Positions 1 to 64,000 of a stretch of 64,000 bases of DNA are shown here, piece after piece. Under the pieces are notes generated by a model, which searched no databases, was not told the origin of the DNA, and saw nothing but the letters and a program-made list of their open reading frames with translations. The stretch is taken from positions 117,584-181,583 of the forward strand of contig NTKT01000003.1 in the NCBI GenBank assembly GCA_002457055.1, written 5' to 3'. The stretch is from Rhodobacteraceae bacterium MED-G08 (GTDB lineage: Bacteria; Pseudomonadota; Alphaproteobacteria; Rhodobacterales; Rhodobacteraceae). Position 1 is the stretch's first letter, and every line of letters starts with the position of its first letter. A program made the translations under genes and the position numbers.

Positions 1-1
1 C

Positions 2-1456
2 GATGCTTACCACCTTGGTCGCTCACCTGAAATGGAAAATGTTTGGGTAGCAGCAGGATTTAATTCAATAGGTATACAATCCGCCGGAGGTGCGGGAATG
101 GCACTCGCACAATGGATGCAAGATAAAGAAAAACCATTCGACTTGGGCGATGTTGATATAAGTCGTATGCAACCTTTTCAAGGAAATAAAAAATATTTAT
201 TTGAACGGTCAAAAGAAACACTTGGTCTGCTGTATGCTGATCACTTCCCTTTTAGACAAAAGGAAAGTGCCCGAGGTGTCAGACGAACGCCTTTTCATGA
301 GCATCTGAAGTCCAAAGGCGCTGTCTTCGGAGAAGTAGCTGGTTGGGAACGTGCAAATTGGTTCTCTAACACTGGGCAAAGTGATGAATATCGTTATAGT
401 TGGAAACGCCAGAATTGGTTTGAAAATTCAGCTAGAGAGCACATGGCTGTGAGGGAGAATGTTGGTCTATATGATATGTCTACCTTCGGAAAAATACAAG
501 TAGAGGGTAAAGATGCCGAAAGTTTTCTAAATTATTTATGCGGTGCAAACTTATCTGTCGACATAGGTAAAATAGTATATACCCAATTTTTGAATTCAAA
601 AGGCGGTATAGAAGCAGATGTTACTGTGACTAGACTAAGTGAGACCACGTATTTGATCGTAACACCTGCTGCTACTCGACTTGCTGATGAAACTTGGCTG
701 CGTAGGAATCAAAAGGACTATAGCGTAGTTATTACAGACGTTACTGCCGCAGAAGGAGTTCTTGCATTAATGGGACCAGCGTCAAGAGCTTTACTAAATA
801 GTGTTTCTCCAAATAATTTTGAGAATGAAACGAACCCTTTTGGCACTGCACAATTGATTGAAATAGGAATGGGACAAGCCCGTGCCCATAGGGTTTCTTA
901 TGTGGGCGAACTTGGATGGGAGCTATACATTAGTAGTGATCAATGCGGTCATATTTTTGAGACGATATTTGATGCTGGATCAGAACATAATTTAAAGTTA
1001 TGTGGAATGCACATGATGGACAGCTGTAGGATAGAAAAAGCTTATCGACATTTTGGGCATGATATTACATGTGAAGACCATGTCCTTGAAGCCGGGTTGG
1101 GTTTTGCAGTGGATACTGCCAAACCGGATTTTATAGGCAAAAAAGCTGTGTTTGATAAGAAAGAATGCGGCTTAGAAAAGAGACTGGTTCAATTCCAACT
1201 TACAGACCCTGAGCCTCTATTATATCACAACGAACCAATAATGAGAGATGGCGAAATTGTAGGTTATATCAGTTCAGGTAATTATGGGCATAAACTAGGT
1301 GGAGCAATCGGTATGGGATACGTACCTTGTAAAAATGAAAGTCCAGAAGAACTTCTATCATCAAAATTTGAAATAGATGTCTCAGGTACTATTTGCGCGG
1401 CGAAAGCGTCGCTTAAACCTTTATACGACCCACTCAGTAAACGTACAAAAGCCTAG
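2..1456 (+). CDS. FAD-dependent dimethylglycine/sarcosine dehydrogenase-like protein, C-terminal part (5' truncated)
   Basis: The frame is open from base 2, so the gene starts before the window; the ATG at 32 is internal. The first residues (AAGFNSIGIQSAGGAG) are the last nucleotide-binding segment of a DAO-type FAD oxidoreductase. The rest is an aminomethyltransferase-like GcvT fold with its C-terminal barrel, including NVGLYDMSTFGKI, SYVGELGWELYI and a late KRLVQF segment. This layout (FAD domain, then GcvT_N, then GcvT_C) is that of dimethylglycine, sarcosine and related N-methyl amine dehydrogenases of about 800 residues. These demethylate the substrate and pass the one-carbon unit to tetrahydrofolate. 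The exact substrate cannot be told from this half. It converges with the SseB-like gene after a 26-bp gap. Confidence 0.85.
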   Translation, partial: DAYHLGRSPEMENVWVAAGFNSIGIQSAGGAGMALAQWMQDKEKPFDLGDVDISRMQPFQGNKKYLFERSKETLGLLYADHFPFRQKESARGVRRTPFHEHLKSKGAVFGEVAGWERANWFSNTGQSDEYRYSWKRQNWFENSAREHMAVRENVGLYDMSTFGKIQVEGKDAESFLNYLCGANLSVDIGKIVYTQFLNSKGGIEADVTVTRLSETTYLIVTPAATRLADETWLRRNQKDYSVVITDVTAAEGVLALMGPASRALLNSVSPNNFENETNPFGTAQLIEIGMGQARAHRVSYVGELGWELYISSDQCGHIFETIFDAGSEHNLKLCGMHMMDSCRIEKAYRHFGHDITCEDHVLEAGLGFAVDTAKPDFIGKKAVFDKKECGLEKRLVQFQLTDPEPLLYHNEPIMRDGEIVGYISSGNYGHKLGGAIGMGYVPCKNESPEELLSSKFEIDVSGTICAAKASLKPLYDPLSKRTKA

Positions 1457-1482
1457 TTTTAGTTGCCTACTCCCTAAAAAAG

Positions 1483-2283
1483 TCACTTGAGCCGTGGTGG
1501 TTTTAGATTTTCTTTTAAGTCTATAGCTGGCTCAAATGAAGCACTTTCTTCTTCTAAATCTTTTTCAAAATTTAACGAGATACCAATCTTTCTGATTTTT
1601 TTTAAATTTGGGCTGTCAACGTTCAGGAAAATAACATCAATTGGTTTCTCATCGTACAATGTAAAGTTAACTACTTCATTTACTACTTTAGCTATTACAG
1701 CATGCATCTTTTGATTTATATCAACAAATACAATAAGTTGCGACTTATAACCACTTTGATAGATTACTTCAACAATCCATGCCTCGGGAACAAATTTAGA
1801 TAAGTCACTTAATTTATTATTTAATGAATTCCTTACTACGAATGGTATACTTGGTTTGCTAAACTTAGTTATCTTATCGCTTAATCTTTTTGGGGATTGC
1901 TCGACAATATTTTGCAACCAATCAATATCGTTACTGCTGAGCAGTATCTCTGAAGAAACAGCCAAATTTAAGTTTAATCCCAAGCCAAGCTTTTGCTCTT
2001 TCAACATTGGTAAAACCATTCGCCCCGTTAGTGCAAGATAGGGGGAGCTATTTCCAGTAAAGTCAACTAACCTAGAAATGGTATCAAAAACTAATGCATA
2101 TTTATCTTCAGGCGTTTCAATTAAATTTGGACAAGCTATGCCGCCTTCAATCTCTTTCTCCAGTAATAAATATAATTCAGTATCAAGTAGAGCCTCATAA
2201 AATAAAAATCTTGATTTGTCATCGTTGTCCGTACGATCGGCTAACTCTTTTAGCTCATCAAGCTTGGTAATATTCTCAGTCAT
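1483..2283 (-). CDS. SseB family protein
   Basis: 266 residues with no signal peptide or membrane segment. The N-terminal half has the SseB-type pattern: FYEALLDTELYLLLE near the start, then a segment where a value is bounded by a reference (YALVFDTISRLVDF), a LALTGR loop and LGLGLNLNL. This family occurs as a single conserved gene in alphaproteobacteria. The E. coli namesake is described as an enhancer of serine sensitivity, but no biochemical role is established. The C-terminal acidic and proline tail (LKENLKPPRLK) is not recognised. It follows nrdJ on the same strand after 29 bp, so co-transcription is possible. Confidence 0.7.
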   Translation of the reverse strand: MTENITKLDELKELADRTDNDDKSRFLFYEALLDTELYLLLEKEIEGGIACPNLIETPEDKYALVFDTISRLVDFTGNSSPYLALTGRMVLPMLKEQKLGLGLNLNLAVSSEILLSSNDIDWLQNIVEQSPKRLSDKITKFSKPSIPFVVRNSLNNKLSDLSKFVPEAWIVEVIYQSGYKSQLIVFVDINQKMHAVIAKVVNEVVNFTLYDEKPIDVIFLNVDSPNLKKIRKIGISLNFEKDLEEESASFEPAIDLKENLKPPRLK

Positions 2284-2312
2284 TCTGAATTCTTTTAACT
2301 ACCCTGTTGGTA

Positions 2313-4580
2313 TTACCCACACTTTGAGTAACCACAGCTCCGACAAGTCATACACCCTTCGATCATCTGAAGATCGAACTGACCACATGACGTACAGGAT
2401 TTTTGTCGGCTTAATTTGAGATTTTCCACCTTAGTTACTTCACTACTTTTATGAAAAAGACTTGTATCAGAGTCTTTGATAAACCCAATCTTCATCATAT
2501 GTTCTTCCAGAATTCCGCCAATGGCTGCCAAAATTGAAGGAATGTATTTTCCACCTACCCATGCACCACCTCTGGGATCAAATACTGCCTTTAACTCATC
2601 GACAACAAAGGAAACATCACCTCCCCTTCGAAACACTGCAGAGATCATTCGCGTTAAACCAACTGTCCAAGCAAAATGCTCCATATTTTTAGAGTTTATA
2701 AAAACTTCAAATGGACGCCTCTTATCGTTAACAATTATATCATTGATGGTAACGTAAATTGCATGTTGACTATCTGGCCACTTTAACTTGTATGTATTTC
2801 CATCCAAAGTGCTGGGCCGATCAAGAGGCTCAGACATATAGATGATATCTCCATTTGCCTCTTGATCAGACGCCAATTTTTCTTCCGACGCAGCTGATAG
2901 AACTGATCCTGTTACCTCGTTAGGCCTATAGGTCGTACAACCTTTGCAACCGGTATCATAAGCTTGAATATACACCTCTTTAAAGTCATCAAAACTTATA
3001 TCTTCTGGGCAATTTATAGTTTTAGATATTGAGCTATCAACCCACTTTTGGGCAGCAGCCTGCATTTTAACATGATCTGCGGGGGTCAAATTTTGAGCGC
3101 TGACGAAAAAGTCTGGCAATGGTGCATTACCAAATTTATCCCTCCACAATTGAACTGCATAATCTACAACTTCTTCCTCAACATGAGAGCCATCGTTTTG
3201 CAAAACTTTTCGCGTATAACTGTATGCAAAAACAGGTTCTATACCAGAGCTGACATTCCCAGCATATAACGAGATGGTACCAGTTGGTGCAATTGATGTT
3301 AGAAGGGCATTTCTGATCCCAAATTTATTGACCGCTTTTTTAACATCTTCATCCATCTGGATCATGTTGCCTGAAACTATGAACTGCTCGGGATCAAAAA
3401 GTGGAAACGCTCCCTTTTCTTCAGCTAAGTTTATTGAAGCATTGTAGGCTGAACGGGCTATCGTTTTCATCCACTTTTCTGTTTTTTTGACTGCTTCATC
3501 AGAGCCATAACGCAAACCGACCATCAACAAAGCATCAGCAAGGCCAGTCACACCCAACCCAATACGACGTTTGTTTTTAGCCTCCAACTTTTGTGCTTCA
3601 AGCGGAAATTGAGATACTTCAATAACATTATCCATCATGCGAACGGCCGTAGAAACTAAATCTTCTAGCTGATAAACATCCAAATACGCATTTTTATCAA
3701 ATGGATGCTCAACTAGTTTGGCCAAGTTAATTGAACCCAGTAAACATGCCCCGTAAGGAGGTAGAGGCTGCTCCCCACAGGGGTTTGTTGCCGTTATCGT
3801 TTCACAATAACTTAAATTGTTTGTCTCATTTATTCGATCAATAAAAATGACGCCCGGCTCCGCAAAATCGTACGTCGCCCGCATAATTTGATCCCAAAGA
3901 TCAGCTGCTTTTATAACACTATAAACTTTATTATTATAGATTAGCTCCCAGTCTTCGCCCTTTTTCACTGCCTCCATAAATGCATCAGTTACTAATACAG
4001 ATAAGTTAAACATTCTTAGTTTTTGTGAATCTGACTTTGCAGCGATAAATTCTTCAATATCAGGATGATTACACCTCATTGTCGCCATCATGGCACCACG
4101 CCGCGAACCTGCTGACATAATAGTCCTGCACATAGAATCCCAAACATCCATGAATGAAACGGGCCCAGATGCATCAGCGGCAATACCTTTTACGAGCGAA
4201 CCTTTTGGCCTGATAGTACTGAAATCATATCCTATTCCCCCACCCTGTTGCATAGTCAAAGCGGCTTCTTTCAGCATATCAAAAATGCCACTCATGCTAT
4301 CAGGTATCACTCCCATTACGAAGCAATTGAATAGTGTCACATTGCGTTTTGTTCCCGATCCAGCTGTTATTCTACCCGCAGGCAAGAATTTAAAATCGGT
4401 CAAAGCATTGTAAAAAATAGTTTCCCATTTTTTGGGTTCGGTTTCTACTTTTGATAAAGCTTTGGCTATGCGACGCCAGGTGTCTTGAACTGTTTGCTCA
4501 AGAAACATTCCATTTTGGTCCTTCAATCTATATTTCATATCCCAAATTTGCTGAGAGATTGCCATCGGAAAATCTGACAT
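2313..4580 (-). CDS. nrdJ: Adenosylcobalamin-dependent (class II) ribonucleotide reductase
   Basis: 755 residues. The enzyme reduces ribonucleotides to deoxyribonucleotides using a radical made from adenosylcobalamin, so it needs no oxygen-dependent small subunit. Visible features are the active-site strand NPCGEQPLP (Cys268 in the N-x-C-x-E arrangement), the GGGIGYDFS loop near residue 110, the GSRRGAMMA loop, and SIAPTGTISLYAGN with the conserved PTGT. A Cys-rich tail (CTSCG, CMTCRSCGYSKCG) supplies the re-reduction cysteines or a zinc ribbon. This is the shorter class II form; many roseobacters carry one near 1200 residues. No cobalamin riboswitch is visible in the 126-bp upstream gap. The ATG at 4580 gives a normal family N terminus. 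Confidence 0.95.
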   Translation of the reverse strand: MSDFPMAISQQIWDMKYRLKDQNGMFLEQTVQDTWRRIAKALSKVETEPKKWETIFYNALTDFKFLPAGRITAGSGTKRNVTLFNCFVMGVIPDSMSGIFDMLKEAALTMQQGGGIGYDFSTIRPKGSLVKGIAADASGPVSFMDVWDSMCRTIMSAGSRRGAMMATMRCNHPDIEEFIAAKSDSQKLRMFNLSVLVTDAFMEAVKKGEDWELIYNNKVYSVIKAADLWDQIMRATYDFAEPGVIFIDRINETNNLSYCETITATNPCGEQPLPPYGACLLGSINLAKLVEHPFDKNAYLDVYQLEDLVSTAVRMMDNVIEVSQFPLEAQKLEAKNKRRIGLGVTGLADALLMVGLRYGSDEAVKKTEKWMKTIARSAYNASINLAEEKGAFPLFDPEQFIVSGNMIQMDEDVKKAVNKFGIRNALLTSIAPTGTISLYAGNVSSGIEPVFAYSYTRKVLQNDGSHVEEEVVDYAVQLWRDKFGNAPLPDFFVSAQNLTPADHVKMQAAAQKWVDSSISKTINCPEDISFDDFKEVYIQAYDTGCKGCTTYRPNEVTGSVLSAASEEKLASDQEANGDIIYMSEPLDRPSTLDGNTYKLKWPDSQHAIYVTINDIIVNDKRRPFEVFINSKNMEHFAWTVGLTRMISAVFRRGGDVSFVVDELKAVFDPRGGAWVGGKYIPSILAAIGGILEEHMMKIGFIKDSDTSLFHKSSEVTKVENLKLSRQKSCTSCGQFDLQMIEGCMTCRSCGYSKCG

Positions 4581-4633
4581 TTAAAATCCTTTATGCAGCA
4601 CTAGGTTGTTAGATACAAAAAATAAGGTACAAC

Positions 4634-4654
4634 AATCTAGCTGTTAACTAGATT
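4634..4654. promoter_or_regulatory. 7-bp inverted repeat between nrdJ and the DUF1489 gene
   Basis: AATCTAG and CTAGATT are separated by 7 bases in the 126-bp divergent gap, 54 bp upstream of the nrdJ start and 53 bp upstream of the DUF1489 start. It does not match the NrdR box consensus as I know it. A role as an operator for either gene is only a guess. Confidence 0.25.
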
Positions 4655-4706
4655 TGCGTCAACACACCAGAATTGAAGATATTTATAAGACAATTAAGGC
4701 ACTAGC

Positions 4707-5138
4707 ATGACCGCAACTATACACCTAGTGAAATTGAGTGTAGGAACATCCAGTATCGGCGATTTGCAAAAGTGGCAATCGACAAGGGCAGCTCAAGGCA
4801 AAGATGGACTTCCTCGGCATGTCACTAGAATGTGGCCCAAGCGCGAACAAGAATTACTTGCAGGCGGATCAATTTACTGGGTTATAAAAGGAGTTATTCA
4901 ATGTCGCCAGAAAATTATCCGTTTTGATGAAGTAGTTAGAAAAGATGGTATTAGAAAATGTGCAATAGTACTTGAACCTAAATACACCAGAACAAGCCCA
5001 GTAGTAAAAAAACCGTTCCAAGGATGGAGATACCTTAAAATAGACAAGACACCTCCTGATTTAGGGATGCACCGTGACTCGGACGATGAACTTCCACCTG
5101 AATTAGCTGGTGAGTTGGCAAAAATTGGTGTTATTTAG
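4707..5138 (+). CDS. DUF1489 family protein
   Basis: 143 residues. It begins with the family's typical line: a strand with LVKLSVG, then a QxW-type helix, then HVTRMWPKR. It continues with SIYWVIKGVIQCRQKI and a late FQGWRYL, which match the alphaproteobacterial DUF1489 family. No function is known for this family. It is short, cytosolic and has no catalytic motif I can name. The start at ATG 4707 leaves no earlier candidate. Its 3' end overlaps hisG by 4 bp in a convergent arrangement. Confidence 0.8.
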   Translation: MTATIHLVKLSVGTSSIGDLQKWQSTRAAQGKDGLPRHVTRMWPKREQELLAGGSIYWVIKGVIQCRQKIIRFDEVVRKDGIRKCAIVLEPKYTRTSPVVKKPFQGWRYLKIDKTPPDLGMHRDSDDELPPELAGELAKIGVI

Positions 5139-5827
5139 TCACTTAAAATAAGTGTCAAAAAAGTACTTGCGGCAGCTCTTTGTTTCTCACTAAAAAATGC
5201 GGACTTAGACTTGAACAAAGTGGCTTCAGAGCTATGAATCAGCCCATCATCTAAAATTTTCAAGTGGTTTGCTTTTAATGTTTCTCCAGTAGAAGTTATG
5301 TCAGCTATAGCTTCAGCCGTCTCATTTTTCACAGTACCCTCGGTGGCTCCCTGGCTATCAACAAGTTGATAATCAGCTACACCCGCTGACTTTAAAAACT
5401 CTCGAGCAAGGTAATGGTACTTAGTAGCGATACGCAAACGAAACCCATGTTTCTCTCGAAAAGCTTCGGCTGCAGAATCAAGATCATCTAGAGTATCTAC
5501 ATCTATCCAGAATTTCGGCACAGACAGTACAAGATCTGCAAAGCCAAAGCCCAGATACTTTATGGCTTCTAAATTTTGACCCCAATTGGGTACTTTTTCA
5601 CATACTAAATCTGATCCAGTGACACCAAAGTGAATTCGACCCTCATTTAACTCTGTGGGAATTTCACTCGCTGACAGAAGTAAAAGTTCTATGCCCTGTA
5701 TACCTTTAACGTATCCTGCATATTCCCTTTTAGACTCCGTACGCTCTAGATGCACCCCACGCGAGTCAAACCAGGAAAAAGTCTCCTCCATCAATCTTCC
5801 TTTCGAAGGCACACCTAGCTTAACCAT
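5135..5827 (-). CDS. hisG: ATP phosphoribosyltransferase catalytic subunit, short form
   Basis: Catalyses the first step of histidine synthesis, joining ATP and PRPP to give N1-phosphoribosyl-ATP. At 230 residues it is the short form, which lacks the C-terminal regulatory domain and works as a hetero-octamer with HisZ. Visible motifs are LGVPSKGRLM at the N terminus, a GRIHFGVTGSDLV loop, and the phosphate-binding segment EGTVKNETAEAIADITSTGETL. The frame also has a TTG at 5836, but ATG 5827 gives the usual N terminus and sits behind an AAGGG ribosome binding site inside the end of hisZ. The 8-bp overlap with hisZ implies translational coupling. Confidence 0.95.
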   Translation of the reverse strand: MVKLGVPSKGRLMEETFSWFDSRGVHLERTESKREYAGYVKGIQGIELLLLSASEIPTELNEGRIHFGVTGSDLVCEKVPNWGQNLEAIKYLGFGFADLVLSVPKFWIDVDTLDDLDSAAEAFREKHGFRLRIATKYHYLAREFLKSAGVADYQLVDSQGATEGTVKNETAEAIADITSTGETLKANHLKILDDGLIHSSEATLFKSKSAFFSEKQRAAASTFLTLILSD

Positions 5828-6920
5828 TGGTTTCAAAACCCTTCGATTTCACTATTAAATCCGGTCGGACTACACCTCCAACGGCAGGAATCTCTCGACC
5901 CTTACCAATATGCTTGGTTAGAGCATCGTATCTTCCACCTGTAGCTATTGGAGGAAGATCAGCGTAGCTATCCGAGTAAAAGCCAAAAACAAATCCATCG
6001 TAATATTCCATAGAAGTCCTACCGTAGCTTGCCTCAAAATCAATTGAAGATAGATTAACATTAGCATGATCCAGGGCTGTCAGTCGTTTTTCAAATTTTT
6101 CGATAGCACTCTGAAGAGCAGGCATATCAGGTAATAGATTTTTAAGCTCAGTTAATGCTTGAGGACATTTGTCGCCAATATTAAGCAATGAATTTATTAA
6201 CCCCAACTCTGTCTTAGAAATTGGAGATACTTTACTATCTTGCCGTAAACTTTCAATACGCTCAATTATCTCAGACTTGCTTCTTAAGCCAATTTCTTTA
6301 GCTTGGTTCTCAAAACTTTTTTCTTCGTCAAAACTATCAAATCGTTTAGTTGATAAGCTCACTTCATCCGTAAATTTTTCTAAAATAGTTTTAAATCTTT
6401 GAGGGCGCCATATATGGCGCAACAGAGATTTTTTGCGTCTATCGGTCGTTTTCAAACCAGATACAGCAGCCATTAGTATACCAATATCACCGGTAGCAAC
6501 TTTGAGAGGCAAATCGCTCAAAGCATTTTTTATTCTACAAAAAGCATCCGCATCAGATTGGATCACGTCTGTGCGATCGAAAATCTCATAACCTACCTGC
6601 AAATATTCACTCGCTCGATCAGAGTTTTTTTCCTGCCGTCGAAATACCTTACCACAGTAAGCATAACGGGCAGTTTCATTCCCTGATAAATCGTTCATGT
6701 GGGCTTTTACAATAGGTACTGTAAAATCAGGCCGCAACATCATCTCACCATTAAAGGGATCACTTGTAACATACGCACGTGCCCGGATATCCTCACCATA
6801 TAAATCCAGCAAAGTATCGGCCTGCTGCAAAATAGTCGGCTGTACTATTTTTGCTCCTGAATTCGAAAATAACCGTAAAATCCGGTCTGCTTCAATTTCT
6901 ATCTGTTTCTGCTCATTCAC
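5820..6920 (-). CDS. hisZ: ATP phosphoribosyltransferase regulatory subunit
   Basis: A class II tRNA-synthetase-like paralogue of HisRS that does not charge tRNA but carries the regulatory role for short HisG. Visible class II motifs are [14 protein letters not shown], a motif-2-like YCGKVFRRQ and TGGRYDAL near the C terminus. The frame runs open to 7004, but that would overlap hisS by 88 bp. The GTG at 6920 makes a GTGA overlap with the hisS stop and gives 366 residues beginning [15 protein letters not shown], the family-like N terminus. I therefore take GTG as the start. Order is hisS-hisZ-hisG in one tight run on the minus strand. Confidence 0.93.
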
Positions 6921-8392
6921 TTTTTCAAAGCTTTCAGCATCTCTTGCACCGTAGAAACCATTTCGTTTCTGGGCACAGTAAATTGACTTGGCCTTTCCTT
7001 CCATTCTTCCAAGGTGGCGCTTTTGGCAAGTTGCGTGCCCAATATTAAGTCTTTAATTTGGATAAGGCCCTTATCTCTTTCCTCACTGCCCTCTATGATG
7101 GCCAGGGGTGAACGCCGTTTGTCAGCATACTTCAATTGGTTGCCAAAATTCTTCGGGTTTCCGAAATACATTTCTGCACGAATACCAGCAGACCTTAATT
7201 CTGACACGATACGTATGTAATCATTGAGCCTTTCTCGATCCATAACCGTTACAACAACTGGCCCAATTGTATCAATTCTAGATCCTGCTTTATCCCGCAG
7301 TGCAGCCATAAGTCTATCTACCCCAATAGAAACGCCAGTCGCTGGAATAGTTTGCCCAGTGAAGCGTTTAACTAAGTCATCGTATCGCCCTCCACCTGCA
7401 ACAGAGCCAAATTGTCTTTTTCTTCCCTTTTTGTCATATATCTCGAATGTTAACTCTGCCTCAAATACCGGACCCGTATAATACTCCAAACCTCTTACAA
7501 CAGATGGGTCCAGCTGAACCCGTTTAGAGGTATAATCGCCTACAGTTAGAAATTCGGCCATCATATCCAATTCTGATATACCCTCGAGACCAGTACTCGA
7601 ATTCCCAACCACGTCCCGTAAATTCAAAAGTGTTTTTTCATTTGTGTCACCCTTTGCAGTAAGAAATGCAACAACAGGCGCAGCTTGATCTTTTGACAGC
7701 CCGACACCATCAATATATGCCCCTGAAGCATCCAATCTACCAGAGCCTAAAAGTTCTTCTACTCCCTGAACGCCAACCTTATCAAATTTATCAATAACCC
7801 TTAACACTGCAAGGCGCTCTGCCTGATTTTCAAGCCCGATCATTTCCAAGACACCATTAAGAATTTTTCGATTATTTATCCGCACCATATAATCGCCAAA
7901 AGGTATCCCGACCTCTTCTAAGGCATCTGCCAACATTGCACAAACTTCAGCATCCGCCGATACATTTGAAGCTCCAATTGTATCTGCATCACATTGATAG
8001 AACTGTCTAAAACGCCCCGGCCCTGGTTTTTCATTCCTCCAAACAGGTCCCATTGCATACCTACGATACGGGTTGGGTAATTCATTTCTGTATTGGGCAT
8101 AAACACGAGCAAGAGGAGCAGTTAAGTCATAACGTAACGCGAGCCATGAATTGTCATCTTCTTGCCACGCAAATACTCCGTCATTTGGTCGATCGACATC
8201 TGGTAAAAACTTCCCCAGCGCGTCAACGTTTTCAACTGCTGATGTTTCCAGTGCATCAAAGCCGTGATGATGGTAGACTCGCGCAACCTGCTGCAGCATC
8301 TCGTTTCTTTCAGAAACTTCTTGATCAAAATAGTCACGAAAACCTTTAGGAGTTTCGGCCTTTGGTCGTGATTGTTTTTTATCCTTCGCCAT
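6917..8392 (-). CDS. hisS: Histidyl-tRNA synthetase
   Basis: Charges tRNA-His. The protein is 491 residues from ATG 8392, beginning [20 protein letters not shown]; the frame extends 31 codons further but that part has no family resemblance. Class II motifs are seen: [15 protein letters not shown] (motif 2 region), [20 protein letters not shown], the histidine-specific [13 protein letters not shown], and [12 protein letters not shown] with GVSIGVDRL (motif 3). The C-terminal anticodon-binding domain follows. The length and the PKGFRDYF opening resemble the longer, alphaproteobacterial form. It shares its stop with the hisZ start, placing tRNA charging in the same transcript as two histidine biosynthetic subunits. 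Confidence 0.95.
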
Positions 8393-8499
8393 CTGAAATG
8401 GACCCCAAATCATATTTTCTCGGCATGATTTATTACAGAGTAAGCAAATGAGCAAGAAATCTTCTTGAATGTTACTTGCGGGCATCTATCTCCAAGGTA

Positions 8500-9162
8500 A
8501 TGAAGAGAGCTTTAATATTAGGCGCGTCTGGTGGAATAGGAAGCGCAGTAGCAAACAATTTAAAGAAGCAATACTGGGATGTTACCAGCCTCTCTCGATC
8601 TTTAGATCAATTTGACATCACAAATGAAGACAGCGTGCGGTCTTCTTTAAGTTCTGTGAGAGGCCCATTTAATTATATCCTAATAGCCACAGGAGCTTTA
8701 GAAATTAAAAGCACGCCAGAAAAATCAATAAACCACCTCTCACAATGCAATATGATTGACCATTTTGTTACAAACACTATCGGCCCAGCTCTAGTTTTAA
8801 AACATATAAGGTTACTTTTAGATAAAAAGTCATCTTCAATAGTTACAGTATTATCAGCCAGAGTCGGATCAATTGAAGATAATAAATTGGGAGGATGGTA
8901 TTCTTATCGAGCAGCCAAGGCCGCAGTGAACCAAATTGTTAAAAGTTTTTCTATTGAATTATCCAGATCTCACCCAAAAGCTTGTTTGCTCGCTATACAT
9001 CCAGGGACCGTTGATACAAATCTTACCCATAAATATTCGAGTAATTATCCAAAGCAAACGCCAGCAGAAGCAGCTCAAAATATTTTAGATGTAACTCTTA
9101 ATAAGGACACATCTCACACGGGGAAATTTTTTGATTGGGCTAATAAGGAGATCCCGTGGTAA
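8500..9162 (+). CDS. Short-chain dehydrogenase/reductase (C-factor-like)
   Basis: 220 residues from ATG 8500, which has an AAGG just upstream; an earlier TTG at 8476 is less likely. The N terminus holds the NAD(P) motif ALILGASGGIGSAV. The catalytic pair is in GGWYSYRAAKAAV (Tyr-x3-Lys), preceded by a VLSARVGSIEDN segment with the Ser. The C-terminal half has HPGTVDTNLTHKY, typical of the CsgA/C-factor type SDRs. The substrate is unknown. Its stop overlaps the GTG start of the photolyase gene, with AAGGAG just before, so the two are translated together and may work in one light or flavin-related process (inference). Confidence 0.85.
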   Translation: MKRALILGASGGIGSAVANNLKKQYWDVTSLSRSLDQFDITNEDSVRSSLSSVRGPFNYILIATGALEIKSTPEKSINHLSQCNMIDHFVTNTIGPALVLKHIRLLLDKKSSSIVTVLSARVGSIEDNKLGGWYSYRAAKAAVNQIVKSFSIELSRSHPKACLLAIHPGTVDTNLTHKYSSNYPKQTPAEAAQNILDVTLNKDTSHTGKFFDWANKEIPW

Positions 9163-10688
9163 AACCAAACCTAATCCTCGTCTTGGGAGATCAATTAACT
9201 TTGGATTTGGCAGCAATTAGGCAAGCAGACAAATCAAAGGATGTAATAATAATGGCCGAAGCGGATGCTGAAGCAGAATATGTTAATCATCATCCTAAAA
9301 AAATCGCTTTTATTTTTTCAGCTATGAGGCATTTTGCAAATACTCTCTGGGCATCTGGTTGGAAAGTTTTATACAGTAAAGTCGATGATCCGCAGAATTC
9401 TCAAAACATTTTGGGCGAAATTCTTCGATACGCGGACGAAGTAGGCGCAAATGAACTGATCGTTACAAAACCGGGTGAGTGGCGTCTAATAGAACTACTT
9501 AATGAAGCGCCATTAGAGGTTAAAATGATCGAAGATGATCGCTTTATTGCATCACAGGTAGAATTTGAAAATTGGGCACATGACAAAAAAACATTGAGAA
9601 TGGAATTTTTTTATCGTGAGATGAGAAGAAAGACCGGTTTATTAATGGATGGTGATAAACCCATTGGCGACAAATGGAACTTCGATCAAGAAAATCGAAA
9701 GTCACCACCTAAAAAAATTATCAGTCCAGCACCTACTGAATTCAATAACGACAAAATAACGGAAGATGTTTTGGTTCTTGTTAATGCAAGGTACAATTCG
9801 CACTTTGGTGACGTATATCCTTTCAATTACGCAGTAACACCTGACGACGCTAACGTCGCTCTTGATAAATTCATAAAAAATTCACTACCGTTATTTGGGG
9901 ACTATCAAGACGCTATGATGCTTGGCGAACCGTTTCTATATCACGCCCTTATTTCGTTGTACCTTAACACCGGACTACTCGATCCCTTAGAAACCTGCCG
10001 AAAGGTGGAAAAGGCTTTTATTACTGGTCTTGCGCCATTAAACGCTGTGGAAGGTTTCATTCGGCAAATAATTGGATGGCGCGAATACATTAGAGGAATC
10101 TATTTCCTAAAGGGTCCGGATTATATCAATCAAAATTATTTAAATGCAAAGGCAAAACTCCCAAGTTTTTATTGGAGTGGCGATACAAAAATGCAGTGCA
10201 TATCTCAAGCTGTTCTACAAACTAAGAAGTACTCGTATGCTCACCATATACAGCGTCTTATGGTCACGGGCAACTTTGCTCTTCTAGCAGATATTGACCC
10301 AAAAGAAGTTCATCGTTGGTATCTTTCTGTGTACATCGACGCTTTTGAGTGGGTTGAGGCACCCAATACTTTGGGAATGAGCCAATTTTCTGATGGAGGG
10401 GTGGTCGCATCAAAACCGTACATCAGTAGCGGTGCATACATAAGTAGAATGTCAAACTATTGTAAGAGTTGCCATTACGACGTTAAAGACAAATTGGGCG
10501 ATCGAGCCTGTCCATTTAATGCCCTATACTGGGATTTCCTTATTAGGCATGAAGAAAAATTTTCTTCAAACCCTAGAATGAGACAAATGTACCGCAATTG
10601 GGAAAGACAGGACGCAAATCTAAAATCTGCGACCTTAGCTAAAGCCAAAAAAATTCTTTCTGATATTTCAAAAAATCGTATGATTTAA
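9156..10688 (+). CDS. phrB: Iron-sulfur cluster photolyase/cryptochrome (PhrB/FeS-BCP type)
   Basis: 510 residues from a GTG start with a good AAGGAG site. It belongs to the bacterial FeS-containing cryptochrome/photolyase group (formerly deoxyribodipyrimidine photolyase-related proteins), whose characterised member PhrB of Agrobacterium repairs (6-4) photoproducts. The N terminus NLILVLGDQLTLD is the Rossmann antenna domain. The FAD domain carries EGFIRQIIGWREYIRG and YAHHIQRLMVTGNFALL. Cys348, Cys436, Cys439 and Cys452 have the same spacing as the four cluster ligands of PhrB (350, 438, 441, 454), a constant offset of two. Expected cofactors are FAD, a [4Fe-4S] cluster and a lumazine antenna. 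It is coupled to the upstream SDR and converges with the MORN gene. Confidence 0.93.
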   Translation: MVKPNLILVLGDQLTLDLAAIRQADKSKDVIIMAEADAEAEYVNHHPKKIAFIFSAMRHFANTLWASGWKVLYSKVDDPQNSQNILGEILRYADEVGANELIVTKPGEWRLIELLNEAPLEVKMIEDDRFIASQVEFENWAHDKKTLRMEFFYREMRRKTGLLMDGDKPIGDKWNFDQENRKSPPKKIISPAPTEFNNDKITEDVLVLVNARYNSHFGDVYPFNYAVTPDDANVALDKFIKNSLPLFGDYQDAMMLGEPFLYHALISLYLNTGLLDPLETCRKVEKAFITGLAPLNAVEGFIRQIIGWREYIRGIYFLKGPDYINQNYLNAKAKLPSFYWSGDTKMQCISQAVLQTKKYSYAHHIQRLMVTGNFALLADIDPKEVHRWYLSVYIDAFEWVEAPNTLGMSQFSDGGVVASKPYISSGAYISRMSNYCKSCHYDVKDKLGDRACPFNALYWDFLIRHEEKFSSNPRMRQMYRNWERQDANLKSATLAKAKKILSDISKNRMI

Positions 10689-10700
10689 TCGCAGTTAATA

Positions 10701-12146
10701 TCATTCATTGCCAGTAGATGCCTCAATATCCGTATCGGTTACTGAAGTCCCGGACTCAATAAGTGCACCATCTTGCCAATTACCTTTAGCCGACCTTCCG
10801 TTTGCAAATTTGATTGTGCCTTGACCTTGGCGGCGCCCATTAACGAAAGTTCCTTCATAAACATCTCCATTTGAATAAGTGGCGATGCCCTTACCAGTTA
10901 TTTCACCAGCCAACCATTCACCCTCATATCTAAAGCCATCCGCAAGAGTGATTTTACCTACACCATGGCGTTTGCCGTTCAAATAATCCCCTTCATAAAC
11001 CATTCCATCGGCAAATTTTGACACCCCCTTGCCATGGCGGTTACCATCTTTCCAATCACCTTCGTAAATGTATCCATTTCCATAATCCATTATTCCAAAA
11101 CCATGATTACGGGCATTTTTAAATCCACCCTCATAAACGACCCCATTTGAATACTGAGCGCGGCCTATACCCTCGATAACCCCAGCCTTCCACTCTCCCT
11201 CGTACAAAGAGCCATCTGGATATTGAATTTTACCAGTACCACTAGCTAATCCATTTACAAAATTACCTGCGTAGAATGAACCATCAGGATAAGTAACTTC
11301 ACCCGCACCTTGAATTTGCCCCTCGGCCCACTCCCCTACATACTTATAGCCATCAGAACCTAGGAAAGTGCCCTGACCTGCTCTTTGATCTTCTTTAAAT
11401 TCTCCATCATATATGTCGCCGTTTGCATACTCTACAACCCCGTTACCGTTTCTTTTTCCATTAGAAAGTTCACCTTTGTAGATGTCGCCATTTGGCTGAG
11501 TTAATTTCCCTAATCCGTTAATCTCACCATTTTTCCAAAAGCCCTCAAAGATCAAACCTTCTGGCATCTCAAGGGTCCCTTTACCTTCTCGAGCTCCGCG
11601 AATGACACTTCCGCTATACACTGATCCATCGGGGTAGGTAATTTTCGCTGAACCTTCCTTGACGCCATTTACCCAATCACCGTCATATACATAGCCATCA
11701 GAGTTAGTCATGACACCTTGCCCATGATGCATTGCTTCCAAAAATCCGCCCTCGAACCGAGATCCGTTTGCGTAAACAGCTATACCCTGACCAGTTATTT
11801 TTCCATCTAACCAAGTTCCTTCGTAAGTTCCCCCGTCTGCAAAAATTATTTTGCCAGAGCCCTCCGGTTTACCTTTTATAAAATTTCCTTCATATACAGA
11901 GCCATTTGGGAATTTTGCTACACCAACTCCCAGAATCTCGCCGTCAACCCATTCGCCGCTATACTCATATCCATTCGGCAAACGATATGTTCCTATTCCA
12001 TGCTGAACACCGTTTTTAAAGGTACCCTCATACATACCGCCATCGTCATATTGCTTTGTAACGACAACATCATCTTGAGCACCAACACTGAAGGGAACTG
12101 AAAACACCAAAAATGCTGATAGAAATAACTTAACAAAAAATTTCAT
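10701..12146 (-). CDS. Exported MORN-repeat protein with 18 repeats
   Basis: 481 residues. Residues 1-23 form a signal peptide (KFF basic start, LFLSAFLVFSVPFSV core, VGA-Q cleavage). From about residue 38 to 465 the protein is one array of 23-residue MORN units, each close to YEGxWxxGxxxGxGxxxxxNG. I count 18 full units and a partial one, then an acidic tail. MORN arrays form extended beta sheets and are known in eukaryotic membrane-linked scaffolds and in some bacterial surface proteins. An exported array this long has no enzymatic domain, so a structural or envelope-binding role is inferred. The next upstream gene on the strand is slyX, 78 bp away. No lipobox or membrane anchor is seen. 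Confidence 0.9.
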   Translation of the reverse strand: MKFFVKLFLSAFLVFSVPFSVGAQDDVVVTKQYDDGGMYEGTFKNGVQHGIGTYRLPNGYEYSGEWVDGEILGVGVAKFPNGSVYEGNFIKGKPEGSGKIIFADGGTYEGTWLDGKITGQGIAVYANGSRFEGGFLEAMHHGQGVMTNSDGYVYDGDWVNGVKEGSAKITYPDGSVYSGSVIRGAREGKGTLEMPEGLIFEGFWKNGEINGLGKLTQPNGDIYKGELSNGKRNGNGVVEYANGDIYDGEFKEDQRAGQGTFLGSDGYKYVGEWAEGQIQGAGEVTYPDGSFYAGNFVNGLASGTGKIQYPDGSLYEGEWKAGVIEGIGRAQYSNGVVYEGGFKNARNHGFGIMDYGNGYIYEGDWKDGNRHGKGVSKFADGMVYEGDYLNGKRHGVGKITLADGFRYEGEWLAGEITGKGIATYSNGDVYEGTFVNGRRQGQGTIKFANGRSAKGNWQDGALIESGTSVTDTDIEASTGNE

Positions 12147-12224
12147 AGTACGCCCATTTGTGCTTTATTTTATTTTTTAATAAAGCCTACTTTAGCTTCG
12201 ATAGAATGACAATTGCTTTCGTAT

Positions 12225-12425
12225 CTACCAATGTGGTGGAAGTTTTTCATCTGTAACCGTATTTTCGGCATTTTGACGTTCAAAGTCTCTCTCCAGAAGC
12301 CACTGTAGGCTATCCTTAATTCTGGATATTTCTTTATCTTGAGCCGCAACAATATCGGACAAATCTTCGCTATTGCGCACCAAATTAGAAATCACTGCTT
12401 CAATTTTTTCTATTCTTTCTTCCAT
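12225..12425 (-). CDS. slyX: SlyX family protein
   Basis: 66 residues from the ATG at 12425 (MEERIEKIEAVI). It is a short coiled coil: heptad-like hydrophobics run through EDLSDIVAAQDKEISRIKDSLQWLLE, and it ends in the family signature PPHW. SlyX is widespread in proteobacteria but of unknown function. The frame extends upstream to 12509, and a TTG four codons before the ATG is an alternative start. The extra N-terminal part (IAHQVIFYISSEIL) does not look like SlyX. Confidence 0.8.
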   Translation of the reverse strand: MEERIEKIEAVISNLVRNSEDLSDIVAAQDKEISRIKDSLQWLLERDFERQNAENTVTDEKLPPHW

Positions 12426-12592
12426 TTGCTTGTTCAAAACTATTAGCCTCTTTAAAATCTCACTCGATATATAAAATATAACCTGATGCGCTATGTGTCT
12501 ACTGCACACACTTTACGATCAAAAATTATTTTATTGTTTTCTTTTAGACCAATGCATGTATAAGTTCTCCCTCAAGAAACGTCTTGGTGTAA

Positions 12593-12661
12593 ATGAGTTC
12601 AATGTCCAAAATTTGTAAGGTAATAGATCAACGTCAAAATCTGATACTAGGCAGCCTCTGA
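12593..12661 (+). CDS. Possible leader peptide for leuA attenuation
   Basis: A 22-codon open frame (ATG 12593, TGA 12659-12661). Its last six codons are CTG-ATA-CTA-GGC-AGC-CTC, i.e. three Leu and one Ile. The stop codon lies inside the 5' arm of the strong hairpin that follows. Upstream of leuA this is the layout of a ribosome-mediated leucine sensor. Against it: the ribosome binding site is poor, there is no run of consecutive Leu codons, and the hairpin is not followed by a clear T tract. It could be chance. Confidence 0.3.
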   Translation: MSSMSKICKVIDQRQNLILGSL

Positions 12662-12706
12662 GCGTGCCAGAAAGGTGCGTCCGCTCAGAGGAGACAATGA
12701 CCGCAT
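12650..12706 (+). promoter_or_regulatory. Hairpin with competing pairings in the leuA leader
   Basis: CCTCTGAGCG (12655-12664) is perfectly complementary to CGCTCAGAGG (12682-12691), with a 17-base loop. Two alternative helices exclude it: GGCA (12650-12653) with TGCC (12665-12668), and GGTGCG (12675-12680) with CGCATC (12703-12708, one G-U pair). Competing structures of this kind suit an attenuator or a translation switch for leuA, whose ATG is 52 bp after the hairpin. The pairing is seen; the regulatory role is inferred. Confidence 0.5.
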
Positions 12707-12743
12707 CGAACTTATTTTTAAATACCAAACATAGAGATTCCAA

Positions 12744-14315
12744 ATGAAAAATAATAACCATAGTGACAGGGTAGTAATTTTTGACACCACTCTCCGTGAT
12801 GGCGAACAGTCACCAGGAGCAACTATGACCCATGACGAAAAACTTGAAATTGCTGAGCTATTGGATGAAATGGGTGTCGATATCATAGAGGCTGGGTTCC
12901 CGATTGCCTCAGAAGGAGACTTTAAAGCGGTCAGTGAAATCGCTCGACGCTCAAAAAATTCTACGATATGTGGTTTAGCTCGGGCTAATTACAAAGATAT
13001 TGACCGGTGTTGGGAAGCTGTGAAAAATTCTAGTGCACCTCGGATACACACGTTTATTGGAACGTCGCCATTACACCGCGCCATTCCAAATCTTGATAAA
13101 GACCAGATGGCTGAGCTAATTCACGATACAGTTACACATGCTCGAAACTTATGCGACAATGTTCAATGGTCTCCTATGGATGCAACTCGAACAGAACATG
13201 ATTACTTGATGCGCGTGGTAGAAATAGCAATAAGGGCCGGCGCTGCAACCATAAACATTCCTGACACTGTAGGCTATACTGCACCAGTCGAATCCGCTGA
13301 TTTAATTCGTATGCTAATCGAGAAAGTCCCAGGGGCAGATGAGGTCGTGTTTGCAACTCACTGTCACAATGATTTAGGTATGGCCACGGCCAATGCTCTT
13401 GCAGCGGTAGAAGGAGGGGCTCGGCAAATAGAGTGCACAATTAATGGACTTGGCGAACGAGCTGGCAATACTGCACTCGAAGAAGTTGTAATGGCACTCA
13501 AAGTGAGAGGCGATATAATGCCTTACCACACAAGAATAGATGCAACTAAATTAATGAATCTCTCAAGGAGAGTTGCAACAGTTTCAGGTTTTCCAGTCCA
13601 ATTTAATAAAGCAATTGTTGGCAAAAATGCATTTGCCCATGAAAGTGGCATACACCAAGACGGAATGCTAAAAAACTCTGAAACTTTTGAAATAATGCGC
13701 CCTGAAGATATAGGATTGTCTGAAACAAATCTTGTCTTAGGAAAACACTCAGGGCGGGCAGCTCTGAGAGCTAAATTGGAAGATTTGGGTTATCAGTTGG
13801 CGGATAATCAATTAAAAGATGTGTTTGTGCGTTTCAAAGAATTAGCCGATAGAAAAAAAGAGGTTTATGACGAAGACCTTATTGCGCTTATGCGTGCTGG
13901 AGAAGATACAGAAAATGATCACATAGTTTTAAAATCTTTAGAGGTTATATGTGGAACTCATGGGCCACAAAGTGCCAAAATGATCTTAGTAATTGATGGT
14001 AATGAGGTATCGACTGATGCTACGGGTGATGGACCAGTTGACGCAACTTTTAATGCAGTTAAAGCGCTTTATCCTCACAGTGCGAAATTGCAGCTATATC
14101 AAGTTCATGCAGTAACAGAGGGAACGGACGCACAAGCTACAGTGACTGTTCGGATGGACGACAAAGGAAATATTTCTACAGGCCAATCCGCAGATACTGA
14201 CACTGTAGTTGCGTCAGCTAAAGCGTATTTAAATGCTCTAAATAGACTCCATATTCGACGCGGTCGGCTTGGAGAGGATAAAAAAGAGATAAACTACAAA
14301 GATACCGCAGTTTAA
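12744..14315 (+). CDS. leuA: 2-isopropylmalate synthase
   Basis: First committed enzyme of leucine synthesis: acetyl-CoA plus 2-oxoisovalerate gives 2-isopropylmalate. 523 residues, the usual length for the bacterial type. The TIM-barrel domain opens with IFDTTLRDGEQSPGA (metal and substrate Arg-Asp), has the metal ligands in FATHCHNDLGMATANAL, then GLGERAGNTALEEVVMAL and the FAHESGIHQDG loop. The C-terminal regulatory domain that senses leucine runs from about residue 395 and includes CGTHGPQSAKMIL. It stands alone, away from other leu genes, behind the hairpin described above. The start is set by ATG 12744, with a weak AGAG upstream. Confidence 0.96.
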   Translation: MKNNNHSDRVVIFDTTLRDGEQSPGATMTHDEKLEIAELLDEMGVDIIEAGFPIASEGDFKAVSEIARRSKNSTICGLARANYKDIDRCWEAVKNSSAPRIHTFIGTSPLHRAIPNLDKDQMAELIHDTVTHARNLCDNVQWSPMDATRTEHDYLMRVVEIAIRAGAATINIPDTVGYTAPVESADLIRMLIEKVPGADEVVFATHCHNDLGMATANALAAVEGGARQIECTINGLGERAGNTALEEVVMALKVRGDIMPYHTRIDATKLMNLSRRVATVSGFPVQFNKAIVGKNAFAHESGIHQDGMLKNSETFEIMRPEDIGLSETNLVLGKHSGRAALRAKLEDLGYQLADNQLKDVFVRFKELADRKKEVYDEDLIALMRAGEDTENDHIVLKSLEVICGTHGPQSAKMILVIDGNEVSTDATGDGPVDATFNAVKALYPHSAKLQLYQVHAVTEGTDAQATVTVRMDDKGNISTGQSADTDTVVASAKAYLNALNRLHIRRGRLGEDKKEINYKDTAV

Positions 14316-14347
14316 ACCCTAAGAATTAATAGTTAAAGAAATGTAAC

Positions 14348-15361
14348 TTATCGCGTTAACCAATTAGGGCGAACTCTTGCGCGCTGTAATTCGATCAAGC
14401 CCATTGCCGTCCAACCGACAAAATTAGTCTCTATGGTGTCCTTCCTCAGCGCGGACTTAAGAGCGTTTTCAACTATTTTACGGTCTTGCCGCAACATCGG
14501 AGCAGGATCTACGACTATTTGCCCACCCAACCCTCTCAAACGCAGTTGACGTGGCAAATCTTTAGCCATCGCCAAATTCGCCTTGAGCCCAGCGGCAAAT
14601 GATATATCGCCGGCAGTATTTACATCAATCGCTACAAAGGCCTTTGTTGGTTCAATGTAATAATTACCATTATTTTGAATTACTTTTGAATGTTTTAATT
14701 CATCGATTAACTCTAAAACGCCATGTTCAGCAAACGTACCACTTGTTTTATCTAAAGCAGGCATATCAATCCACTCCCGCCATGCCAATTGATGAGGAGA
14801 AGGGGCTCGATGTATTAAACCCATCTGTTTATCCTCAGCTGATAATACATTCTGCGCCGTCGTTATTGTATTTTTACAGTCGCTGATAATTTCACTCTTA
14901 TTAGCGGATGCGCAAGATGATCGCATAATCATACCATACGGTATATGGTCAAGCCCCTCTAAAACTAATTGCTTTAGCTGAATTCTTCTTTCATTATCTT
15001 GGATATTCTTCGCTATATTTAAGCCCTCATTAAACGGTGTTACGATTACATATCTACTTTTAAAAAGTAATTTTGTTGTAACGCGAGGAAGTTTTTCTCT
15101 GTCACCATAACTGCTGACTTGGACTAAAATAACATCTCCAGAATTTATTCCCTGCGTTTTATGCAAAAAGAAATCTCCATCTGGACTTTCGACGAAAATT
15201 CCTCCACTTCCTTTTATTTGATGTTTAACTTTCACCTTAAAGATGGAACCAGGCGCATTTGCGCCTGGTTCTGCAAAAAAATCATGCAATTCACCATCGA
15301 TTAGCAATGCAGCTGCCTCTTTCCCATCAAAGTAATCAAGTAGAGCTATCTTCCCTTTCAT
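14348..15361 (-). CDS. Ribonuclease E/G family protein, short form
   Basis: 337 residues against about 490 for RNase G and over 900 for RNase E. It has an S1-like start ([28 protein letters not shown]), and the catalytic RNase E/G core with [10 protein letters not shown] (an acidic metal-binding residue) and [12 protein letters not shown]. This compact form, next to maf and infA, is common in Rhodobacterales and nearby groups. The zinc-link Cys pair and the scaffold region of RNase E are absent. It may trim structural RNA or act on specific messages; the target is unknown. Its ATG overlaps the maf stop (ATGA), so it is the third gene of an infA-maf-rng run. Confidence 0.85.
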
Positions 15362-15936
15362 TCTAAGACTCTTCGAATGGTATAACCTGCTTTGGTCAAC
15401 AAGTTATTCGTTTCAAAAAGAGGCAGCCCCACTATTGCCGAGAAAGAACCTGCTATCCAAGGAATAAATTTACTAGCATGGCCTTGGATTCCATAGGCTC
15501 CAGCTTTTCCAATCCAATCGCCAGTTGCAATGTAATCTTCAACTTCTTTTTTCGAGAGAACCTTAAATTTTACTGTATTGACAACATCTTGTGTCCAAAT
15601 TTTTTTGCTATTTCGCACTGCTATTGCCGTTATAACGCGATGCCTTCTACCGGAGAGAGAAGTTAAATACTCCATTGCTTGGTCAGCATCTTTCGGTTTG
15701 CCCAGAATACGCCTACCTAAAGCTACAGTCGTGTCCCCACACAAAGTAACTTCATCTCCCTTACATGATAGTGCATTAATTTTCGCTAATACTATTCTGT
15801 TGCAATAGTGGCGCGGAAGTTCGCCTCTTTTATATCTTTCATCAATGTTGGGTGCTTGAATTTTATCAGGGACCACACCTATTTGGGTAAGCAAATCCAG
15901 CCGCCGAGGGCTACTTGATCCAAGTGTAAGCTTCAA
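15358..15936 (-). CDS. maf: Maf-like nucleoside triphosphate pyrophosphatase
   Basis: 192 residues. Opens with [14 protein letters not shown], the Maf nucleotide-binding signature, followed by [34 protein letters not shown] and the [15 protein letters not shown] block. It ends with [29 protein letters not shown]. Maf proteins hydrolyse non-canonical or modified NTPs (for example m5UTP, dTTP, UTP) to the monophosphate and pyrophosphate. It lies 3 bp after infA and shares ATGA with the RNase gene. Confidence 0.95.
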
Positions 15937-15939
15937 GTG

Positions 15940-16158
15940 TTATTTATGGCGAAAATTTATACGCCCCTTTGTCAAATCATAGGGTGTCATTTCAACCTGA
16001 ACGCGGTCACCTGCAAGAACACGGATACGGTTTTTTCTCATTTTACCAGCCGTATGCGCAATAATTTCATGGCCATTTTCAAGTTCAACTCGGAATGTAG
16101 CGTTAGGAAGTAACTCTTTTACAACCCCTGGAAACTCGAGTAATTCTTCTTTGGCCAT
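15940..16158 (-). CDS. infA: Translation initiation factor IF-1
   Basis: 72 residues, the standard length, forming one S1/OB-fold domain. Key segments are [25 protein letters not shown], the [18 protein letters not shown] centre and the C-terminal [13 protein letters not shown]-1 occupies the ribosomal A site during initiation. The start codon is preceded by AGGAGA. The 193 bp upstream probably holds the promoter of infA-maf-rng; it contains a GC-rich imperfect repeat (GGCGGTACACGCGCCG) of unknown role. Confidence 0.97.
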
Positions 16159-16351
16159 TTTATCTCCTAAAATACAAACCGGCGGTACACGCGCCGTTTA
16201 AAATACGTCTGTGTTTAGTCTTGTTTGTAACAAAAATTCAAGAGTCCATTTTTTTGCTGATGCTCTTTGTGACATCTTGGCATCTTATTCATCCATAACT
16301 TATACTGCATCGAATGAGACGTTGCGCGAAATCTAGCTAATTTCTGTTTAG

Positions 16352-17029
16352 TTACAATTGCGATAATGACTTTATAAAATTTCTAATTACCGGGCCAATA
16401 TACGCCACAATCGCCTCGACTCCCTTATTGTTTGGATGAATACCATCATATTGTACCAAGTTAATTGAAATTTGCTGTGTTTGTTTGTCTACTAAAGGAG
16501 CGAAAAAGCTATCAACGTAAAAAAGACCATAATCCTTCGCCAATGCAGGGAAAATGTCGTCAAATTCCTTTTTAAATTCTGATCCATAGTTTAAGGGAGA
16601 AATAGTACCAACGACCGCAGCACTGATGCCCTTCGATTTTAACTTCATAAAAATTTTGTCCAGATTATTTTTTGTAAATTCTGGATCAAAGCCACGTAAC
16701 AGATCATTTCCACCGAGAGCAACGACCACACCGTCTATATCTGGAGTAAGCAACCAATCTAACCGTTCAAGTCCACCCAGGGTCGTATCGCCAGAAACCC
16801 CACCATTTATTAACAAAACCTCTGTTTCATTACTTGATAGCCAGCGCTGAAGCACTGGGACTAATCCACTTTTTTCTTCTAAACCATAACCTTGGGTTAA
16901 ACTATCGCCAAGCATAAGTATTTTTACTTGATTGTCTGCAATGGCAAATGAGGATACCACAAATAGTGAAATGATCATCTTGTTGAAGACCAAAAACAAA
17001 CCATATTTTAATCTGTTAAGTAAAATCAT
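16352..17029 (-). CDS. tesA: TesA-like SGNH esterase/lysophospholipase
   Basis: 225 residues with an N-terminal signal peptide (hydrophobic MIISLFVVSSFAIA before residue 32), so periplasmic. SGNH-hydrolase blocks are all present: MLGDSLTQGYGL (catalytic Ser), INGGVSGDTT (Gly), ALGGNDLLRG (Asn) and YDGIHPNNKG (Asp and His). TesA-type enzymes cleave thioesters, aryl esters and lysophospholipids. The divergent ABC system starts only 12 bp from ATG 17029; a second ATG at 16978 would widen that gap but removes the basic residues of the signal peptide. Esterase next to a YbbA/YbbP transporter is the same grouping as in E. coli. Confidence 0.9.
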   Translation of the reverse strand: MILLNRLKYGLFLVFNKMIISLFVVSSFAIADNQVKILMLGDSLTQGYGLEEKSGLVPVLQRWLSSNETEVLLINGGVSGDTTLGGLERLDWLLTPDIDGVVVALGGNDLLRGFDPEFTKNNLDKIFMKLKSKGISAAVVGTISPLNYGSEFKKEFDDIFPALAKDYGLFYVDSFFAPLVDKQTQQISINLVQYDGIHPNNKGVEAIVAYIGPVIRNFIKSLSQL

Positions 17030-17041
17030 GAGAGAGCTTTC

Positions 17042-17710
17042 ATGGGAGCACCGATAATTTCATTACAAAATGTGTCTTTGACGCTTAAAGGCAATGCAGG
17101 CAATGTGAACATTATAAAAAATATTTCTCTAGACATTAATAAAGGTGAGAGTATCGGATTAATAGGTCCATCTGGATCTGGTAAATCGTCGTTATTGATG
17201 CTCGCTGGCGGACTAGAAAAACCATCAAGTGGGGAAATAAAAATTTTGGACCAGTTTATTACTGGATTGTCTGAAGACAGACTTTCTAAGCTTCGGCAAA
17301 ATAATATTGGTGTTGTTTTTCAATCTTTTCATTTGATACCCACACTTACAGCACTGGAGAACGTTGCAACACCTTTAGAAATCTCTTCTTCAAAGAAACC
17401 GGCCGAATACGCTATGAAAGCATTAGATAGGGTTGGATTGTTAAAGCGCGCTGATCATTACCCTTCCCAGCTATCTGGTGGAGAACAACAGCGTGTGGCA
17501 TTGGCCAGAGCATATGTTTCAAACCCTAAAATCCTTTTGGCAGATGAGCCCACTGGAAATTTGGATGAAGAAAATACGAAAGCAATCGTAGATTTACTTT
17601 TTGAACTTAAAGATGAGCAAGAGACTACCCTTTTTTTGGTAACGCACTCTCGCGAGCTCGCAAAAAAATGTGATAGGATCATAAAAATTAGAGATGGAAA
17701 ACTCCAGTGA
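17042..17710 (+). CDS. ybbA: ABC transporter ATPase, YbbA/LolD type
   Basis: 222 residues. Walker A GPSGSGKSS near residue 41, Q-loop FQSFHLIPTLT, signature LSGGEQQRVALARA, Walker B ILLADEPTGNLD and the switch His in FLVTHS. This belongs to the LolD/MacB group, which pairs with FtsX-like permeases and acts on substrates within the envelope rather than importing solutes. It overlaps the permease start by 4 bp (GTGA) and is divergent from the TesA-like esterase. The E. coli YbbA-YbbP-TesA grouping suggests a role with lipid or ester substrates in the periplasm (inference). Confidence 0.92.
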   Translation: MGAPIISLQNVSLTLKGNAGNVNIIKNISLDINKGESIGLIGPSGSGKSSLLMLAGGLEKPSSGEIKILDQFITGLSEDRLSKLRQNNIGVVFQSFHLIPTLTALENVATPLEISSSKKPAEYAMKALDRVGLLKRADHYPSQLSGGEQQRVALARAYVSNPKILLADEPTGNLDEENTKAIVDLLFELKDEQETTLFLVTHSRELAKKCDRIIKIRDGKLQ

Positions 17711-20235
17711 CCAGTATTGGAAAATTGAAATTCCCAATGCTGATGGCAATCCGCGAATTACGCTCAGGTGTATCTGGTTTCCGTATTTTCCTCGCATGCT
17801 TAATTCTTGGGGTTGGCACTATTTCAGCCATTGGAACCGTGAAGAGTGGAATAGAAATTGCGATTAGTGAGAAAGGGTCTGAATTACTGGGTGGCAATGC
17901 AGAAGCAGAATTTACCTATCGATTAGCAAACACAGAAGAACTAAAATGGCTGGAAACGATATCTCAAAATATATCTGGAATTATTGAGTTCAGATCGATG
18001 GCCAAGTTCGTCAAGGGAGGTGCAAGCGAAAGAGCTCTAACTCAGGTAAAAGCTGTGGACAATGAATATCCGCTTATTGGAAATGTCCAACTCGCGAGTG
18101 GAAAATCATTCAAGGACGTGTTCCGCCAACCCAAAAGTGCAGTCATGGAGAGTGATCTTGCTTCAAGATTAGGAATTGATATAGGCGAAACTTTCAGTCT
18201 CGGGCTTACCAAATTTGTTTTACGAGATATAATTCAATCCTCACCAGACGATGCAGGAACTAATTTTGGTTTTGGTCCACGTACAATTATAAAAAGTGAT
18301 GATCTTTTAGACTCTGGATTAATTGCGCCAGGAACGCTTTTTACAGCAAAATATAGGCTTTTAATTGATCCTTTTGAAAACTTGGATGAACTCAGAGCTC
18401 TAGCAAAAATTAAATTTGAAAATAATGGAATGCGTTGGAGGGATGCCAGAAATGGTGCGCCGGGTATTTCTGAATTTGTGAATAGATTATCAGCCTTTTT
18501 TATTATGGTTGGTTTGGCCGGACTCGTAGTAGGTGGTGTCGGAATCGGATCAGCCGTTAAAAGTTACCTAAATCGGAAAATTTCAACGATAGCCGTCATG
18601 AGGAGTTTAGGCGCTACAAATTTCCAGATTTTTATGACCTACTTCGTTCAGCTGGCTATCATCTCCTTCATTGGCATTACCATAGGTTTAGTAATTGGCG
18701 CGAGTGTGCCACATCTTTGCGCACCCCTGCTAAAAGTTTTACTCCCAATTCCAATAAGCATAGTTTTTTCCATCAAGCCAATAGTAGAGGCGGCTATTTA
18801 TGGCACTTTAATTGCGACGTTATTTACACTTTGGCCATTATCAAGATGTGAAAATATACAAGCTGCAGCACTATTTAGAGAAATGAATTTAATTAAAGAT
18901 GGCTTCCCACGTTTGAAATACTTAGTTTTGAGCTTTATCTTGGTACTTATTCTTTTAATTATCTCGGCCGTATTTAATCAGAATCCTGAACTTACAAGTT
19001 GGTTTGCGCTGGGATTTACGGTCGCGTTGGTAACTTTATTTTTGTCAGCGCGTATCTTGATGTACTGTATCAAAAAGTTTGGCCGGGTTATCAATGGCCA
19101 TCCATCTACTCGTTGGGCGCTTGCTGCAATGGGGGGCACTCAAGAAGGAACCAATAATTCACTGATTGCAATAGGTCTAGGCTTAACCGTGCTTGCCATA
19201 ATAGGTCAGGTTGACGGTAATCTGCGGACATCAATCAATAACGATTTGCCTGAAGTTGCGCCATCTTATTTCGTAATCGATATCCAAAAATCTCAAATTG
19301 AGGAAGTTCGAGACATTTTAAACTCTAATAAAGGGGTCATTTCTTTCGATGAAGCTCCGATGCTGAGAGGCATTATAACAAAAATAAATAACAAGCAGGC
19401 ATCTGAGGTTGCTGGTGATCATTGGGTTATAAGAGGCGATAGAGGCATCACATACTTTGAGGAGTTACCCAAAAGATTCAATCTTACAAAAGGTCAGCTG
19501 TGGCCCAAAGACTATTCGGGTGCAACCCAAATAAGTTTTGCTGCTGAACAGGCCGAAGAGCTAGGAATTGGAATTGGTGATAGTGTAACAGTGAATATAA
19601 TGGGAAGAGAAATTACTGGAGAAATTACAAGTCTTCGTAATGTAGATTTTTCATCCGCTGGAATTGGCTTCGTCATAGCTATGAATCCTAGTGCGCTCAA
19701 AACGGCTCCCCATAGCTTTATAATGACAATTTATGCGAGTACTGAAGCCGAGACTACGGTTTTCAATAATTTATCAAGTAAATTTTCCAACATTACCCTC
19801 ATAAAAGTAAGAAATGTAATAGAACGTGTGAGTAATTTACTAAGCTCTATGGCGACAGCGAGTTCATATGGTGCGCTGACAACCTTAGCAATGGGCTTTT
19901 TAGTACTTTTAGGATCAGCAGCATCAGGGCAAAGCGCAAGGTCCTATGACGCAGCCATCTTGAAGACTTTGGGTGCTACCCGAAAGGACCTTATAATTAG
20001 TTATATAATTCGCTTTTCGTTAATAGGTGCTACAGCAGGCTTCGTGGCAATATTTTTTGCAATTGGTGGAGCATGGTGTATAACATCGCTCGTTCTGGAG
20101 CTCCCGTTTAAGATAATTTGGGATACCGCTTTAATGATTATAATAGGTGGATTAATTGCAAATCTCTTGGCTGGACTTTATTTCGCAACGCAGGCCCTGA
20201 AGATAAAACCAGCTAACTTTCTTCGGGCCCAGTAA
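17707..20235 (+). CDS. ybbP: FtsX-like ABC permease, YbbP type
   Basis: 842 residues, from a GTG overlapping the ATPase stop. It has one N-terminal membrane helix (FRIFLACLILGVGTISAIG), a large periplasmic MacB-like domain, then two FtsX membrane modules at roughly residues 260-430 and 720-840, with further helices between. The coupling motif near AVMRSLGATNFQIF recurs as AAILKTLGATRKDLI, showing the internal duplication typical of YbbP. It forms a complex with the ATPase just upstream. The substrate is unknown; the link to TesA is positional. Confidence 0.9.
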   Translation: MTSIGKLKFPMLMAIRELRSGVSGFRIFLACLILGVGTISAIGTVKSGIEIAISEKGSELLGGNAEAEFTYRLANTEELKWLETISQNISGIIEFRSMAKFVKGGASERALTQVKAVDNEYPLIGNVQLASGKSFKDVFRQPKSAVMESDLASRLGIDIGETFSLGLTKFVLRDIIQSSPDDAGTNFGFGPRTIIKSDDLLDSGLIAPGTLFTAKYRLLIDPFENLDELRALAKIKFENNGMRWRDARNGAPGISEFVNRLSAFFIMVGLAGLVVGGVGIGSAVKSYLNRKISTIAVMRSLGATNFQIFMTYFVQLAIISFIGITIGLVIGASVPHLCAPLLKVLLPIPISIVFSIKPIVEAAIYGTLIATLFTLWPLSRCENIQAAALFREMNLIKDGFPRLKYLVLSFILVLILLIISAVFNQNPELTSWFALGFTVALVTLFLSARILMYCIKKFGRVINGHPSTRWALAAMGGTQEGTNNSLIAIGLGLTVLAIIGQVDGNLRTSINNDLPEVAPSYFVIDIQKSQIEEVRDILNSNKGVISFDEAPMLRGIITKINNKQASEVAGDHWVIRGDRGITYFEELPKRFNLTKGQLWPKDYSGATQISFAAEQAEELGIGIGDSVTVNIMGREITGEITSLRNVDFSSAGIGFVIAMNPSALKTAPHSFIMTIYASTEAETTVFNNLSSKFSNITLIKVRNVIERVSNLLSSMATASSYGALTTLAMGFLVLLGSAASGQSARSYDAAILKTLGATRKDLIISYIIRFSLIGATAGFVAIFFAIGGAWCITSLVLELPFKIIWDTALMIIIGGLIANLLAGLYFATQALKIKPANFLRAQ

Positions 20236-20382
20236 TTAAATAATTTGCTGACTTCAATATGTAATTTTCTCCAATTTTTTTGCCAAATTTTTCCTAATAA
20301 ATTTTGATGGTCTCATTTGACTTACTATTTTTAAAGATTGAACTATTATTTTGAGGTATAAAGTATAATTTGGGATAGCTTG

Positions 20383-21918
20383 ATGAACGTAAAGACACCA
20401 TTTCCTGTTAAGCTAGAAGCGGGTTCAGATTACTTCTGGTGCAGCTGCGGTCAGAGTAAGCATCAACCATTTTGTGATGGAAGCCACAAAGGTACTCAAC
20501 ACAGTCCAAGAAAATTTACTGCTCAAAAAACAGAGACTGCATACCTGTGCGGCTGTAAAAAAACCTCAAACAGTCCGTTCTGCGACGGCACCCATAACCA
20601 TTTGGAATTGCAAACGGAAGAGATAACATTCACTGCCTTGGTGCAGCCTGATAACCGAGAAATTGACATTACTGAAGAAGAGTCAATTCTTCTGGCTTCT
20701 TTAAGAAATAATATAGCCCATCTAAGTGCGTGTGGTGGTACAGGGAAGTGCTCTACTTGTCGTGTTGAAATTTTAGACGGCCTAGAAAATTGTCATCCAA
20801 GAAGTGAACTAGAGGAAAAGCTTGCCCAAAAGCTTTCATTTCCACCTAACATTAGGTTGGGATGTCAAACAAAATTGAGCGGCAATGTGTCCTTTCGCAG
20901 GCTGCTTTTAGACAAAAGAGATGCTGATCTTAACAATCAAATAACCGAAAAAAAATTAGAGTCTGTGGGAACCATACGGAACCTAACAATACTTTTTTGT
21001 GACATAAAAGGCTTTACCCCATTTGCAGCGTCTTTATCCGCATACGATGTCATATTTATCCTGAACAGATATTTTTCAATAATGAGGGAAGTCATTATAC
21101 GCCACGGAGGCGAAGTTAATAACTACATTGGCGACGCTATCTTGGCAATCTTTGGCCTCAAAGAGTCGAGACAACAATCTTTGCGAGCAGTGAGCGCGAG
21201 CGTTGAAATGTTGAAGGAAATGGATCAGTTCAAATCATACCTAAAACAAGCTTACGGACGAGATTTCGATATAAGAGTTGGAGTACATTACGGAGAGGTT
21301 ATTTCCGGATCTGTTGGAATTGGTGAGGATAGAAAAGTTACCGTTATTGGCGACGCAGTTAATATTGCAAGCAGAATTGAAGCCATTAACAAGGAAGCCG
21401 GTACCAGACTACTTATTTCTGAAACGGTATATGATCAAATTAAAGAAAAAGTCTCGGTTAAAAATTATCTCAGATTGAAACTACGGGGAACCAGTAACTT
21501 GATTACTTTGTACGAAGTAAGCGACGTAAACAGTAGTGCATTGGAGTTAAATGTTACCGAAGTCGAAAGAAATATAGATGGCAAAAAGTGGTTCCGAACC
21601 TTACCTATTGAGGAGTTGAATTTGGGTGAGAAGAAAAAGTTTAAACTTAAGGAAAAAGAAATTCTTTTGATCAACGAAGGCGAAATTTATGCCATTGAAA
21701 ATCTTTGTCCTCACATGGACTTACCATTAGATATCGGACAAATAACCGAAAAAGCTACAATATTGTGCCCGTATCACAAAAGTGAGTTTTGCTTTAAGTC
21801 GGGCGAGGTTAAAAAATGGGTTGGCAAAAGACCTCAAGAACATCAAGATGAATGCAAACCTCTGAATACTATAAGCGTTGACACGGACGAAGATTACATT
21901 TGGGTTACAGACGACTAG
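20383..21918 (+). CDS. Multi-[2Fe-2S] nucleotide cyclase: CDGSH-CDGSH-ferredoxin-class III cyclase-Rieske fusion
   Basis: 511 residues from ATG 20383 (a TTG lies just before), cytosolic with no membrane segment. Domains in order: CDGSH cluster 1 (Cys20, Cys22, Cys31, His35); CDGSH cluster 2 (Cys56, Cys58, Cys67, His71), together like CISD3; plant-type [2Fe-2S] ferredoxin at about 80-175 (Cys117, Cys123, Cys126, Cys161); class III cyclase at about 197-380 with metal Asp207 (FCDIKGFT) and Asp251 (YIGDAILAIFG), Thr320, Asn327 and Arg331 (VIGDAVNIASR); Rieske domain at about 405-505 (Cys442-x-His444, Cys462-x2-His465). All cluster ligands and both metal aspartates are intact. The usual substrate-selecting Lys is Asn247, so ATP versus GTP is unsettled. 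Ferredoxin-cyclase fusions are known; I do not know of this five-part one. A redox or cluster-status-gated cAMP/cGMP signal is inferred. Confidence 0.95.
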   Translation: MNVKTPFPVKLEAGSDYFWCSCGQSKHQPFCDGSHKGTQHSPRKFTAQKTETAYLCGCKKTSNSPFCDGTHNHLELQTEEITFTALVQPDNREIDITEEESILLASLRNNIAHLSACGGTGKCSTCRVEILDGLENCHPRSELEEKLAQKLSFPPNIRLGCQTKLSGNVSFRRLLLDKRDADLNNQITEKKLESVGTIRNLTILFCDIKGFTPFAASLSAYDVIFILNRYFSIMREVIIRHGGEVNNYIGDAILAIFGLKESRQQSLRAVSASVEMLKEMDQFKSYLKQAYGRDFDIRVGVHYGEVISGSVGIGEDRKVTVIGDAVNIASRIEAINKEAGTRLLISETVYDQIKEKVSVKNYLRLKLRGTSNLITLYEVSDVNSSALELNVTEVERNIDGKKWFRTLPIEELNLGEKKKFKLKEKEILLINEGEIYAIENLCPHMDLPLDIGQITEKATILCPYHKSEFCFKSGEVKKWVGKRPQEHQDECKPLNTISVDTDEDYIWVTDD

Positions 21919-21986
21919 TATCTGGATCAGATCTTTAATATTTTGTTGTTAAAAAAATATCAGTCTCCGCCTGGATAGCTACTAGA

Positions 21987-22304
21987 ATGAAGAAAATTTT
22001 AATCACTTTTACTTTAATATTCTTGACAGGGCATGCATATGCTATGGATGCTTGGGTCATAACTTGGACAACAATACAGCCTGACTTCATTCACTCAGAA
22101 ATTGTAGCTTACCCTCAATATCATTACAAAACACAGAATGAGTGTGAGAAAAACCTCCTGCCCTATTTAAATAATCAAGGTGCTGTTTCTAAAAATATTG
22201 CAGGCTTCATACAAATAGTGGAAGGTTCAAACCAGGTTGGCAATGGGGGCAATTTTAAACAGATGTGGAAGTGTAGCTACCTCAAAATAAACATTGATAA
22301 GTAA
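21987..22304 (+). CDS. Small exported protein of unknown function
   Basis: 105 residues. Residues 1-19 are a clear signal peptide (KK, then ILITFTLIFLTG, cleavage after AYA). The mature part of about 86 residues has two cysteines (in NECEK and WKCSY) that could form a disulfide, and many aromatic residues. I recognise no family. It follows the cyclase fusion on the same strand after 68 bp, so it may share its transcript; any functional link is open. Confidence 0.6.
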   Translation: MKKILITFTLIFLTGHAYAMDAWVITWTTIQPDFIHSEIVAYPQYHYKTQNECEKNLLPYLNNQGAVSKNIAGFIQIVEGSNQVGNGGNFKQMWKCSYLKINIDK

Positions 22305-22344
22305 AAATATCTCAAGGTATAATTTTAACTAAAATATTATGCTT

Positions 22345-22366
22345 AATCCAAATTACTATTTGGATT
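22345..22366. terminator. Hairpin between the small exported gene and tRNA-Ala
   Basis: AATCCAAAT and ATTTGGATT pair perfectly around a 4-base loop. The stem is AT-rich and neither side has a clean T run, so it may be a weak bidirectional terminator for the plus-strand genes and the minus-strand tRNA, or chance. Confidence 0.35.
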
Positions 22367-22460
22367 GGATCTGCTCAACTGAGCTATTAATAAAACGATT
22401 TAGAGATGCTTTAAGGCAGTTGCTGTTTGATAATTATAGCAAATGGTATCTCACAAAAAT

Positions 22461-22536
<76 letters not shown>

Positions 22537-22612
22537 AATTTTTGCAGTCTCTCTCTGAATTTAACTAAAATAACTTTGCCGGAAGCACAAGTTATTATCC
22601 TGCCAGGCTTAA

Positions 22613-22936
22613 CTAACTTTCGTCCTCATCTGAAGAAACGTCCGCTATATCGTCCAATGAAACGTTATCATCGTCATCTTCTTCTAGAAGATCATCATCT
22701 AATTCGACATCCATATCATCATCATCTAGCACGACATCATCGTCTGATACGGCGGTCTCAGTTGCCCTTCGCACTGACAAATCTTCTCCATCCGCTTGTA
22801 TCAAGCGCGACTTTGTATCGTCTAGTTTAACGTCCTCACCTGTGTACGGGCTTACTATAGGATCACGATTAAGGTCGTAGAAGCGCTTGCCGGTTGTGGG
22901 GCAGACGCGTTTTACACCCCATTCTTCTTTGGGCAT
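22613..22936 (-). CDS. TIGR02300 family protein
   Basis: 107 residues. The first 35 are the family signature: KEEWGVKRVCPTTGKRFYDL, then NRDPIVSPYTGE, a small zinc-ribbon-like start with one Cys. From about residue 60 on it is almost all Asp, Glu, Val and Leu (DDDVVLDDDDMDVELDD), a strongly acidic, probably disordered tail. The family is found in alphaproteobacteria and has no known function. ATG 22936 is preceded by AAGGAA. The high GAT/GAC content makes its antisense strand look like a His-rich frame, which is not a gene. Confidence 0.85.
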   Translation of the reverse strand: MPKEEWGVKRVCPTTGKRFYDLNRDPIVSPYTGEDVKLDDTKSRLIQADGEDLSVRRATETAVSDDDVVLDDDDMDVELDDDLLEEDDDDNVSLDDIADVSSDEDES

Positions 22937-23058
22937 GGGAAATTCCTTTTAAATAATGTACAAACTTAAAAGTTTCCGGCCATTTCGCATAAGATAGCCA
23001 ATATGTCAAAGCCTTATCTGTGCAAAATGATGAAATTTAAGCAAGATTGTAAAAATTA

Positions 23059-23760
23059 ATGTCAAAATCCATATTTTTTTTCGGAGAACCCCAAATCAAA
23101 GTGTCAGTTCGGAAAGTGCGAAATTCGAAAAGATTGTCACTCAGAGTCTCCTCCATAACCAAAAATGTAGTATTAACAGCTCCTGTCAATACGAAACACG
23201 ATGTTTTGCTAAACTTTTTGAAAAGTAAAGAAAAGTGGATACGAGATAAGTTAATCAAAGTTTCAGAAAGAAATATAAAAGTGGGCGTCGGTGCATATGT
23301 CCCAATTTTTGGCATTGATAAACGTATAGAAGTTTGTTCGGAGTTGCCAAATGTAGTAATTGGTAACAATAATATTTATGTGCCAAGTAAGGTTTCAAAG
23401 CCAAGTCTAGTTGTTGAAAATTACCTTAAAAATTTAGCTAAAGAAGAGTTTACAAACACTGCAAATTCATACTGCAAAAAATTAGGAGTATCATACTCTA
23501 AAATTAAACTACGGGACCCAAGATCTCGCTGGGGCTCATGCTCTTTTAACGGTAATTTAATGTTTTCATGGAGGTTAATTATGGCACCCAAAAATATAAT
23601 TAAATACTTAGTTGCTCATGAAGTGGCACATCTGGAACATTTTAATCATTCCATAGATTTTTGGACAGCGGTTTTATTTTTATTTGGACCTTATGAAAAT
23701 GAACGTAAGTGGCTGAGAACAGAAGGCACAAAACTTCACTTTTATAAATTTAAAGGTTGA
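23059..23760 (+). CDS. YgjP/SprT-like zinc metalloprotease (DUF45)
   Basis: 233 residues, no signal peptide. It matches the YgjP-like family: an N-terminal beta part with KVRNSKRLSLRV and VVLTAPVN, the KLRDPRSRWGSCSFNGNLMFSWRLI block and the gluzincin motif HEVAHLEHFNHS (His187, Glu188, His191, with a further His downstream as likely third ligand). It ends with W-rich YENERKWLRTEG. It is a predicted zinc hydrolase of unknown substrate. It precedes a GntR regulator by 31 bp. Confidence 0.87.
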   Translation: MSKSIFFFGEPQIKVSVRKVRNSKRLSLRVSSITKNVVLTAPVNTKHDVLLNFLKSKEKWIRDKLIKVSERNIKVGVGAYVPIFGIDKRIEVCSELPNVVIGNNNIYVPSKVSKPSLVVENYLKNLAKEEFTNTANSYCKKLGVSYSKIKLRDPRSRWGSCSFNGNLMFSWRLIMAPKNIIKYLVAHEVAHLEHFNHSIDFWTAVLFLFGPYENERKWLRTEGTKLHFYKFKG

Positions 23761-23791
23761 CCAAAACTGGCTTTGTGATCACAAAATAATT

Positions 23792-24442
23792 ATGGCAAAT
23801 TCACAAGACAACATAGATAACAATTCATTGGCGCACGACCGCGTTTACAAGGGTCTTCGAATGAAAATCATGTATGGTCAAATTCAGCCGGGTCAATCAT
23901 TAACACTAAGGGGAATTGGGGAAAGCTACGGCGTTTCGATGACCCCTTCTAGGGAGGCTGTCCGCCGACTAGTGGCAGAAGGCGCACTTGCTATGACTGC
24001 ATCAGGCCGAGTTTTTACGCCAGAACTGACCAACGAGAGAATAGAAGAACTGGCGGCAATGAGATCTTTAATTGAAGTTGAACTTTCAAGTAGAGCTTTG
24101 CCACGAGCGCACCTAGCGTTAATCGATAGACTTCAAGCGATCAATGCACGTGTAGCTCAAGCTATAGATGATCATGACGCCGTAACCTATATCAAAACAA
24201 ATCTTGAATTTCACAGGACACTATACTTAAGAGCGCAAGCTCCTGCGATGTTGGCAACCGCTGAGACTGTTTGGTTACAACTGGGTCCAACCATGCGCGC
24301 ACTTTACGGAAGACTAAAAAGAAAGGAGCCCCCACATTTTCACAGACTAATTCTCTCCGCTTTGAGTGCCGGAGATGAACCCGGCTTACGAGTTGCAGTC
24401 AGGTCCGACGTCACTCAGGGTCTAAGAATGTTAAAAAATTGA
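23792..24442 (+). CDS. GntR-family regulator with FCD domain
   Basis: 216 residues. An N-terminal winged helix (VYKGLRMKIMYGQIQPGQSL, then RGIGESYGVSMTPSREAVRRLVAEGAL) is followed by an all-helical FCD ligand domain from about residue 85 (ERIEELAAMRSLIE, NLEFHRTLYLRAQAP). The effector is unknown; FCD regulators usually sense organic or amino acids. Its gene ends one base before accA in a convergent layout. It could act on the protease gene upstream or elsewhere. Confidence 0.88.
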   Translation: MANSQDNIDNNSLAHDRVYKGLRMKIMYGQIQPGQSLTLRGIGESYGVSMTPSREAVRRLVAEGALAMTASGRVFTPELTNERIEELAAMRSLIEVELSSRALPRAHLALIDRLQAINARVAQAIDDHDAVTYIKTNLEFHRTLYLRAQAPAMLATAETVWLQLGPTMRALYGRLKRKEPPHFHRLILSALSAGDEPGLRVAVRSDVTQGLRMLKN

Positions 24443-25405
24443 TTAAGACACCAAACCCTGTTGACCGAGAGATAAAAACTTATCTCTGCGATGTTTTATT
24501 AAATCTCCACGCTTCTTTTCGGCTAAGTCCAATAAAGCCTTACTGATAGCATTTTTGACTTCCTTAAAAATCATTTTTCTGTCTCGGTGTGCTCCACCTG
24601 TGGGCTCTTCGATAATAATATCATTTACGCCAAGTTTTGTAAGATCTTGAGCTGTTAGCCTCAATGCTTCAGCTGCCTCTCGCATCTTATCAGCATCTTT
24701 CCACAATATTGAAGCACAACCTTCAGGACTTATCACCGAGTATATAGAGTGCTCCAACATTATGACTTTGTTTGCAGTTGCAAAAGCGACCGCTCCACCA
24801 GATCCCCCTTCACCTATTATGAGTGAAATAATTGGCACACCAATTTGCAAACATTTTTCAGTAGACCGAGCTATCGCCTCAGACTGGCCTCGCTCTTCTG
24901 CACCTTTTCCAGGGTATGCGCCTGGAGTATCAACCAAAGTTATCACTGGTAAACCAAATTTATCTGCGAGATTCATTAAGCGTATGGCTTTTCTGTAGCC
25001 TTCAGGACGCGCCATTCCAAAATTTCTCTCAATTCGGGTCTTTGTGTCATTACCCTTCTCATTTCCAATGACCATTACAGGTGTATCGTTAAATCGAGCT
25101 ATACCCCCAACAACTGCGTGGTCGTCTGCAAAATTCCTATCACCGGATAGTGGGGTGAATTCGGAGAAAAGTTCATTTACATATTCGATACAATGAGGCC
25201 TTTCAGGATGACGCGCAACTTGACACTTTCTCCAAGGGGTAAGATTCCGATAAAGATCTTTAAGCATTATCTCTGCCTTTTTATCTAAGGCCTCAGCCTC
25301 AGCTTCGACATCCATCTCATCATTCTGACGCGCTAAAGCTCTAAGTTCCTCCGCTTTTCCTTCTATTTCTGCCAAAGGTTTTTCGAAATCTAAGTAATGC
25401 CTCAA
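24443..25405 (-). CDS. accA: Acetyl-CoA carboxylase carboxyltransferase subunit alpha
   Basis: Forms the carboxyltransferase with AccD, moving CO2 from biotin to acetyl-CoA in fatty acid synthesis. Recognised by [75 protein letters not shown] and [15 protein letters not shown] (oxyanion glycines). The longest frame begins with a TTG at 25417. The second TTG at 25405 has GGAG seven bases upstream and gives 320 residues starting MRHYLDFEK, the family-like N terminus. I take 25405. The 250 bp between this gene and the transaminase hold no other gene that I see. Confidence 0.95.
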
Positions 25406-25655
25406 AAGATTCTCCAAGATTTTGATAGATAGTTTTCAAAATTGTGCTCTGATATTTCCTTTAAGGGATAAAGCAATAAAAGAAAATGATTTTTGATAGC
25501 TTGGTCTCATAGTTATCAAACTATATAAATTATAGACCGTGCCATTTACTTAGTTTTACAGTATCACTCAATAAACAGTCAAAAGTGGAGTTATTATAAT
25601 TGCAGTTGCAAAGCAATAAGACTAAATCCTGTGATAATAGAGGGAGCTTAAACCA

Positions 25656-26516
25656 ATGAGAACTGTCTATCTAAATGGAAGTTTTATTCCAGAAAATGAG
25701 GCCAAAATATCAATTTTCGACCGAGGCTTTTTAATGTCGGACGGCGTTTATGAGGTAACTTCAGTAATAGAGCGAAAACTTATTGATTTTGAAGGGCACT
25801 TTCATCGATTAGAAAGATCACTATCCGAACTGGACATGACCACTCCTCTTACTAAGGAAGGTTTATTGTCAATTCACAGAAGATTAATTGATAAAAACAG
25901 CGTAAATAACGGCTTAATATACTTACAAATAACACGCGGTTCGGCGGGTGATCGAGATTTTGTTTTTCCCGACCCTGAAACAACTCCTCAAACTGTAGTC
26001 ATGTTTAGCCAAAATAAAGAGAACCTTTTGGATAGTCCTTCAGCTATTTCAGGTATCAAGATTATATCAATTGAGGATCAGAGGTGGGGACGTCGTGACA
26101 TCAAAACGACACAACTTCTTTATCCATCAATTGGTAAAATGATGGCTAAAAAAGTAAATGCAGATGATGCTTGGATGGTTCAAGATGGTTATGTCACAGA
26201 GGGAACTTCAAACAACGCGTACATAATAAAAAATGGCAAAATCATTACGCGAGCCAAATCCAACGATATTTTACATGGGATAACGCGTGCTGCTGTATTA
26301 CGTTTTGCAGAAGAAGCTCAAATGGAGATAGAAGAGCGAAACTTCTCAATAAGTGAAGCAAGAGATGCCGAGGAAGCTTTTATAACTTCAGCGTCATCTT
26401 TTGTCACTCCAGTTGTTAGTATTGACGGCCAAAATATCGCAAATGGATCTCCTGGACCTATGACCCAAAGGTTGCGCGAAATCTATCTCGATGAGAGTAT
26501 AAAAACTGCAATTTAG
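25656..26516 (+). CDS. dat: D-amino-acid (D-alanine) transaminase
   Basis: 286 residues, fold-type IV PLP aminotransferase. Seen: VYLNGSFIPENEAKISIFDRGFLMSDGVYEVT at the start (typical D-alanine aminotransferase opening), the PLP Lys150 in RRDIKTTQLLYPS, and VTEGTSNNAYII near residue 185, which holds the cofactor phosphate. It swaps amino groups between D-alanine, D-glutamate and 2-oxo acids. Branched-chain aminotransferase is the nearest alternative, but the length and opening favour the D-type. A GGGAG lies just before the ATG. It ends next to the stop of the gamma-glutamylcyclotransferase-like gene. Confidence 0.9.
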   Translation: MRTVYLNGSFIPENEAKISIFDRGFLMSDGVYEVTSVIERKLIDFEGHFHRLERSLSELDMTTPLTKEGLLSIHRRLIDKNSVNNGLIYLQITRGSAGDRDFVFPDPETTPQTVVMFSQNKENLLDSPSAISGIKIISIEDQRWGRRDIKTTQLLYPSIGKMMAKKVNADDAWMVQDGYVTEGTSNNAYIIKNGKIITRAKSNDILHGITRAAVLRFAEEAQMEIEERNFSISEARDAEEAFITSASSFVTPVVSIDGQNIANGSPGPMTQRLREIYLDESIKTAI

Positions 26517-27077
26517 TCATCTGCACATATCAATTTGATGATCGATTAGCGCATTATCAACTGCTGCGTAAAAACTATTCTCGTATTCTTGAGCACGAGG
26601 ATATCTAGGCATCTCTCTATCGTCGAAGATACCACAATCCCAGCAGTCAGTTGTTTCAAAAAAGCTTAAAAACCCTTGTTTCCCAAATCGTTGTAAAAAC
26701 CCCATCAGAACCACGTCTAGATAACTTAATAAGATCGGACATTTCTCAACACCCGCTAAATTATAATTAGGTATCCGATAAAAAGAGATACTATCCGCCT
26801 TTGAGGACATGTGTTCGACCATTTCAGACCCTATAATTCGCTCATATCCAGTCTCTCTTTCATCCAATTTCTTCCAATCACCATTAGGTACATTTGCGAT
26901 AACGCCATCGATGCTAGACCCACCAGATTTGTGAACACTTAAAAATGAGAAATTTCTAAGGTTCGTTCTTTGCCATACTCTCCGCCATCCAATCAAGCGT
27001 GCGTTCGATATATCGCCAAAAGTATGTGAAGAAGTATTTACGAGACTACCATAGCCAAAGAAAAATTGATTACTCAT
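26517..27077 (-). CDS. Gamma-glutamylcyclotransferase-like (AIG2/GGCT fold) protein
   Basis: 186 residues from ATG 27077, giving MSNQFFFGYGSLVN; the frame reaches a TTG at 27113 but that start is less likely. FFFGYGSLVN is the family's first strand and binding loop. GVIANVPNGDWKKLDERETGYERI holds the conserved acidic residues of the GGCT fold, including the Glu that serves as catalytic acid in true members. Related enzymes cyclise gamma-glutamyl groups to 5-oxoproline. The C-terminal half (WDCGIFDDREMPRYPRAQ) is less familiar, so the substrate is open. Confidence 0.8.
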   Translation of the reverse strand: MSNQFFFGYGSLVNTSSHTFGDISNARLIGWRRVWQRTNLRNFSFLSVHKSGGSSIDGVIANVPNGDWKKLDERETGYERIIGSEMVEHMSSKADSISFYRIPNYNLAGVEKCPILLSYLDVVLMGFLQRFGKQGFLSFFETTDCWDCGIFDDREMPRYPRAQEYENSFYAAVDNALIDHQIDMCR

Positions 27078-27164
27078 ACTTTGGATGTCACATAAAAAAT
27101 TTAATTCTGTCAAATGACATTTAACTTGAAATGAACAATCTCAGTGTCTATCGTCAAAAAGAAT

Positions 27165-27304
27165 AGTGGGAGAACTGGTGTATCAGTGCCGAAGGAGCAA
27201 CCGCCCCGGAAACTCTCAGGCAAACGGACCACTGTTTTATAAAATCTGGAGAGAGATGCGAAAGCATCCGCCGAAGGGATAACGATCTCAGGCAAAGGGA
27301 CAGA
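27165..27304 (+). promoter_or_regulatory. Tandem glycine riboswitch upstream of gcvTHP
   Basis: Two glycine aptamers in series. The first (about 27165-27234) has GGGAGAAC, GCCGAAGGAGCAA, then AACTCTCAGGCAAACGGACC. The second (about 27244-27304) has CTGGAGAGAG, GCCGAAGGGATAA and ATCTCAGGCAAAGGGACAG. These are the conserved cores of the gcvT RNA element. Glycine binding normally raises expression of the glycine cleavage genes, which lie directly downstream. Confidence 0.95.
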
Positions 27305-27308
27305 AAGG

Positions 27309-27346
27309 GGCATCATTTACGGCAAACGCCGTATTCATTTGATGCC
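27309..27346 (+). promoter_or_regulatory. Nested hairpin after the glycine riboswitch (likely expression platform)
   Basis: GGCATCA (27309-27315) pairs with TGATGCC (27340-27346), and inside it TACGGC (27318-27323) pairs with GCCGTA (27328-27333) around an AAAC loop. It begins directly after the second aptamer and ends 38 bp before the gcvT start. There is no T run after it, so it is not a plain terminator. It may switch by occluding translation or by re-pairing with the aptamer. Confidence 0.55.
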
Positions 27347-27384
27347 GGAATCTTTCATAACTGGCTATTCGTTTGGGAAAGTTA

Positions 27385-28515
27385 ATGTCTGATAAACTCA
27401 TGCATACGCCATTAAATAATTTGCATAAAAACAGTCATGTCAGAATGATGCCTTTTGCTGGTTACGAGATGCCACTTCAATATAAAAACGGAATTATGAG
27501 CGAACATCTCCACACACGGAGCCACGCAGGGCTTTTCGATGTCAGCCATATGGGACAGGTCGTTTTAAGAGGTAATGACTTCAAACAAACGGCAAAAGCA
27601 CTTGAAACATTGATACCAATGGAGGTTGAAACTTTAAATGTCGACCGGCAGAGGTATGGATTTTTCACAAACAGTACTGGGGGAATATTCGATGATTTTA
27701 TGTTTTCCAATCGTGGTGATCACATATATATGGTAGTTAACGCTTCACGAAAAGAAGACGATATTAAATACTTGCGAGAGAATTTAGAACCGCTCGGGGT
27801 TAGTGTCAGAAATTTAGAAAATAGAGCCTTGATTGCATTGCAAGGACCTACCTCACAGAAAGTGCTTGAAGAACATTTCCCCAAGATTTCCAAAATGCGC
27901 TTTATGGATGTATCTACCATACCAATAGCAGGAGCGGAGTGCTGGGTATCAAGATCAGGTTATACCGGTGACGATGGGTTTGAAATTTCAATACCAAGCC
28001 AGGCAGCAGAAATTGTAACCACTAGTTTGTTGGAGCATGAAACTGTCGAACTTGCCGGCTTAGGAGCTAGGGACTCTTTAAGATTGGAAGCAGGACTTTG
28101 TCTATACGGACAAGATATTGATGCTACAACCTCTCCAGTTGCCGCAGGCTTGAAGTGGGCCATGCATACTTCAAGATTAAGTGGAGGGGATAAAGAAGGA
28201 AAATTTCCTGGAGCAGAAAAAATATTATCTGAAATAAGTGATGGGACAGAATATAAATTGGTGGGATTTGTTCCCCTTGGTAAAGCCCCAATCAGAGCAA
28301 ACACTGAGCTTTTTGGTCACGATTCATCTTCAGATAAAATAGGATGGATAACATCAGGTTCATTCAGCCCCACATTAAAACACCCAATTGCACTCGGGTA
28401 TGTGAAAAAAGAATATTCAATTCAAGGTAATAGAGTGAATGCGCAAGTTCGAGGAAAGTTGCTTGAAATAGAAGTCACTCAGCTACCGTTTGTAAAGAAG
28501 AATTTTAAAAAATAA
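27385..28515 (+). CDS. gcvT: Glycine cleavage system T protein (aminomethyltransferase)
   Basis: 376 residues from ATG 27385 (MSDKLMHTPLNNLHK); a TTG 12 bases earlier is less likely. It moves the methylene group from lipoyl-GcvH to tetrahydrofolate, releasing ammonia. Seen: FAGYEMPLQYKNGIMSEHLHTRSHAGLFDVSHMGQV, the ALQGP loop, RSGYTGDDGFEI, LGARDSLRLEAGLCLYG and the C-terminal barrel with GWITSGSFSPTLKHPIALGYV. It is the first gene of gcvT-gcvH-gcvP under the riboswitch, and is distinct from the fused GcvT domain at the window start. Confidence 0.97.
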   Translation: MSDKLMHTPLNNLHKNSHVRMMPFAGYEMPLQYKNGIMSEHLHTRSHAGLFDVSHMGQVVLRGNDFKQTAKALETLIPMEVETLNVDRQRYGFFTNSTGGIFDDFMFSNRGDHIYMVVNASRKEDDIKYLRENLEPLGVSVRNLENRALIALQGPTSQKVLEEHFPKISKMRFMDVSTIPIAGAECWVSRSGYTGDDGFEISIPSQAAEIVTTSLLEHETVELAGLGARDSLRLEAGLCLYGQDIDATTSPVAAGLKWAMHTSRLSGGDKEGKFPGAEKILSEISDGTEYKLVGFVPLGKAPIRANTELFGHDSSSDKIGWITSGSFSPTLKHPIALGYVKKEYSIQGNRVNAQVRGKLLEIEVTQLPFVKKNFKK

Positions 28516-28530
28516 ATTTTGGAGGAACAA

Positions 28531-28890
28531 ATGAAATTTACTGAAGAACATGAATGGCTTAGAGTTGAAGGCGATTTAGTAGTTGTTGGTATAACCGAGC
28601 ATGCTAGCTCTCAGTTAGGTGATATTGTCTTTATCGAATTACCAGATGAAGGGACAACAGTGTCAAAAGATGATGAAATTGTTGTGATAGAAAGTGTTAA
28701 AGCAGCTTCTGACATCCTTTCCCCCCTTGATGGACAAATTGTTGAAATAAATGAGATGCTCGTAGATGAACCTAGCAAAGTAAATGAAGATCCTGTGGGA
28801 GATGCGTGGTTCTTCAAAATGAAACCAGATAACATGGATCAAATCGATGAATATATGGATGAAGCAGCATATTCAAAACTGATCAGCTAA
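28531..28890 (+). CDS. gcvH: Glycine cleavage system H protein
   Basis: 119 residues from ATG 28531, which has GGAGG seven bases upstream; the frame's earlier codons belong to the leader. H carries the lipoyl arm between P, T and L proteins. The lipoylated Lys57 is in [18 protein letters not shown]. The opening [11 protein letters not shown] and the end [10 protein letters not shown] are standard. It lies 15 bp after gcvT. Confidence 0.97.
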
Positions 28891-28936
28891 CCGCTTAGTT
28901 TGCAAATTACAAACAATAAAAATTTGGAGGTCTAAG

Positions 28937-31786
28937 ATGCCTTTTACACCAACTGATTATCTTCCCTATGATTTTGCGAATCGTAGACATATAGGTCCGT
29001 CGCCATCTGAAATGGAGGAAATGTTCAAAACGATCGGAGTTGAATCACTAGATGAGTTGATAAATCAAACGGTTCCAGAAAGCATTCGTCAGAAAGATGC
29101 GCTAGACTTCGGAAAACCAATGTCCGAAAGAGAGCTTTTGAGACATATGCGCATCACGTCTTCAAAAAACAAAATTCTTACAAGTTTGATTGGCCAAGGT
29201 TATTACGGAACAGTAACGCCGCCAGTAATACAAAGAAATATACTTGAAAACCCTGCTTGGTATACGGCTTACACTCCCTATCAACCTGAAATAAGCCAGG
29301 GCCGATTAGAAGCACTTCTTAATTTTCAAACTATGATCTCGGACTTAACGGGTTTAGAAATAGCAAACGCTTCACTTTTAGATGAAGCGACTGCCTGTGC
29401 AGAGGCCATGACAATGGCTCAACGCATCTCGCGGTCAAAGAACACAATGTTTTTTGTGGATGAAAATTGTCATCCACAAAATATCTCAGTTTTGAAAACT
29501 CGAGCTAAGCCACTGTGTATTTCTTTAATAATTGATGACGTAGATAACCTTGACGCTAGTCAAGTTTTTGGCGCCATTTTTCAGTATCCTGGAACAAACG
29601 GTAATGTTAGAGATTTTACTGCAGAAATACGGAAGTTGCATGAATTTAAAGCTATAGGTGTAATTTCTGCAGATCCACTATCACTTACTTTACTGAAAGA
29701 ACCGGGAGCCATGGGTGCAGATATAGCAGTAGGCACAACTCAAAGGTTTGGAGTGCCAGTAGGATATGGTGGGCCACATGCTGCTTACATGGCAACAAAA
29801 GATACTTACAAAAGATCAATGCCTGGAAGAATTGTTGGCGTTTCCATTGATGCCAATGGTAATAAAGCTTATCGATTAGCTCTTCAAACCCGCGAGCAGC
29901 ATATCAGACGAGAAAAAGCAACGTCAAATGTTTGCACAGCACAAGCGCTGCTTGCTGTTATGGCATCATTCTATGCCGTATTTCATGGGCCTGAGGGTTT
30001 AAAAGCGATTGCTCAACGCATTCACCGAAAAACTGTGAGGCTCGCTAAGGGTTTAGAAAAAGCTGGGTTCAAAGTTGAACCTGACGCCTTCTTTGATACC
30101 ATCACAGTCGATGTCGGATTATTTCAAAAAGGTGTCATGAGCGCGGCAGTCCAAGCAGGAATTAATTTAAGAGCAATTGGAAAAAATAAAGTAGCAGTAT
30201 CTTACGATGAAACAACCAGACGCGATACTACGGAAGCTGTCTGGAGAGCCTTTGGCCTAAATATGAGGGACAATGATTTAGAACCAAGCTATAGAATACC
30301 CAATAACCTATTACGCCAAAGTACTTATTTGGAACATGAAGTATTTCATATGAATAGGGCCGAGACAGAAATGATGCGTTATATGAGGCGGCTGTCTGAT
30401 AGGGATCTGGCACTAGACCGAGCGATGATACCCCTTGGTTCCTGCACTATGAAGTTGAATTCCGCGGCTGAAATGATGCCCGTAAGCTGGCGAGAGTTTT
30501 CCTTGCTCCACCCTTTTGCACCCAGAGACCAAGCAAAAGGGTATGAGGAATTAATAACAGATTTATCTCAAAAACTTTGTACCATCACCGGATATGACGC
30601 TATTTCCATGCAACCAAACTCTGGAGCTCAAGGAGAATATGCAGGTCTTTTAACTATCGCCGATTACCATAATTCGAGAGGTGAAAGTCATCGGAATGTG
30701 TGTCTTATTCCGACGTCCGCACATGGCACCAATCCGGCAAGTGCACAGATGGTAGGCTGGAAAGTGGTACCAGTTAATTCTGCCGATAATGGAGATATAG
30801 ACATTGACGACTTTAAGGCGAAAGCAGAGCTTTATAGTAATGAACTAGCAGGTTGCATGATTACGTATCCGTCCACTCATGGAGTTTTTGAAAAAACAGT
30901 ACACTCAGTTTGTGATATAACCCACATCCATGGTGGGCAGGTATATATCGATGGTGCAAATATGAACGCTATGGTGGGATTATCACGGCCTGGGGACTTA
31001 GGTGGAGATGTAAGTCATTTAAATTTACACAAGACTTTTTGCATTCCACATGGTGGTGGAGGACCAGGAATGGGTCCAATCGGAGTAAAAAAGCACCTGA
31101 AACCACACCTGCCGAATAATTTACACTCGGAAGGCGGTATTGGCCCAGTGTCCGCTGCACCATTTGGATCTCCTTCATTACTTCCAATAAGTTGGGCATA
31201 CTGCCTGATGATGGGGGGAGATGGGCTCACACAGGCGACAAGGGTCGCCATATTGAATGCAAACTATATTGCAAAACGCTTACAAGGTAACTTTGATGTT
31301 TTGTATAAGGGTGAGTTTGATAGAGTTGCGCATGAATGTATTTTAGATGTACGTCCATTTTCAGATACTGCAGATATTTCGGTGGAAGATATTGCAAAAC
31401 GATTAATTGATTGTGGCTTTCACGCTCCAACCATGAGTTGGCCTGTAGCTGGCACTCTGATGGTTGAGCCTACAGAGTCAGAAACAAAAGCTGAGTTAGA
31501 CCGGTTTTGTGATGCAATGTTAGCGATACGAGAAGAAATAAGGCAAATAGAAGAAAATAAAATGGACCGCGAGAACAATCCCTTAAAGAACGCACCGCAC
31601 ACTGTGGAGGATTTAGTTGGGGATTGGAACCGCCCCTATTCCAGAGATCAAGGATGCTTTCCGCCTGGCGCATTTCGCGTAGATAAGTACTGGCCACCAG
31701 TTAACCGAGTTGACAATGCCCACGGGGATCGAAACCTCGTTTGTATCTGCCCACCTGTGTCAAATTATGCCGAGGCCGCAGAATGA
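28937..31786 (+). CDS. gcvP: Glycine dehydrogenase (decarboxylating), single-chain P protein
   Basis: 949 residues: the one-chain form made of two related PLP halves. The N half opens [16 protein letters not shown] and holds [21 protein letters not shown]. The C half has [21 protein letters not shown], the glycine-rich [15 protein letters not shown] and the cofactor Lys699 in [19 protein letters not shown]. It decarboxylates glycine and passes the aminomethyl group to GcvH. The start has GGAGG at a good distance. The shared L protein (dihydrolipoamide dehydrogenase) is not in the window. It ends 16 bp from the converging oxidoreductase gene. Confidence 0.97.
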
Positions 31787-31802
31787 ATAGATCTGAGACA
31801 AT

Positions 31803-34800
31803 TTAATTGAGTGCTAAAATTGCGGCTTCGAGACTTTTTTGCTTAACGTGACCGTATCCTTTTACTTTGAGTGCAGCGTCTAATTGGGCTTCCGATTTTT
31901 CTGGCATCTGCATCAGTTTTTTTGGATTTGAGAGTTTTGCAATTAAAGCAGCTCTAAAGCTGACTTCTAATTTTCTCTCACGACTGTGCGCAAAAGGATC
32001 AAAAGCAGTTCCACGCAAACTCTTCAATTTAGTCAGCACCCAAAATACAGTACGCACCCAAGATCCAAAGCGAACTTTTTTCGGAAAACCATTAGCATCT
32101 TTCAAAAAACTTAAAAAAGGAGGCGCTAAATAATAACTCGAGGGGCGAGAGTTGCCAAATTTTGATTTTAATGTTTGCCCAAAAGTTGGAGAAAGCATTA
32201 GGCGGGCAACTTCGTATTCATCTTTAATTGCCATTGCCCTAAATAATGCTTTCGCACTTTTTTGAGAGATGATATTATCACCAAACTGGGCAGTAATCGG
32301 ATCCATAATCTTGCGATAACTTTTTGCATAATTTGCGTCTTGATATAAAATTAACTTTTCTGAAAAAGCATTCAATAACTCGTCTATTCCTGCATTTTCT
32401 AGTCCGGTATTTATTGAGCTAACTTTATTATGCCCAGAGACTTCAAGAACATACTGTTTATCATACGCAAGCCATCTTCCCCATTTTAGGGCTATTAAGT
32501 TATCTTGGACCGATGCACCATTTAAGGTTAAAGCCTTTTCTACTGATGCCACCGAAATAGGTATCATTCCCTTCTGCAAAGCAATGCCAAGCATCATAAC
32601 ATTTGCAGTAACCTTATTTCCCATCAAACTCTCACAAATTTGCTGTATACTGTACGTTGAGAATTTTTTGCTATCCAAAAACTTTTCCAATCTTGAAAAA
32701 ATGACTTTTTCTGGGACAGTTGTACCATTGCCAAATCCAACGACACCTACGGGATCAACATCAATATTAATTATTGCTTGAGATTTATTCTTACTCAAAG
32801 TCTTTAAAGAATTATCAGCCACTCCCACAACTGCATCACAAGCTAGAAGCAAGTCAGCCTCACCATCCGGAATTCGGGACATCCGTAAACTGAGATCTTC
32901 AGATTTCGTGATTCTGATTTGACTGGTAACAGCACCGTTTTTTTGAGACAGTCCAGTTTGGCTCACAGCTTGAGCGTAAATATCATCAAGACGCGCGGCC
33001 ATTACTAAAACTGCAGACAAGGTGGAAATGCCTGTACCACCAATCCCCGCTAGATATATATTTGTGATTTCTTTATCTAAAATAACCGGATCTGGAAGTT
33101 TACCGTTTTCTGGTAATTTAATTTTTTTTCTAGCATCTCCTACGCTTGGAACTACTGCAACGAAACTCGGACAGAAACCGTCTAGACAGGAATAATCATC
33201 ATTACAAACTGAATGATCAATTACCCGTTTATATGCCTCGCCATCAAATTTAGGTTTAAGAGCAACGCAATTTGAACTTTTTGCACAATCACCACAACCC
33301 TCACAAACGGCTGCATTAATATACACACGCTCAGCCCGCTGAGGTATAGTTTTGCGCTTTCGACGACGTCGAAGTTCAGTAGCGCAGGTTTGTACATGTA
33401 ACAGTGCACTAACACCTTTTATTTGAGACAATTCATCCTGAACTTTGAGTATTTTGTCCCTATGAAAGAAATCTACGGAGGCAGGCCAACGCGCGCTTTT
33501 ACGAATTTGATCTGGCTGATCGGAGACAATCACAACTTTTTTAATACCTTCCGCTAATAACTGTTCAGTCATTGAAAACGGGCTTGATCCACCTTGTGCA
33601 CTTTGCCCACCAGTCATAGCGACGGCGTCATTAACTAACATTTTGAATGTTATATTTACTCCAGCCGCAACTGCCGCACGGACACCTAAATATCCAGAGT
33701 GAGCATAAGTGCCATCACCCATGTTCTGAAAAGAATGCGAGCGCTCCGAGAATGGTGCACGACCGATCCAAAATGCTCCCTCACCACCCATCTGCGTAAA
33801 ATTGGTTATGGTATCAGGGTTAATGAAACCAGATATTGAGTGGCACCCAATTCCCATCCCAACAATTTCACCATCAGATGCTTTGGTACTGCTATTATGT
33901 GGGCAACCAGCACAATAATAGGGTTGCCGAACTGGTATCTCATCCAATTTATTTACTATTGAAATCTTTTTAAGAGGATTTAGCTCTATAGAATGATGGG
34001 ATGCTCTTTCCGCAATTACATTTATAATGTTCTCAAGTGATAGTTCGCCATAAGATGGTAATAAATTTTTTCCATATGGGTTAGTTTTCCCGGAAAGGAG
34101 CATATTACGATCTTTTTTTACACAAATTTTAGCAATTTGGTCTTCAACAAAAGAGCGTTTTTCCTCAATTACTAAGACTTCTTCAGCAATAGACAGCATA
34201 TCAGATAAACTTTGCTCTGGTAATGGCCATGGCATATTTAAAGCAGTAAATGCCACTGTCTGGCTTTTACCTCCGTCAGGTAAAAGAGTAATTAAGGCCT
34301 CATTAATTTCGTTAGCAATTTTTCCAACGCCAATTATACCAAGCCTTGTTTTGCCTTTTTTCACCGGTAGGTAGATTTGCACAGCATTTTCACTTTTTGC
34401 ACACCACTTCTGGACTTCAGGCAGTCTTATTTCATGAAGCTTACTTTCCCGGGCACCAGCTGGGTCATGCTTGGTTACATGGACGAGCTTGTTAGGCTTC
34501 ATTTTTGGAAAATTTGGACGTAACCTAGACATATCTACGACCGCATTACTGTCTGCAGTATCCACCACAATTTTCAAACCAACACAACATCCGGAGTATC
34601 GTGAAAGTGCAAACGCCTCTAACCCCATGGGAATAATCTCAGAAACATTTTTGGGGAAAAAGTATGGAATTCCAAGTGAATGAAAATTCTGATCAGATTG
34701 GTACGCTAATGTAGACGATTTGCCTGTTGGGTCATCCCCCACAGCTATTAACATTCCACCATGTGGCGCGACACCCCCTTGGTTAGCATGGCGAAGCGCA

Positions 34801-35162
34801 TCCATTGCCCTATCCAAGCCTGGCCCTTTACCATACCACATTGAAAAAACACCTTGGACACTAGGATTATCGTATAAATTTATATGCTGACTTCCCCATA
34901 AAGCAGTAGCAGCAAGTTCTTCATTAACTGCAGGTTGGAAATAAATTCCTTCTTCATCCAAAAAAGACTTTGCTTTCCCAAGCGCAATGTCCAAACCACC
35001 TAGTGGAGAACCAGGGTAACCACTTACCAGCCCCTTGGTTCTAAGGCCATTCATACGATCAATTCTAGATTGCTCAAGAAGTAATCGCACTAAGGCTTCA
35101 GTGCCAGACATAAGGGCCTTGCCTTCGCTCAGTGTATAACAATCTGTTAACTTTACTTCCAA
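31803..35162 (-). CDS. Indolepyruvate:ferredoxin oxidoreductase, fused alpha-beta chain
   Basis: 1119 residues, uniting the IorA and IorB parts in one chain. From the N terminus: a pyrimidine-binding domain (GTEALVRLLLEQSR, VSGYPGSPLGGLD), then the TPP domain with FCAGC-like YYCAGCPHNSSTKASDG and MGIGCHSI. A Cys-rich ferredoxin-type segment (CEGCGDCAKSSNC) follows near residue 620. The gamma-type domain comes last (IYLAGIGGTGISTLSAVLVMAA). It decarboxylates aryl or branched 2-oxo acids to acyl-CoA with an electron carrier. Such long fused forms, here with one recognisable Cys cluster segment, are common in alpha- and betaproteobacteria. The ATG at 35162 is used. Confidence 0.92.
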   Translation of the reverse strand: MEVKLTDCYTLSEGKALMSGTEALVRLLLEQSRIDRMNGLRTKGLVSGYPGSPLGGLDIALGKAKSFLDEEGIYFQPAVNEELAATALWGSQHINLYDNPSVQGVFSMWYGKGPGLDRAMDALRHANQGGVAPHGGMLIAVGDDPTGKSSTLAYQSDQNFHSLGIPYFFPKNVSEIIPMGLEAFALSRYSGCCVGLKIVVDTADSNAVVDMSRLRPNFPKMKPNKLVHVTKHDPAGARESKLHEIRLPEVQKWCAKSENAVQIYLPVKKGKTRLGIIGVGKIANEINEALITLLPDGGKSQTVAFTALNMPWPLPEQSLSDMLSIAEEVLVIEEKRSFVEDQIAKICVKKDRNMLLSGKTNPYGKNLLPSYGELSLENIINVIAERASHHSIELNPLKKISIVNKLDEIPVRQPYYCAGCPHNSSTKASDGEIVGMGIGCHSISGFINPDTITNFTQMGGEGAFWIGRAPFSERSHSFQNMGDGTYAHSGYLGVRAAVAAGVNITFKMLVNDAVAMTGGQSAQGGSSPFSMTEQLLAEGIKKVVIVSDQPDQIRKSARWPASVDFFHRDKILKVQDELSQIKGVSALLHVQTCATELRRRRKRKTIPQRAERVYINAAVCEGCGDCAKSSNCVALKPKFDGEAYKRVIDHSVCNDDYSCLDGFCPSFVAVVPSVGDARKKIKLPENGKLPDPVILDKEITNIYLAGIGGTGISTLSAVLVMAARLDDIYAQAVSQTGLSQKNGAVTSQIRITKSEDLSLRMSRIPDGEADLLLACDAVVGVADNSLKTLSKNKSQAIINIDVDPVGVVGFGNGTTVPEKVIFSRLEKFLDSKKFSTYSIQQICESLMGNKVTANVMMLGIALQKGMIPISVASVEKALTLNGASVQDNLIALKWGRWLAYDKQYVLEVSGHNKVSSINTGLENAGIDELLNAFSEKLILYQDANYAKSYRKIMDPITAQFGDNIISQKSAKALFRAMAIKDEYEVARLMLSPTFGQTLKSKFGNSRPSSYYLAPPFLSFLKDANGFPKKVRFGSWVRTVFWVLTKLKSLRGTAFDPFAHSRERKLEVSFRAALIAKLSNPKKLMQMPEKSEAQLDAALKVKGYGHVKQKSLEAAILALN

Positions 35163-35507
35163 AAAAACCTCGTTTTTATATAAATTTCTATTCAGCCCAA
35201 TTGTATTTTCAATAGAATTTAATCAGCAAATTTAAATATCGTTCACTATTTAAACATGTATTTCTTCTTCCTGAGTTTCAACTAATTTATGCTACATCTT
35301 GAAATTGCTATTATTTTAAAGCCAGCAAAAATAACTAATTTCTTCAGCAAAAAATTTGACTTTTAGATCGAAATTCCTTTCACTTAGGTCTCAACCAAAT
35401 CATGAGAAATCGTAAGGAAATGATGCCCTACTTCGCCTTACTTCCTGCCCTAATTTTTGTGTGTTACAGAAAACTAAAATTTGAAAGCAATACTCAAGGA
35501 ATTAGAA
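35163..35507. other. Intergenic region, divergent promoters
   Basis: 345 bp of AT-rich sequence between the minus-strand oxidoreductase and the plus-strand amidohydrolase. It must hold both promoters. I see no RNA gene, no strong palindrome and no copy of the ACTAACATGTTAGT box. An AAGGA ribosome binding site lies just before the ATG at 35508. Confidence 0.6.
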
Positions 35508-36824
35508 ATGTACGATCTGATAATTGAAAATGCAAATTTAGTTACTTGCGACAAAAATCATAACGTTTTTGAGAACGCCTCGATGGCAATTACTGATGGC
35601 AAAATACAAGCTGTAGAAAGCAATGTTGCAGAATCTTTCAAACAATTACCAGCATCACAAAAGATAAATGCGCAAAATAAAATAGTTATGCCTGGATTGA
35701 TTAATATGCATTGCCATGCTGCAGATAGTTTATTTCGGGGATTAGTGGAAGAACTATCTTTAGAAGCATGGCTTCAAAAAGTATGGGTTGCAGAGAAAGC
35801 TATTCTAACACCAGAAACTACTTACACCGGCTCTGTGCTTGGATTTGCAGAGAATTTGTTGGCTGGCGTCACGAGTATAATGGACATGTTCTGGTACCCA
35901 ACCCAAGCAGTAAAAGCTGCAAATGACTTAGGAATGCGAATTTCTACTGGAGGTATCTTCTTCGATTATCCAGGTATTGGGAACAGATCTCACGAGGATT
36001 TTTTACAGGAGGCTGAAAAATTCTTTGAAGATTACAATAGCAATGAAGCCGTTTTCCCGGCAGTGATGCCACACGGATCATATACAGTGTCGCCTGAACA
36101 CCTTAAAGAAGCAAAAAAAATTGCATCAAAATACAATGGTTTATATCATATACATGCGGCCGAAACCCTCACAGAACAGTCTGATATCAACGAGCGATAC
36201 GGAGAGTCGGTTATAAGGCATCTGCACTCTCATGGATTACTAGATCAGCAAGCTATTCTCGCTCATTGCGTGCATGTAGATGATACTGAGATCCAATTAA
36301 TTGCTGATAATGAGAGTATTGTCGTACATAATCCGATGTCGAATTTAAAGTTAGGTTCAGGCATTGCACCTATTGATAAGATGTTTGAAGCGGGGGTCAC
36401 TCTAACACTTGGAACCGATGGAGCGATAAGCGGTAATGACCTTGATATGTGGCTTACAATGCGTTTAGCCGCAAGTCTGCCAAAGGGAAATACACTAGAC
36501 CCAAAAGTTATGAACGCCAAAACGGTACTGCATATGGCGACTCTTAACGGGGCAAAAGCATTAGGTAAAGAAGGCAAACTAGGTAGCTTAGAAGTTGGTA
36601 AAATAGCCGATTTTATATTCATTGACATCAATAAAATTCACGCCATTCCAGTTTTTGATCCTATTACCCACCTAGTTTATTCTGCGTGTAAGTCAGATAT
36701 TAGCGATGTGTTTATTGGAGGAAAACAAGTAGTAAAGGATGGCGTCATTTGTACCCTTGATATAAACAACGTTATTGAAGAGGTGCGTGCACTATCTCCA
36801 AAAATTGCTGCTAGTTTGGTGTAA
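35508..36824 (+). CDS. Amidohydrolase of the TRZ/ATZ family (predicted purine or nucleoside deaminase)
   Basis: 438 residues from ATG 35508 with AAGGA upstream; the frame's TTG at 35481 is less likely. Metal-site motifs: NMHCHAADSLFRGL (His68, His70), IHAAET, ILAHCVHVDDTEI, and LGTDGAISGNDLDM with the metal Asp. The fold and order match the TRZ/ATZ group, which includes S-adenosylhomocysteine/methylthioadenosine deaminase, guanine deaminase and chlorohydrolases. The next gene, 4 bp on, is a purine nucleoside phosphorylase, so deamination of an adenosine-like nucleoside before phosphorolysis is a reasonable guess. It leads the plus-strand run to 39.9 kb. Confidence 0.85.
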   Translation: MYDLIIENANLVTCDKNHNVFENASMAITDGKIQAVESNVAESFKQLPASQKINAQNKIVMPGLINMHCHAADSLFRGLVEELSLEAWLQKVWVAEKAILTPETTYTGSVLGFAENLLAGVTSIMDMFWYPTQAVKAANDLGMRISTGGIFFDYPGIGNRSHEDFLQEAEKFFEDYNSNEAVFPAVMPHGSYTVSPEHLKEAKKIASKYNGLYHIHAAETLTEQSDINERYGESVIRHLHSHGLLDQQAILAHCVHVDDTEIQLIADNESIVVHNPMSNLKLGSGIAPIDKMFEAGVTLTLGTDGAISGNDLDMWLTMRLAASLPKGNTLDPKVMNAKTVLHMATLNGAKALGKEGKLGSLEVGKIADFIFIDINKIHAIPVFDPITHLVYSACKSDISDVFIGGKQVVKDGVICTLDINNVIEEVRALSPKIAASLV

Positions 36825-36828
36825 GGGA

Positions 36829-37665
36829 ATGCTAGATAATCTTGAGGAAATGATTGCAACTATTGAAAGTGCCTCCAATCAAATACTGTCGAGAATTGGT
36901 AACCCGGTAGAATGCTTGTTAATGCTTGGAACTGGCCTAGGATCTATCGCAAACAAAGTCGAAGTAGAGTTCCGTTTTTCGTATGAGGAAATACCTGGTT
37001 TCCCGGTATCAACGGCTCCTACGCATGAAGGTAATTTAATTATAGGAAAGATAGGCGGTAAGCGCGTTGCAATTATGCAAGGACGATTTCACCTTTATGA
37101 AGGTTGGACCCCTTCTCAAATAGCCATGCCCATTCGAGTAATAAGAAAACTTGGCGCGACCCGATTTCTCGTTACAAATGCCGCAGGGGGCCTAAACATG
37201 TCATTTAAACCAGGTGACGTTATGATAATTCAAGATCATATCAATATGACCGGCTCAAATCCGTTGGTTGGTCCGCACGATGATCGATTGGGTTTGAGAT
37301 TTCCTGACATGTCCGATCCATATGATAAAAATCTGCAAAATATCGTCAGCCAGCTCTTTGAAAAATATGATATAGCAGTTGCTAAGGGTATTTACATTGG
37401 GATAACGGGCCCATCGTTAGAAACTTCTGCCGAAAGAAGGTTTCTTGCACAGAGTGGTGGTGATGCCATCGGCATGTCTACTGTAATGGAGGTCATTGCA
37501 GCCAAACAAGCTGGTTTTCAGATTATTGGGCTTTCAGCTATAACGAATAAGGCAGATGGAGGACCTGACCAGAAACCAGATACAATCGAAGATGTGCTTT
37601 TGAACGCTACTACTGCAGGTCAGAAAATACTTAAAATTCTTCCGGAGCTACTAGAAAATTGGTAA
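36829..37665 (+). CDS. Purine nucleoside phosphorylase (trimeric type)
   Basis: 278 residues from ATG 36829 (the longer frame starts inside the previous gene). Trimeric PNP features: GTGLGSIANKVE near the start, PGFPVSTAPTHEG, MQGRFHLYEGW, VTNAAGGLN, DHINMTGSNPL, ITGPSLETSAERRF, and GMSTVMEVIAA followed by SAITNKADG. It splits purine nucleosides with phosphate into base and ribose-1-phosphate. The Asn in SAITNKA is the residue that selects 6-oxopurines in this family, which agrees with a deaminase acting just before it. MTA phosphorylase is the alternative. Confidence 0.92.
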   Translation: MLDNLEEMIATIESASNQILSRIGNPVECLLMLGTGLGSIANKVEVEFRFSYEEIPGFPVSTAPTHEGNLIIGKIGGKRVAIMQGRFHLYEGWTPSQIAMPIRVIRKLGATRFLVTNAAGGLNMSFKPGDVMIIQDHINMTGSNPLVGPHDDRLGLRFPDMSDPYDKNLQNIVSQLFEKYDIAVAKGIYIGITGPSLETSAERRFLAQSGGDAIGMSTVMEVIAAKQAGFQIIGLSAITNKADGGPDQKPDTIEDVLLNATTAGQKILKILPELLENW

Positions 37666-37681
37666 AAAAGATCACAAGATC

Positions 37682-38461
37682 ATGAACACTCCAGCATTCG
37701 AAAATTTATTAAACTTACAAGGACGTCACGCGCTGATTACCGGGGCAACTCAAGGCATTGGGCGAAGTATTGCACAACGCCTGACACAGGCAGGTGCTGA
37801 AGTCGTTTTACACTGCAGGGATGATCGCCCAGAACTGCATGCTTTGATTGATGAATTAAAAAAATTAAATAAGACAAAACCAAAGTATGTTACGGGGGAT
37901 TTAAGAAAACCTGAAATTTGCAATGAAATAATGCGACATACTTTGGAAAAAGTTCCTAAGGTGGATATACTTATAAACAATGCAGCAATCCAACCAACTA
38001 CGTCTTTAGAAAATATCACTGAAAAAGAAGTATCTGAAATGCTGACAATAAATTTGGCAACTCCATTACTTCTAATACAGGCGTTTTCTAAGCAAAAAAT
38101 TGACAATGGATCGGTTGTTAATATTAGTTCAATAGAAGCCATTCGCCCAGCAATAAACCATAGCCATTATGCGTCCACAAAAGCCGGCTTACTCAATTTA
38201 ACAATGTCTTCTGCACTAGAATTAGGTAAAAAAAATATAAGAGTTAACAGCATATGTCCCGGTTTAACGGATCGCCCTGGACTTGAGCAAGATTGGCCTG
38301 AGGGAGTAAAAAGTTGGCTAGATAAGGTACCACTTGGCAGATTGTGTAGAGGAGACGACATCGCCAATTCCACCTTATTCCTTGTAAGTGACGCATCAAG
38401 TTTTATTACAGGTGCATGCATTACAGTTGATGGGGGTATTAGTAGTGTCTCAGGCTGGTAA
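37682..38461 (+). CDS. SDR oxidoreductase (classical)
   Basis: 259 residues. NAD(P) site ALITGATQGIGRSIAQRL, NNAAIQPT, Ser in VVNISSIEAI, catalytic HYASTKAGLLN (Tyr-x3-Lys), and the C-terminal FITGACITVDGG. It is a classical SDR of the sugar or polyol dehydrogenase type. Substrate unknown. It sits 16 bp after the phosphorylase and 26 bp before the cupin, in one plus-strand run. Confidence 0.88.
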   Translation: MNTPAFENLLNLQGRHALITGATQGIGRSIAQRLTQAGAEVVLHCRDDRPELHALIDELKKLNKTKPKYVTGDLRKPEICNEIMRHTLEKVPKVDILINNAAIQPTTSLENITEKEVSEMLTINLATPLLLIQAFSKQKIDNGSVVNISSIEAIRPAINHSHYASTKAGLLNLTMSSALELGKKNIRVNSICPGLTDRPGLEQDWPEGVKSWLDKVPLGRLCRGDDIANSTLFLVSDASSFITGACITVDGGISSVSGW

Positions 38462-38487
38462 TTAATAACCGATAACTGGAGTTCGTT

Positions 38488-38850
38488 ATGCCAGAAATAA
38501 TTGATAGCAAGAAAATTTCAGAGTTCTGGACATCAGAGCGTTGTTTTATCCTCGAAATTCTAAATGACCCAGCGCATCCCAAAAGTTCACTTGCAGTGGC
38601 TCGCGTTCCGCCAGGCGTGACAACACAATTGCATCGACTTAATGCTACTGAGGAAACATATATTATAAAAAAAGGTTGGGGAATTTTGGAAATAGACGGC
38701 GAAAAGTCAGAGTTAAAGCAAAGTGATGCTATTATTATTCCGGCCGGCGCCTCTCAAAGGATTTCAAATGATGGTCACGAAGACCTTGAGTTCTACTGCT
38801 TATGCACGCCCCGTTTTTCACCAGAATGCTATGAAAATTTAGAGGGTTAA
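38488..38850 (+). CDS. Single-domain cupin protein
   Basis: 120 residues with one cupin barrel. Metal-type His and Glu are seen in TQLHRLNATEETYIIKKGWG; this is the G(X)5HXH(X)3,4E(X)6G motif in a modified form (HRL in place of HxH). The second motif is IIIPAGASQRISNDG, with His in this box absent. Such proteins bind or isomerise sugars and small acids. The weak metal motif leaves its activity open. GGAG precedes the start. Confidence 0.8.
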   Translation: MPEIIDSKKISEFWTSERCFILEILNDPAHPKSSLAVARVPPGVTTQLHRLNATEETYIIKKGWGILEIDGEKSELKQSDAIIIPAGASQRISNDGHEDLEFYCLCTPRFSPECYENLEG

Positions 38851-38906
38851 TATAAAACTCGTCAAACTCAATTTTTAATAATTGTCTAATGACTAAAGGA
38901 AATTAA

Positions 38907-39869
38907 ATGGAAAAAAGTAGGATAAAAAATTCGAATATTCGAATTTCTAAGCTCTCCTTTGGGACTTCAGCTTTGGGGGACATGCCAGACACATATGGTT
39001 ATAGCGTGGATGAGGGGCGAGCAAGAGAAACTATAAATGCTATTTTTGAAAGTGAGTGCAACCTGATTGATACCTCTAGGAATTATGGGTTCGGGAATGC
39101 CGAAAAAAGAATAGGCCAGGTAATCCAAGAACGGGGCGGTTTGCCAGATGGCTTTGTAATCTCTACAAAATTAGACCGTGACATGAAAACACAAAAGTTT
39201 GATGCAACAAGAGCACGCAAGTCCATTGAAGAAAGCCTGGATGCATTGAAGGTAGATAGTATTGGATTGCTACATCTCCACGATCCAGAACATTGTAGAG
39301 ACATTACGGAAATCACCAGCCAACATGGCTCTTTGACCGAACTATTCAAGATGAAAGAAGAAGGCCTAGCCGAAACGGTTGGTTTAGCAATGGGCAAGAC
39401 AGATTTAATGCTTGAAATAATTAAAGATTGGCCCTTCGATGCTATTATTAATCATAACCGTTTCACCATTCTAAATAGAAATGCAGATGAACTGTACAAC
39501 TATGCTTATACAAATAACATCAGCATCATCAATGCAGCACCCTACGCGAGTGGTGTTTTAGCAAAAGGAACTGAAAGAAGCCGGCTAATCGCATATTCAG
39601 AAGCGACTGATAAGGAACTCGAGCCTGTAAAAGAACTAGAAAAAATTTGCCGCAAATACAATATCCCATTACCGGCCGCCGCACTACAATTTTCACTGAA
39701 TGATAAGAGGATTAGCTCTACTCTTGTTGGCGTAACGAAACCCAAAAGGGTTATTGATACGATTGAGTTATCAAAATTTATTATCCCGAATGAGGCGTGG
39801 GACGAAATTAATCAACTCCCTTATACTACTCATGATGTAGAGGCAGCTCGCGAATATAAACCTGGCTAA
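38907..39869 (+). CDS. Aldo/keto reductase, D-threo-aldose dehydrogenase-like
   Basis: 320 residues, an AKR TIM barrel. Seen: ISKLSFGTSALGD, NLIDTSRNYGFGNAEKRIGQVI (catalytic Asp and Tyr), FVISTKLDRD (Lys), and LLHLHDPEH (His). C-terminal cofactor site STLVGVTKPKRV. This subfamily includes D-threo-aldose 1-dehydrogenase, which oxidises L-fucose and D-arabinose to lactones. A second, divergent copy lies at 40.8-41.8 kb. It closes the first plus-strand run of the sugar island. Confidence 0.87.
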   Translation: MEKSRIKNSNIRISKLSFGTSALGDMPDTYGYSVDEGRARETINAIFESECNLIDTSRNYGFGNAEKRIGQVIQERGGLPDGFVISTKLDRDMKTQKFDATRARKSIEESLDALKVDSIGLLHLHDPEHCRDITEITSQHGSLTELFKMKEEGLAETVGLAMGKTDLMLEIIKDWPFDAIINHNRFTILNRNADELYNYAYTNNISIINAAPYASGVLAKGTERSRLIAYSEATDKELEPVKELEKICRKYNIPLPAAALQFSLNDKRISSTLVGVTKPKRVIDTIELSKFIIPNEAWDEINQLPYTTHDVEAAREYKPG

Positions 39870-39979
39870 TGAACTTTCCAGCCATAAATTCCTTACAAAA
39901 ATCAAAAATATATCCTTTAGTATTTAATGTTTAATGTATAAGGCTATGTTTAATTGTCTGCTTAACTTTTGAGGATGAA

Positions 39980-40825
39980 ATGAAACTTTTAAGATACGGT
40001 GATACAGGCTTTGAAAAACCCGGACTGATGGATAGTGAAGGGGATATCAGAGATCTGTCTGCAGTAGTTGATGATATCACAGGTGCAGTATTGGATGAAG
40101 ACAAGCTTGCGGATCTGAAAGCCCTTGATCCTGCAACATTACCTCTCGTTAGCGCTGATACGAGACTGGGACCTTGCGTTGGCCAAGTAGGTAAGCTTAT
40201 GTGTATTGGCTTGAACTACGCTGATCACGCAGAAGAGACAGGTGCCGATATACCAGAACACCCTATCTTGTTTATGAAAGCCAATTCCGCAATTAATGGC
40301 CCAAACGACGACATTATACCACCTAGAGGTTCAAAATATACTGATTGGGAAGTTGAATTGGGTGTGGTAATTGGAAAAGCCGCTAAATACGTAGATGAGA
40401 ATAATGCGTTAGATTATGTTGCAGGATACTGTTTGGTTAATGACGTTACAGAGCGCAAATTTCAAAGCAAACTTTCAGGTCAATGGACCAAAGGAAAATC
40501 ATGCGATACGTTTGGCCCCATTGGTCCATGGATGGTAACGAAAGACGAAATTGGCGACCCTCAAAATCTAGATATGTGGCTAGATGTTAACGGGCAACGC
40601 ATGCAAACTGGTAATACGAAAACAATGATTTTCAATGTAAAACAAATTGTTTCCCACCTATCTCAACTTTTTACACTATACCCAGGTGATATTATCTCAA
40701 CTGGAACACCGCCCGGTGTTGGTATGGGAATGAAACCAAATCCTATTTTTCTTAAAGATGGAGACGTAATGACTCTTCACGTTGATGGGCTTGGCCAGCA
40801 AACTCAAAAAGTTAAATTCGAATAA
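39980..40825 (+). CDS. FAH-family hydrolase, likely 2,4-diketo-3-deoxy-L-fuconate hydrolase
   Basis: 281 residues. Family marks: KLMCIGLNYADHAEETG, HPILFMKANSAINGPND, DWEVELGVVIGK (the E-x-E metal ligands), VNDVTERKFQ, KGKSCDTFGPIGPW, and IISTGTPPGVG near the end. The very close spacing to ureidoglycolate lyase/diketo-deoxy-fuconate hydrolases suggests cleavage of a 2,4-diketo-3-deoxy acid to pyruvate and a hydroxy acid (lactate from L-fucose). The next three minus-strand genes supply matching upstream steps. Annotation as fumarylpyruvate hydrolase is the alternative. Confidence 0.85.
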   Translation: MKLLRYGDTGFEKPGLMDSEGDIRDLSAVVDDITGAVLDEDKLADLKALDPATLPLVSADTRLGPCVGQVGKLMCIGLNYADHAEETGADIPEHPILFMKANSAINGPNDDIIPPRGSKYTDWEVELGVVIGKAAKYVDENNALDYVAGYCLVNDVTERKFQSKLSGQWTKGKSCDTFGPIGPWMVTKDEIGDPQNLDMWLDVNGQRMQTGNTKTMIFNVKQIVSHLSQLFTLYPGDIISTGTPPGVGMGMKPNPIFLKDGDVMTLHVDGLGQQTQKVKFE

Positions 40826-40833
40826 TACAAATA

Positions 40834-41838
40834 TTAGATCAGATTAGGAACTGGGGCTTGTTCCTCGATTAAACCACTGTCCCTCACAGAGGACCAAAAC
40901 TCGTTAGGAATTTTTGTCTGATACCAGTCCAAGATTTGTAGTAATTCACTTTTCGTTCTTGGACCCGGTATTACTGAAGAAATTATGTTATTCGCCAGAG
41001 GAAATTGGATTGCAGCGGCACCGAGTGGAATTGAATGTGCTTGGGCAATTTCATTCAATATTGCTGCTTTTTTAATTACTTTTTTTGGCGCCTTTGAGTA
41101 GTTCCAGGTTTCCCTGCCAACTAAAACCCCAGAATTGAACGGGCCACCACAAATTATACTCGTTCCTTGCTGAGCACACTTCGGAAATAGTTCAACCAAA
41201 GCGGTTTGTTCCAATAAGGTATATCTACCTGCCAATAGAAATACATCCCAATGACCGATGTTCATTACATCCAAACAGATCTGATTTTCATTGACTCCTA
41301 AACCAATAGCCGAAACAAGACCGGCATCTTTCAATTCAATTAAAGCCCTATATCCTGATTGAGCCAAATCACGAAAATAACTTTCATTTTGTTCGCCATG
41401 TTGAAAAACACCGATATCATGGACTAGCAGGATATCAATTCTATCGAGGCCAAGCCTTTGAAGATTATCCTCGTAAGCTCTGATAATTCCATCATAACTA
41501 TAATCATACTTTACATTGAACGGAAGAGGATCGACCATCCCATAATTTGACGGGTCACTCACAGCTCCAGGCGCAAGTAATCTTCCAACTTTGTCAGATA
41601 AAATATAATTAAAGCCCCTAATACAGTCACCAACAACACGTTCTGATCTACCAAAACCATACCAAGGAGCCGTATCAAAATATTCTATACCATTTTCCAT
41701 AGCGGCATGAATGAGGGCGGCAGCTTCTTCCCGGCTGAGATCGACCAAATTCCCACCTAATGGAGCACAGCCAAGACCCAATTCACTTATTTGAACATTT
41801 GTCTGACCAATATTTCTTTTGGGAATATTTTGTATCAT
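40834..41838 (-). CDS. Aldo/keto reductase, predicted L-fucose (aldose) 1-dehydrogenase
   Basis: 334 residues. AKR marks: ISELGLGCAPLGG, EYFDTAPWYGFGRSERVVGDCI (Asp, Tyr), ILSDKVGRLL (Lys), ILLVHDIGV (His) and the PGPRTKSE cofactor tail. The match to D-threo-aldose 1-dehydrogenase/L-fucose dehydrogenase is better than for the copy at 38.9 kb. The product would be the sugar lactone. It is the third gene of the minus-strand run dehydratase-SDR-AKR, 24 bp after the SDR, and converges with the FAH gene. Confidence 0.88.
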   Translation of the reverse strand: MIQNIPKRNIGQTNVQISELGLGCAPLGGNLVDLSREEAAALIHAAMENGIEYFDTAPWYGFGRSERVVGDCIRGFNYILSDKVGRLLAPGAVSDPSNYGMVDPLPFNVKYDYSYDGIIRAYEDNLQRLGLDRIDILLVHDIGVFQHGEQNESYFRDLAQSGYRALIELKDAGLVSAIGLGVNENQICLDVMNIGHWDVFLLAGRYTLLEQTALVELFPKCAQQGTSIICGGPFNSGVLVGRETWNYSKAPKKVIKKAAILNEIAQAHSIPLGAAAIQFPLANNIISSVIPGPRTKSELLQILDWYQTKIPNEFWSSVRDSGLIEEQAPVPNLI

Positions 41839-41862
41839 TAATCCGTTAAAATTTCCAAAATG

Positions 41863-42609
41863 TTAAGTATTTGTCCATCCGCCATCAATCGAAATCGCTT
41901 GCCCGGTCACAAAAGAACTCTCATTCGATGCAAGATAAATTGCCAACTCTGCAATTTCATTTGGCTGACCTATTCTACCCATAGGCTGCCGATCAACAAA
42001 AGCTTTTCTCACATCTTCTATCTCTTTTTCATTAGTTGCTCGAGATCTTACCCTTTCATGCCAGCTAGGAGATTCTACTGTACCTGGACATATCGCATTA
42101 GCCCTTAAGCCCTGAGTTATAAAATCAGCCGCAATTGATTTCATCATTCCAATCACTGCTGCTTTTGATGCGCCATAAATAAAACGATTTGGTGCTGCGA
42201 TCAGTGAAGAAACGGCTGAGGCGACAAATATTATGCTGGTGTTTTCACGTTTCAGCATATTTGGCAAAAATGCCTTTGTAACTTGATAGTTTCCTTTAAC
42301 ATTTAAGTTCATCGAAAAATCATAGGCCGCCTCATCACAATCTAGTATAGACCCGTGATGAACATAGCCGGCACAGTTAAACAAAATATCAACGCTAGCA
42401 TATCTTTCGGCAAAGCTGTTTAAAGTGCTACTATCTAAAACATCTAACTGTGAAGTTTCTATTCCTAGCTTCTGTAATTCTGCAAATGAATTAGTATTTA
42501 TATCAGTAGCGATGACGCGAGCCCCTTGTTCTGCAAAAGCAACTGCAGTTGCCCTTCCGATACCAGCTCCAGCCGCAGTTATCACAGCTGTCTTTCCCTT
42601 AAGCCTCAT
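41863..42609 (-). CDS. SDR, predicted 2-keto-3-deoxy-L-fuconate 4-dehydrogenase
   Basis: 248 residues. AVITAAGAGIGRATAVAF, then GARVIATDIN (Asp preferring NAD), NCAGYVHHGSI, Ser in IIFVASAVSSL, FIYGASKAAVIG (Tyr-x3-Lys) and FVTGQAISIDGGWTN. This opening (MRLKGKTAVITAAGAGIG) with a BDH2-like pattern is that of 2-keto-3-deoxy-L-fuconate dehydrogenases. It would make the diketo acid that the FAH enzyme cleaves. It lies 24 bp after the dehydratase gene. Assignment rests on family likeness and context. Confidence 0.85.
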   Translation of the reverse strand: MRLKGKTAVITAAGAGIGRATAVAFAEQGARVIATDINTNSFAELQKLGIETSQLDVLDSSTLNSFAERYASVDILFNCAGYVHHGSILDCDEAAYDFSMNLNVKGNYQVTKAFLPNMLKRENTSIIFVASAVSSLIAAPNRFIYGASKAAVIGMMKSIAADFITQGLRANAICPGTVESPSWHERVRSRATNEKEIEDVRKAFVDRQPMGRIGQPNEIAELAIYLASNESSFVTGQAISIDGGWTNT

Positions 42610-42633
42610 AAATTGCTCCCGAATTATAAAACA

Positions 42634-44157
42634 TTACATAACCGCACCAATTTGCCACGGTACGAATTCCGAACCACCAAACCCAAGCTTTTCACTTTTA
42701 GTTCTATGACCGGACGCAACGCTAACTATTTGATCAAATATTTGTTTGCCTTTTTCTTCAAGGGTAACTCCACCTTCGATTATGTCTCCACAATCTAAAT
42801 CTATATCACCGGACATTCGACGATACATACTTGTATTGGTTGATAGTTTTATGCAAGGAGACGGCTTGTAACCTGAAACTGATCCTCGTCCCGTTGTGAA
42901 GACAATTATATTTGCCCCCGACGCTATTTGCCCTGTGACTGAACATGGATCATATCCAGGGCTATCCATATACACAAACCCCTGAGTAGTAATTTTTTCT
43001 CCATATTCAAAAACACCCGCCAATGGTGCAACACCGCCTTTGGCCACCGCACCAAGCGACTTTTCAAGGATAGTGGTCAAACCACCCCGCTTGTTGCCTG
43101 GAGATGGATTATTATTCATTTCACCACCATTTCTGGCTGTGTAGTCTTCCCACCAGCTAATCCTATCTAATAATTTTTTCCCAATTTCTTCCGTTAATGC
43201 TCTACGAGTTAAAAGATGCTCAGCACCATAAATTTCAGGAGTTTCAGACAATATAGAAATACCGCCATTTTGAACAAGAATATCAGAGGCTACACCTAAT
43301 GCAGGATTGGCAGTTATTCCCGAATAACCGTCAGATCCTCCACATTGCAAGCCAACTGTGAGTTTCGAAACTGATGTCGGTTGTCTGGTGGACTGGTCCG
43401 CACATTCTAATAATTCTGTTAAAATGCTTATGCCCCGCTCAATTGTCCTAGAAGTCCCACCCTCATTCTGAATTGTCATGTAGCGGAAACTGTCCTCGCT
43501 CTGTAACCTGCTTTTACCAACTAGATCGGCAATCTGCATAACCTCACAACCCAGGCCAATGAGTAAAATGGCTGCAAAGTTGGGGTTTCTTGCGTACCCT
43601 GAAAGTGTTCGAAATAATAATTCATAACCTTCGCCAGAATTAGCCATCCCACACCCGCTACCATGAACAATTGGAACAATCCCATCGATATTTTTATAGC
43701 GCTTTAGTAACCCACTTTTTTCAGCTTCCTCTGCAACAAATTTAGCTACACTTCCCGAACAATTAACAGAAGTCAGAATCCCGATATAGTTGCGTGTGCC
43801 TACTTTGCCATCATCTCGGTGATAGCCTAAAAACTCAGCATTAACCTCAACATTGAATTTATTTTGAGTCTCAGTAGCAAATTGATATCCTGTTTTATGA
43901 TCAGTAAATTCGATATTGTGTGTATGCACATGCTCTCCAGCTAAAATAGCTGTTGTTGACCTACCTATTATTTGGCCATACTTAAAAACAGCATCTCCAC
44001 GAGCTATTGCTCGTTTTGCAACTTTATGTCCTTTTGGAATATCTGTCTTAGCGGTTAGACCTAACTCGTCTATCAAATCATCCTTTAAGATCGCTGTTAA
44101 TGCAATTGCGACGTTGTCTTTATCACCTAAAACAATTGTTGAATGCGGTTTATGCAC
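42634..44157 (-). CDS. UxaA/altronate dehydratase family sugar-acid dehydratase
   Basis: 507 residues: an N-terminal SAF domain (about 1-95, with DIPKGHKVAKRAIARGD), then the D-galactarate/altronate dehydratase core (YHRDDGKVGTRNYIGIL, VHGSGCGMANSGEG, LQCGGSDGYSGITANPALG, GVFEYGEKITTQGF, CSVTGQIASGANIIVFTTGRGS). Conserved cysteines and metal residues look intact. UxaA-type enzymes dehydrate sugar acids to 2-keto-3-deoxy acids. In known L-fucose routes that step is done by an enolase-superfamily enzyme; here the UxaA protein is the only dehydratase in the cluster. It starts the minus-strand run, divergent from the GntR gene. Confidence 0.9.
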   Translation of the reverse strand: MHKPHSTIVLGDKDNVAIALTAILKDDLIDELGLTAKTDIPKGHKVAKRAIARGDAVFKYGQIIGRSTTAILAGEHVHTHNIEFTDHKTGYQFATETQNKFNVEVNAEFLGYHRDDGKVGTRNYIGILTSVNCSGSVAKFVAEEAEKSGLLKRYKNIDGIVPIVHGSGCGMANSGEGYELLFRTLSGYARNPNFAAILLIGLGCEVMQIADLVGKSRLQSEDSFRYMTIQNEGGTSRTIERGISILTELLECADQSTRQPTSVSKLTVGLQCGGSDGYSGITANPALGVASDILVQNGGISILSETPEIYGAEHLLTRRALTEEIGKKLLDRISWWEDYTARNGGEMNNNPSPGNKRGGLTTILEKSLGAVAKGGVAPLAGVFEYGEKITTQGFVYMDSPGYDPCSVTGQIASGANIIVFTTGRGSVSGYKPSPCIKLSTNTSMYRRMSGDIDLDCGDIIEGGVTLEEKGKQIFDQIVSVASGHRTKSEKLGFGGSEFVPWQIGAVM

Positions 44158-44200
44158 TTTGGATACTTTCGGCTGTAACTACAGTAGCTGTTGCCAGTTA

Positions 44201-44239
44201 GATAGTAGTTATACTAACATGTTAGTATTATCTACTATC
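44201..44239. promoter_or_regulatory. Predicted GntR operator between the dehydratase and regulator genes
   Basis: Core ATACTAACATGTTAGTAT (44211-44228) is a perfect 18-bp palindrome. Further out, GATAGTAG (44201-44208) and CTACTATC (44232-44239) are complementary, so the imperfect symmetry spans 39 bp. It lies 44-82 bp from the dehydratase start and 35-73 bp from the GntR start. Its 14-bp centre, ACTAACATGTTAGT, is repeated at 55197-55210. GntR-type regulators bind such palindromes. The sequence is seen; binding is inferred. Confidence 0.7.
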
Positions 44240-44273
44240 CTTAGATGATTGCAATAGCTAAGTATTAAAGTTA

Positions 44274-44972
44274 ATGACACTGACACTAAAAATACGTACC
44301 TTGGATAATTTCCAAGGATCACTTACAGACAGAACCTTTCTAGCCATTCGCGAAGCAATAATGGAGCTCAATTTTTTGCCTGGCGAAATAATTCGCAAAC
44401 ATGATATTTGCAATACTTTAGGGGTATCGCGTTCCCCTGTCTCAGAGGCTTTGGCAAAGCTTAGAAACGAAGGTTTGGTTGAGGTTGTTCCGCAGTCGGG
44501 AACATTTGTTTCAAAATTTTCACTGCAGGATATAAAAGAAGGGGCCTTTTTGAGAGAAGCTATAGAATTAGCATGTATTGAAATCCTTGCCTCCAACATA
44601 TCAGAGAAGCAACTTATAGATCTAAATAGAAACCTAAAATTGCAGAAAGTCTTGGCTGAAACCGATGATTATCAAGGTTTTTATCAATTGGATGCCGAAA
44701 TGCATAGTATGATTATGGATTTTACGGGGTATAAAAATCTAGCAAAAGTGACAAAGACTGGGTGGGTTCAAGTCGATAGAGCACGTCAGCTATTGTTACC
44801 AGTCCACGGTAGACTAAAAAAAGCATTTCAAGAACATAGAGCTGTAATTAAAGCCTTAGAAAAAAACGATGTTGCACTTGCTAGGGAAAAGATGCGAACC
44901 CATTTAAACCAACTTATCTTGTTGCTAACACCCCTTGAAAAAAAACATCCGCATCTTTTTGAAAATAGCTGA
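44274..44972 (+). CDS. GntR-family regulator with FCD domain, likely regulator of the sugar island
   Basis: 232 residues. Winged helix (RTFLAIREAIMELNFLPGEII, HDICNTLGVSRSPVSEALAKLRNEGLVEVVPQSGTFV), then a helical FCD domain (GAFLREAIELACIEIL, FYQLDAEMHSMIMDFTGY with the Asp/His metal-type residues). It is divergent from the dehydratase run and leads the isomerase and kinase genes, and the large palindrome lies in its promoter region. Autoregulation and control of both the catabolic and transport units are inferred. The inducer would be a pathway acid or sugar. Confidence 0.88.
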   Translation: MTLTLKIRTLDNFQGSLTDRTFLAIREAIMELNFLPGEIIRKHDICNTLGVSRSPVSEALAKLRNEGLVEVVPQSGTFVSKFSLQDIKEGAFLREAIELACIEILASNISEKQLIDLNRNLKLQKVLAETDDYQGFYQLDAEMHSMIMDFTGYKNLAKVTKTGWVQVDRARQLLLPVHGRLKKAFQEHRAVIKALEKNDVALAREKMRTHLNQLILLLTPLEKKHPHLFENS

Positions 44973-44981
44973 GGCATTTTA

Positions 44982-45962
44982 GTGAACCATCCAAAAACAT
45001 CCCCCAAATACGCTGCAAGACTAAACGCCTTTAAGTCATTGGCGAACAATCGAGGCATACTGGGGATGATTGAAGCCGCCGGGCTCGTTGATGGGATGGA
45101 TGCAGCAGACTTAAATTTTCCAGACCATATTTCGTCAACCGAAGAAAAAGACATTATAAAAGCACTTAATGATAACGGGCTAAAATTAAATGGTTTGGCA
45201 ATGCGCTATTACTCTGAGCCTGCTTTTGCCCTTGGAGCGTTTACAAATCCCGACAAATTAATAAGACAAAAAGCTATAGACTTAACTAAAAGAGGAATTG
45301 ATACTGTAAAACGCATGAGTGGCGATGTAATGACTTTGTGGATGGGTCAGGACGGGTTTGACTACCCAATGCAAGCTGACTACTCCTCGATGTGGGAAAA
45401 TACACTGGATGCACTTGATCAAGTCAGTGCTCATGATCCAACTTGCAAAGTTGCTATTGAATATAAACCAAATGAACCCAGAGCTAATGCTCTTCTTCCT
45501 AATATGGCTACAACTTTACTCGCAATCAGAGAGGTAAGAGCAGATAATATTGGCGTAACTATAGACTTTGCCCATATATTATACGCAGGTGAAATGCCTG
45601 CTTTCTCAGCATTTTTGGCAAATCGTTATTCAAAAATATTTGGGATTCATTTGAATGATGGATATGGAAAGCGAGATGATGGTTTGATGGCCGGAACGAT
45701 CAACCCAATCGCCACGGTTGAACTTTTTATTCAATTGAAAAAACTAAATTACGAGGGTGTTATTTACTTCGATACATTTCCAGATCATTCCGGCTTAAAT
45801 CCAATAGAAGAATCAAATACGAATATTTTAATTGTTAATCGATTAAAAAAAATAGCGAACAATTTATACCAAAACACTGAATTAAACCGCGCAATAGAAA
45901 GACAAGACGCCACAATCTCTCAAAGATTAATAGCACTAGAACTATACGGAAATAAAAATTAG
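44982..45962 (+). CDS. TIM-barrel sugar isomerase/epimerase (xylose isomerase-like)
   Basis: 326 residues from GTG 44982 with GAGG upstream. The fold marks are metal ligands along a TIM barrel: VAIEYKPNEPRAN (Glu), VTIDFAHILYAGE (Asp, His), GIHLNDGYGKRDDGL (His, Asp) and VIYFDTFPDHSG (Asp). This is the AP-endonuclease-2/xylose-isomerase-like group with L-rhamnose isomerase-type relatives, so an aldose-ketose isomerisation is likely; the sugar is not known. It lies 9 bp after the regulator and 0 bp before the kinase. Confidence 0.8.
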   Translation: MNHPKTSPKYAARLNAFKSLANNRGILGMIEAAGLVDGMDAADLNFPDHISSTEEKDIIKALNDNGLKLNGLAMRYYSEPAFALGAFTNPDKLIRQKAIDLTKRGIDTVKRMSGDVMTLWMGQDGFDYPMQADYSSMWENTLDALDQVSAHDPTCKVAIEYKPNEPRANALLPNMATTLLAIREVRADNIGVTIDFAHILYAGEMPAFSAFLANRYSKIFGIHLNDGYGKRDDGLMAGTINPIATVELFIQLKKLNYEGVIYFDTFPDHSGLNPIEESNTNILIVNRLKKIANNLYQNTELNRAIERQDATISQRLIALELYGNKN

Positions 45963-46868
45963 ATGGCTGGCAAAATACTTGTGTTAGGATCTTTGCACCT
46001 GGATGTTATTGTACACTCCTCAAGGCTTCCAAAACCGGAGGAAACGTTACTTGGTGATAAAGTTTCATATAGATTTGGAGGCAAAGGAGGCAATCAGGCA
46101 CTAGCTGCTGCCAAAATAGATGTTCAGGTTTTTATGGCAGGGCGGATTGGAACCGACAATTTTGGCAAACAAATCTACGATACTCTCTCGAACCAGAATA
46201 TAAATTTAGACGGACTTAAAATGGTGGATGAAGCTACCGGCATGAGCGTTGCATTGATTGGTTATGATGGTATCTATTCTGCAGTAGTAGTATCAGGTGT
46301 AAATCAAACAATTGATTTATCGGAGATCGCCCTCCCAGATGATTTATCCGTCCTTGTTTTGCAAAATGAAATAAACACTAATGCAAATTTTGACATTGTA
46401 AAAAAAGTTCCAGAATCTACATTCGTTATCTTTAATGCCGCTCCGGCGTTAACCCCTAACAAAGATTTTTTTGAGCGAATAGACTTATTAATTGTCAATC
46501 AATTGGAAGCAAAAATGCTTATAAACGAGGAATCCAGTATATTTAACAACTTCGATGCTCTTCAGAAGTTACAAAATTTAGGTCCTAAAGAGGTAATTAT
46601 AACTTTAGGCGCTGACGGCTATACGGGTATATCTAAAAATGGAGAAATTTTTTCTGAACCTGGAATAAAAGTGGATGTGCTATCAACGCATGGAGCAGGA
46701 GATAGCTTTGTAGGAACACTTGCAGCATTTATTTGCAAAGGTGAGCCAATCAGTGTTGCTGCACAATACGCACAAGCTTCATCAGCATTGCACGTAAAAA
46801 CACCAATCGATCAGCGTGAGAAAATTTTACAAGCTGATATAGAATATATGTTTTCCTTAAACCAATAA
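45963..46868 (+). CDS. PfkB-family sugar kinase (ribokinase-like)
   Basis: 301 residues. N terminus KILVLGSLHLDVIV, then the di-Gly GGKGGNQALAAAK, the nucleotide region IITLGADGYTG and the anion-hole/catalytic STHGAGDSFVGTLAAF (Asp base). It phosphorylates a sugar at a primary hydroxyl. A second, less similar PfkB kinase is at 56.8 kb. It is third in the regulator-isomerase-kinase run, and its end overlaps the converging lactonase gene by 12 bp. Confidence 0.9.
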   Translation: MAGKILVLGSLHLDVIVHSSRLPKPEETLLGDKVSYRFGGKGGNQALAAAKIDVQVFMAGRIGTDNFGKQIYDTLSNQNINLDGLKMVDEATGMSVALIGYDGIYSAVVVSGVNQTIDLSEIALPDDLSVLVLQNEINTNANFDIVKKVPESTFVIFNAAPALTPNKDFFERIDLLIVNQLEAKMLINEESSIFNNFDALQKLQNLGPKEVIITLGADGYTGISKNGEIFSEPGIKVDVLSTHGAGDSFVGTLAAFICKGEPISVAAQYAQASSALHVKTPIDQREKILQADIEYMFSLNQ

Positions 46869-47696
46869 CTTGTATGCCTTGATAGCATTTTTCCCAAATA
46901 CATTAGCTTTGTTATCACTTGAGAGATGAGCTGTAAGCTCAGAGGCTGTACCGTGCCACGCATCGTACTCCGCACGCAATCGACATACTGGCCAATCTGA
47001 GCCCCACAAAATTCTATTTGCTCCAAATTTCATTAAAATATGCTCAACATATGGTCGCAGATCATCGATGATCCAATCTTCAGATGCTTCAGTAATTAAA
47101 CCTGAGAATTTTATATATGCAGGTGTATCTTCAGCTAATGCCGAAATACCATCCGCCCAAAAATTAAAATTATCTTGTGAATGATTTTCTATTCTTGGCT
47201 TCATAAAATGATCAATAACAGTTCTCATATCTTTGTGCTTAAGCAAACATTTTCTAAAATTCTCAAGATGCTTTGGAAATCCTAAAGCGTCAAACGTTAG
47301 ATCCATTTCTTTGATGGCAGCAAACGCCCATTGAATATCATCCCTTAGAACCCAAGTCTCATCAGGTATATCCTGAACCATTGGACGTACCCCCACAAAT
47401 TTTGGATGCTTTGACAGACGCTCTAATTGAGAATAATCGGTAGCTTTTTCAAAATTTACCCATCCCACAACACCCGCAACGACCGTCGAAGAGTCTGCTA
47501 TTCCTAAAAGATACTCGGTTTCTTCAATACTGGGTGCTGCCTGGACCAATATTGTCTTATCAATACCAAGTTTTTTTAAATACGGCTCCAGATCATGTTG
47601 TAAATAAGTTCTATAGAGAATTTTATTATCCTCAGGCATCCAGCCATAATCTCCCCTGGCTGGATTCCAAAAATGTTGATGAGCATCAATTTTCAT
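46857..47696 (-). CDS. Amidohydrolase-family lactonase, predicted L-fuconolactonase
   Basis: 279 residues. Opening KIDAHQHFWNPARGDYGWM gives the two metal His; the middle has GVRPMVQDIPDETW and TVIDHFMKPRI; the end has ILWGSDWPVC with the catalytic Asp. This is the amidohydrolase_2 lactonase family, which includes L-fuconolactonase and L-rhamnonolactonase. It would open the lactone made by the aldose dehydrogenase. It stands alone on the minus strand between two plus-strand units. Confidence 0.87.
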   Translation of the reverse strand: MKIDAHQHFWNPARGDYGWMPEDNKILYRTYLQHDLEPYLKKLGIDKTILVQAAPSIEETEYLLGIADSSTVVAGVVGWVNFEKATDYSQLERLSKHPKFVGVRPMVQDIPDETWVLRDDIQWAFAAIKEMDLTFDALGFPKHLENFRKCLLKHKDMRTVIDHFMKPRIENHSQDNFNFWADGISALAEDTPAYIKFSGLITEASEDWIIDDLRPYVEHILMKFGANRILWGSDWPVCRLRAEYDAWHGTASELTAHLSSDNKANVFGKNAIKAYKLLV

Positions 47697-47849
47697 TTAC
47701 TCTCCCACGTTAAATCATAACTTTTTTAACTTAATGTAAAAAAATTTTTTTAATAATAACTATTTTATTAACCAATTCCATAAAATATCCTTGGGTAGAA
47801 ATTTAATTAACGGTAAGCTGTTCCAAATATAAAAAACCAGAGGTTTGAA

Positions 47850-48653
47850 TTGAAAAATTTTGAAAGCATCCTCAGAAACAAAAAGCCTGTGATCGCAATG
47901 GTCCATCTTGGAGCTTTACCCGGCACACCACTTTATGAAGAAGATGACGGGTTAGAGGGCATTGTAAAAAATGCACATAAAGACCTTACTGCATTACAAA
48001 ATGCTGGTGTTGATGCAGTAATGTTTGGCAATGAAAATGATCGGCCGTATGAGTTGACGGTAGATGCCGCATCAACGGCGACAATGGCATATGTAATTGG
48101 ATCCCTCAAAAGAGAGATTAAAATACCATTTGGCGTTAATGTTTTGTGGGATCCGATGGCAACAATTGCTCTTGCTGCCGCAACTGGAGCAGCCTTCGTC
48201 CGTGAAATATTCACCGGTACCTATGCATCAGATATGGGGTTCTGGGCTCCAAATGCAGGGCAAGCACTTAGGTATAAGAAACGCCTTGGGATAGATGATG
48301 TACTGACTCTTTTTAATGTATCCGCTGAATTTGCCGATAGTCTTGATCGCAGGCCTCTGCCAGATAGGGCACGAAGTGCAGTCTTTTCATCTATACCTGA
48401 TGCTGTATTGGTATCAGGTGCGATTACGGGCGAGGCCGCTAAATTAGAAGACCTAGAAAGTGTGAAAAAAGTTTTACCTGAAACGCCCGTATTGGCAAAT
48501 ACAGGCGTGACCCACGAAACAGTAGAACAAGTTTTCGATATTGCAGATGGATGTATTATCGGATCGGCTTTGAAAGTTGATGGTAATACCTGGAACCCTG
48601 TTGACCCCGATCGTGCCAAATCATTCATGGAATTGGTTAAAAAAATAAGATGA
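47850..48653 (+). CDS. BtpA/SgcQ family protein
   Basis: 267 residues from TTG 47850 with AGAGG seven bases upstream; no ATG fits earlier. Family marks: VIAMVHLGALPGTPLY, GVDAVMFGNENDRPY, PFGVNVLWDPMATIALAAATGAAFVREIFTG and SALKVDGNTWNPVD. It is a TIM-barrel of unknown activity. SgcQ lies in the E. coli sgc sugar cluster, beside SgcX; here too a SgcX-like gene follows with a 4-bp overlap. The pair probably acts on one sugar derivative. Confidence 0.88.
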   Translation: MKNFESILRNKKPVIAMVHLGALPGTPLYEEDDGLEGIVKNAHKDLTALQNAGVDAVMFGNENDRPYELTVDAASTATMAYVIGSLKREIKIPFGVNVLWDPMATIALAAATGAAFVREIFTGTYASDMGFWAPNAGQALRYKKRLGIDDVLTLFNVSAEFADSLDRRPLPDRARSAVFSSIPDAVLVSGAITGEAAKLEDLESVKKVLPETPVLANTGVTHETVEQVFDIADGCIIGSALKVDGNTWNPVDPDRAKSFMELVKKIR

Positions 48654-49738
48654 AAGCACGTATAAAATCAGATTTGATGGAGTTGATGATGGTACCGGGA
48701 CTGTCTGGCCATGAAGATCTTATTCGTGCTGAAATAAGAAAAAAGCTAAAGACTGAAGACATACAATGCGCGTCCGATCGCCTAGGAAATCTCATATCTA
48801 CCTTCAAAGGGGATGCAGGTCCATCCGTAATGGTATTTGCACATATGGATCAACTAGGGTTTGTTGTACGCAAAATTAATGATGATGGTATTATAAAAGT
48901 TGTTCGCATGGGAGGAGTGCCAGAACGAGCCCTTTTATCACAATCAGTCATTCTTTACTCTAAACACAAGCCTTACCTTGAGGGTATAATCTACAATAAA
49001 AGCCATCACATTACTGAGCCCAATGAAAAGTATATTGTTCCAAAAGCATCCGAGATTAGTATTGATACTGGTTTAAGAAGCAAACTTGAAGTGGAACAGT
49101 ACGGTATAAAAATTGGTTCGCCTGTAGTATATAAACCGCAATCCCTTGAAGTGAAAAATGACTGCATCGCTGGAACATCGATCGATGACCGAGCCGGCTG
49201 CGCTGTTCTTTTAGAGTTAGCGCGGCATCTTAAGAAAAGAAAAAATGGTCCAACAGTTCACATTGTATTTTCAGTACAGGAAGAATTTAACCTCAGGGGC
49301 GCAATGAGCGCAGCTCATCAGGTCAAACCAGATATTGCTATTCAAATTGATTTGATGCTGGCGACCGATACTCCAGAAACGCACGACTATGGCGAAATGG
49401 AACTAGGAAAGGGTCCAGGTATGTCATTATTTTCTTTTCATGGACGGGGAACACTGAATGGGGTCATTCCTCACCCAAGTCTAGTGGATCTGATGGAGCA
49501 AAGTGCGGATCTAAAAAATATAAAGCTACAGCGTAGCGCTCAGGTAGGAGTTTTAACAGACTTATCATATATCCAGCAATTGGGAAACGGTGTTGCATCA
49601 ATAGACATGGGCTTTCCTATCCGTAATAGCCATTCAAGCTTAGAAATATGTAATATAAATGATCTCGTTTCATTAGAGGTTTTATTAGAAACTGCCTTGT
49701 CCAATATAACTAGCGAGTTTTCATTGATACGGAGTTAA
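48650..49738 (+). CDS. M42-family metallohydrolase (SgcX/FrvX-like)
   Basis: 362 residues. M42 aminopeptidase-like: VPGLSGHEDLIRAEIRKKL, VMVFAHMDQLGFVVR (metal His-x-Asp), TSIDDRAGCAVLLELA (bridging Asp), FSVQEEFNLRGAMSA (base and metal Glu), and MGFPIRNSHSSLE (metal His). It sits in an operon with BtpA/SgcQ and an FGGY kinase, like SgcX in the sgc cluster, so action on a sugar conjugate rather than peptides is plausible. All metal ligands are present. Confidence 0.88.
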   Translation: MKARIKSDLMELMMVPGLSGHEDLIRAEIRKKLKTEDIQCASDRLGNLISTFKGDAGPSVMVFAHMDQLGFVVRKINDDGIIKVVRMGGVPERALLSQSVILYSKHKPYLEGIIYNKSHHITEPNEKYIVPKASEISIDTGLRSKLEVEQYGIKIGSPVVYKPQSLEVKNDCIAGTSIDDRAGCAVLLELARHLKKRKNGPTVHIVFSVQEEFNLRGAMSAAHQVKPDIAIQIDLMLATDTPETHDYGEMELGKGPGMSLFSFHGRGTLNGVIPHPSLVDLMEQSADLKNIKLQRSAQVGVLTDLSYIQQLGNGVASIDMGFPIRNSHSSLEICNINDLVSLEVLLETALSNITSEFSLIRS

Positions 49739-49747
49739 TATCCACCC

Positions 49748-51241
49748 ATGCAATATTTTTTAGGGATTGATATAGGAACATATGAGTCAAAGGGCGTTTT
49801 AACTGATAAAGACGGATTTGTTCTCGCCAGCGCAAATCATCCTCACAAAATGTTAATTCCGGAGCCGGGATGGGCAGAACATAGACCTGAGGAAGATTGG
49901 TGGAACGATTTTGTTACAATAACAAAAACAATACTTAAATCTTCACAAATAAATCCTAAAAATATTTCCTGTATAGCAACTTCTGCAATTGGTCCGTGCA
50001 TGCTACCTGTTTCACCGCAGGGTGAACCATTAATGAATGCTGTTCTGTATGGCGTCGATACGAGAGCCGAAAAGGAAATTAACGAGTTAAATGAAGAAAT
50101 AGGGAAAGAAAATATCCTGCAGAGCTGTGGTAATGCTTTAACCTCACAATCCGTTGGCCCCAAAATTCTTTGGCTAAAAAAAAATTGTCCTAAGATTTAC
50201 CAAAAAGTTGGCAAAATCTTGTCCTCGACTTCCTATCTTGTCCAAAAACTGACCAACGAAAATGTAATAGACCACTACACCGCAGCAAATTTTACTCCGT
50301 TGTATGATATAAATAACCTCAAATGGACTGATGCACTGACTAGCAATATAATTGAGATTGAACGACTCCCAAAACTTATGTGGACTACTGAAATTGCTGG
50401 CTATGTATCAAAGTTAGCAGCTGATGAAACCGGTCTAGCACCAGGAACGCCAGTGACTGTCGGTACAATTGATGCGGCAGCAGAAGCCGTGAGTGTCGGC
50501 GTTTGTGGCGCCGGTGATATGATGATGATGTATGGATCCACAATTTTTATGATCCAAGTAACCAATAAAAAAATAATAGATGAGCGTTTATGGTACGCAC
50601 CTTGGCTTTTCAAAGGCTTGCACGGTTCCATGGCAGGCCTAGCAACATCAGGTACCCTAACCCACTGGTTTAGAGACAATTTTGCAAAAGAGATACCGAA
50701 AGACAAAGCTTTTGAAATACTAGCAGCTGAAGCGGCTGAAGCGCCACCTGGTGCAAAGGGGCTGATTGTCTTACCGTACTTCTCAGGAGAGAGAACGCCA
50801 ATACATGATCCAAAAGCGAGAGGTACAATTTTTGGTTTAGATTTAACTCATAATCGAGCAGATATTTTTAGAGCTTTCTTAGAAGGCATCGCAATGGGTA
50901 CTGCACATGTATTTGACACCTATGAGGCCATTGGACATAAACCAAAAAAAGTCATGGCTGTTGGAGGCGGGACTAAGAATAATATCTGGATGCAAGCAAC
51001 CTCTGATTTCAGTAAGATTGACCAAGTGATATCTGAAAAAAGTACAGGAGCTAGCTACGGGAACGCGTTTTTGGCTGCTATCGCAGTAGGTGCAGTTTCG
51101 CAAAGCGATATAACAAGATGGAACCCTGCTCTATCTACAATAAAAACACAGCACTCAGCATTTCATACACAAAAAAATCAACTTTTCAGGCAACTTTACA
51201 AAGACTCCAAAGCTGTCGCACACGCAGTGGCTGGTTCCTAA
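49748..51241 (+). CDS. FGGY-family carbohydrate kinase
   Basis: 497 residues. N terminus YFLGIDIGTYESKGVL (phosphate 1 loop), PGWAEHRPEEDWW, GTIDAAAEAVSVGVCG (catalytic Asp and adjacent loop), and MAVGGGTKNNIWMQATSDF (adenosine site). It matches xylulokinase/fuculokinase-like FGGY kinases; the substrate is open. It lies 9 bp after the M42 gene. With the TIM-barrel isomerase it would give a phosphorylating branch next to the dehydrogenase route. Confidence 0.9.
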   Translation: MQYFLGIDIGTYESKGVLTDKDGFVLASANHPHKMLIPEPGWAEHRPEEDWWNDFVTITKTILKSSQINPKNISCIATSAIGPCMLPVSPQGEPLMNAVLYGVDTRAEKEINELNEEIGKENILQSCGNALTSQSVGPKILWLKKNCPKIYQKVGKILSSTSYLVQKLTNENVIDHYTAANFTPLYDINNLKWTDALTSNIIEIERLPKLMWTTEIAGYVSKLAADETGLAPGTPVTVGTIDAAAEAVSVGVCGAGDMMMMYGSTIFMIQVTNKKIIDERLWYAPWLFKGLHGSMAGLATSGTLTHWFRDNFAKEIPKDKAFEILAAEAAEAPPGAKGLIVLPYFSGERTPIHDPKARGTIFGLDLTHNRADIFRAFLEGIAMGTAHVFDTYEAIGHKPKKVMAVGGGTKNNIWMQATSDFSKIDQVISEKSTGASYGNAFLAAIAVGAVSQSDITRWNPALSTIKTQHSAFHTQKNQLFRQLYKDSKAVAHAVAGS

Positions 51242-51262
51242 TAACAAATAAATAATTTGAGT

Positions 51263-52180
51263 TTACTTAACCGCACCTGCAGCCATACCTTTAATAATAT
51301 AGCGCTCAAGTATAATGGCTATTACAATTAAAGGAAGAATAGCTGCAAAGGATAATGCAGCCATAGACCACCATGAAATACCCTGTGAACCAGTCTGGCT
51401 AGCCACCATAACAGGCAAAGTTTTTGCATGAGAGGATGTTAATAATGCAGCAAAAAAATATTCGTTCCAAGTGAGTACTAATGATAATATAAATGCTGCA
51501 ACCATGCCCGGAAGTGCTATTGGCATTATAATTGTTGTAAAAGCACCCCAAATCGACAAACCGTCAACTAATGCCGCTTCTTCAAGTTCAGTAGGTATCG
51601 AACTGAACTGGTCTCGCATAATCCATATCACTATGGGTAAAACTGTCAGCGTATATAGTAGAATTAACCCGATGCGGGTGTCCAATAGGTCTAGCGATTT
51701 ATACAGAACCAAAAAAGGCAAAGCTAGCACCACAGGTGGCAGTATAAGCTGACTCAAAAAGAAAAATGAAATGTCAGAATTCCTCATAAAACCAAAGCGA
51801 TAATTGAAGCGGGACAGACCATAGGCCGCACAACTCCCCAAGCCAACTGCAAGTATAGAAGAGCAAACTGAAACTATAGCGGAGTTCCAAAACCGTTTGA
51901 GAAACTCTTCTCTTACAGTTGACTCAATTCCAATTGTTTCTGGCGATAGACCCAAAGAACGCCATCCAAGCCATTTGGGAGTAAAGTCGACCCAAGGAAT
52001 TATATTACCTTTCATTACATCGGGAGCCATTTTAAATGATGTTGTAATGGTCCAATAAATGGGGAAAAGACATATAAACGCCCAGAGCAAAAGGATCGAG
52101 TAGACAAATACACGACCGGTGAGCCAAGATGCTGAAAATTGCCGATCGCTTTCACTATCTCTGAAAATTTGATTATTCAT
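51263..52180 (-). CDS. ABC sugar transporter permease, MalG type (CUT1)
   Basis: 305 residues with six predicted membrane helices, beginning VFVYSILLLWAFICLFPIYWTI. The EAA loop is EEAALVDGLSIWGAFTTIIMPIALP. The C terminus (LERYIIKGMAAGAVKG-like) is typical of MalG. It lies 1 bp after the MalF-type permease and is last of the binding protein-permease-permease run. Confidence 0.92.
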   Translation of the reverse strand: MNNQIFRDSESDRQFSASWLTGRVFVYSILLLWAFICLFPIYWTITTSFKMAPDVMKGNIIPWVDFTPKWLGWRSLGLSPETIGIESTVREEFLKRFWNSAIVSVCSSILAVGLGSCAAYGLSRFNYRFGFMRNSDISFFFLSQLILPPVVLALPFLVLYKSLDLLDTRIGLILLYTLTVLPIVIWIMRDQFSSIPTELEEAALVDGLSIWGAFTTIIMPIALPGMVAAFILSLVLTWNEYFFAALLTSSHAKTLPVMVASQTGSQGISWWSMAALSFAAILPLIVIAIILERYIIKGMAAGAVK

Positions 52181-52181
52181 A

Positions 52182-53369
52182 TTAATACCTTGGCTTCATC
52201 CATCGATCAGCGAGCTTAATGAGAATTGTCATAGCTATGACAATAATGACCAAATATACTATCGCTAACAAAGTACCATACCCGACATTCGATCGGTCTC
52301 TATATTCACGAAAAATAAAGCTTGTAACGCTATCTGTGGCGCCTCCTGGCCCACCTGAAGTAATATTTATAATAATATCTGCAAGCTTTAACTTAAAAAT
52401 TATCCTTATCAGGACTGCTGTGATACTCACCGGTAGCATTAGCGGAAATGTAATTTCCAGGAACTGACGCCAGCGAGATGCGCCATCGACTTCAGACGCT
52501 TCATAAAGTTCACGGGGAATAGCTTGCAGTCCAGCCAAAATCATGATCATCATAAATGGTATAAAGGTCCATGCATCCATGGCCATGATCATTGTCCGAG
52601 CAATACCAGCAGAGCCAAAAAATGAGGGGCTAGCCCAGCCAAACCACTGTGCAAGATCAGCAATATAAATACCAGGATAGTACAAAAGCGCTGGAAGATC
52701 TTCTGATGGCTCAGAAGCAAGCCAGCGTAAAAAACGAGATATTGGCCCAAATCTAATCTCCAACATTGACTTTCCAATCATCCAGCTAACCGCCACAGGA
52801 GACAGCATTAATGGTAAAAGAAAGGCTACCCTAAAGAATTTACGAGCTCGGATTTGACTATTTAGTAATATAGCAAGGCCAAATGCTACGGCATATTCGA
52901 TTATAATAACAGTCGTATACCAAACCATATTCTTTAAGGCATTCCAATAAAAAGGATCACCCCACATTTGCCTTACATTGTCCAGACCATTAAAAGTTCG
53001 GCCATCTGGGGACGAAAGGTTCCAATCTGAAAATGCTATTACTAATCCGAATAAAAGTGGGAATACCACCATAGAAATGACGAAGAGCGCGGCCGGCAAT
53101 ACGAATAAAACTCGTTTTCCATGCTCTCCACGAGTTAAAACCTGAGAAACACACAAACAAAAAGCCCAAAAAACATATGCATATAATGATGGTCGCCACG
53201 TTTCTAGATCAATAGTAAGATAAGAGTTCGTATCTAAAGCCTGTATAAAAAGCGTAAAGGCCAGAATTATGGCCGAACCCCAAACGAGGAATTTTCCTAA
53301 TCGTTTTTTGTTATTTGAAATATCATCAGCCGTTACAACGTGAAGCTTGTCACCTTCTTCTGTGCTCAT
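52182..53369 (-). CDS. ABC sugar transporter permease, MalF type (CUT1), with extended N terminus
   Basis: 395 residues; most MalF-like partners of the UgpA size have about 300. The extra N part (about 1-95) has two more helices (FLVWGSAIILAFTLFIQAL and YAYVFWAFCLCVSQVL) before the usual VLFVLPAALFVISMVVFPLLFG opening. EAA loop: YEASEVDGASRWRQFLEITFPLMLP. It pairs with the MalG-type permease; the ATPase is encoded on the other strand at 55.3 kb. Confidence 0.92.
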   Translation of the reverse strand: MSTEEGDKLHVVTADDISNNKKRLGKFLVWGSAIILAFTLFIQALDTNSYLTIDLETWRPSLYAYVFWAFCLCVSQVLTRGEHGKRVLFVLPAALFVISMVVFPLLFGLVIAFSDWNLSSPDGRTFNGLDNVRQMWGDPFYWNALKNMVWYTTVIIIEYAVAFGLAILLNSQIRARKFFRVAFLLPLMLSPVAVSWMIGKSMLEIRFGPISRFLRWLASEPSEDLPALLYYPGIYIADLAQWFGWASPSFFGSAGIARTMIMAMDAWTFIPFMMIMILAGLQAIPRELYEASEVDGASRWRQFLEITFPLMLPVSITAVLIRIIFKLKLADIIINITSGGPGGATDSVTSFIFREYRDRSNVGYGTLLAIVYLVIIVIAMTILIKLADRWMKPRY

Positions 53370-53439
53370 GAACTATTTTCCTGTAAAATAGCAGTAGTTG
53401 CTGAGGCCGATATTCAAGTATCGGCCTCGCAAGTTTCTT

Positions 53440-55077
53440 TTAAAGCCCCAATGCAGCTTTATACAGCTTTATTTGACTTTCACGACCGATTTGATCGGTA
53501 ATTTTTTCCCATGCGACCGCTATAGCATCAGCAGTTTCTTGTGCAGATCCATACTGTCCTGCATAACCTTTCGCAAGTTCATCCTCTGCTACAGAATAGT
53601 ATTGGAAGATACCAGGGATTCTCGGCTCATTTAGCGAATTTGGATGATTATAAGTATCGAGATTTGAACCTAAATAATCTTCCACGAACGCTCTATCGTA
53701 ACCAGCCGCTTCCCACTCATCATAATTAAAATGTGAATTTCTATATGGTTGGAAACCAGAAGGATAGGCTGAGGTCCAAAGCGAAATATCTTTACCGCCG
53801 ATATGAGCTGCGGCTGACCATGCTGCTTTCCTCTTTTTAGCATCACCTTCTACACGATTAGTTACGTATACACCCCAACCGAGATAAGCATTATTTGGTG
53901 CCTCATTATAGGTATTTTCCCAAGCACCCTTGCTATGGTTATATACTCGATCAGAGCCAGGAATAGCGCTAAATCCAACCACATCACCGATTACCGACGT
54001 ATCAGATGTGCGAGCATTAGATCCAATATCACCCCACCAAGTGAGCATTGACCCAGTTCCCGCAAGGAACTGTTGGAATCCAGTAGTACCAGGATCAGCA
54101 TTTATTTGATCTGCTGGATACGCACCCTCTATTTTTATGAGATCCATAACATCTTGTATCGCCTGAACCCAACCCGGGTTGTTTATACGAGGCTTCATAG
54201 TATCAATATCAAATAAGAAAGCAGGATCATCAGGATGTTTCACATAAGGCCCGGCTCTATCGGTCAAGAAATACATTCCGAAACCGCCCCATCCCTTAAG
54301 AGGATCCAAGAATCCATGCGCTGGAAGCCCAGTGAGTGGATCTGTCTTGCCAACAACATCTTTAGATATCTGATTGACTTCTTGCCAAGTATTTGGTGGG
54401 TTCATTCGCCCAGTAATCGACCCTGTGCCAAAGTAGTCTTTTCGATAACAAAATGTATGACAATCACCATCAATATTTATTCTGTAGGCTTTTCCGTCCC
54501 ATGTACCTACTGGTGGTTGCAGGTATCCAACCAAATCATCATACTCAATTTGATCCTTCACCCATTCAGGCATTTCATTCAACAAACCCTGACCAGCGGT
54601 ATCACCCTCGAAAGGTGCACCCATCTCTATAATGTCAAAGTCGACAGTCTTAGTAGCAATTGACTGTTGTAGCCTTGGGTTATAATCAGCTTGAGCCAAA
54701 TCAATCCAATTGATTTTTGCCCCTGTGTACGCTTCCCAAGGCTTTAAAAACCCTCTGAAAAGAAAGTTATGCAAGTTTTGGTTGTTCAAACCCATAAAGG
54801 TCAACTCAACGCCCTTGAATTCTCCCTCTGCAACTCTCTCCTTTACTGGTCCCATGCAAAGTTCACCAACCTTTTGCCACTCAGGGTCACCAGGTGATCC
54901 CATCCCGACACCAGGAATCTTCATAATTTCAGCTCGCACACCTCCATGTGCACCAGCAGTGGCGGCTCCTCCTAAGCCACCCATTGCAGCAACTGCACCT
55001 AAACTCGCCGAACCCTTCAACATTTTACGTCGGCTCATTTGCGCAGAAACTATAGCATTGTATAAGTCTACTTTCAC
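53440..55077 (-). CDS. ABC sugar transporter substrate-binding protein, Tat-exported
   Basis: 545 residues, long for a CUT1 binding protein (usually 400-450). It has a twin-arginine signal (SRRKMLKGS at residues 15-23, then a Gly/Ala-rich core and the cut after AGAHG). The mature part shows a family-1 SBP pattern (GKAYRINIDGDCHTFCYRKD, PPNTWQEV, LGWGVYVTN). Tat export suggests it folds before export. The ligand is unknown. It starts the minus-strand transport run and is divergent from the ATPase gene. Confidence 0.9.
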   Translation of the reverse strand: MKVDLYNAIVSAQMSRRKMLKGSASLGAVAAMGGLGGAATAGAHGGVRAEIMKIPGVGMGSPGDPEWQKVGELCMGPVKERVAEGEFKGVELTFMGLNNQNLHNFLFRGFLKPWEAYTGAKINWIDLAQADYNPRLQQSIATKTVDFDIIEMGAPFEGDTAGQGLLNEMPEWVKDQIEYDDLVGYLQPPVGTWDGKAYRINIDGDCHTFCYRKDYFGTGSITGRMNPPNTWQEVNQISKDVVGKTDPLTGLPAHGFLDPLKGWGGFGMYFLTDRAGPYVKHPDDPAFLFDIDTMKPRINNPGWVQAIQDVMDLIKIEGAYPADQINADPGTTGFQQFLAGTGSMLTWWGDIGSNARTSDTSVIGDVVGFSAIPGSDRVYNHSKGAWENTYNEAPNNAYLGWGVYVTNRVEGDAKKRKAAWSAAAHIGGKDISLWTSAYPSGFQPYRNSHFNYDEWEAAGYDRAFVEDYLGSNLDTYNHPNSLNEPRIPGIFQYYSVAEDELAKGYAGQYGSAQETADAIAVAWEKITDQIGRESQIKLYKAALGL

Positions 55078-55153
55078 AGATCTTCCTCCCAGTTAGCTCT
55101 ACTAAATTACTTAACAATAAACTCAAAATCATCTCAAAGAGATTCTCTTGAAT

Positions 55154-55168
55154 ACTGATAATATCAGT
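55154..55168. promoter_or_regulatory. Palindrome in the transporter divergent promoter region
   Basis: ACTGATA-A-TATCAGT is a perfect inverted repeat with 7-bp arms. It lies 77 bp upstream of the binding-protein start and 29 bp from the ACTAACATGTTAGT box. It differs from that box and may be a site for another regulator. Confidence 0.35.
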
Positions 55169-55196
55169 CTCTCAGTGACCGCTTAACAAGTCAAGA

Positions 55197-55210
55197 ACTA
55201 ACATGTTAGT
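55197..55210. promoter_or_regulatory. Second copy of the predicted GntR operator
   Basis: ACTAACATGTTAGT, identical to the core at 44213-44226. It lies between the binding-protein gene (start 55077) and the ATPase gene (start 55284). A −10-like TATGCT follows just after it, which would place the box over or next to the promoter of the ATPase-fucU-kinase run (inference). Confidence 0.7.
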
Positions 55211-55283
55211 ATGCTAAAGTAATGGACAGACGAAAATTTTAATATTAGTTGTGAAAAGAAAAACATCAGAAGGTTTACGTAGT

Positions 55284-56351
55284 ATGGCAGAGGTAACAAT
55301 CCGAGATTTAAAAAAATCCTATGATGACCTGCAAGTTCTACATGGCCTAGACATCGACATACATGACGGTGAATTTGTAGTTTTAGTGGGGCCTTCTGGC
55401 TGTGGTAAATCCACATTACTCAGAATGATTGCAGGTTTAGAGAGCATAAGCGGTGGATCAATTCATATTAATGAACGTTTGGTTAACAACCTCCCCCCAG
55501 CCGAACGAGACATTGCAATGGTTTTTCAGAACTACGCTCTCTATCCCCATAAAACTGTGCGAGGAAATATTTCTTTTTCTCTGCGAATGAAGGGTTTATC
55601 TAAAAATGATATTGAGGATAGGGTGCAAAAAGCAGCAGAAATTCTAGGCCTGCTCCCATACTTAGACCGCTATCCAAGAGCATTATCTGGCGGCCAAAGA
55701 CAACGGGTGGCGATGGGAAGAGCAATTGTGCGGGATCCACAAGTTTTTCTTTTTGATGAACCACTTTCTAATCTAGATGCAAAACTTCGCGTACAAATGC
55801 GAACAGAAATTAGAGAACTACACCAACGCTTAAAAACGACAACTATTTATGTAACGCATGATCAAATTGAAGCGATGACAATGGCTGATAAAATTGTTGT
55901 ATTACAAAACGGCGTTATCGAACAAATTGGCTCTCCCTTGGACCTTTACGATAATCCTGCAAATCAATTCGTGGCAGGCTTTATTGGATCCCCCGCGATG
56001 AATTTCTTTACTGGGGATGTTGAAGTTCATGAGAATAAGTTAGTTGCACGTCTTAATAGCGGTACTCTTCCATTAAATGAAACCAAACATATTTCTGCTG
56101 GCCAGAAAATAAAAATAGGTATTCGTCCAGAGAACTTAATAATCACTGACTCAGGGATATCCGCAACAGCTTCTGTAATAGAGCCCACTGGACCCGAAAC
56201 ACATGTTGTCCTTCGCGATATAGAAGGATCAGAAATAACATTAGTTTCAAGGGAACGACGGAACTTCGAGGTTGGAGAAAAGCTCCATTTAACCGTGAAG
56301 CCAAACAATATGCACATATTCGATTCAGAAAACGGAAATAGTATAACTTGA
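55284..56351 (+). CDS. ABC sugar transporter ATPase, MalK/UgpC type
   Basis: 355 residues from ATG 55284 (MAEVTIRDLKKSY) with AAGG upstream; the longer frame starts at a GTG at 55251. Walker A GPSGCGKST, Q-loop FQNYALYPHKTV, signature LSGGQRQRVAMGRAI, Walker B VFLFDEPLSNLDAKL, switch THDQIEAMTMAD. The C-terminal TOBE domain is intact. It powers the permeases encoded on the opposite strand and heads the ATPase-fucU-kinase run. Confidence 0.95.
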   Translation: MAEVTIRDLKKSYDDLQVLHGLDIDIHDGEFVVLVGPSGCGKSTLLRMIAGLESISGGSIHINERLVNNLPPAERDIAMVFQNYALYPHKTVRGNISFSLRMKGLSKNDIEDRVQKAAEILGLLPYLDRYPRALSGGQRQRVAMGRAIVRDPQVFLFDEPLSNLDAKLRVQMRTEIRELHQRLKTTTIYVTHDQIEAMTMADKIVVLQNGVIEQIGSPLDLYDNPANQFVAGFIGSPAMNFFTGDVEVHENKLVARLNSGTLPLNETKHISAGQKIKIGIRPENLIITDSGISATASVIEPTGPETHVVLRDIEGSEITLVSRERRNFEVGEKLHLTVKPNNMHIFDSENGNSIT

Positions 56352-56375
56352 ACCATTTATTTTAGGAGGCCACTA

Positions 56376-56828
56376 ATGCTAAAAGGAATAGATAATAGAT
56401 TAAACGCAGAAGTACTTCATGCTTTGCGATTGATGGGTCACGGAGACGTTTTAATAGTCGCAGATACAAATTTTCCGTCAGACTCTATATCAAGATCCAC
56501 AGTTTATGGAAAACTTTTAAGGATGGAGAATTTAAGTGCTGCTGAAACCATAGATGCGATTCTTTCCGTTATGCCTTTGGATACATTTGTTGATGATTTC
56601 GCAGGTAGAATGGAGATCGTGGGAGAACCAGACACACTACCACCTGTCCAAGAGGAAGTGCAAAAATTAATTATAAAGAATGATGAGAGAAAAAGACCTA
56701 TGATTTCAATCGAGCGCTTTGCTTTTTATGATTTTGCAAAAACCAGTTATGCCGTCATACAGACTGGAGAACGACGGTTTTATGGATGCTTTATGCTTAG
56801 AAAAGGTGTCATACCACCAGAAGAGTGA
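56376..56828 (+). CDS. fucU: L-fucose mutarotase (FucU/RbsD family)
   Basis: 150 residues. Family marks: MLKGIDNRLNAEVLHALRLMGHGD (catalytic-site His), VIADTNFP, and a late ERFAFYDFAKTSYAVIQTGERRFYGCFML (Tyr). RbsD (about 130-139 residues) acts on ribose; the length and the E-R-F-A-F-Y-x-x-A-K pattern favour FucU. It interconverts the anomers of L-fucose or a similar sugar. GGAGG lies before the start. This gene is the best single clue to the island's substrate. Confidence 0.88.
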   Translation: MLKGIDNRLNAEVLHALRLMGHGDVLIVADTNFPSDSISRSTVYGKLLRMENLSAAETIDAILSVMPLDTFVDDFAGRMEIVGEPDTLPPVQEEVQKLIIKNDERKRPMISIERFAFYDFAKTSYAVIQTGERRFYGCFMLRKGVIPPEE

Positions 56829-56833
56829 TAAAA

Positions 56834-57754
56834 ATGTCTAATAAAAATATAGTAATTCTTGGGGTCTTTGTTGCGGATACAGCATACCGTGCATCGCGCC
56901 AACCAGAAATGGGCGAAACAATAATCGGAAATGAGTTCTCTCTAGGACCGGGAGGCAAGGGATCTAACCAAGCAGTCGCTGCGGCGTTGGCAGGGGGAAA
57001 TGTACATTTTATATCACGCCTTGGAAAAGACGATTTTGCCAACATGGCCATAAGACTTTGGGAACAATCTGGCATCGAACCACATGTGACTCAGCATTCG
57101 GATAGCTACACTGGTGCAGCGTATATTTTTATAGAAAACAGCAGTGGAAATAATGCAATAATCGTCAGCCCTGGAGCCGCTGCAGATATAAACGACGATG
57201 ATATATTGGCTAATAGGGAATTAATTCAACGATCACGCGTATTTATGACACAACTTGAGCAGTCACTTGATGCTGCGAATACAGCTCTCGCTTATGCTAA
57301 AGAAGGGGGGTCAATCACTATCTTAAATCCCGCTCCTGCCCAACCGTTGGGTGAAAATATTCTAAGACTATGCGATTTTGTTACTCCAAACGAAATAGAG
57401 GCAGAACAGATTACCGGGATACCTGTTAAAACTATTAGTGATGCAGAGGTTGCAGCAGATAAGTTACTTGAAAAAGGTGCCAGCGCTGCGGTAATTACGC
57501 TTGGGGAACAAGGTGCACTGTTTAAAGATAGTAAACAAATAGTCCATCAACCATCATTTCAGGTTGGGCCAATTGTTGAGACTACTGGTGCTGGAGACGC
57601 CTTTAATGGAGGACTTGCTGTAGCATTAGCAGAGGAAATGCCAATTGATAAAGCACTTCGTTTTGCATGTGCCACAGCTAGCATTTCAGTAACACGACCA
57701 GGCACAGCACCATCAATGCCAGATAGAAATGAAATAGACACACTACTCACATAA
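56834..57754 (+). CDS. Ribokinase-like PfkB sugar kinase
   Basis: 306 residues from ATG 56834; the GTG at 56825 overlaps the fucU stop and is an alternative. KNIVILGVFVADTAYRASR opening, GGKGSNQAVAAALAGG, AAVITLGEQGALF, and the catalytic TTGAGDAFNGGLAVAL. It phosphorylates ribose or a related sugar. Together with fucU and the ATPase it forms a plus-strand unit. It is not a recent copy of the 45.9-kb kinase; the two differ throughout. Confidence 0.88.
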   Translation: MSNKNIVILGVFVADTAYRASRQPEMGETIIGNEFSLGPGGKGSNQAVAAALAGGNVHFISRLGKDDFANMAIRLWEQSGIEPHVTQHSDSYTGAAYIFIENSSGNNAIIVSPGAAADINDDDILANRELIQRSRVFMTQLEQSLDAANTALAYAKEGGSITILNPAPAQPLGENILRLCDFVTPNEIEAEQITGIPVKTISDAEVAADKLLEKGASAAVITLGEQGALFKDSKQIVHQPSFQVGPIVETTGAGDAFNGGLAVALAEEMPIDKALRFACATASISVTRPGTAPSMPDRNEIDTLLT

Positions 57755-57757
57755 CGT

Positions 57758-57785
57758 AGTTTCCTGTCATAGATGGGAAACTTTT
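57758..57785 (+). terminator. Possible terminator after the ribokinase-like gene
   Basis: AGTTTCC (57758-57764) pairs with GGAAACT (57776-57782), 11-base loop, then TTT. It sits between convergent genes and could serve both. The stem is short, so only moderately convincing. Confidence 0.4.
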
Positions 57786-57790
57786 AAAAA

Positions 57791-58855
57791 TTATACCGCA
57801 TCAGATAAATGATGATTGTAGGGTTTTGCAGTCGATGGGAGCTCCCTATTAATCCGATACTCAGGATCACTTAGCTGCCGTCTTAAAGCATAAAACACCT
57901 CTTTCAATCCATCTACAAAACCATGGTTTGGTTCAGGTAAATCATGCTTAATTAGCCGGTGTAATCGCGGAAGATTATGATATGGAACCATGGGAAACAT
58001 ATGATGCTCCACGTGATAATTCATGTTCCAATATATAAATCTACTAAAGAAATTCATATAGACTGTCCGAGTATTTAATCTGTGGTCAAGTACATTATCA
58101 GCCAGACCAGTATGCTGGAGCAAACCTGTCATAATTAAATGCCATGAGCCTAAAATAGCTGGACCAACGCCGACAAGCATCAGTGGCAAAATAGATTTTT
58201 TAATCAATGCTAAAAGCACCACACAAATCACAATTAAAACCCATACTCTTGCTATTTTCTGCGCCTCATCCACATATTGAGGAGGCGTGAACTCCCGCTC
58301 TTCTTCACTCAATCCTTGCACTGCGTGACGAAAAGTTGCTTTCAAACCCTCAAAGGTGTGTAGACCAAAAAACAGCATTGCAACTTTGATTAAATCTGGC
58401 GGCCGCATGGTTACTATCTCGGCATCGCGACCAACAATGATTGTATCTGTATGATGTCTTGAATGACTCCACCGCCATAAAACTGGATTCCGAAAAAGCA
58501 TAAAGCAAGCTATTTGATAAACAAAGTTATTCATCCATTGGGTTTTAAATGCCGTTCTGTGGCCTGCTTCATGCCACCTACTGTCGGCACCCGCTGTATA
58601 AAGCAGGGAATAAACCAGCCAAAATGGTATACAATAAAGAGTGCCCCATAGCAAAACACCCAGGATCGCCGTTGATAAAAGTAAGAGATAATATATCAAA
58701 ATATCCCTAATCGCAGGTAAATCTCTGCGCTGCATAAGGTCTTTCATGTCTTCTCTTGAGATATCACTATGATACCACTTTGCAGCAGCCAGTCCCTTTT
58801 TTTCAGCATCTTTAGCAGAAGGCCCCAATAAACTGTAATCACGAAGCATTTTCAC
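57791..58855 (-). CDS. Membrane fatty acid desaturase-like di-iron oxygenase
   Basis: 354 residues with several membrane helices. The three His boxes are present: RWHEAGHRTAF, WRWSHSRHHTDT and NMNYHVEHHMFPM, so the di-iron site is likely active. This group includes MocD of rhizopine use and other hydroxylase/desaturase proteins as well as fatty acid desaturases, so the substrate is uncertain. No ferredoxin or reductase gene lies beside it, though such partners are often encoded elsewhere. Confidence 0.85.
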   Translation of the reverse strand: MKMLRDYSLLGPSAKDAEKKGLAAAKWYHSDISREDMKDLMQRRDLPAIRDILIYYLLLLSTAILGVLLWGTLYCIPFWLVYSLLYTAGADSRWHEAGHRTAFKTQWMNNFVYQIACFMLFRNPVLWRWSHSRHHTDTIIVGRDAEIVTMRPPDLIKVAMLFFGLHTFEGLKATFRHAVQGLSEEEREFTPPQYVDEAQKIARVWVLIVICVVLLALIKKSILPLMLVGVGPAILGSWHLIMTGLLQHTGLADNVLDHRLNTRTVYMNFFSRFIYWNMNYHVEHHMFPMVPYHNLPRLHRLIKHDLPEPNHGFVDGLKEVFYALRRQLSDPEYRINRELPSTAKPYNHHLSDAV

Positions 58856-58905
58856 AAACCTGTTATTTCAAGTAACATCGCTCTCAAATATTATTAAATA
58901 AAATT

Positions 58906-59265
58906 TTATGTCAAATATATAGCGCTCAATTGGATTAGGGCGATTACCACAAAGATGATCGCAAAAAGTATTTTTAATATGGGAAACGGTATTGACTGCA
59001 TAGCATTCCCATAGTTTGAGCTCTTCATCTTATCATCCATATCACTGACTAAAAGTGTCATATTTGTAAGTAGTCTTATTATCCCAAAAGAACCAATTAA
59101 ACACGGCCCAATGACTGAAGCCGCAACCACACTTTCTTTTCCCTCAATATCCGCAAATACAATAACCATCATTGTGGATAATTGAGAAATTGTCGTAAGC
59201 ACCATCACTATCATAAAATAATAGAATGTACTTGTTTGAATAGATGCTCTTAAAGTTTGATCCAT
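58906..59265 (-). CDS. Small membrane protein of unknown function
   Basis: 119 residues with three predicted membrane helices (FYYFMIVMVLTTISQLSTMMVIVF, SVIGPCLIGSFGIIRLLTNM, ILKILFAIIFVVIALIQLSAIY) and a short charged loop (SDMDDKMKSSNYG). ATG 59265 has a strong AGGAGG site, which supports a real gene. I recognise no family. The desaturase gene follows 50 bp downstream on the same strand. Confidence 0.6.
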   Translation of the reverse strand: MDQTLRASIQTSTFYYFMIVMVLTTISQLSTMMVIVFADIEGKESVVAASVIGPCLIGSFGIIRLLTNMTLLVSDMDDKMKSSNYGNAMQSIPFPILKILFAIIFVVIALIQLSAIYLT

Positions 59266-59521
59266 TTTAGTCCCTCCTATGGCTAACGTAAGTTTAGCAA
59301 GCCAAGAACTAACTTTCTACATGTCTCGAAAATAACGTAAAGTAATTTTTCTGGTATAATACTGATCTTCTTTACAATTTTGTAAAATCAGGAAACAAAA
59401 CCCTAAATTTAAAACTTTTCATTAAACAACAATAATATTAAAAACCCGAAGGTTATGCTAAATTGTGATCATGTGAATTCCTAAATAAATTAACTGAGTA
59501 AGAAGATTAAAATTTTGATAA

Positions 59522-61024
59522 ATGGCTAATCCTTTGTATGACAATCTGATAGGTAAGCATGCAACTAATGACGCATGCTTTTTGAGGCAACCTGGAAAGC
59601 CAACTGTTAGTTTCCGTCAATTTTCTGAACGAACAAGCCAGGTTGCAAATCTACTTTTGAAACATGGCCTTAAGCCTGGAGACCGAGTTGCAGTACAGGC
59701 ATCTAAAACTATAGAAATGGTCATCTTGTACGGAGCGACCATTCAAGCAGGAGGTGTTTTTCTTTCATTAAACACAGATTATAAGAAAGATGAAATCTCG
59801 TACTTCATCAAAGATGCTTCTCCAAAAATCTTTGTATGTGACCCGCAGAAACGAATAGAGCTAGAGGACATCGCAGACCAAGTTGCTTCGCAAGTCTTAA
59901 CTTTGGACAAAGATGGGCAAGGCAGCCTGCAATCTCAAGCCAATATGTTGTCGAAAACATTCAACACTATAGATAGGGGACCTGATGATTTAGTCGCCCT
60001 TCTATATACTTCCGGCACTACAGGACGGTCCAAAGGGGCGATGCTAACGCAGAATAACTTGCTCTCGAATGCAAAAACTTTGAAAAATTTATGGGAAGTC
60101 AATGAAGATGATATTCTTATTCATGCATTACCAATCTTCCACACCCATGGCTTATTTGTGGCTTTAAATACGGCGTTACTGGCCGGGGCTGAGGTAACCT
60201 TTTTACAGAAATTTGAAATCACCGAAATTATTGAGGCAATACGCGCTTCAACACTTATAATGGGTGTCCCAACTTTTTATACCCGGCTGTTAGCAGATGA
60301 ACGACTTACAGCGCACCTTGCAAAAAATATGAGATTATTTATCTCAGGAAGTGCACCACTTTTAGCCGAAACTCATGAAGAATTTACCAGGCGGACAGGC
60401 CACTACATTCTAGAAAGATATGGAATGACCGAAACAAATATGATCACTTCTAATCCATACAATGGTGAAAGAAGACCTGGCACGGTTGGCAAACCCTTAC
60501 CTGATGTTGAAATCCAAATAAATGATTCACAAACGGGAAGGGAAAATGCCGACGGCGAGATTGGCATGATAGAAGTACGTGGACCAAATGTTTTTAAGGG
60601 TTACTGGAATATGCCTGACAAAACTGCTCTTGAGTTAAAGGAAAATGGATTTTTTATTACAGGTGATTTAGGGAAATTGAGTTCTGATGGATACTTATCG
60701 ATTGTGGGTAGAGAAAAGGACTTGATAATAACTGGGGGTTACAACGTGTACCCCAAAGAGATTGAGGATGTGCTGAACGAACTAGAGAAAATTGATGAAA
60801 CAGCAGTGTTTGGTATTTCGGACACCGATTTTGGAGAACGAGTGGTTGCTGCTGTTGTGATGGCAGAAAATGAAAGTTTCGATAAAAGCGAAACTGAGAT
60901 TTTTGTTAATCACAAATTAGCTCGCTATAAGCAACCCAAGGAATACTTTGTATTAAAATCTCTGCCAAGAAATTCAATGGGCAAAGTTCAGAAAAACGAA
61001 TTACGAAAACAATTTTCCATGTGA
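59522..61024 (+). CDS. matB: Malonyl-CoA synthetase (malonate-CoA ligase)
   Basis: 500 residues, ANL (acyl-adenylating) family. P-loop LLYTSGTTGRSKGAMLTQNNL, HALPIFHTHGLFVALN, YGMTETNMITSNPYNGERRPGTVGKPLPDV, hinge GREKDLIITGGYNVYPKEIE, and the catalytic Lys in NSMGKVQKNELR. The PLYDNLIGKHA opening and HTHGLF resemble MatB rather than long-chain acyl-CoA ligases. It makes malonyl-CoA from malonate. No malonyl-CoA decarboxylase is nearby. The 256 bp before it contain no other gene that I see. Confidence 0.88.
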   Translation: MANPLYDNLIGKHATNDACFLRQPGKPTVSFRQFSERTSQVANLLLKHGLKPGDRVAVQASKTIEMVILYGATIQAGGVFLSLNTDYKKDEISYFIKDASPKIFVCDPQKRIELEDIADQVASQVLTLDKDGQGSLQSQANMLSKTFNTIDRGPDDLVALLYTSGTTGRSKGAMLTQNNLLSNAKTLKNLWEVNEDDILIHALPIFHTHGLFVALNTALLAGAEVTFLQKFEITEIIEAIRASTLIMGVPTFYTRLLADERLTAHLAKNMRLFISGSAPLLAETHEEFTRRTGHYILERYGMTETNMITSNPYNGERRPGTVGKPLPDVEIQINDSQTGRENADGEIGMIEVRGPNVFKGYWNMPDKTALELKENGFFITGDLGKLSSDGYLSIVGREKDLIITGGYNVYPKEIEDVLNELEKIDETAVFGISDTDFGERVVAAVVMAENESFDKSETEIFVNHKLARYKQPKEYFVLKSLPRNSMGKVQKNELRKQFSM

Positions 61025-61118
61025 CGAGCTTACTGCAAACTCCTCAGGAGTTGAAACAAGATGAAATAATATTAATTTAACATAAATTGCATCAGTTCGT
61101 CATCAACTTGCCACACCG

Positions 61119-61316
61119 CCCATGTACTCCAAGACGCCCCTGAAACCCAGCTAATGCTTTTCTTGCAGCGCTAATGCAATCTTAGAATTCGGTCGTCAGA
61201 TCTTTATGCAGACTGAACCCCTGCAACTCAATGTCGCGATCAGAGTCAAAAAGCCAGTTGCGGTGATCTTCAATTTCACGCGGAGCAAGGCAAGCGCCAA
61301 TTTTAAGCGGAGTCAT
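61119..61316 (-). pseudogene. Truncated sugar phosphate isomerase/epimerase
   Basis: Reading from ATG 61316 gives MTPLKIGACLAPREIEDHRN, then WLFDSDRDIELQGF, the N-terminal strand and first helix of a TIM-barrel isomerase. A TAA (61182-61184) interrupts it at codon 45. The same frame then continues AARKALAGFQGRLGVHG, the next strand of such barrels, after which similarity ends. The remaining 200 residues expected are missing. It overlaps the MFS gene end by 14 bp, as operon partners do. The remnant shares the richer GC content of the MFS gene. Confidence 0.65.
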
Positions 61317-62508
61317 AAGCAAGGTTCCTTCTTGGATCTTCAATTTTCATATAGGCGAGGAATGAAACAAATACGCAAAGCGCCATGACTGCGAAACTCC
61401 ACCATCCACCATAAGTTTGCGTTAACCAGGCAAAGACAAATGGAGCGGTTGCGTTGACTGCCATTGACACGGACGCAATCCATCCCAAGCGCACCCCGTA
61501 TCCTTTATTACCAAAAAGTGCGAGTGGAAGCGTTCCGCGAACAATCGTTTTAATGCCATCGCCCATTCCATAGATTGCGGCTGCTATCATGAGTCCAGGC
61601 AATGTAAAGCCAATAAACAAAAGTACAGCAAAACCAATAAACTGGAGCGATAATGCGAGAAGGTAAGTACCCAGCGGGTGCATGTTTTTAGCGATAAGCA
61701 TTTCAAAAAACCGCCCAACCGTCTTAAAGGGTCCTATGACGGCTCCGGCTAGGGCAGCCATAGCCACAGTATGCCCAAGGTCTTGTACATTAGTAACCCA
61801 AAGAGCCATTACAGCACCCATCAGGTAACCAGAGAAGATAAAGGAAATTACCATCCAAAGCATCCCACGCTTACGGGCAGCGCCTTGCAGCTCAGGCCAA
61901 TCGCTTCCTTTTTCCTGATTTTCCAATACTGTGAGATGTGCTGGACCACGTAGAGCAAACCCATGAATCGGTAGGCACACAATAAGATAAGCCACCCCGA
62001 GGATGACCCAGGTAGTCTGCCAGCCATGTTCATTGAATAGAAAAAGTGTCAGCGGCCAGAAAACTGTCGAGGCAACGCCACCAAAAAGAGTGATGATTGA
62101 GATTGAGCGCTGCGCGGGAACGCTCAGATCAAGGCGCACCACTGCGGCAAAGGCAACGTTATACAGTACGAACATGCCCGCGCCTTCAGCAACAATGATC
62201 GTGACAAGAAGCTGCTGCCAATTGGTGACTTGACCCATGGAGATTAAAGCCAGCCCCGCAACGAGCGAACCGCCTACCATTATCCAACGGCCGCCAAAAC
62301 GGTCCGTCAGGCTCCCTGAAAGAGGCGAGAAAAGCCCGCCAAACAACAGACCTGCCGAAAGTACACCAAAGATCTGGCTCAGACTCAGCCCAAGTTCTAT
62401 CGCCATATGCGGCAAAAGCACAGCGTAGGCGTACATGAGTGTACCGTAGCCCATGATTTGCGTGATACCCAGGCCAATAGCAGGAAGATAATCAAAATTA
62501 AACCTCAT
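61303..62508 (-). CDS. MFS transporter
   Basis: 401 residues with about 12 predicted membrane helices in two halves. The family loop GSLTDRFGGRW lies between helices 2 and 3. The rest is hydrophobic, with a central charged loop near residues 195-210 (NQEKGSDWPELQGAARKRG). Substrate unknown; oxalate/formate or monocarboxylate-type MFS are possible. Base composition is visibly richer in G and C than the surroundings, which points to a different origin. It formerly had a sugar isomerase partner, now a pseudogene. Confidence 0.85.
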   Translation of the reverse strand: MRFNFDYLPAIGLGITQIMGYGTLMYAYAVLLPHMAIELGLSLSQIFGVLSAGLLFGGLFSPLSGSLTDRFGGRWIMVGGSLVAGLALISMGQVTNWQQLLVTIIVAEGAGMFVLYNVAFAAVVRLDLSVPAQRSISIITLFGGVASTVFWPLTLFLFNEHGWQTTWVILGVAYLIVCLPIHGFALRGPAHLTVLENQEKGSDWPELQGAARKRGMLWMVISFIFSGYLMGAVMALWVTNVQDLGHTVAMAALAGAVIGPFKTVGRFFEMLIAKNMHPLGTYLLALSLQFIGFAVLLFIGFTLPGLMIAAAIYGMGDGIKTIVRGTLPLALFGNKGYGVRLGWIASVSMAVNATAPFVFAWLTQTYGGWWSFAVMALCVFVSFLAYMKIEDPRRNLAYDSA

Positions 62509-62665
62509 GCAATCAATGGCACCCTACTGTACATGCTCGTTTCATGGGCATATAAGAACTCCACAAATCGTGCTTTAGAATTAGTAATTGTTAAGCTTTG
62601 TGAAATAAAATTCTTCAAAAATGCGTCTTTCAAAATAACGTTCCAACAGTTGGCAGCAAAGTAGG

Positions 62666-62926
62666 TTAACCCTTCAACCTTCGAACATGCTGAAGTGAAG
62701 TTAATTTACCATACGACAATTCAGCGAAAATCATAAAGATATTCTCACCATTTTCTTCCATTGTAAGTCCGGTTAAGACCAATGCACTAATACTTTGATA
62801 TAGCGACTTAAAAGTCACCCCGCCTCGGGAGTTTCGAATGAGATCAAACCATTGAACTTTATTCCGAGCATGCGTTTTAAGACCTGATTTCGTTAATGAA
62901 ATCCAAACCGCCTTTTCGTCAATCAT
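62666..62926 (-). pseudogene. Possible remnant of a MarR-like regulator
   Basis: 86 codons from ATG 62926, with the frame open further back to a TAG at about 62970. The segment DRMIDEKAVWISLTKSGLK looks like the wing of a MarR-type winged helix, and the rest is helical. The N-terminal half such a protein needs is absent. It may be a fragment, or a small unrelated gene. No good ribosome binding site is seen. Low confidence. Confidence 0.3.
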
Positions 62927-63490
62927 TCTATCTAGCTGGTCTGGTATTTCTTGGTTATTATGCGCTTCCTAAGAAGCATTGATAAAATTATCTCCACAAG
63001 ACATCAGTTACTCAACATTTTAATTATTAAGCAGTTATAATATGAGAATGAAACAATTTTCTCACAGCCAATCAAAAATTTTATGACACGCACCTATGCT
63101 CAAGAACCTATTTATTATTCCTGTACTGCCACTACTTGGGCAGCTTCACTCTTATCAATTGACAAAGTTTACCTTATCCACCGTCCTATCAATGTATGCG
63201 TCAAAACCCCCTCATACTTCCGATAACGGGGACTTTGTCATTTCAATCGTTGGGGAATGAGTTATACCCATTTGAGCAAGCTAGATCTCCAACAGTTTAC
63301 TAACGTATATTATCTGGTGTTGATTGAGTATCATCTCAATACGCCCAGATTTCTATATAACGCGAAAAAGAAGTTACAGGCATGTTTTACAGTATTCTAA
63401 CGTAGCAACGAACGCGGCAATATTTCTGAGGCGCTCGATGAGATACGAAGCCGTTACGTTCTTAGGTTATTGTATTTGTTCGCTTAATTT
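62927..63490. other. Gene-poor stretch downstream of the rRNA operon
   Basis: 564 bp with stops in all frames and no protein, RNA or repeat that I recognise. Since the rRNA operon is read toward it, it should contain the operon's terminator, but I find no clear GC hairpin with a T run. It may consist of decayed sequence linked to the foreign MFS patch. Confidence 0.5.
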
Positions 63491-63567
<77 letters not shown>

Positions 63568-63597
63568 ACAGAGGTTGTGTATATTGCATTTTATTAG

Positions 63598-63714
63598 GTT
63601 TGGCGGTGACTTACTCTCCCACACCTTAAGATGCAGTACCATCAGCGCGACAGTGCTTAACGGCCGGGTTCGGGAAGGGACCGGGTGTTTCACTTGTGCT
63701 ATAGCCACCAAACC
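63598..63714 (-). rRNA. rrf: 5S ribosomal RNA
   Basis: About 117 nt. The ends GGTTTGGTGGC and CACCGCCAAACC form the terminal helix. The inner conserved parts CCCGAACCCGGCCGTTAAGC and GATGGTACTGCATC (loop E region) are clear. It sits between 23S and tRNA-fMet on the minus strand. Confidence 0.95.
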
Positions 63715-63779
63715 GAATAAAATGCAACGTACACCAATTGTACGTGATTGAGAGATACAAATTTTAATCTGACTATTTC

Positions 63780-64000
63780 TGAATCAAATCAAGCCTATCG
63801 GGCAATTAGTACCGGTCAACTGAACATGTTACCATGCTTACATCTCCGGCCTATCGACGTGGTGGTCTTCCACGGCCCTCAGGGATACCTTGTTTTGAGG
63901 GGGGCTTCCCGCTTAGATGCCTTCAGCGGTTATCCTGTCCGATCATAGCTACCCTGCACTGCTGCTGGCGCAACAACAGGTCCACCAGTGGATCGTTCAC
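63780..64000 (-). rRNA. rrl: 23S ribosomal RNA, 3' end (continues beyond the window)
   Basis: The complement of this stretch reads as the last part of domain VI, including ACATGTTCAGTTGACCGGTA, then CTAATTGCCCGATAGGCTTG at the 3' end. The exact 3' boundary near 63780 is approximate. The gene runs off the right edge. The open frame seen on the plus strand here is not a gene. Confidence 0.92.

Follow-up and report, generated by a model that had tools for sequence, protein, structure and literature searches.

The gene analysed here lies at positions 20383..21918 on the plus strand of the window, the whole 64,000-nucleotide stretch of DNA taken from contig NTKT01000003.1 of Rhodobacteraceae bacterium MED-G08. 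Translation of this frame gave 511 residues followed by the stop, which is included in the coordinates, with 0 internal stops; the minus strand of the same interval contained many stops. Full-length homologues of the predicted protein exist. Four Pfam families were found above their curated cut-offs, in the order (CDGSH)2-Fer2-class III cyclase-Rieske and all on the plus strand. The zf-CDGSH profile (PF09360) reached 59.5 bits against a cut-off of 29.5 over two stretches, which hold a site at residues 20-35 (20440..20487; Cys20, Cys22, Cys31 and His35) and a site at residues 56-71 (20548..20595; Cys56, Cys58, Cys67 and His71). Both sites fit C-x-C-x8-C-x3-H, with three Cys and one His, and both matched PDB 3tbn. 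The Fer2 ferredoxin domain (PF00111; 40.9 bits, cut-off 21) extends over residues 87-165 (20641..20877) and has four cluster ligands, Cys117, Cys123, Cys126 and Cys161. After a linker of 27 codons (residues 171-197; 20893..20973), the class III nucleotide cyclase core occupies residues 198-375 (20974..21507). The Guanylate_cyc profile (PF00211) scored 90.9 bits there (cut-off 21.9), and the metal-binding Asp207 and Asp251 and the transition-state pair Asn327 and Arg331 are present. The Rieske domain (PF00355; 59.9 bits, cut-off 20.3) lies at residues 403-480 (21589..21822), with the C-x-H and C-x2-H pairs formed by Cys442, His444, Cys462 and His465. A 19-residue scan found no hydrophobic segment in the window protein. 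These results indicate that the protein carries putative [2Fe-2S] sites of three kinds, CDGSH, Fer2 and Rieske. The preliminary description had read two CDGSH sites, a ferredoxin, a cyclase and a Rieske motif in one chain; the four families in one frame bear this out, and every ligand and catalytic residue number that it gave proved correct by alignment. It had overlooked Asn247 at the substrate Lys position, the basic residue at 318 and the CyaC-type Fer2-cyclase core, which are treated below.

Among solved chains, matches were obtained with the double-CDGSH protein 3tbn (E 7.3e-25 over residues 4-73), CISD3 (6avj; E 1.2e-19), the guanylyl cyclase Cya2 (2w01) and the adenylyl cyclase CyaB (3r5g). 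The rows of the fold search mostly covered residues 192-384. Two AlphaFold models had mean pLDDT values of 72.8 and 80.6 and pTM values of 0.45 and 0.49, and in the latter model pLDDT was below 50 in the ferredoxin cluster loop (residues 115-124) and in part of the linker (residues 181-195). These models support folded domains, not a particular packing of the domains.

We then compared the protein with its relatives in two alignments. The query and the best 120 of 1,839 protein hits formed a 121-row set, and a second protein search contributed a 60-row set, made of the new rows among the best 120 of 3,246 protein hits. The matches among the best 120 of 1,839 were mostly full length, with identity down to ~60% and the same Pfam set. 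By pattern, the full motif set (two or four CDGSH sites, Fer2 and Rieske) was present in 111 of the 121 rows, the rest being mostly fragments. Asp207, Asp251, Asn327 and Arg331 were invariant in both sets (121/121 and 60/60). Each Fe-S ligand was retained in 117-121 of the 121 rows (Fer2 Cys in 119-121, Rieske ligands in 117-118), and the misses consisted of gaps and of single swaps, Cys31 to Ser, Cys126 to Ser, Cys442 to Val and His465 to Asn. Rough pN/pS values, with synonymous sites near saturation, were calculated against six relatives of 73-87% identity (nine loci less L026, L140 and L141) and came to 0.14-0.29 for CDGSH, 0.10-0.23 for Fer2, 0.08-0.14 for the cyclase and 0.06-0.24 for Rieske. 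The linker between Fer2 and the cyclase had the lowest values of the stretches compared (0.03-0.12). Every domain and this linker thus look constrained, and none looks relaxed. These alignments indicate that (CDGSH)2-Fer2-cyclase-Rieske is a real protein family.

An artefact or broken fusion was ruled out, since the same order recurs across many separate contigs and genomes and no domain looks decayed; this agrees with the earlier view that a broken fusion was unlikely. A phage or viral origin was also rejected, as 12 stretches of viral contigs were matched in one scan and tblastn showed 0 of them to be relatives.

The occurrence of the family is rare and patchy. In the window's genus, 5 of 15 genomes (53-96% complete) had a full-length match, one of them in two pieces owing to a frameshift and a contig end. 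At L030 8001-9460, which has these same coordinates in G011:C32, there is a 98% identical copy with a frameshift, either genuine or an assembly error, ~480 bases from the contig end. Full-length matches were also found in 8 of 136 genomes in the order of a SAR116-titled genome (the titled genome among them, and one in two pieces; CDGSH motifs read in 6 of the 8), in 2 of 10 genomes in the order of a Rhodospirillaceae-titled lineage, in G865 and G821 of the window's family, and in a group with one Deltaproteobacteria-named record, in which the CDGSH pairs are doubled. The CDGSH-less form, Fer2-cyclase-Rieske, was found in 17 of the 136 SAR116-order genomes (in 15 of which both the Fer2 and the Rieske motifs were read), in MAGs named Paracoccaceae, and on plasmids of Rhizobium gallicum R602sp (checked with Pfam) and R. 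etli 8C-3. With this form as query, matches at E 1e-70 came from 6 of the 394 genomes of the family and from 5 of the 398 of the phylum, its own genome being included in both counts; three of the five phylum-level matches (G102, G1089 and G1063) aligned over the Fer2-cyclase part only. G865 has the CDGSH and the CDGSH-less form ~41 kb apart on one contig (L168 and L169), and integrase-like fragments, recognised by eye, lie immediately upstream of its CDGSH form.

In a close relative, G003, a 5'-end relic stands in place of the gene, at a site of locus L101 bounded by the permease at 7859 and a gene at 6386. Over residues 1-24 it matched by tblastn at 45.8%, with an E value of 3.4e-5 within the stretch. 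This relic, downstream of the permease, points to lineage-specific loss. Since only 5 of 15 same-genus genomes have the gene, it looks dispensable.

According to an excerpt of PMC10463352, CyaC is a ubiquinone-responsive cyclase that becomes active once quinones have oxidised it and in which a [2Fe-2S] cluster is indicated; the same excerpt gives the enzyme of S. meliloti a membrane anchor with two hemes. A cluster of 6TM-ferredoxin class IIIb adenylate cyclases is described in part of PMC4821796. We searched class-level genomes with the full window protein at E 1e-45 or better, and 71 of 385 matched, the window genome (G000) being counted. Apart from the full-length proteins of G000 and G294, the class-level matches spanned ~residues 69-404 at most, at 31-47% identity, and a gene annotated cyaC in S. 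meliloti Ak57 matched at 33.7%. In 32 long Fer2-cyclase loci that were fetched, the four Fer2 Cys were present in all 32 and the Asn/Arg pair in 31; the locus L015 has His replacing Asn327, and Gln at 247. Each of the 32 has 2-6 hydrophobic segments, compared to none in the window protein. The segments were placed before Fer2 in 26 of the 32, and for the other six the counts are for the whole frame. These 2-6 segments fit the 6TM-ferredoxin cluster in the described part of PMC4821796. As judged from the sequences, the Fer2-cyclase core has a common origin with that of the CyaC type, which is membrane-bound and redox-regulated. The earlier remark that ferredoxin-cyclase fusions exist was therefore right and understated, because the window protein belongs to the known CyaC lineage.

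Trees of the Fer2-cyclase core were given midpoint roots and carry a long-branch warning. Membrane forms were split from soluble forms with a support of 100/100. In a 72-row tree, the CDGSH forms lay together on one side of a branch (98/99), and so did the CDGSH-less Rieske forms (100/99). In a wider tree of 43 rows, the CDGSH forms made one clade (100/100) placed among the CDGSH-less Rieske forms with modest support (93/78). The deeper branches of this tree, whose relative order is unsettled, were L058 and Hymenobacter L159, both without Rieske, and the rhizobial Rieske forms. Five deeper members (L157, L158, L172, L173 and L175) have an insertion in the Rieske domain between the two ligand pairs. 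The trees suggest a series from the membrane form to a soluble Fer2-cyclase, to which a Rieske domain and then a CDGSH pair may have been added, followed by CDGSH duplication. The simplest history suggested by the sequences is that the anchor was lost, then Rieske was gained, and then the CDGSH pair was gained.

The CDGSH pair is doubled in at least 49 proteins, and the identity of the pairs within one protein was measured in 8. The two pairs of one chain were 0.92-0.98 identical in P0013, P0031 and P0033, where they are 60-67% like the pair of the query, and 0.62-0.70 identical in P0042, P0049, P0055, P0072 and P0111. These identities and the places of the proteins in the tree suggest three separate duplications of the CDGSH pair; gene conversion is a possible cause as well.

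According to excerpts of PMC4215837 and PMC7384201, adenylyl cyclases read adenine with Lys and Asp/Thr, and guanylyl cyclases carry Glu at the first position and vary at the second. Neither pattern was found in the window protein. Asn247 (21121..21123) stands where adenylyl cyclases have Lys and guanylyl cyclases Glu, and Thr320 is present at the second position. The following counts are not of independent events, since some rows are near-duplicates (e.g. L171 and P0105) and a few are fragments that stop short of the Rieske domain. Asn at 247 was found in 121/121 and 60/60 rows and in 6 of 9 further Rieske-bearing proteins (L177 left out), together 187/190; residue 318, two before Thr320, was Lys or Arg in 189/189 readable rows, L171 being unreadable there. 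The other three at 247 are L172 and L173 (Lys) and L175 (Leu), all of which carry Rieske and Arg318. Residue 318, which is Lys in the window protein (21334..21336), is basic in none of the 32 membrane forms. In alignments, this site is Lys in Cya2 and Asp in CyaB, Spirulina CyaC and OaPAC. Eukaryotic guanylyl cyclases have Arg at the matching site. As reported in part of PMC5967339, the six-fold adenylyl mutant of rhodopsin guanylyl cyclase includes a change at the matching site 564, and altering the two classic sites is enough to swap specificity.

The soluble Hymenobacter relative has Asp247, Lys318 and Ala320 and is nearer to guanylyl cyclases. An engineered chain titled adenylate/guanylate cyclase (6fht) has Lys at both the 247 and 318 sites. 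Two members with Lys247, Arg318 and Thr320 indicate that a basic 318 does not by itself mean GTP. A strict rule that Asn247 came with the Rieske domain was rejected, as L172 and L173 (Lys) and L175 (Leu) break it despite a Rieske domain; these exceptions also weaken the notion that a basic 318 makes up for the charge of Lys247. Since the adenine-reading Lys is absent, the enzyme might be weak or dead.

The preliminary description had called for the neighbours of homologues to be inspected, and this revealed no partner gene common across lineages. In G294 and G424, by the ORF starts called here, the cyclase begins 3 nt past the stop of guaB, and its end lies 26 or 32 nt before guaA. The flanking genes were identified by NCBIfam as IMP dehydrogenase and GMP synthase; guaA of G424 is cut by the contig end and passes the model of the N-terminal domain. 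This guaB-cyclase-guaA layout was found in one genus, in 2 of 3 genomes, and the third, G423, gave no guaB match. In all 7 of the other genomes of G294's order whose guaB and guaA were read (L191-L197), another frame of 426-459 aa fills the guaB-guaA slot; two of these frames were tested, and both are RsmB/F rRNA methyltransferases. The cyclase thus replaces a resident gene of the operon. Two SAR116-order genomes, G427 and G535, have guaB and guaA adjacent, with ~70 nt between them. In the window genome, a protein with a Fer2-like start adjoins guaB (L190 3190-4440) and by eye resembles corrinoid-protein reactivators. Because the slot is filled by another gene in relatives, the guaB-guaA position says little about GTP. 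Such a ready-made slot lowered the guanylate-cyclase reading and moved the product from level slightly towards cAMP. Judged from the sequences, cAMP is slightly ahead of cGMP as the probable product. We regard it as doubtful that the protein is a soluble, multi-cluster, Fe-S-gated guanylate cyclase whose new base pocket (Asn247 and a basic 318) would make it a bacterial cGMP sensor joining GTP supply to redox or Fe-S state.

The gene is flanked in the window's genus by an ABC permease and housekeeping genes. At the loci read from the window's genus and the SAR116 order, no conserved operon partner or electron-donor gene common to the lineages was seen. In the SAR116 order, the surroundings of the CDGSH-less form are mostly the same and its neighbours are convergent or divergent, with L142 as an exception on one side; three loci of the CDGSH form have a same-strand gene 230-380 nt downstream. 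By eye, the CDGSH-less cyclase of L142-L156 mostly lies beside ABC transporter-like genes with a substrate-binding protein, and the Rieske-cyclase of R. etli 8C-3 (L158 2-5893) is preceded by SDR-, transporter- and hydrolase-like genes.

The window genome has four class III cyclases. It also encodes three cNMP-binding proteins with PF00027 (G000:C1:197022-197264, C3:10990-11211 and C4:50096-50350) of 172, 166 and 113 aa. These stand-alone proteins are possible effectors for the cyclic nucleotide. No CRP-type effector was found in the window genome, whose assembly is 86.6% complete, the three PF00027 proteins being judged too short for CRP.

Our preferred reading, with a rough probability of 0.62, is that the protein would work as a sensor in the cytosol, with the synthesis of a cyclic nucleotide, cAMP or cGMP, switched by the redox state or the loading of its Fe-S clusters. 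Class III adenylyl cyclases are homodimers according to an excerpt of PMC10463352, and the cyclase would work as a homodimer. The ferredoxin cluster, directly before the conserved linker, would be the direct switch and would act on the dimer by way of this linker. The Rieske and CDGSH domains may feed electrons to the ferredoxin, or report cluster supply, and would replace the heme-carrying anchor of CyaC. If the protein behaved like CyaC, its cyclase activity would rise on oxidation; this direction is a guess. The preliminary description had tied cyclase output to electron flow, oxygen or Fe-S supply; the homology of the Fer2-cyclase core to the redox-responsive CyaC type, as described in that excerpt, makes a redox link plausible by analogy.

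Cyclase output could instead be set by the occupancy of the CDGSH clusters and not by their oxidation state, as in a sensor of iron or cluster supply. CDGSH clusters are labile, and in this case they would be lost or handed on when the Fe-S supply falls. Such a role would suit a pair that was apparently the last domain gained and is doubled in at least 49 proteins, apparently by separate duplications. However, the sister proteins without CDGSH imply that these sites are dispensable for the core, and no isc/suf-like gene was recognised by eye adjacent to the gene at the loci read, so we consider a supply sensor unlikely. A catalytically silent fold, in which Asn247 destroys base recognition and the domain binds nucleotide as a switch for the Fe-S domains, would explain why the substrate Lys is Asn in every row of the two sets. 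Exactly these rows, however, keep the metal Asp and the Asn/Arg pair of the transition state, and the low pN/pS of the cyclase (0.08-0.14) likewise makes a silent fold improbable.

The domain pairing itself raises another explanation. Fer2 and Rieske form the electron path of ring-hydroxylating oxygenases, and the same pairing here might mean that the cyclase is constitutive and that the Fe-S domains serve another reaction, e.g. delivering electrons to an oxygenase. By eye, the R. etli 8C-3 relative lies ~300 nt after a dioxygenase and reductase-like run, and L027 has two Rieske-oxygenase-like genes downstream. Oxygenase-like neighbours were absent from the other loci read, though, and the Fer2-cyclase unit occurs without Rieske; an electron-transfer fusion of this kind is very improbable. 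The proposed switching of the cyclase by its Fe-S clusters in the cytosol is the reading that we retain.

The preliminary description knew of no protein with this domain order, and in the open-licence literature, subscription papers being outside the scope, we likewise found no published description joining CDGSH, cyclase, Rieske and ferredoxin, nor one of a CDGSH-type domain with a class 3 adenylate cyclase. Automatic database names already list these domains together. The quinone-wired membrane ferredoxin-cyclases are known; what is new is a soluble branch with CDGSH and Rieske domains. In this branch, a growing set of Fe-S domains takes the place of the heme anchor, and living intermediates are at hand: the Fer2-cyclase, then forms with Rieske, with CDGSH and with a second CDGSH pair. 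The family offers a model for how cyclases come under redox or Fe-S control and for how base specificity drifts, and the rhizobial relatives with complete plasmids make the system tractable. If the product were cGMP, the protein would be a redox-linked bacterial source of this messenger, and part of PMC3770947 calls the bacterial role of cGMP poorly understood.

The window protein resembles 3tbn and CISD3 in its two tandem CDGSH sites. Those are chains of 87 and 92 residues, whereas the CDGSH pair here is fused to a cyclase. Cya2 of Synechocystis (2w01) was the best solved match by sequence and by Foldseek and shares Lys at 318; its base-reading positions are Glu and Gly, compared to Asn and Thr in the window protein, and its solved chain has no Fe-S domain. 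The C-x-H and C-x2-H motif of the Rieske domain is like that of the Rieske ferredoxins of oxygenases (PDB 8jng, NCBIfam HcaC). Unlike these, it lies behind a cyclase, and it is below the curated cut-off of every such Rieske model listed.

As in the CyaC type, Fer2 stands immediately before a homologous class III core in the window protein. The four Fer2 Cys and the metal Asp are kept, and the core is ~31-38% identical to the membrane-type matches listed. However, the window protein lacks the six-helix heme-binding membrane anchor of CyaC and has a CDGSH pair in front and a Rieske domain behind. Asn247 and Lys318 also differ from the membrane type, which has Lys (31/32, with one Gln) and a non-basic residue (32/32) at these sites. 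The window protein is the soluble end of the known CyaC lineage, a variant and not a separate kind.
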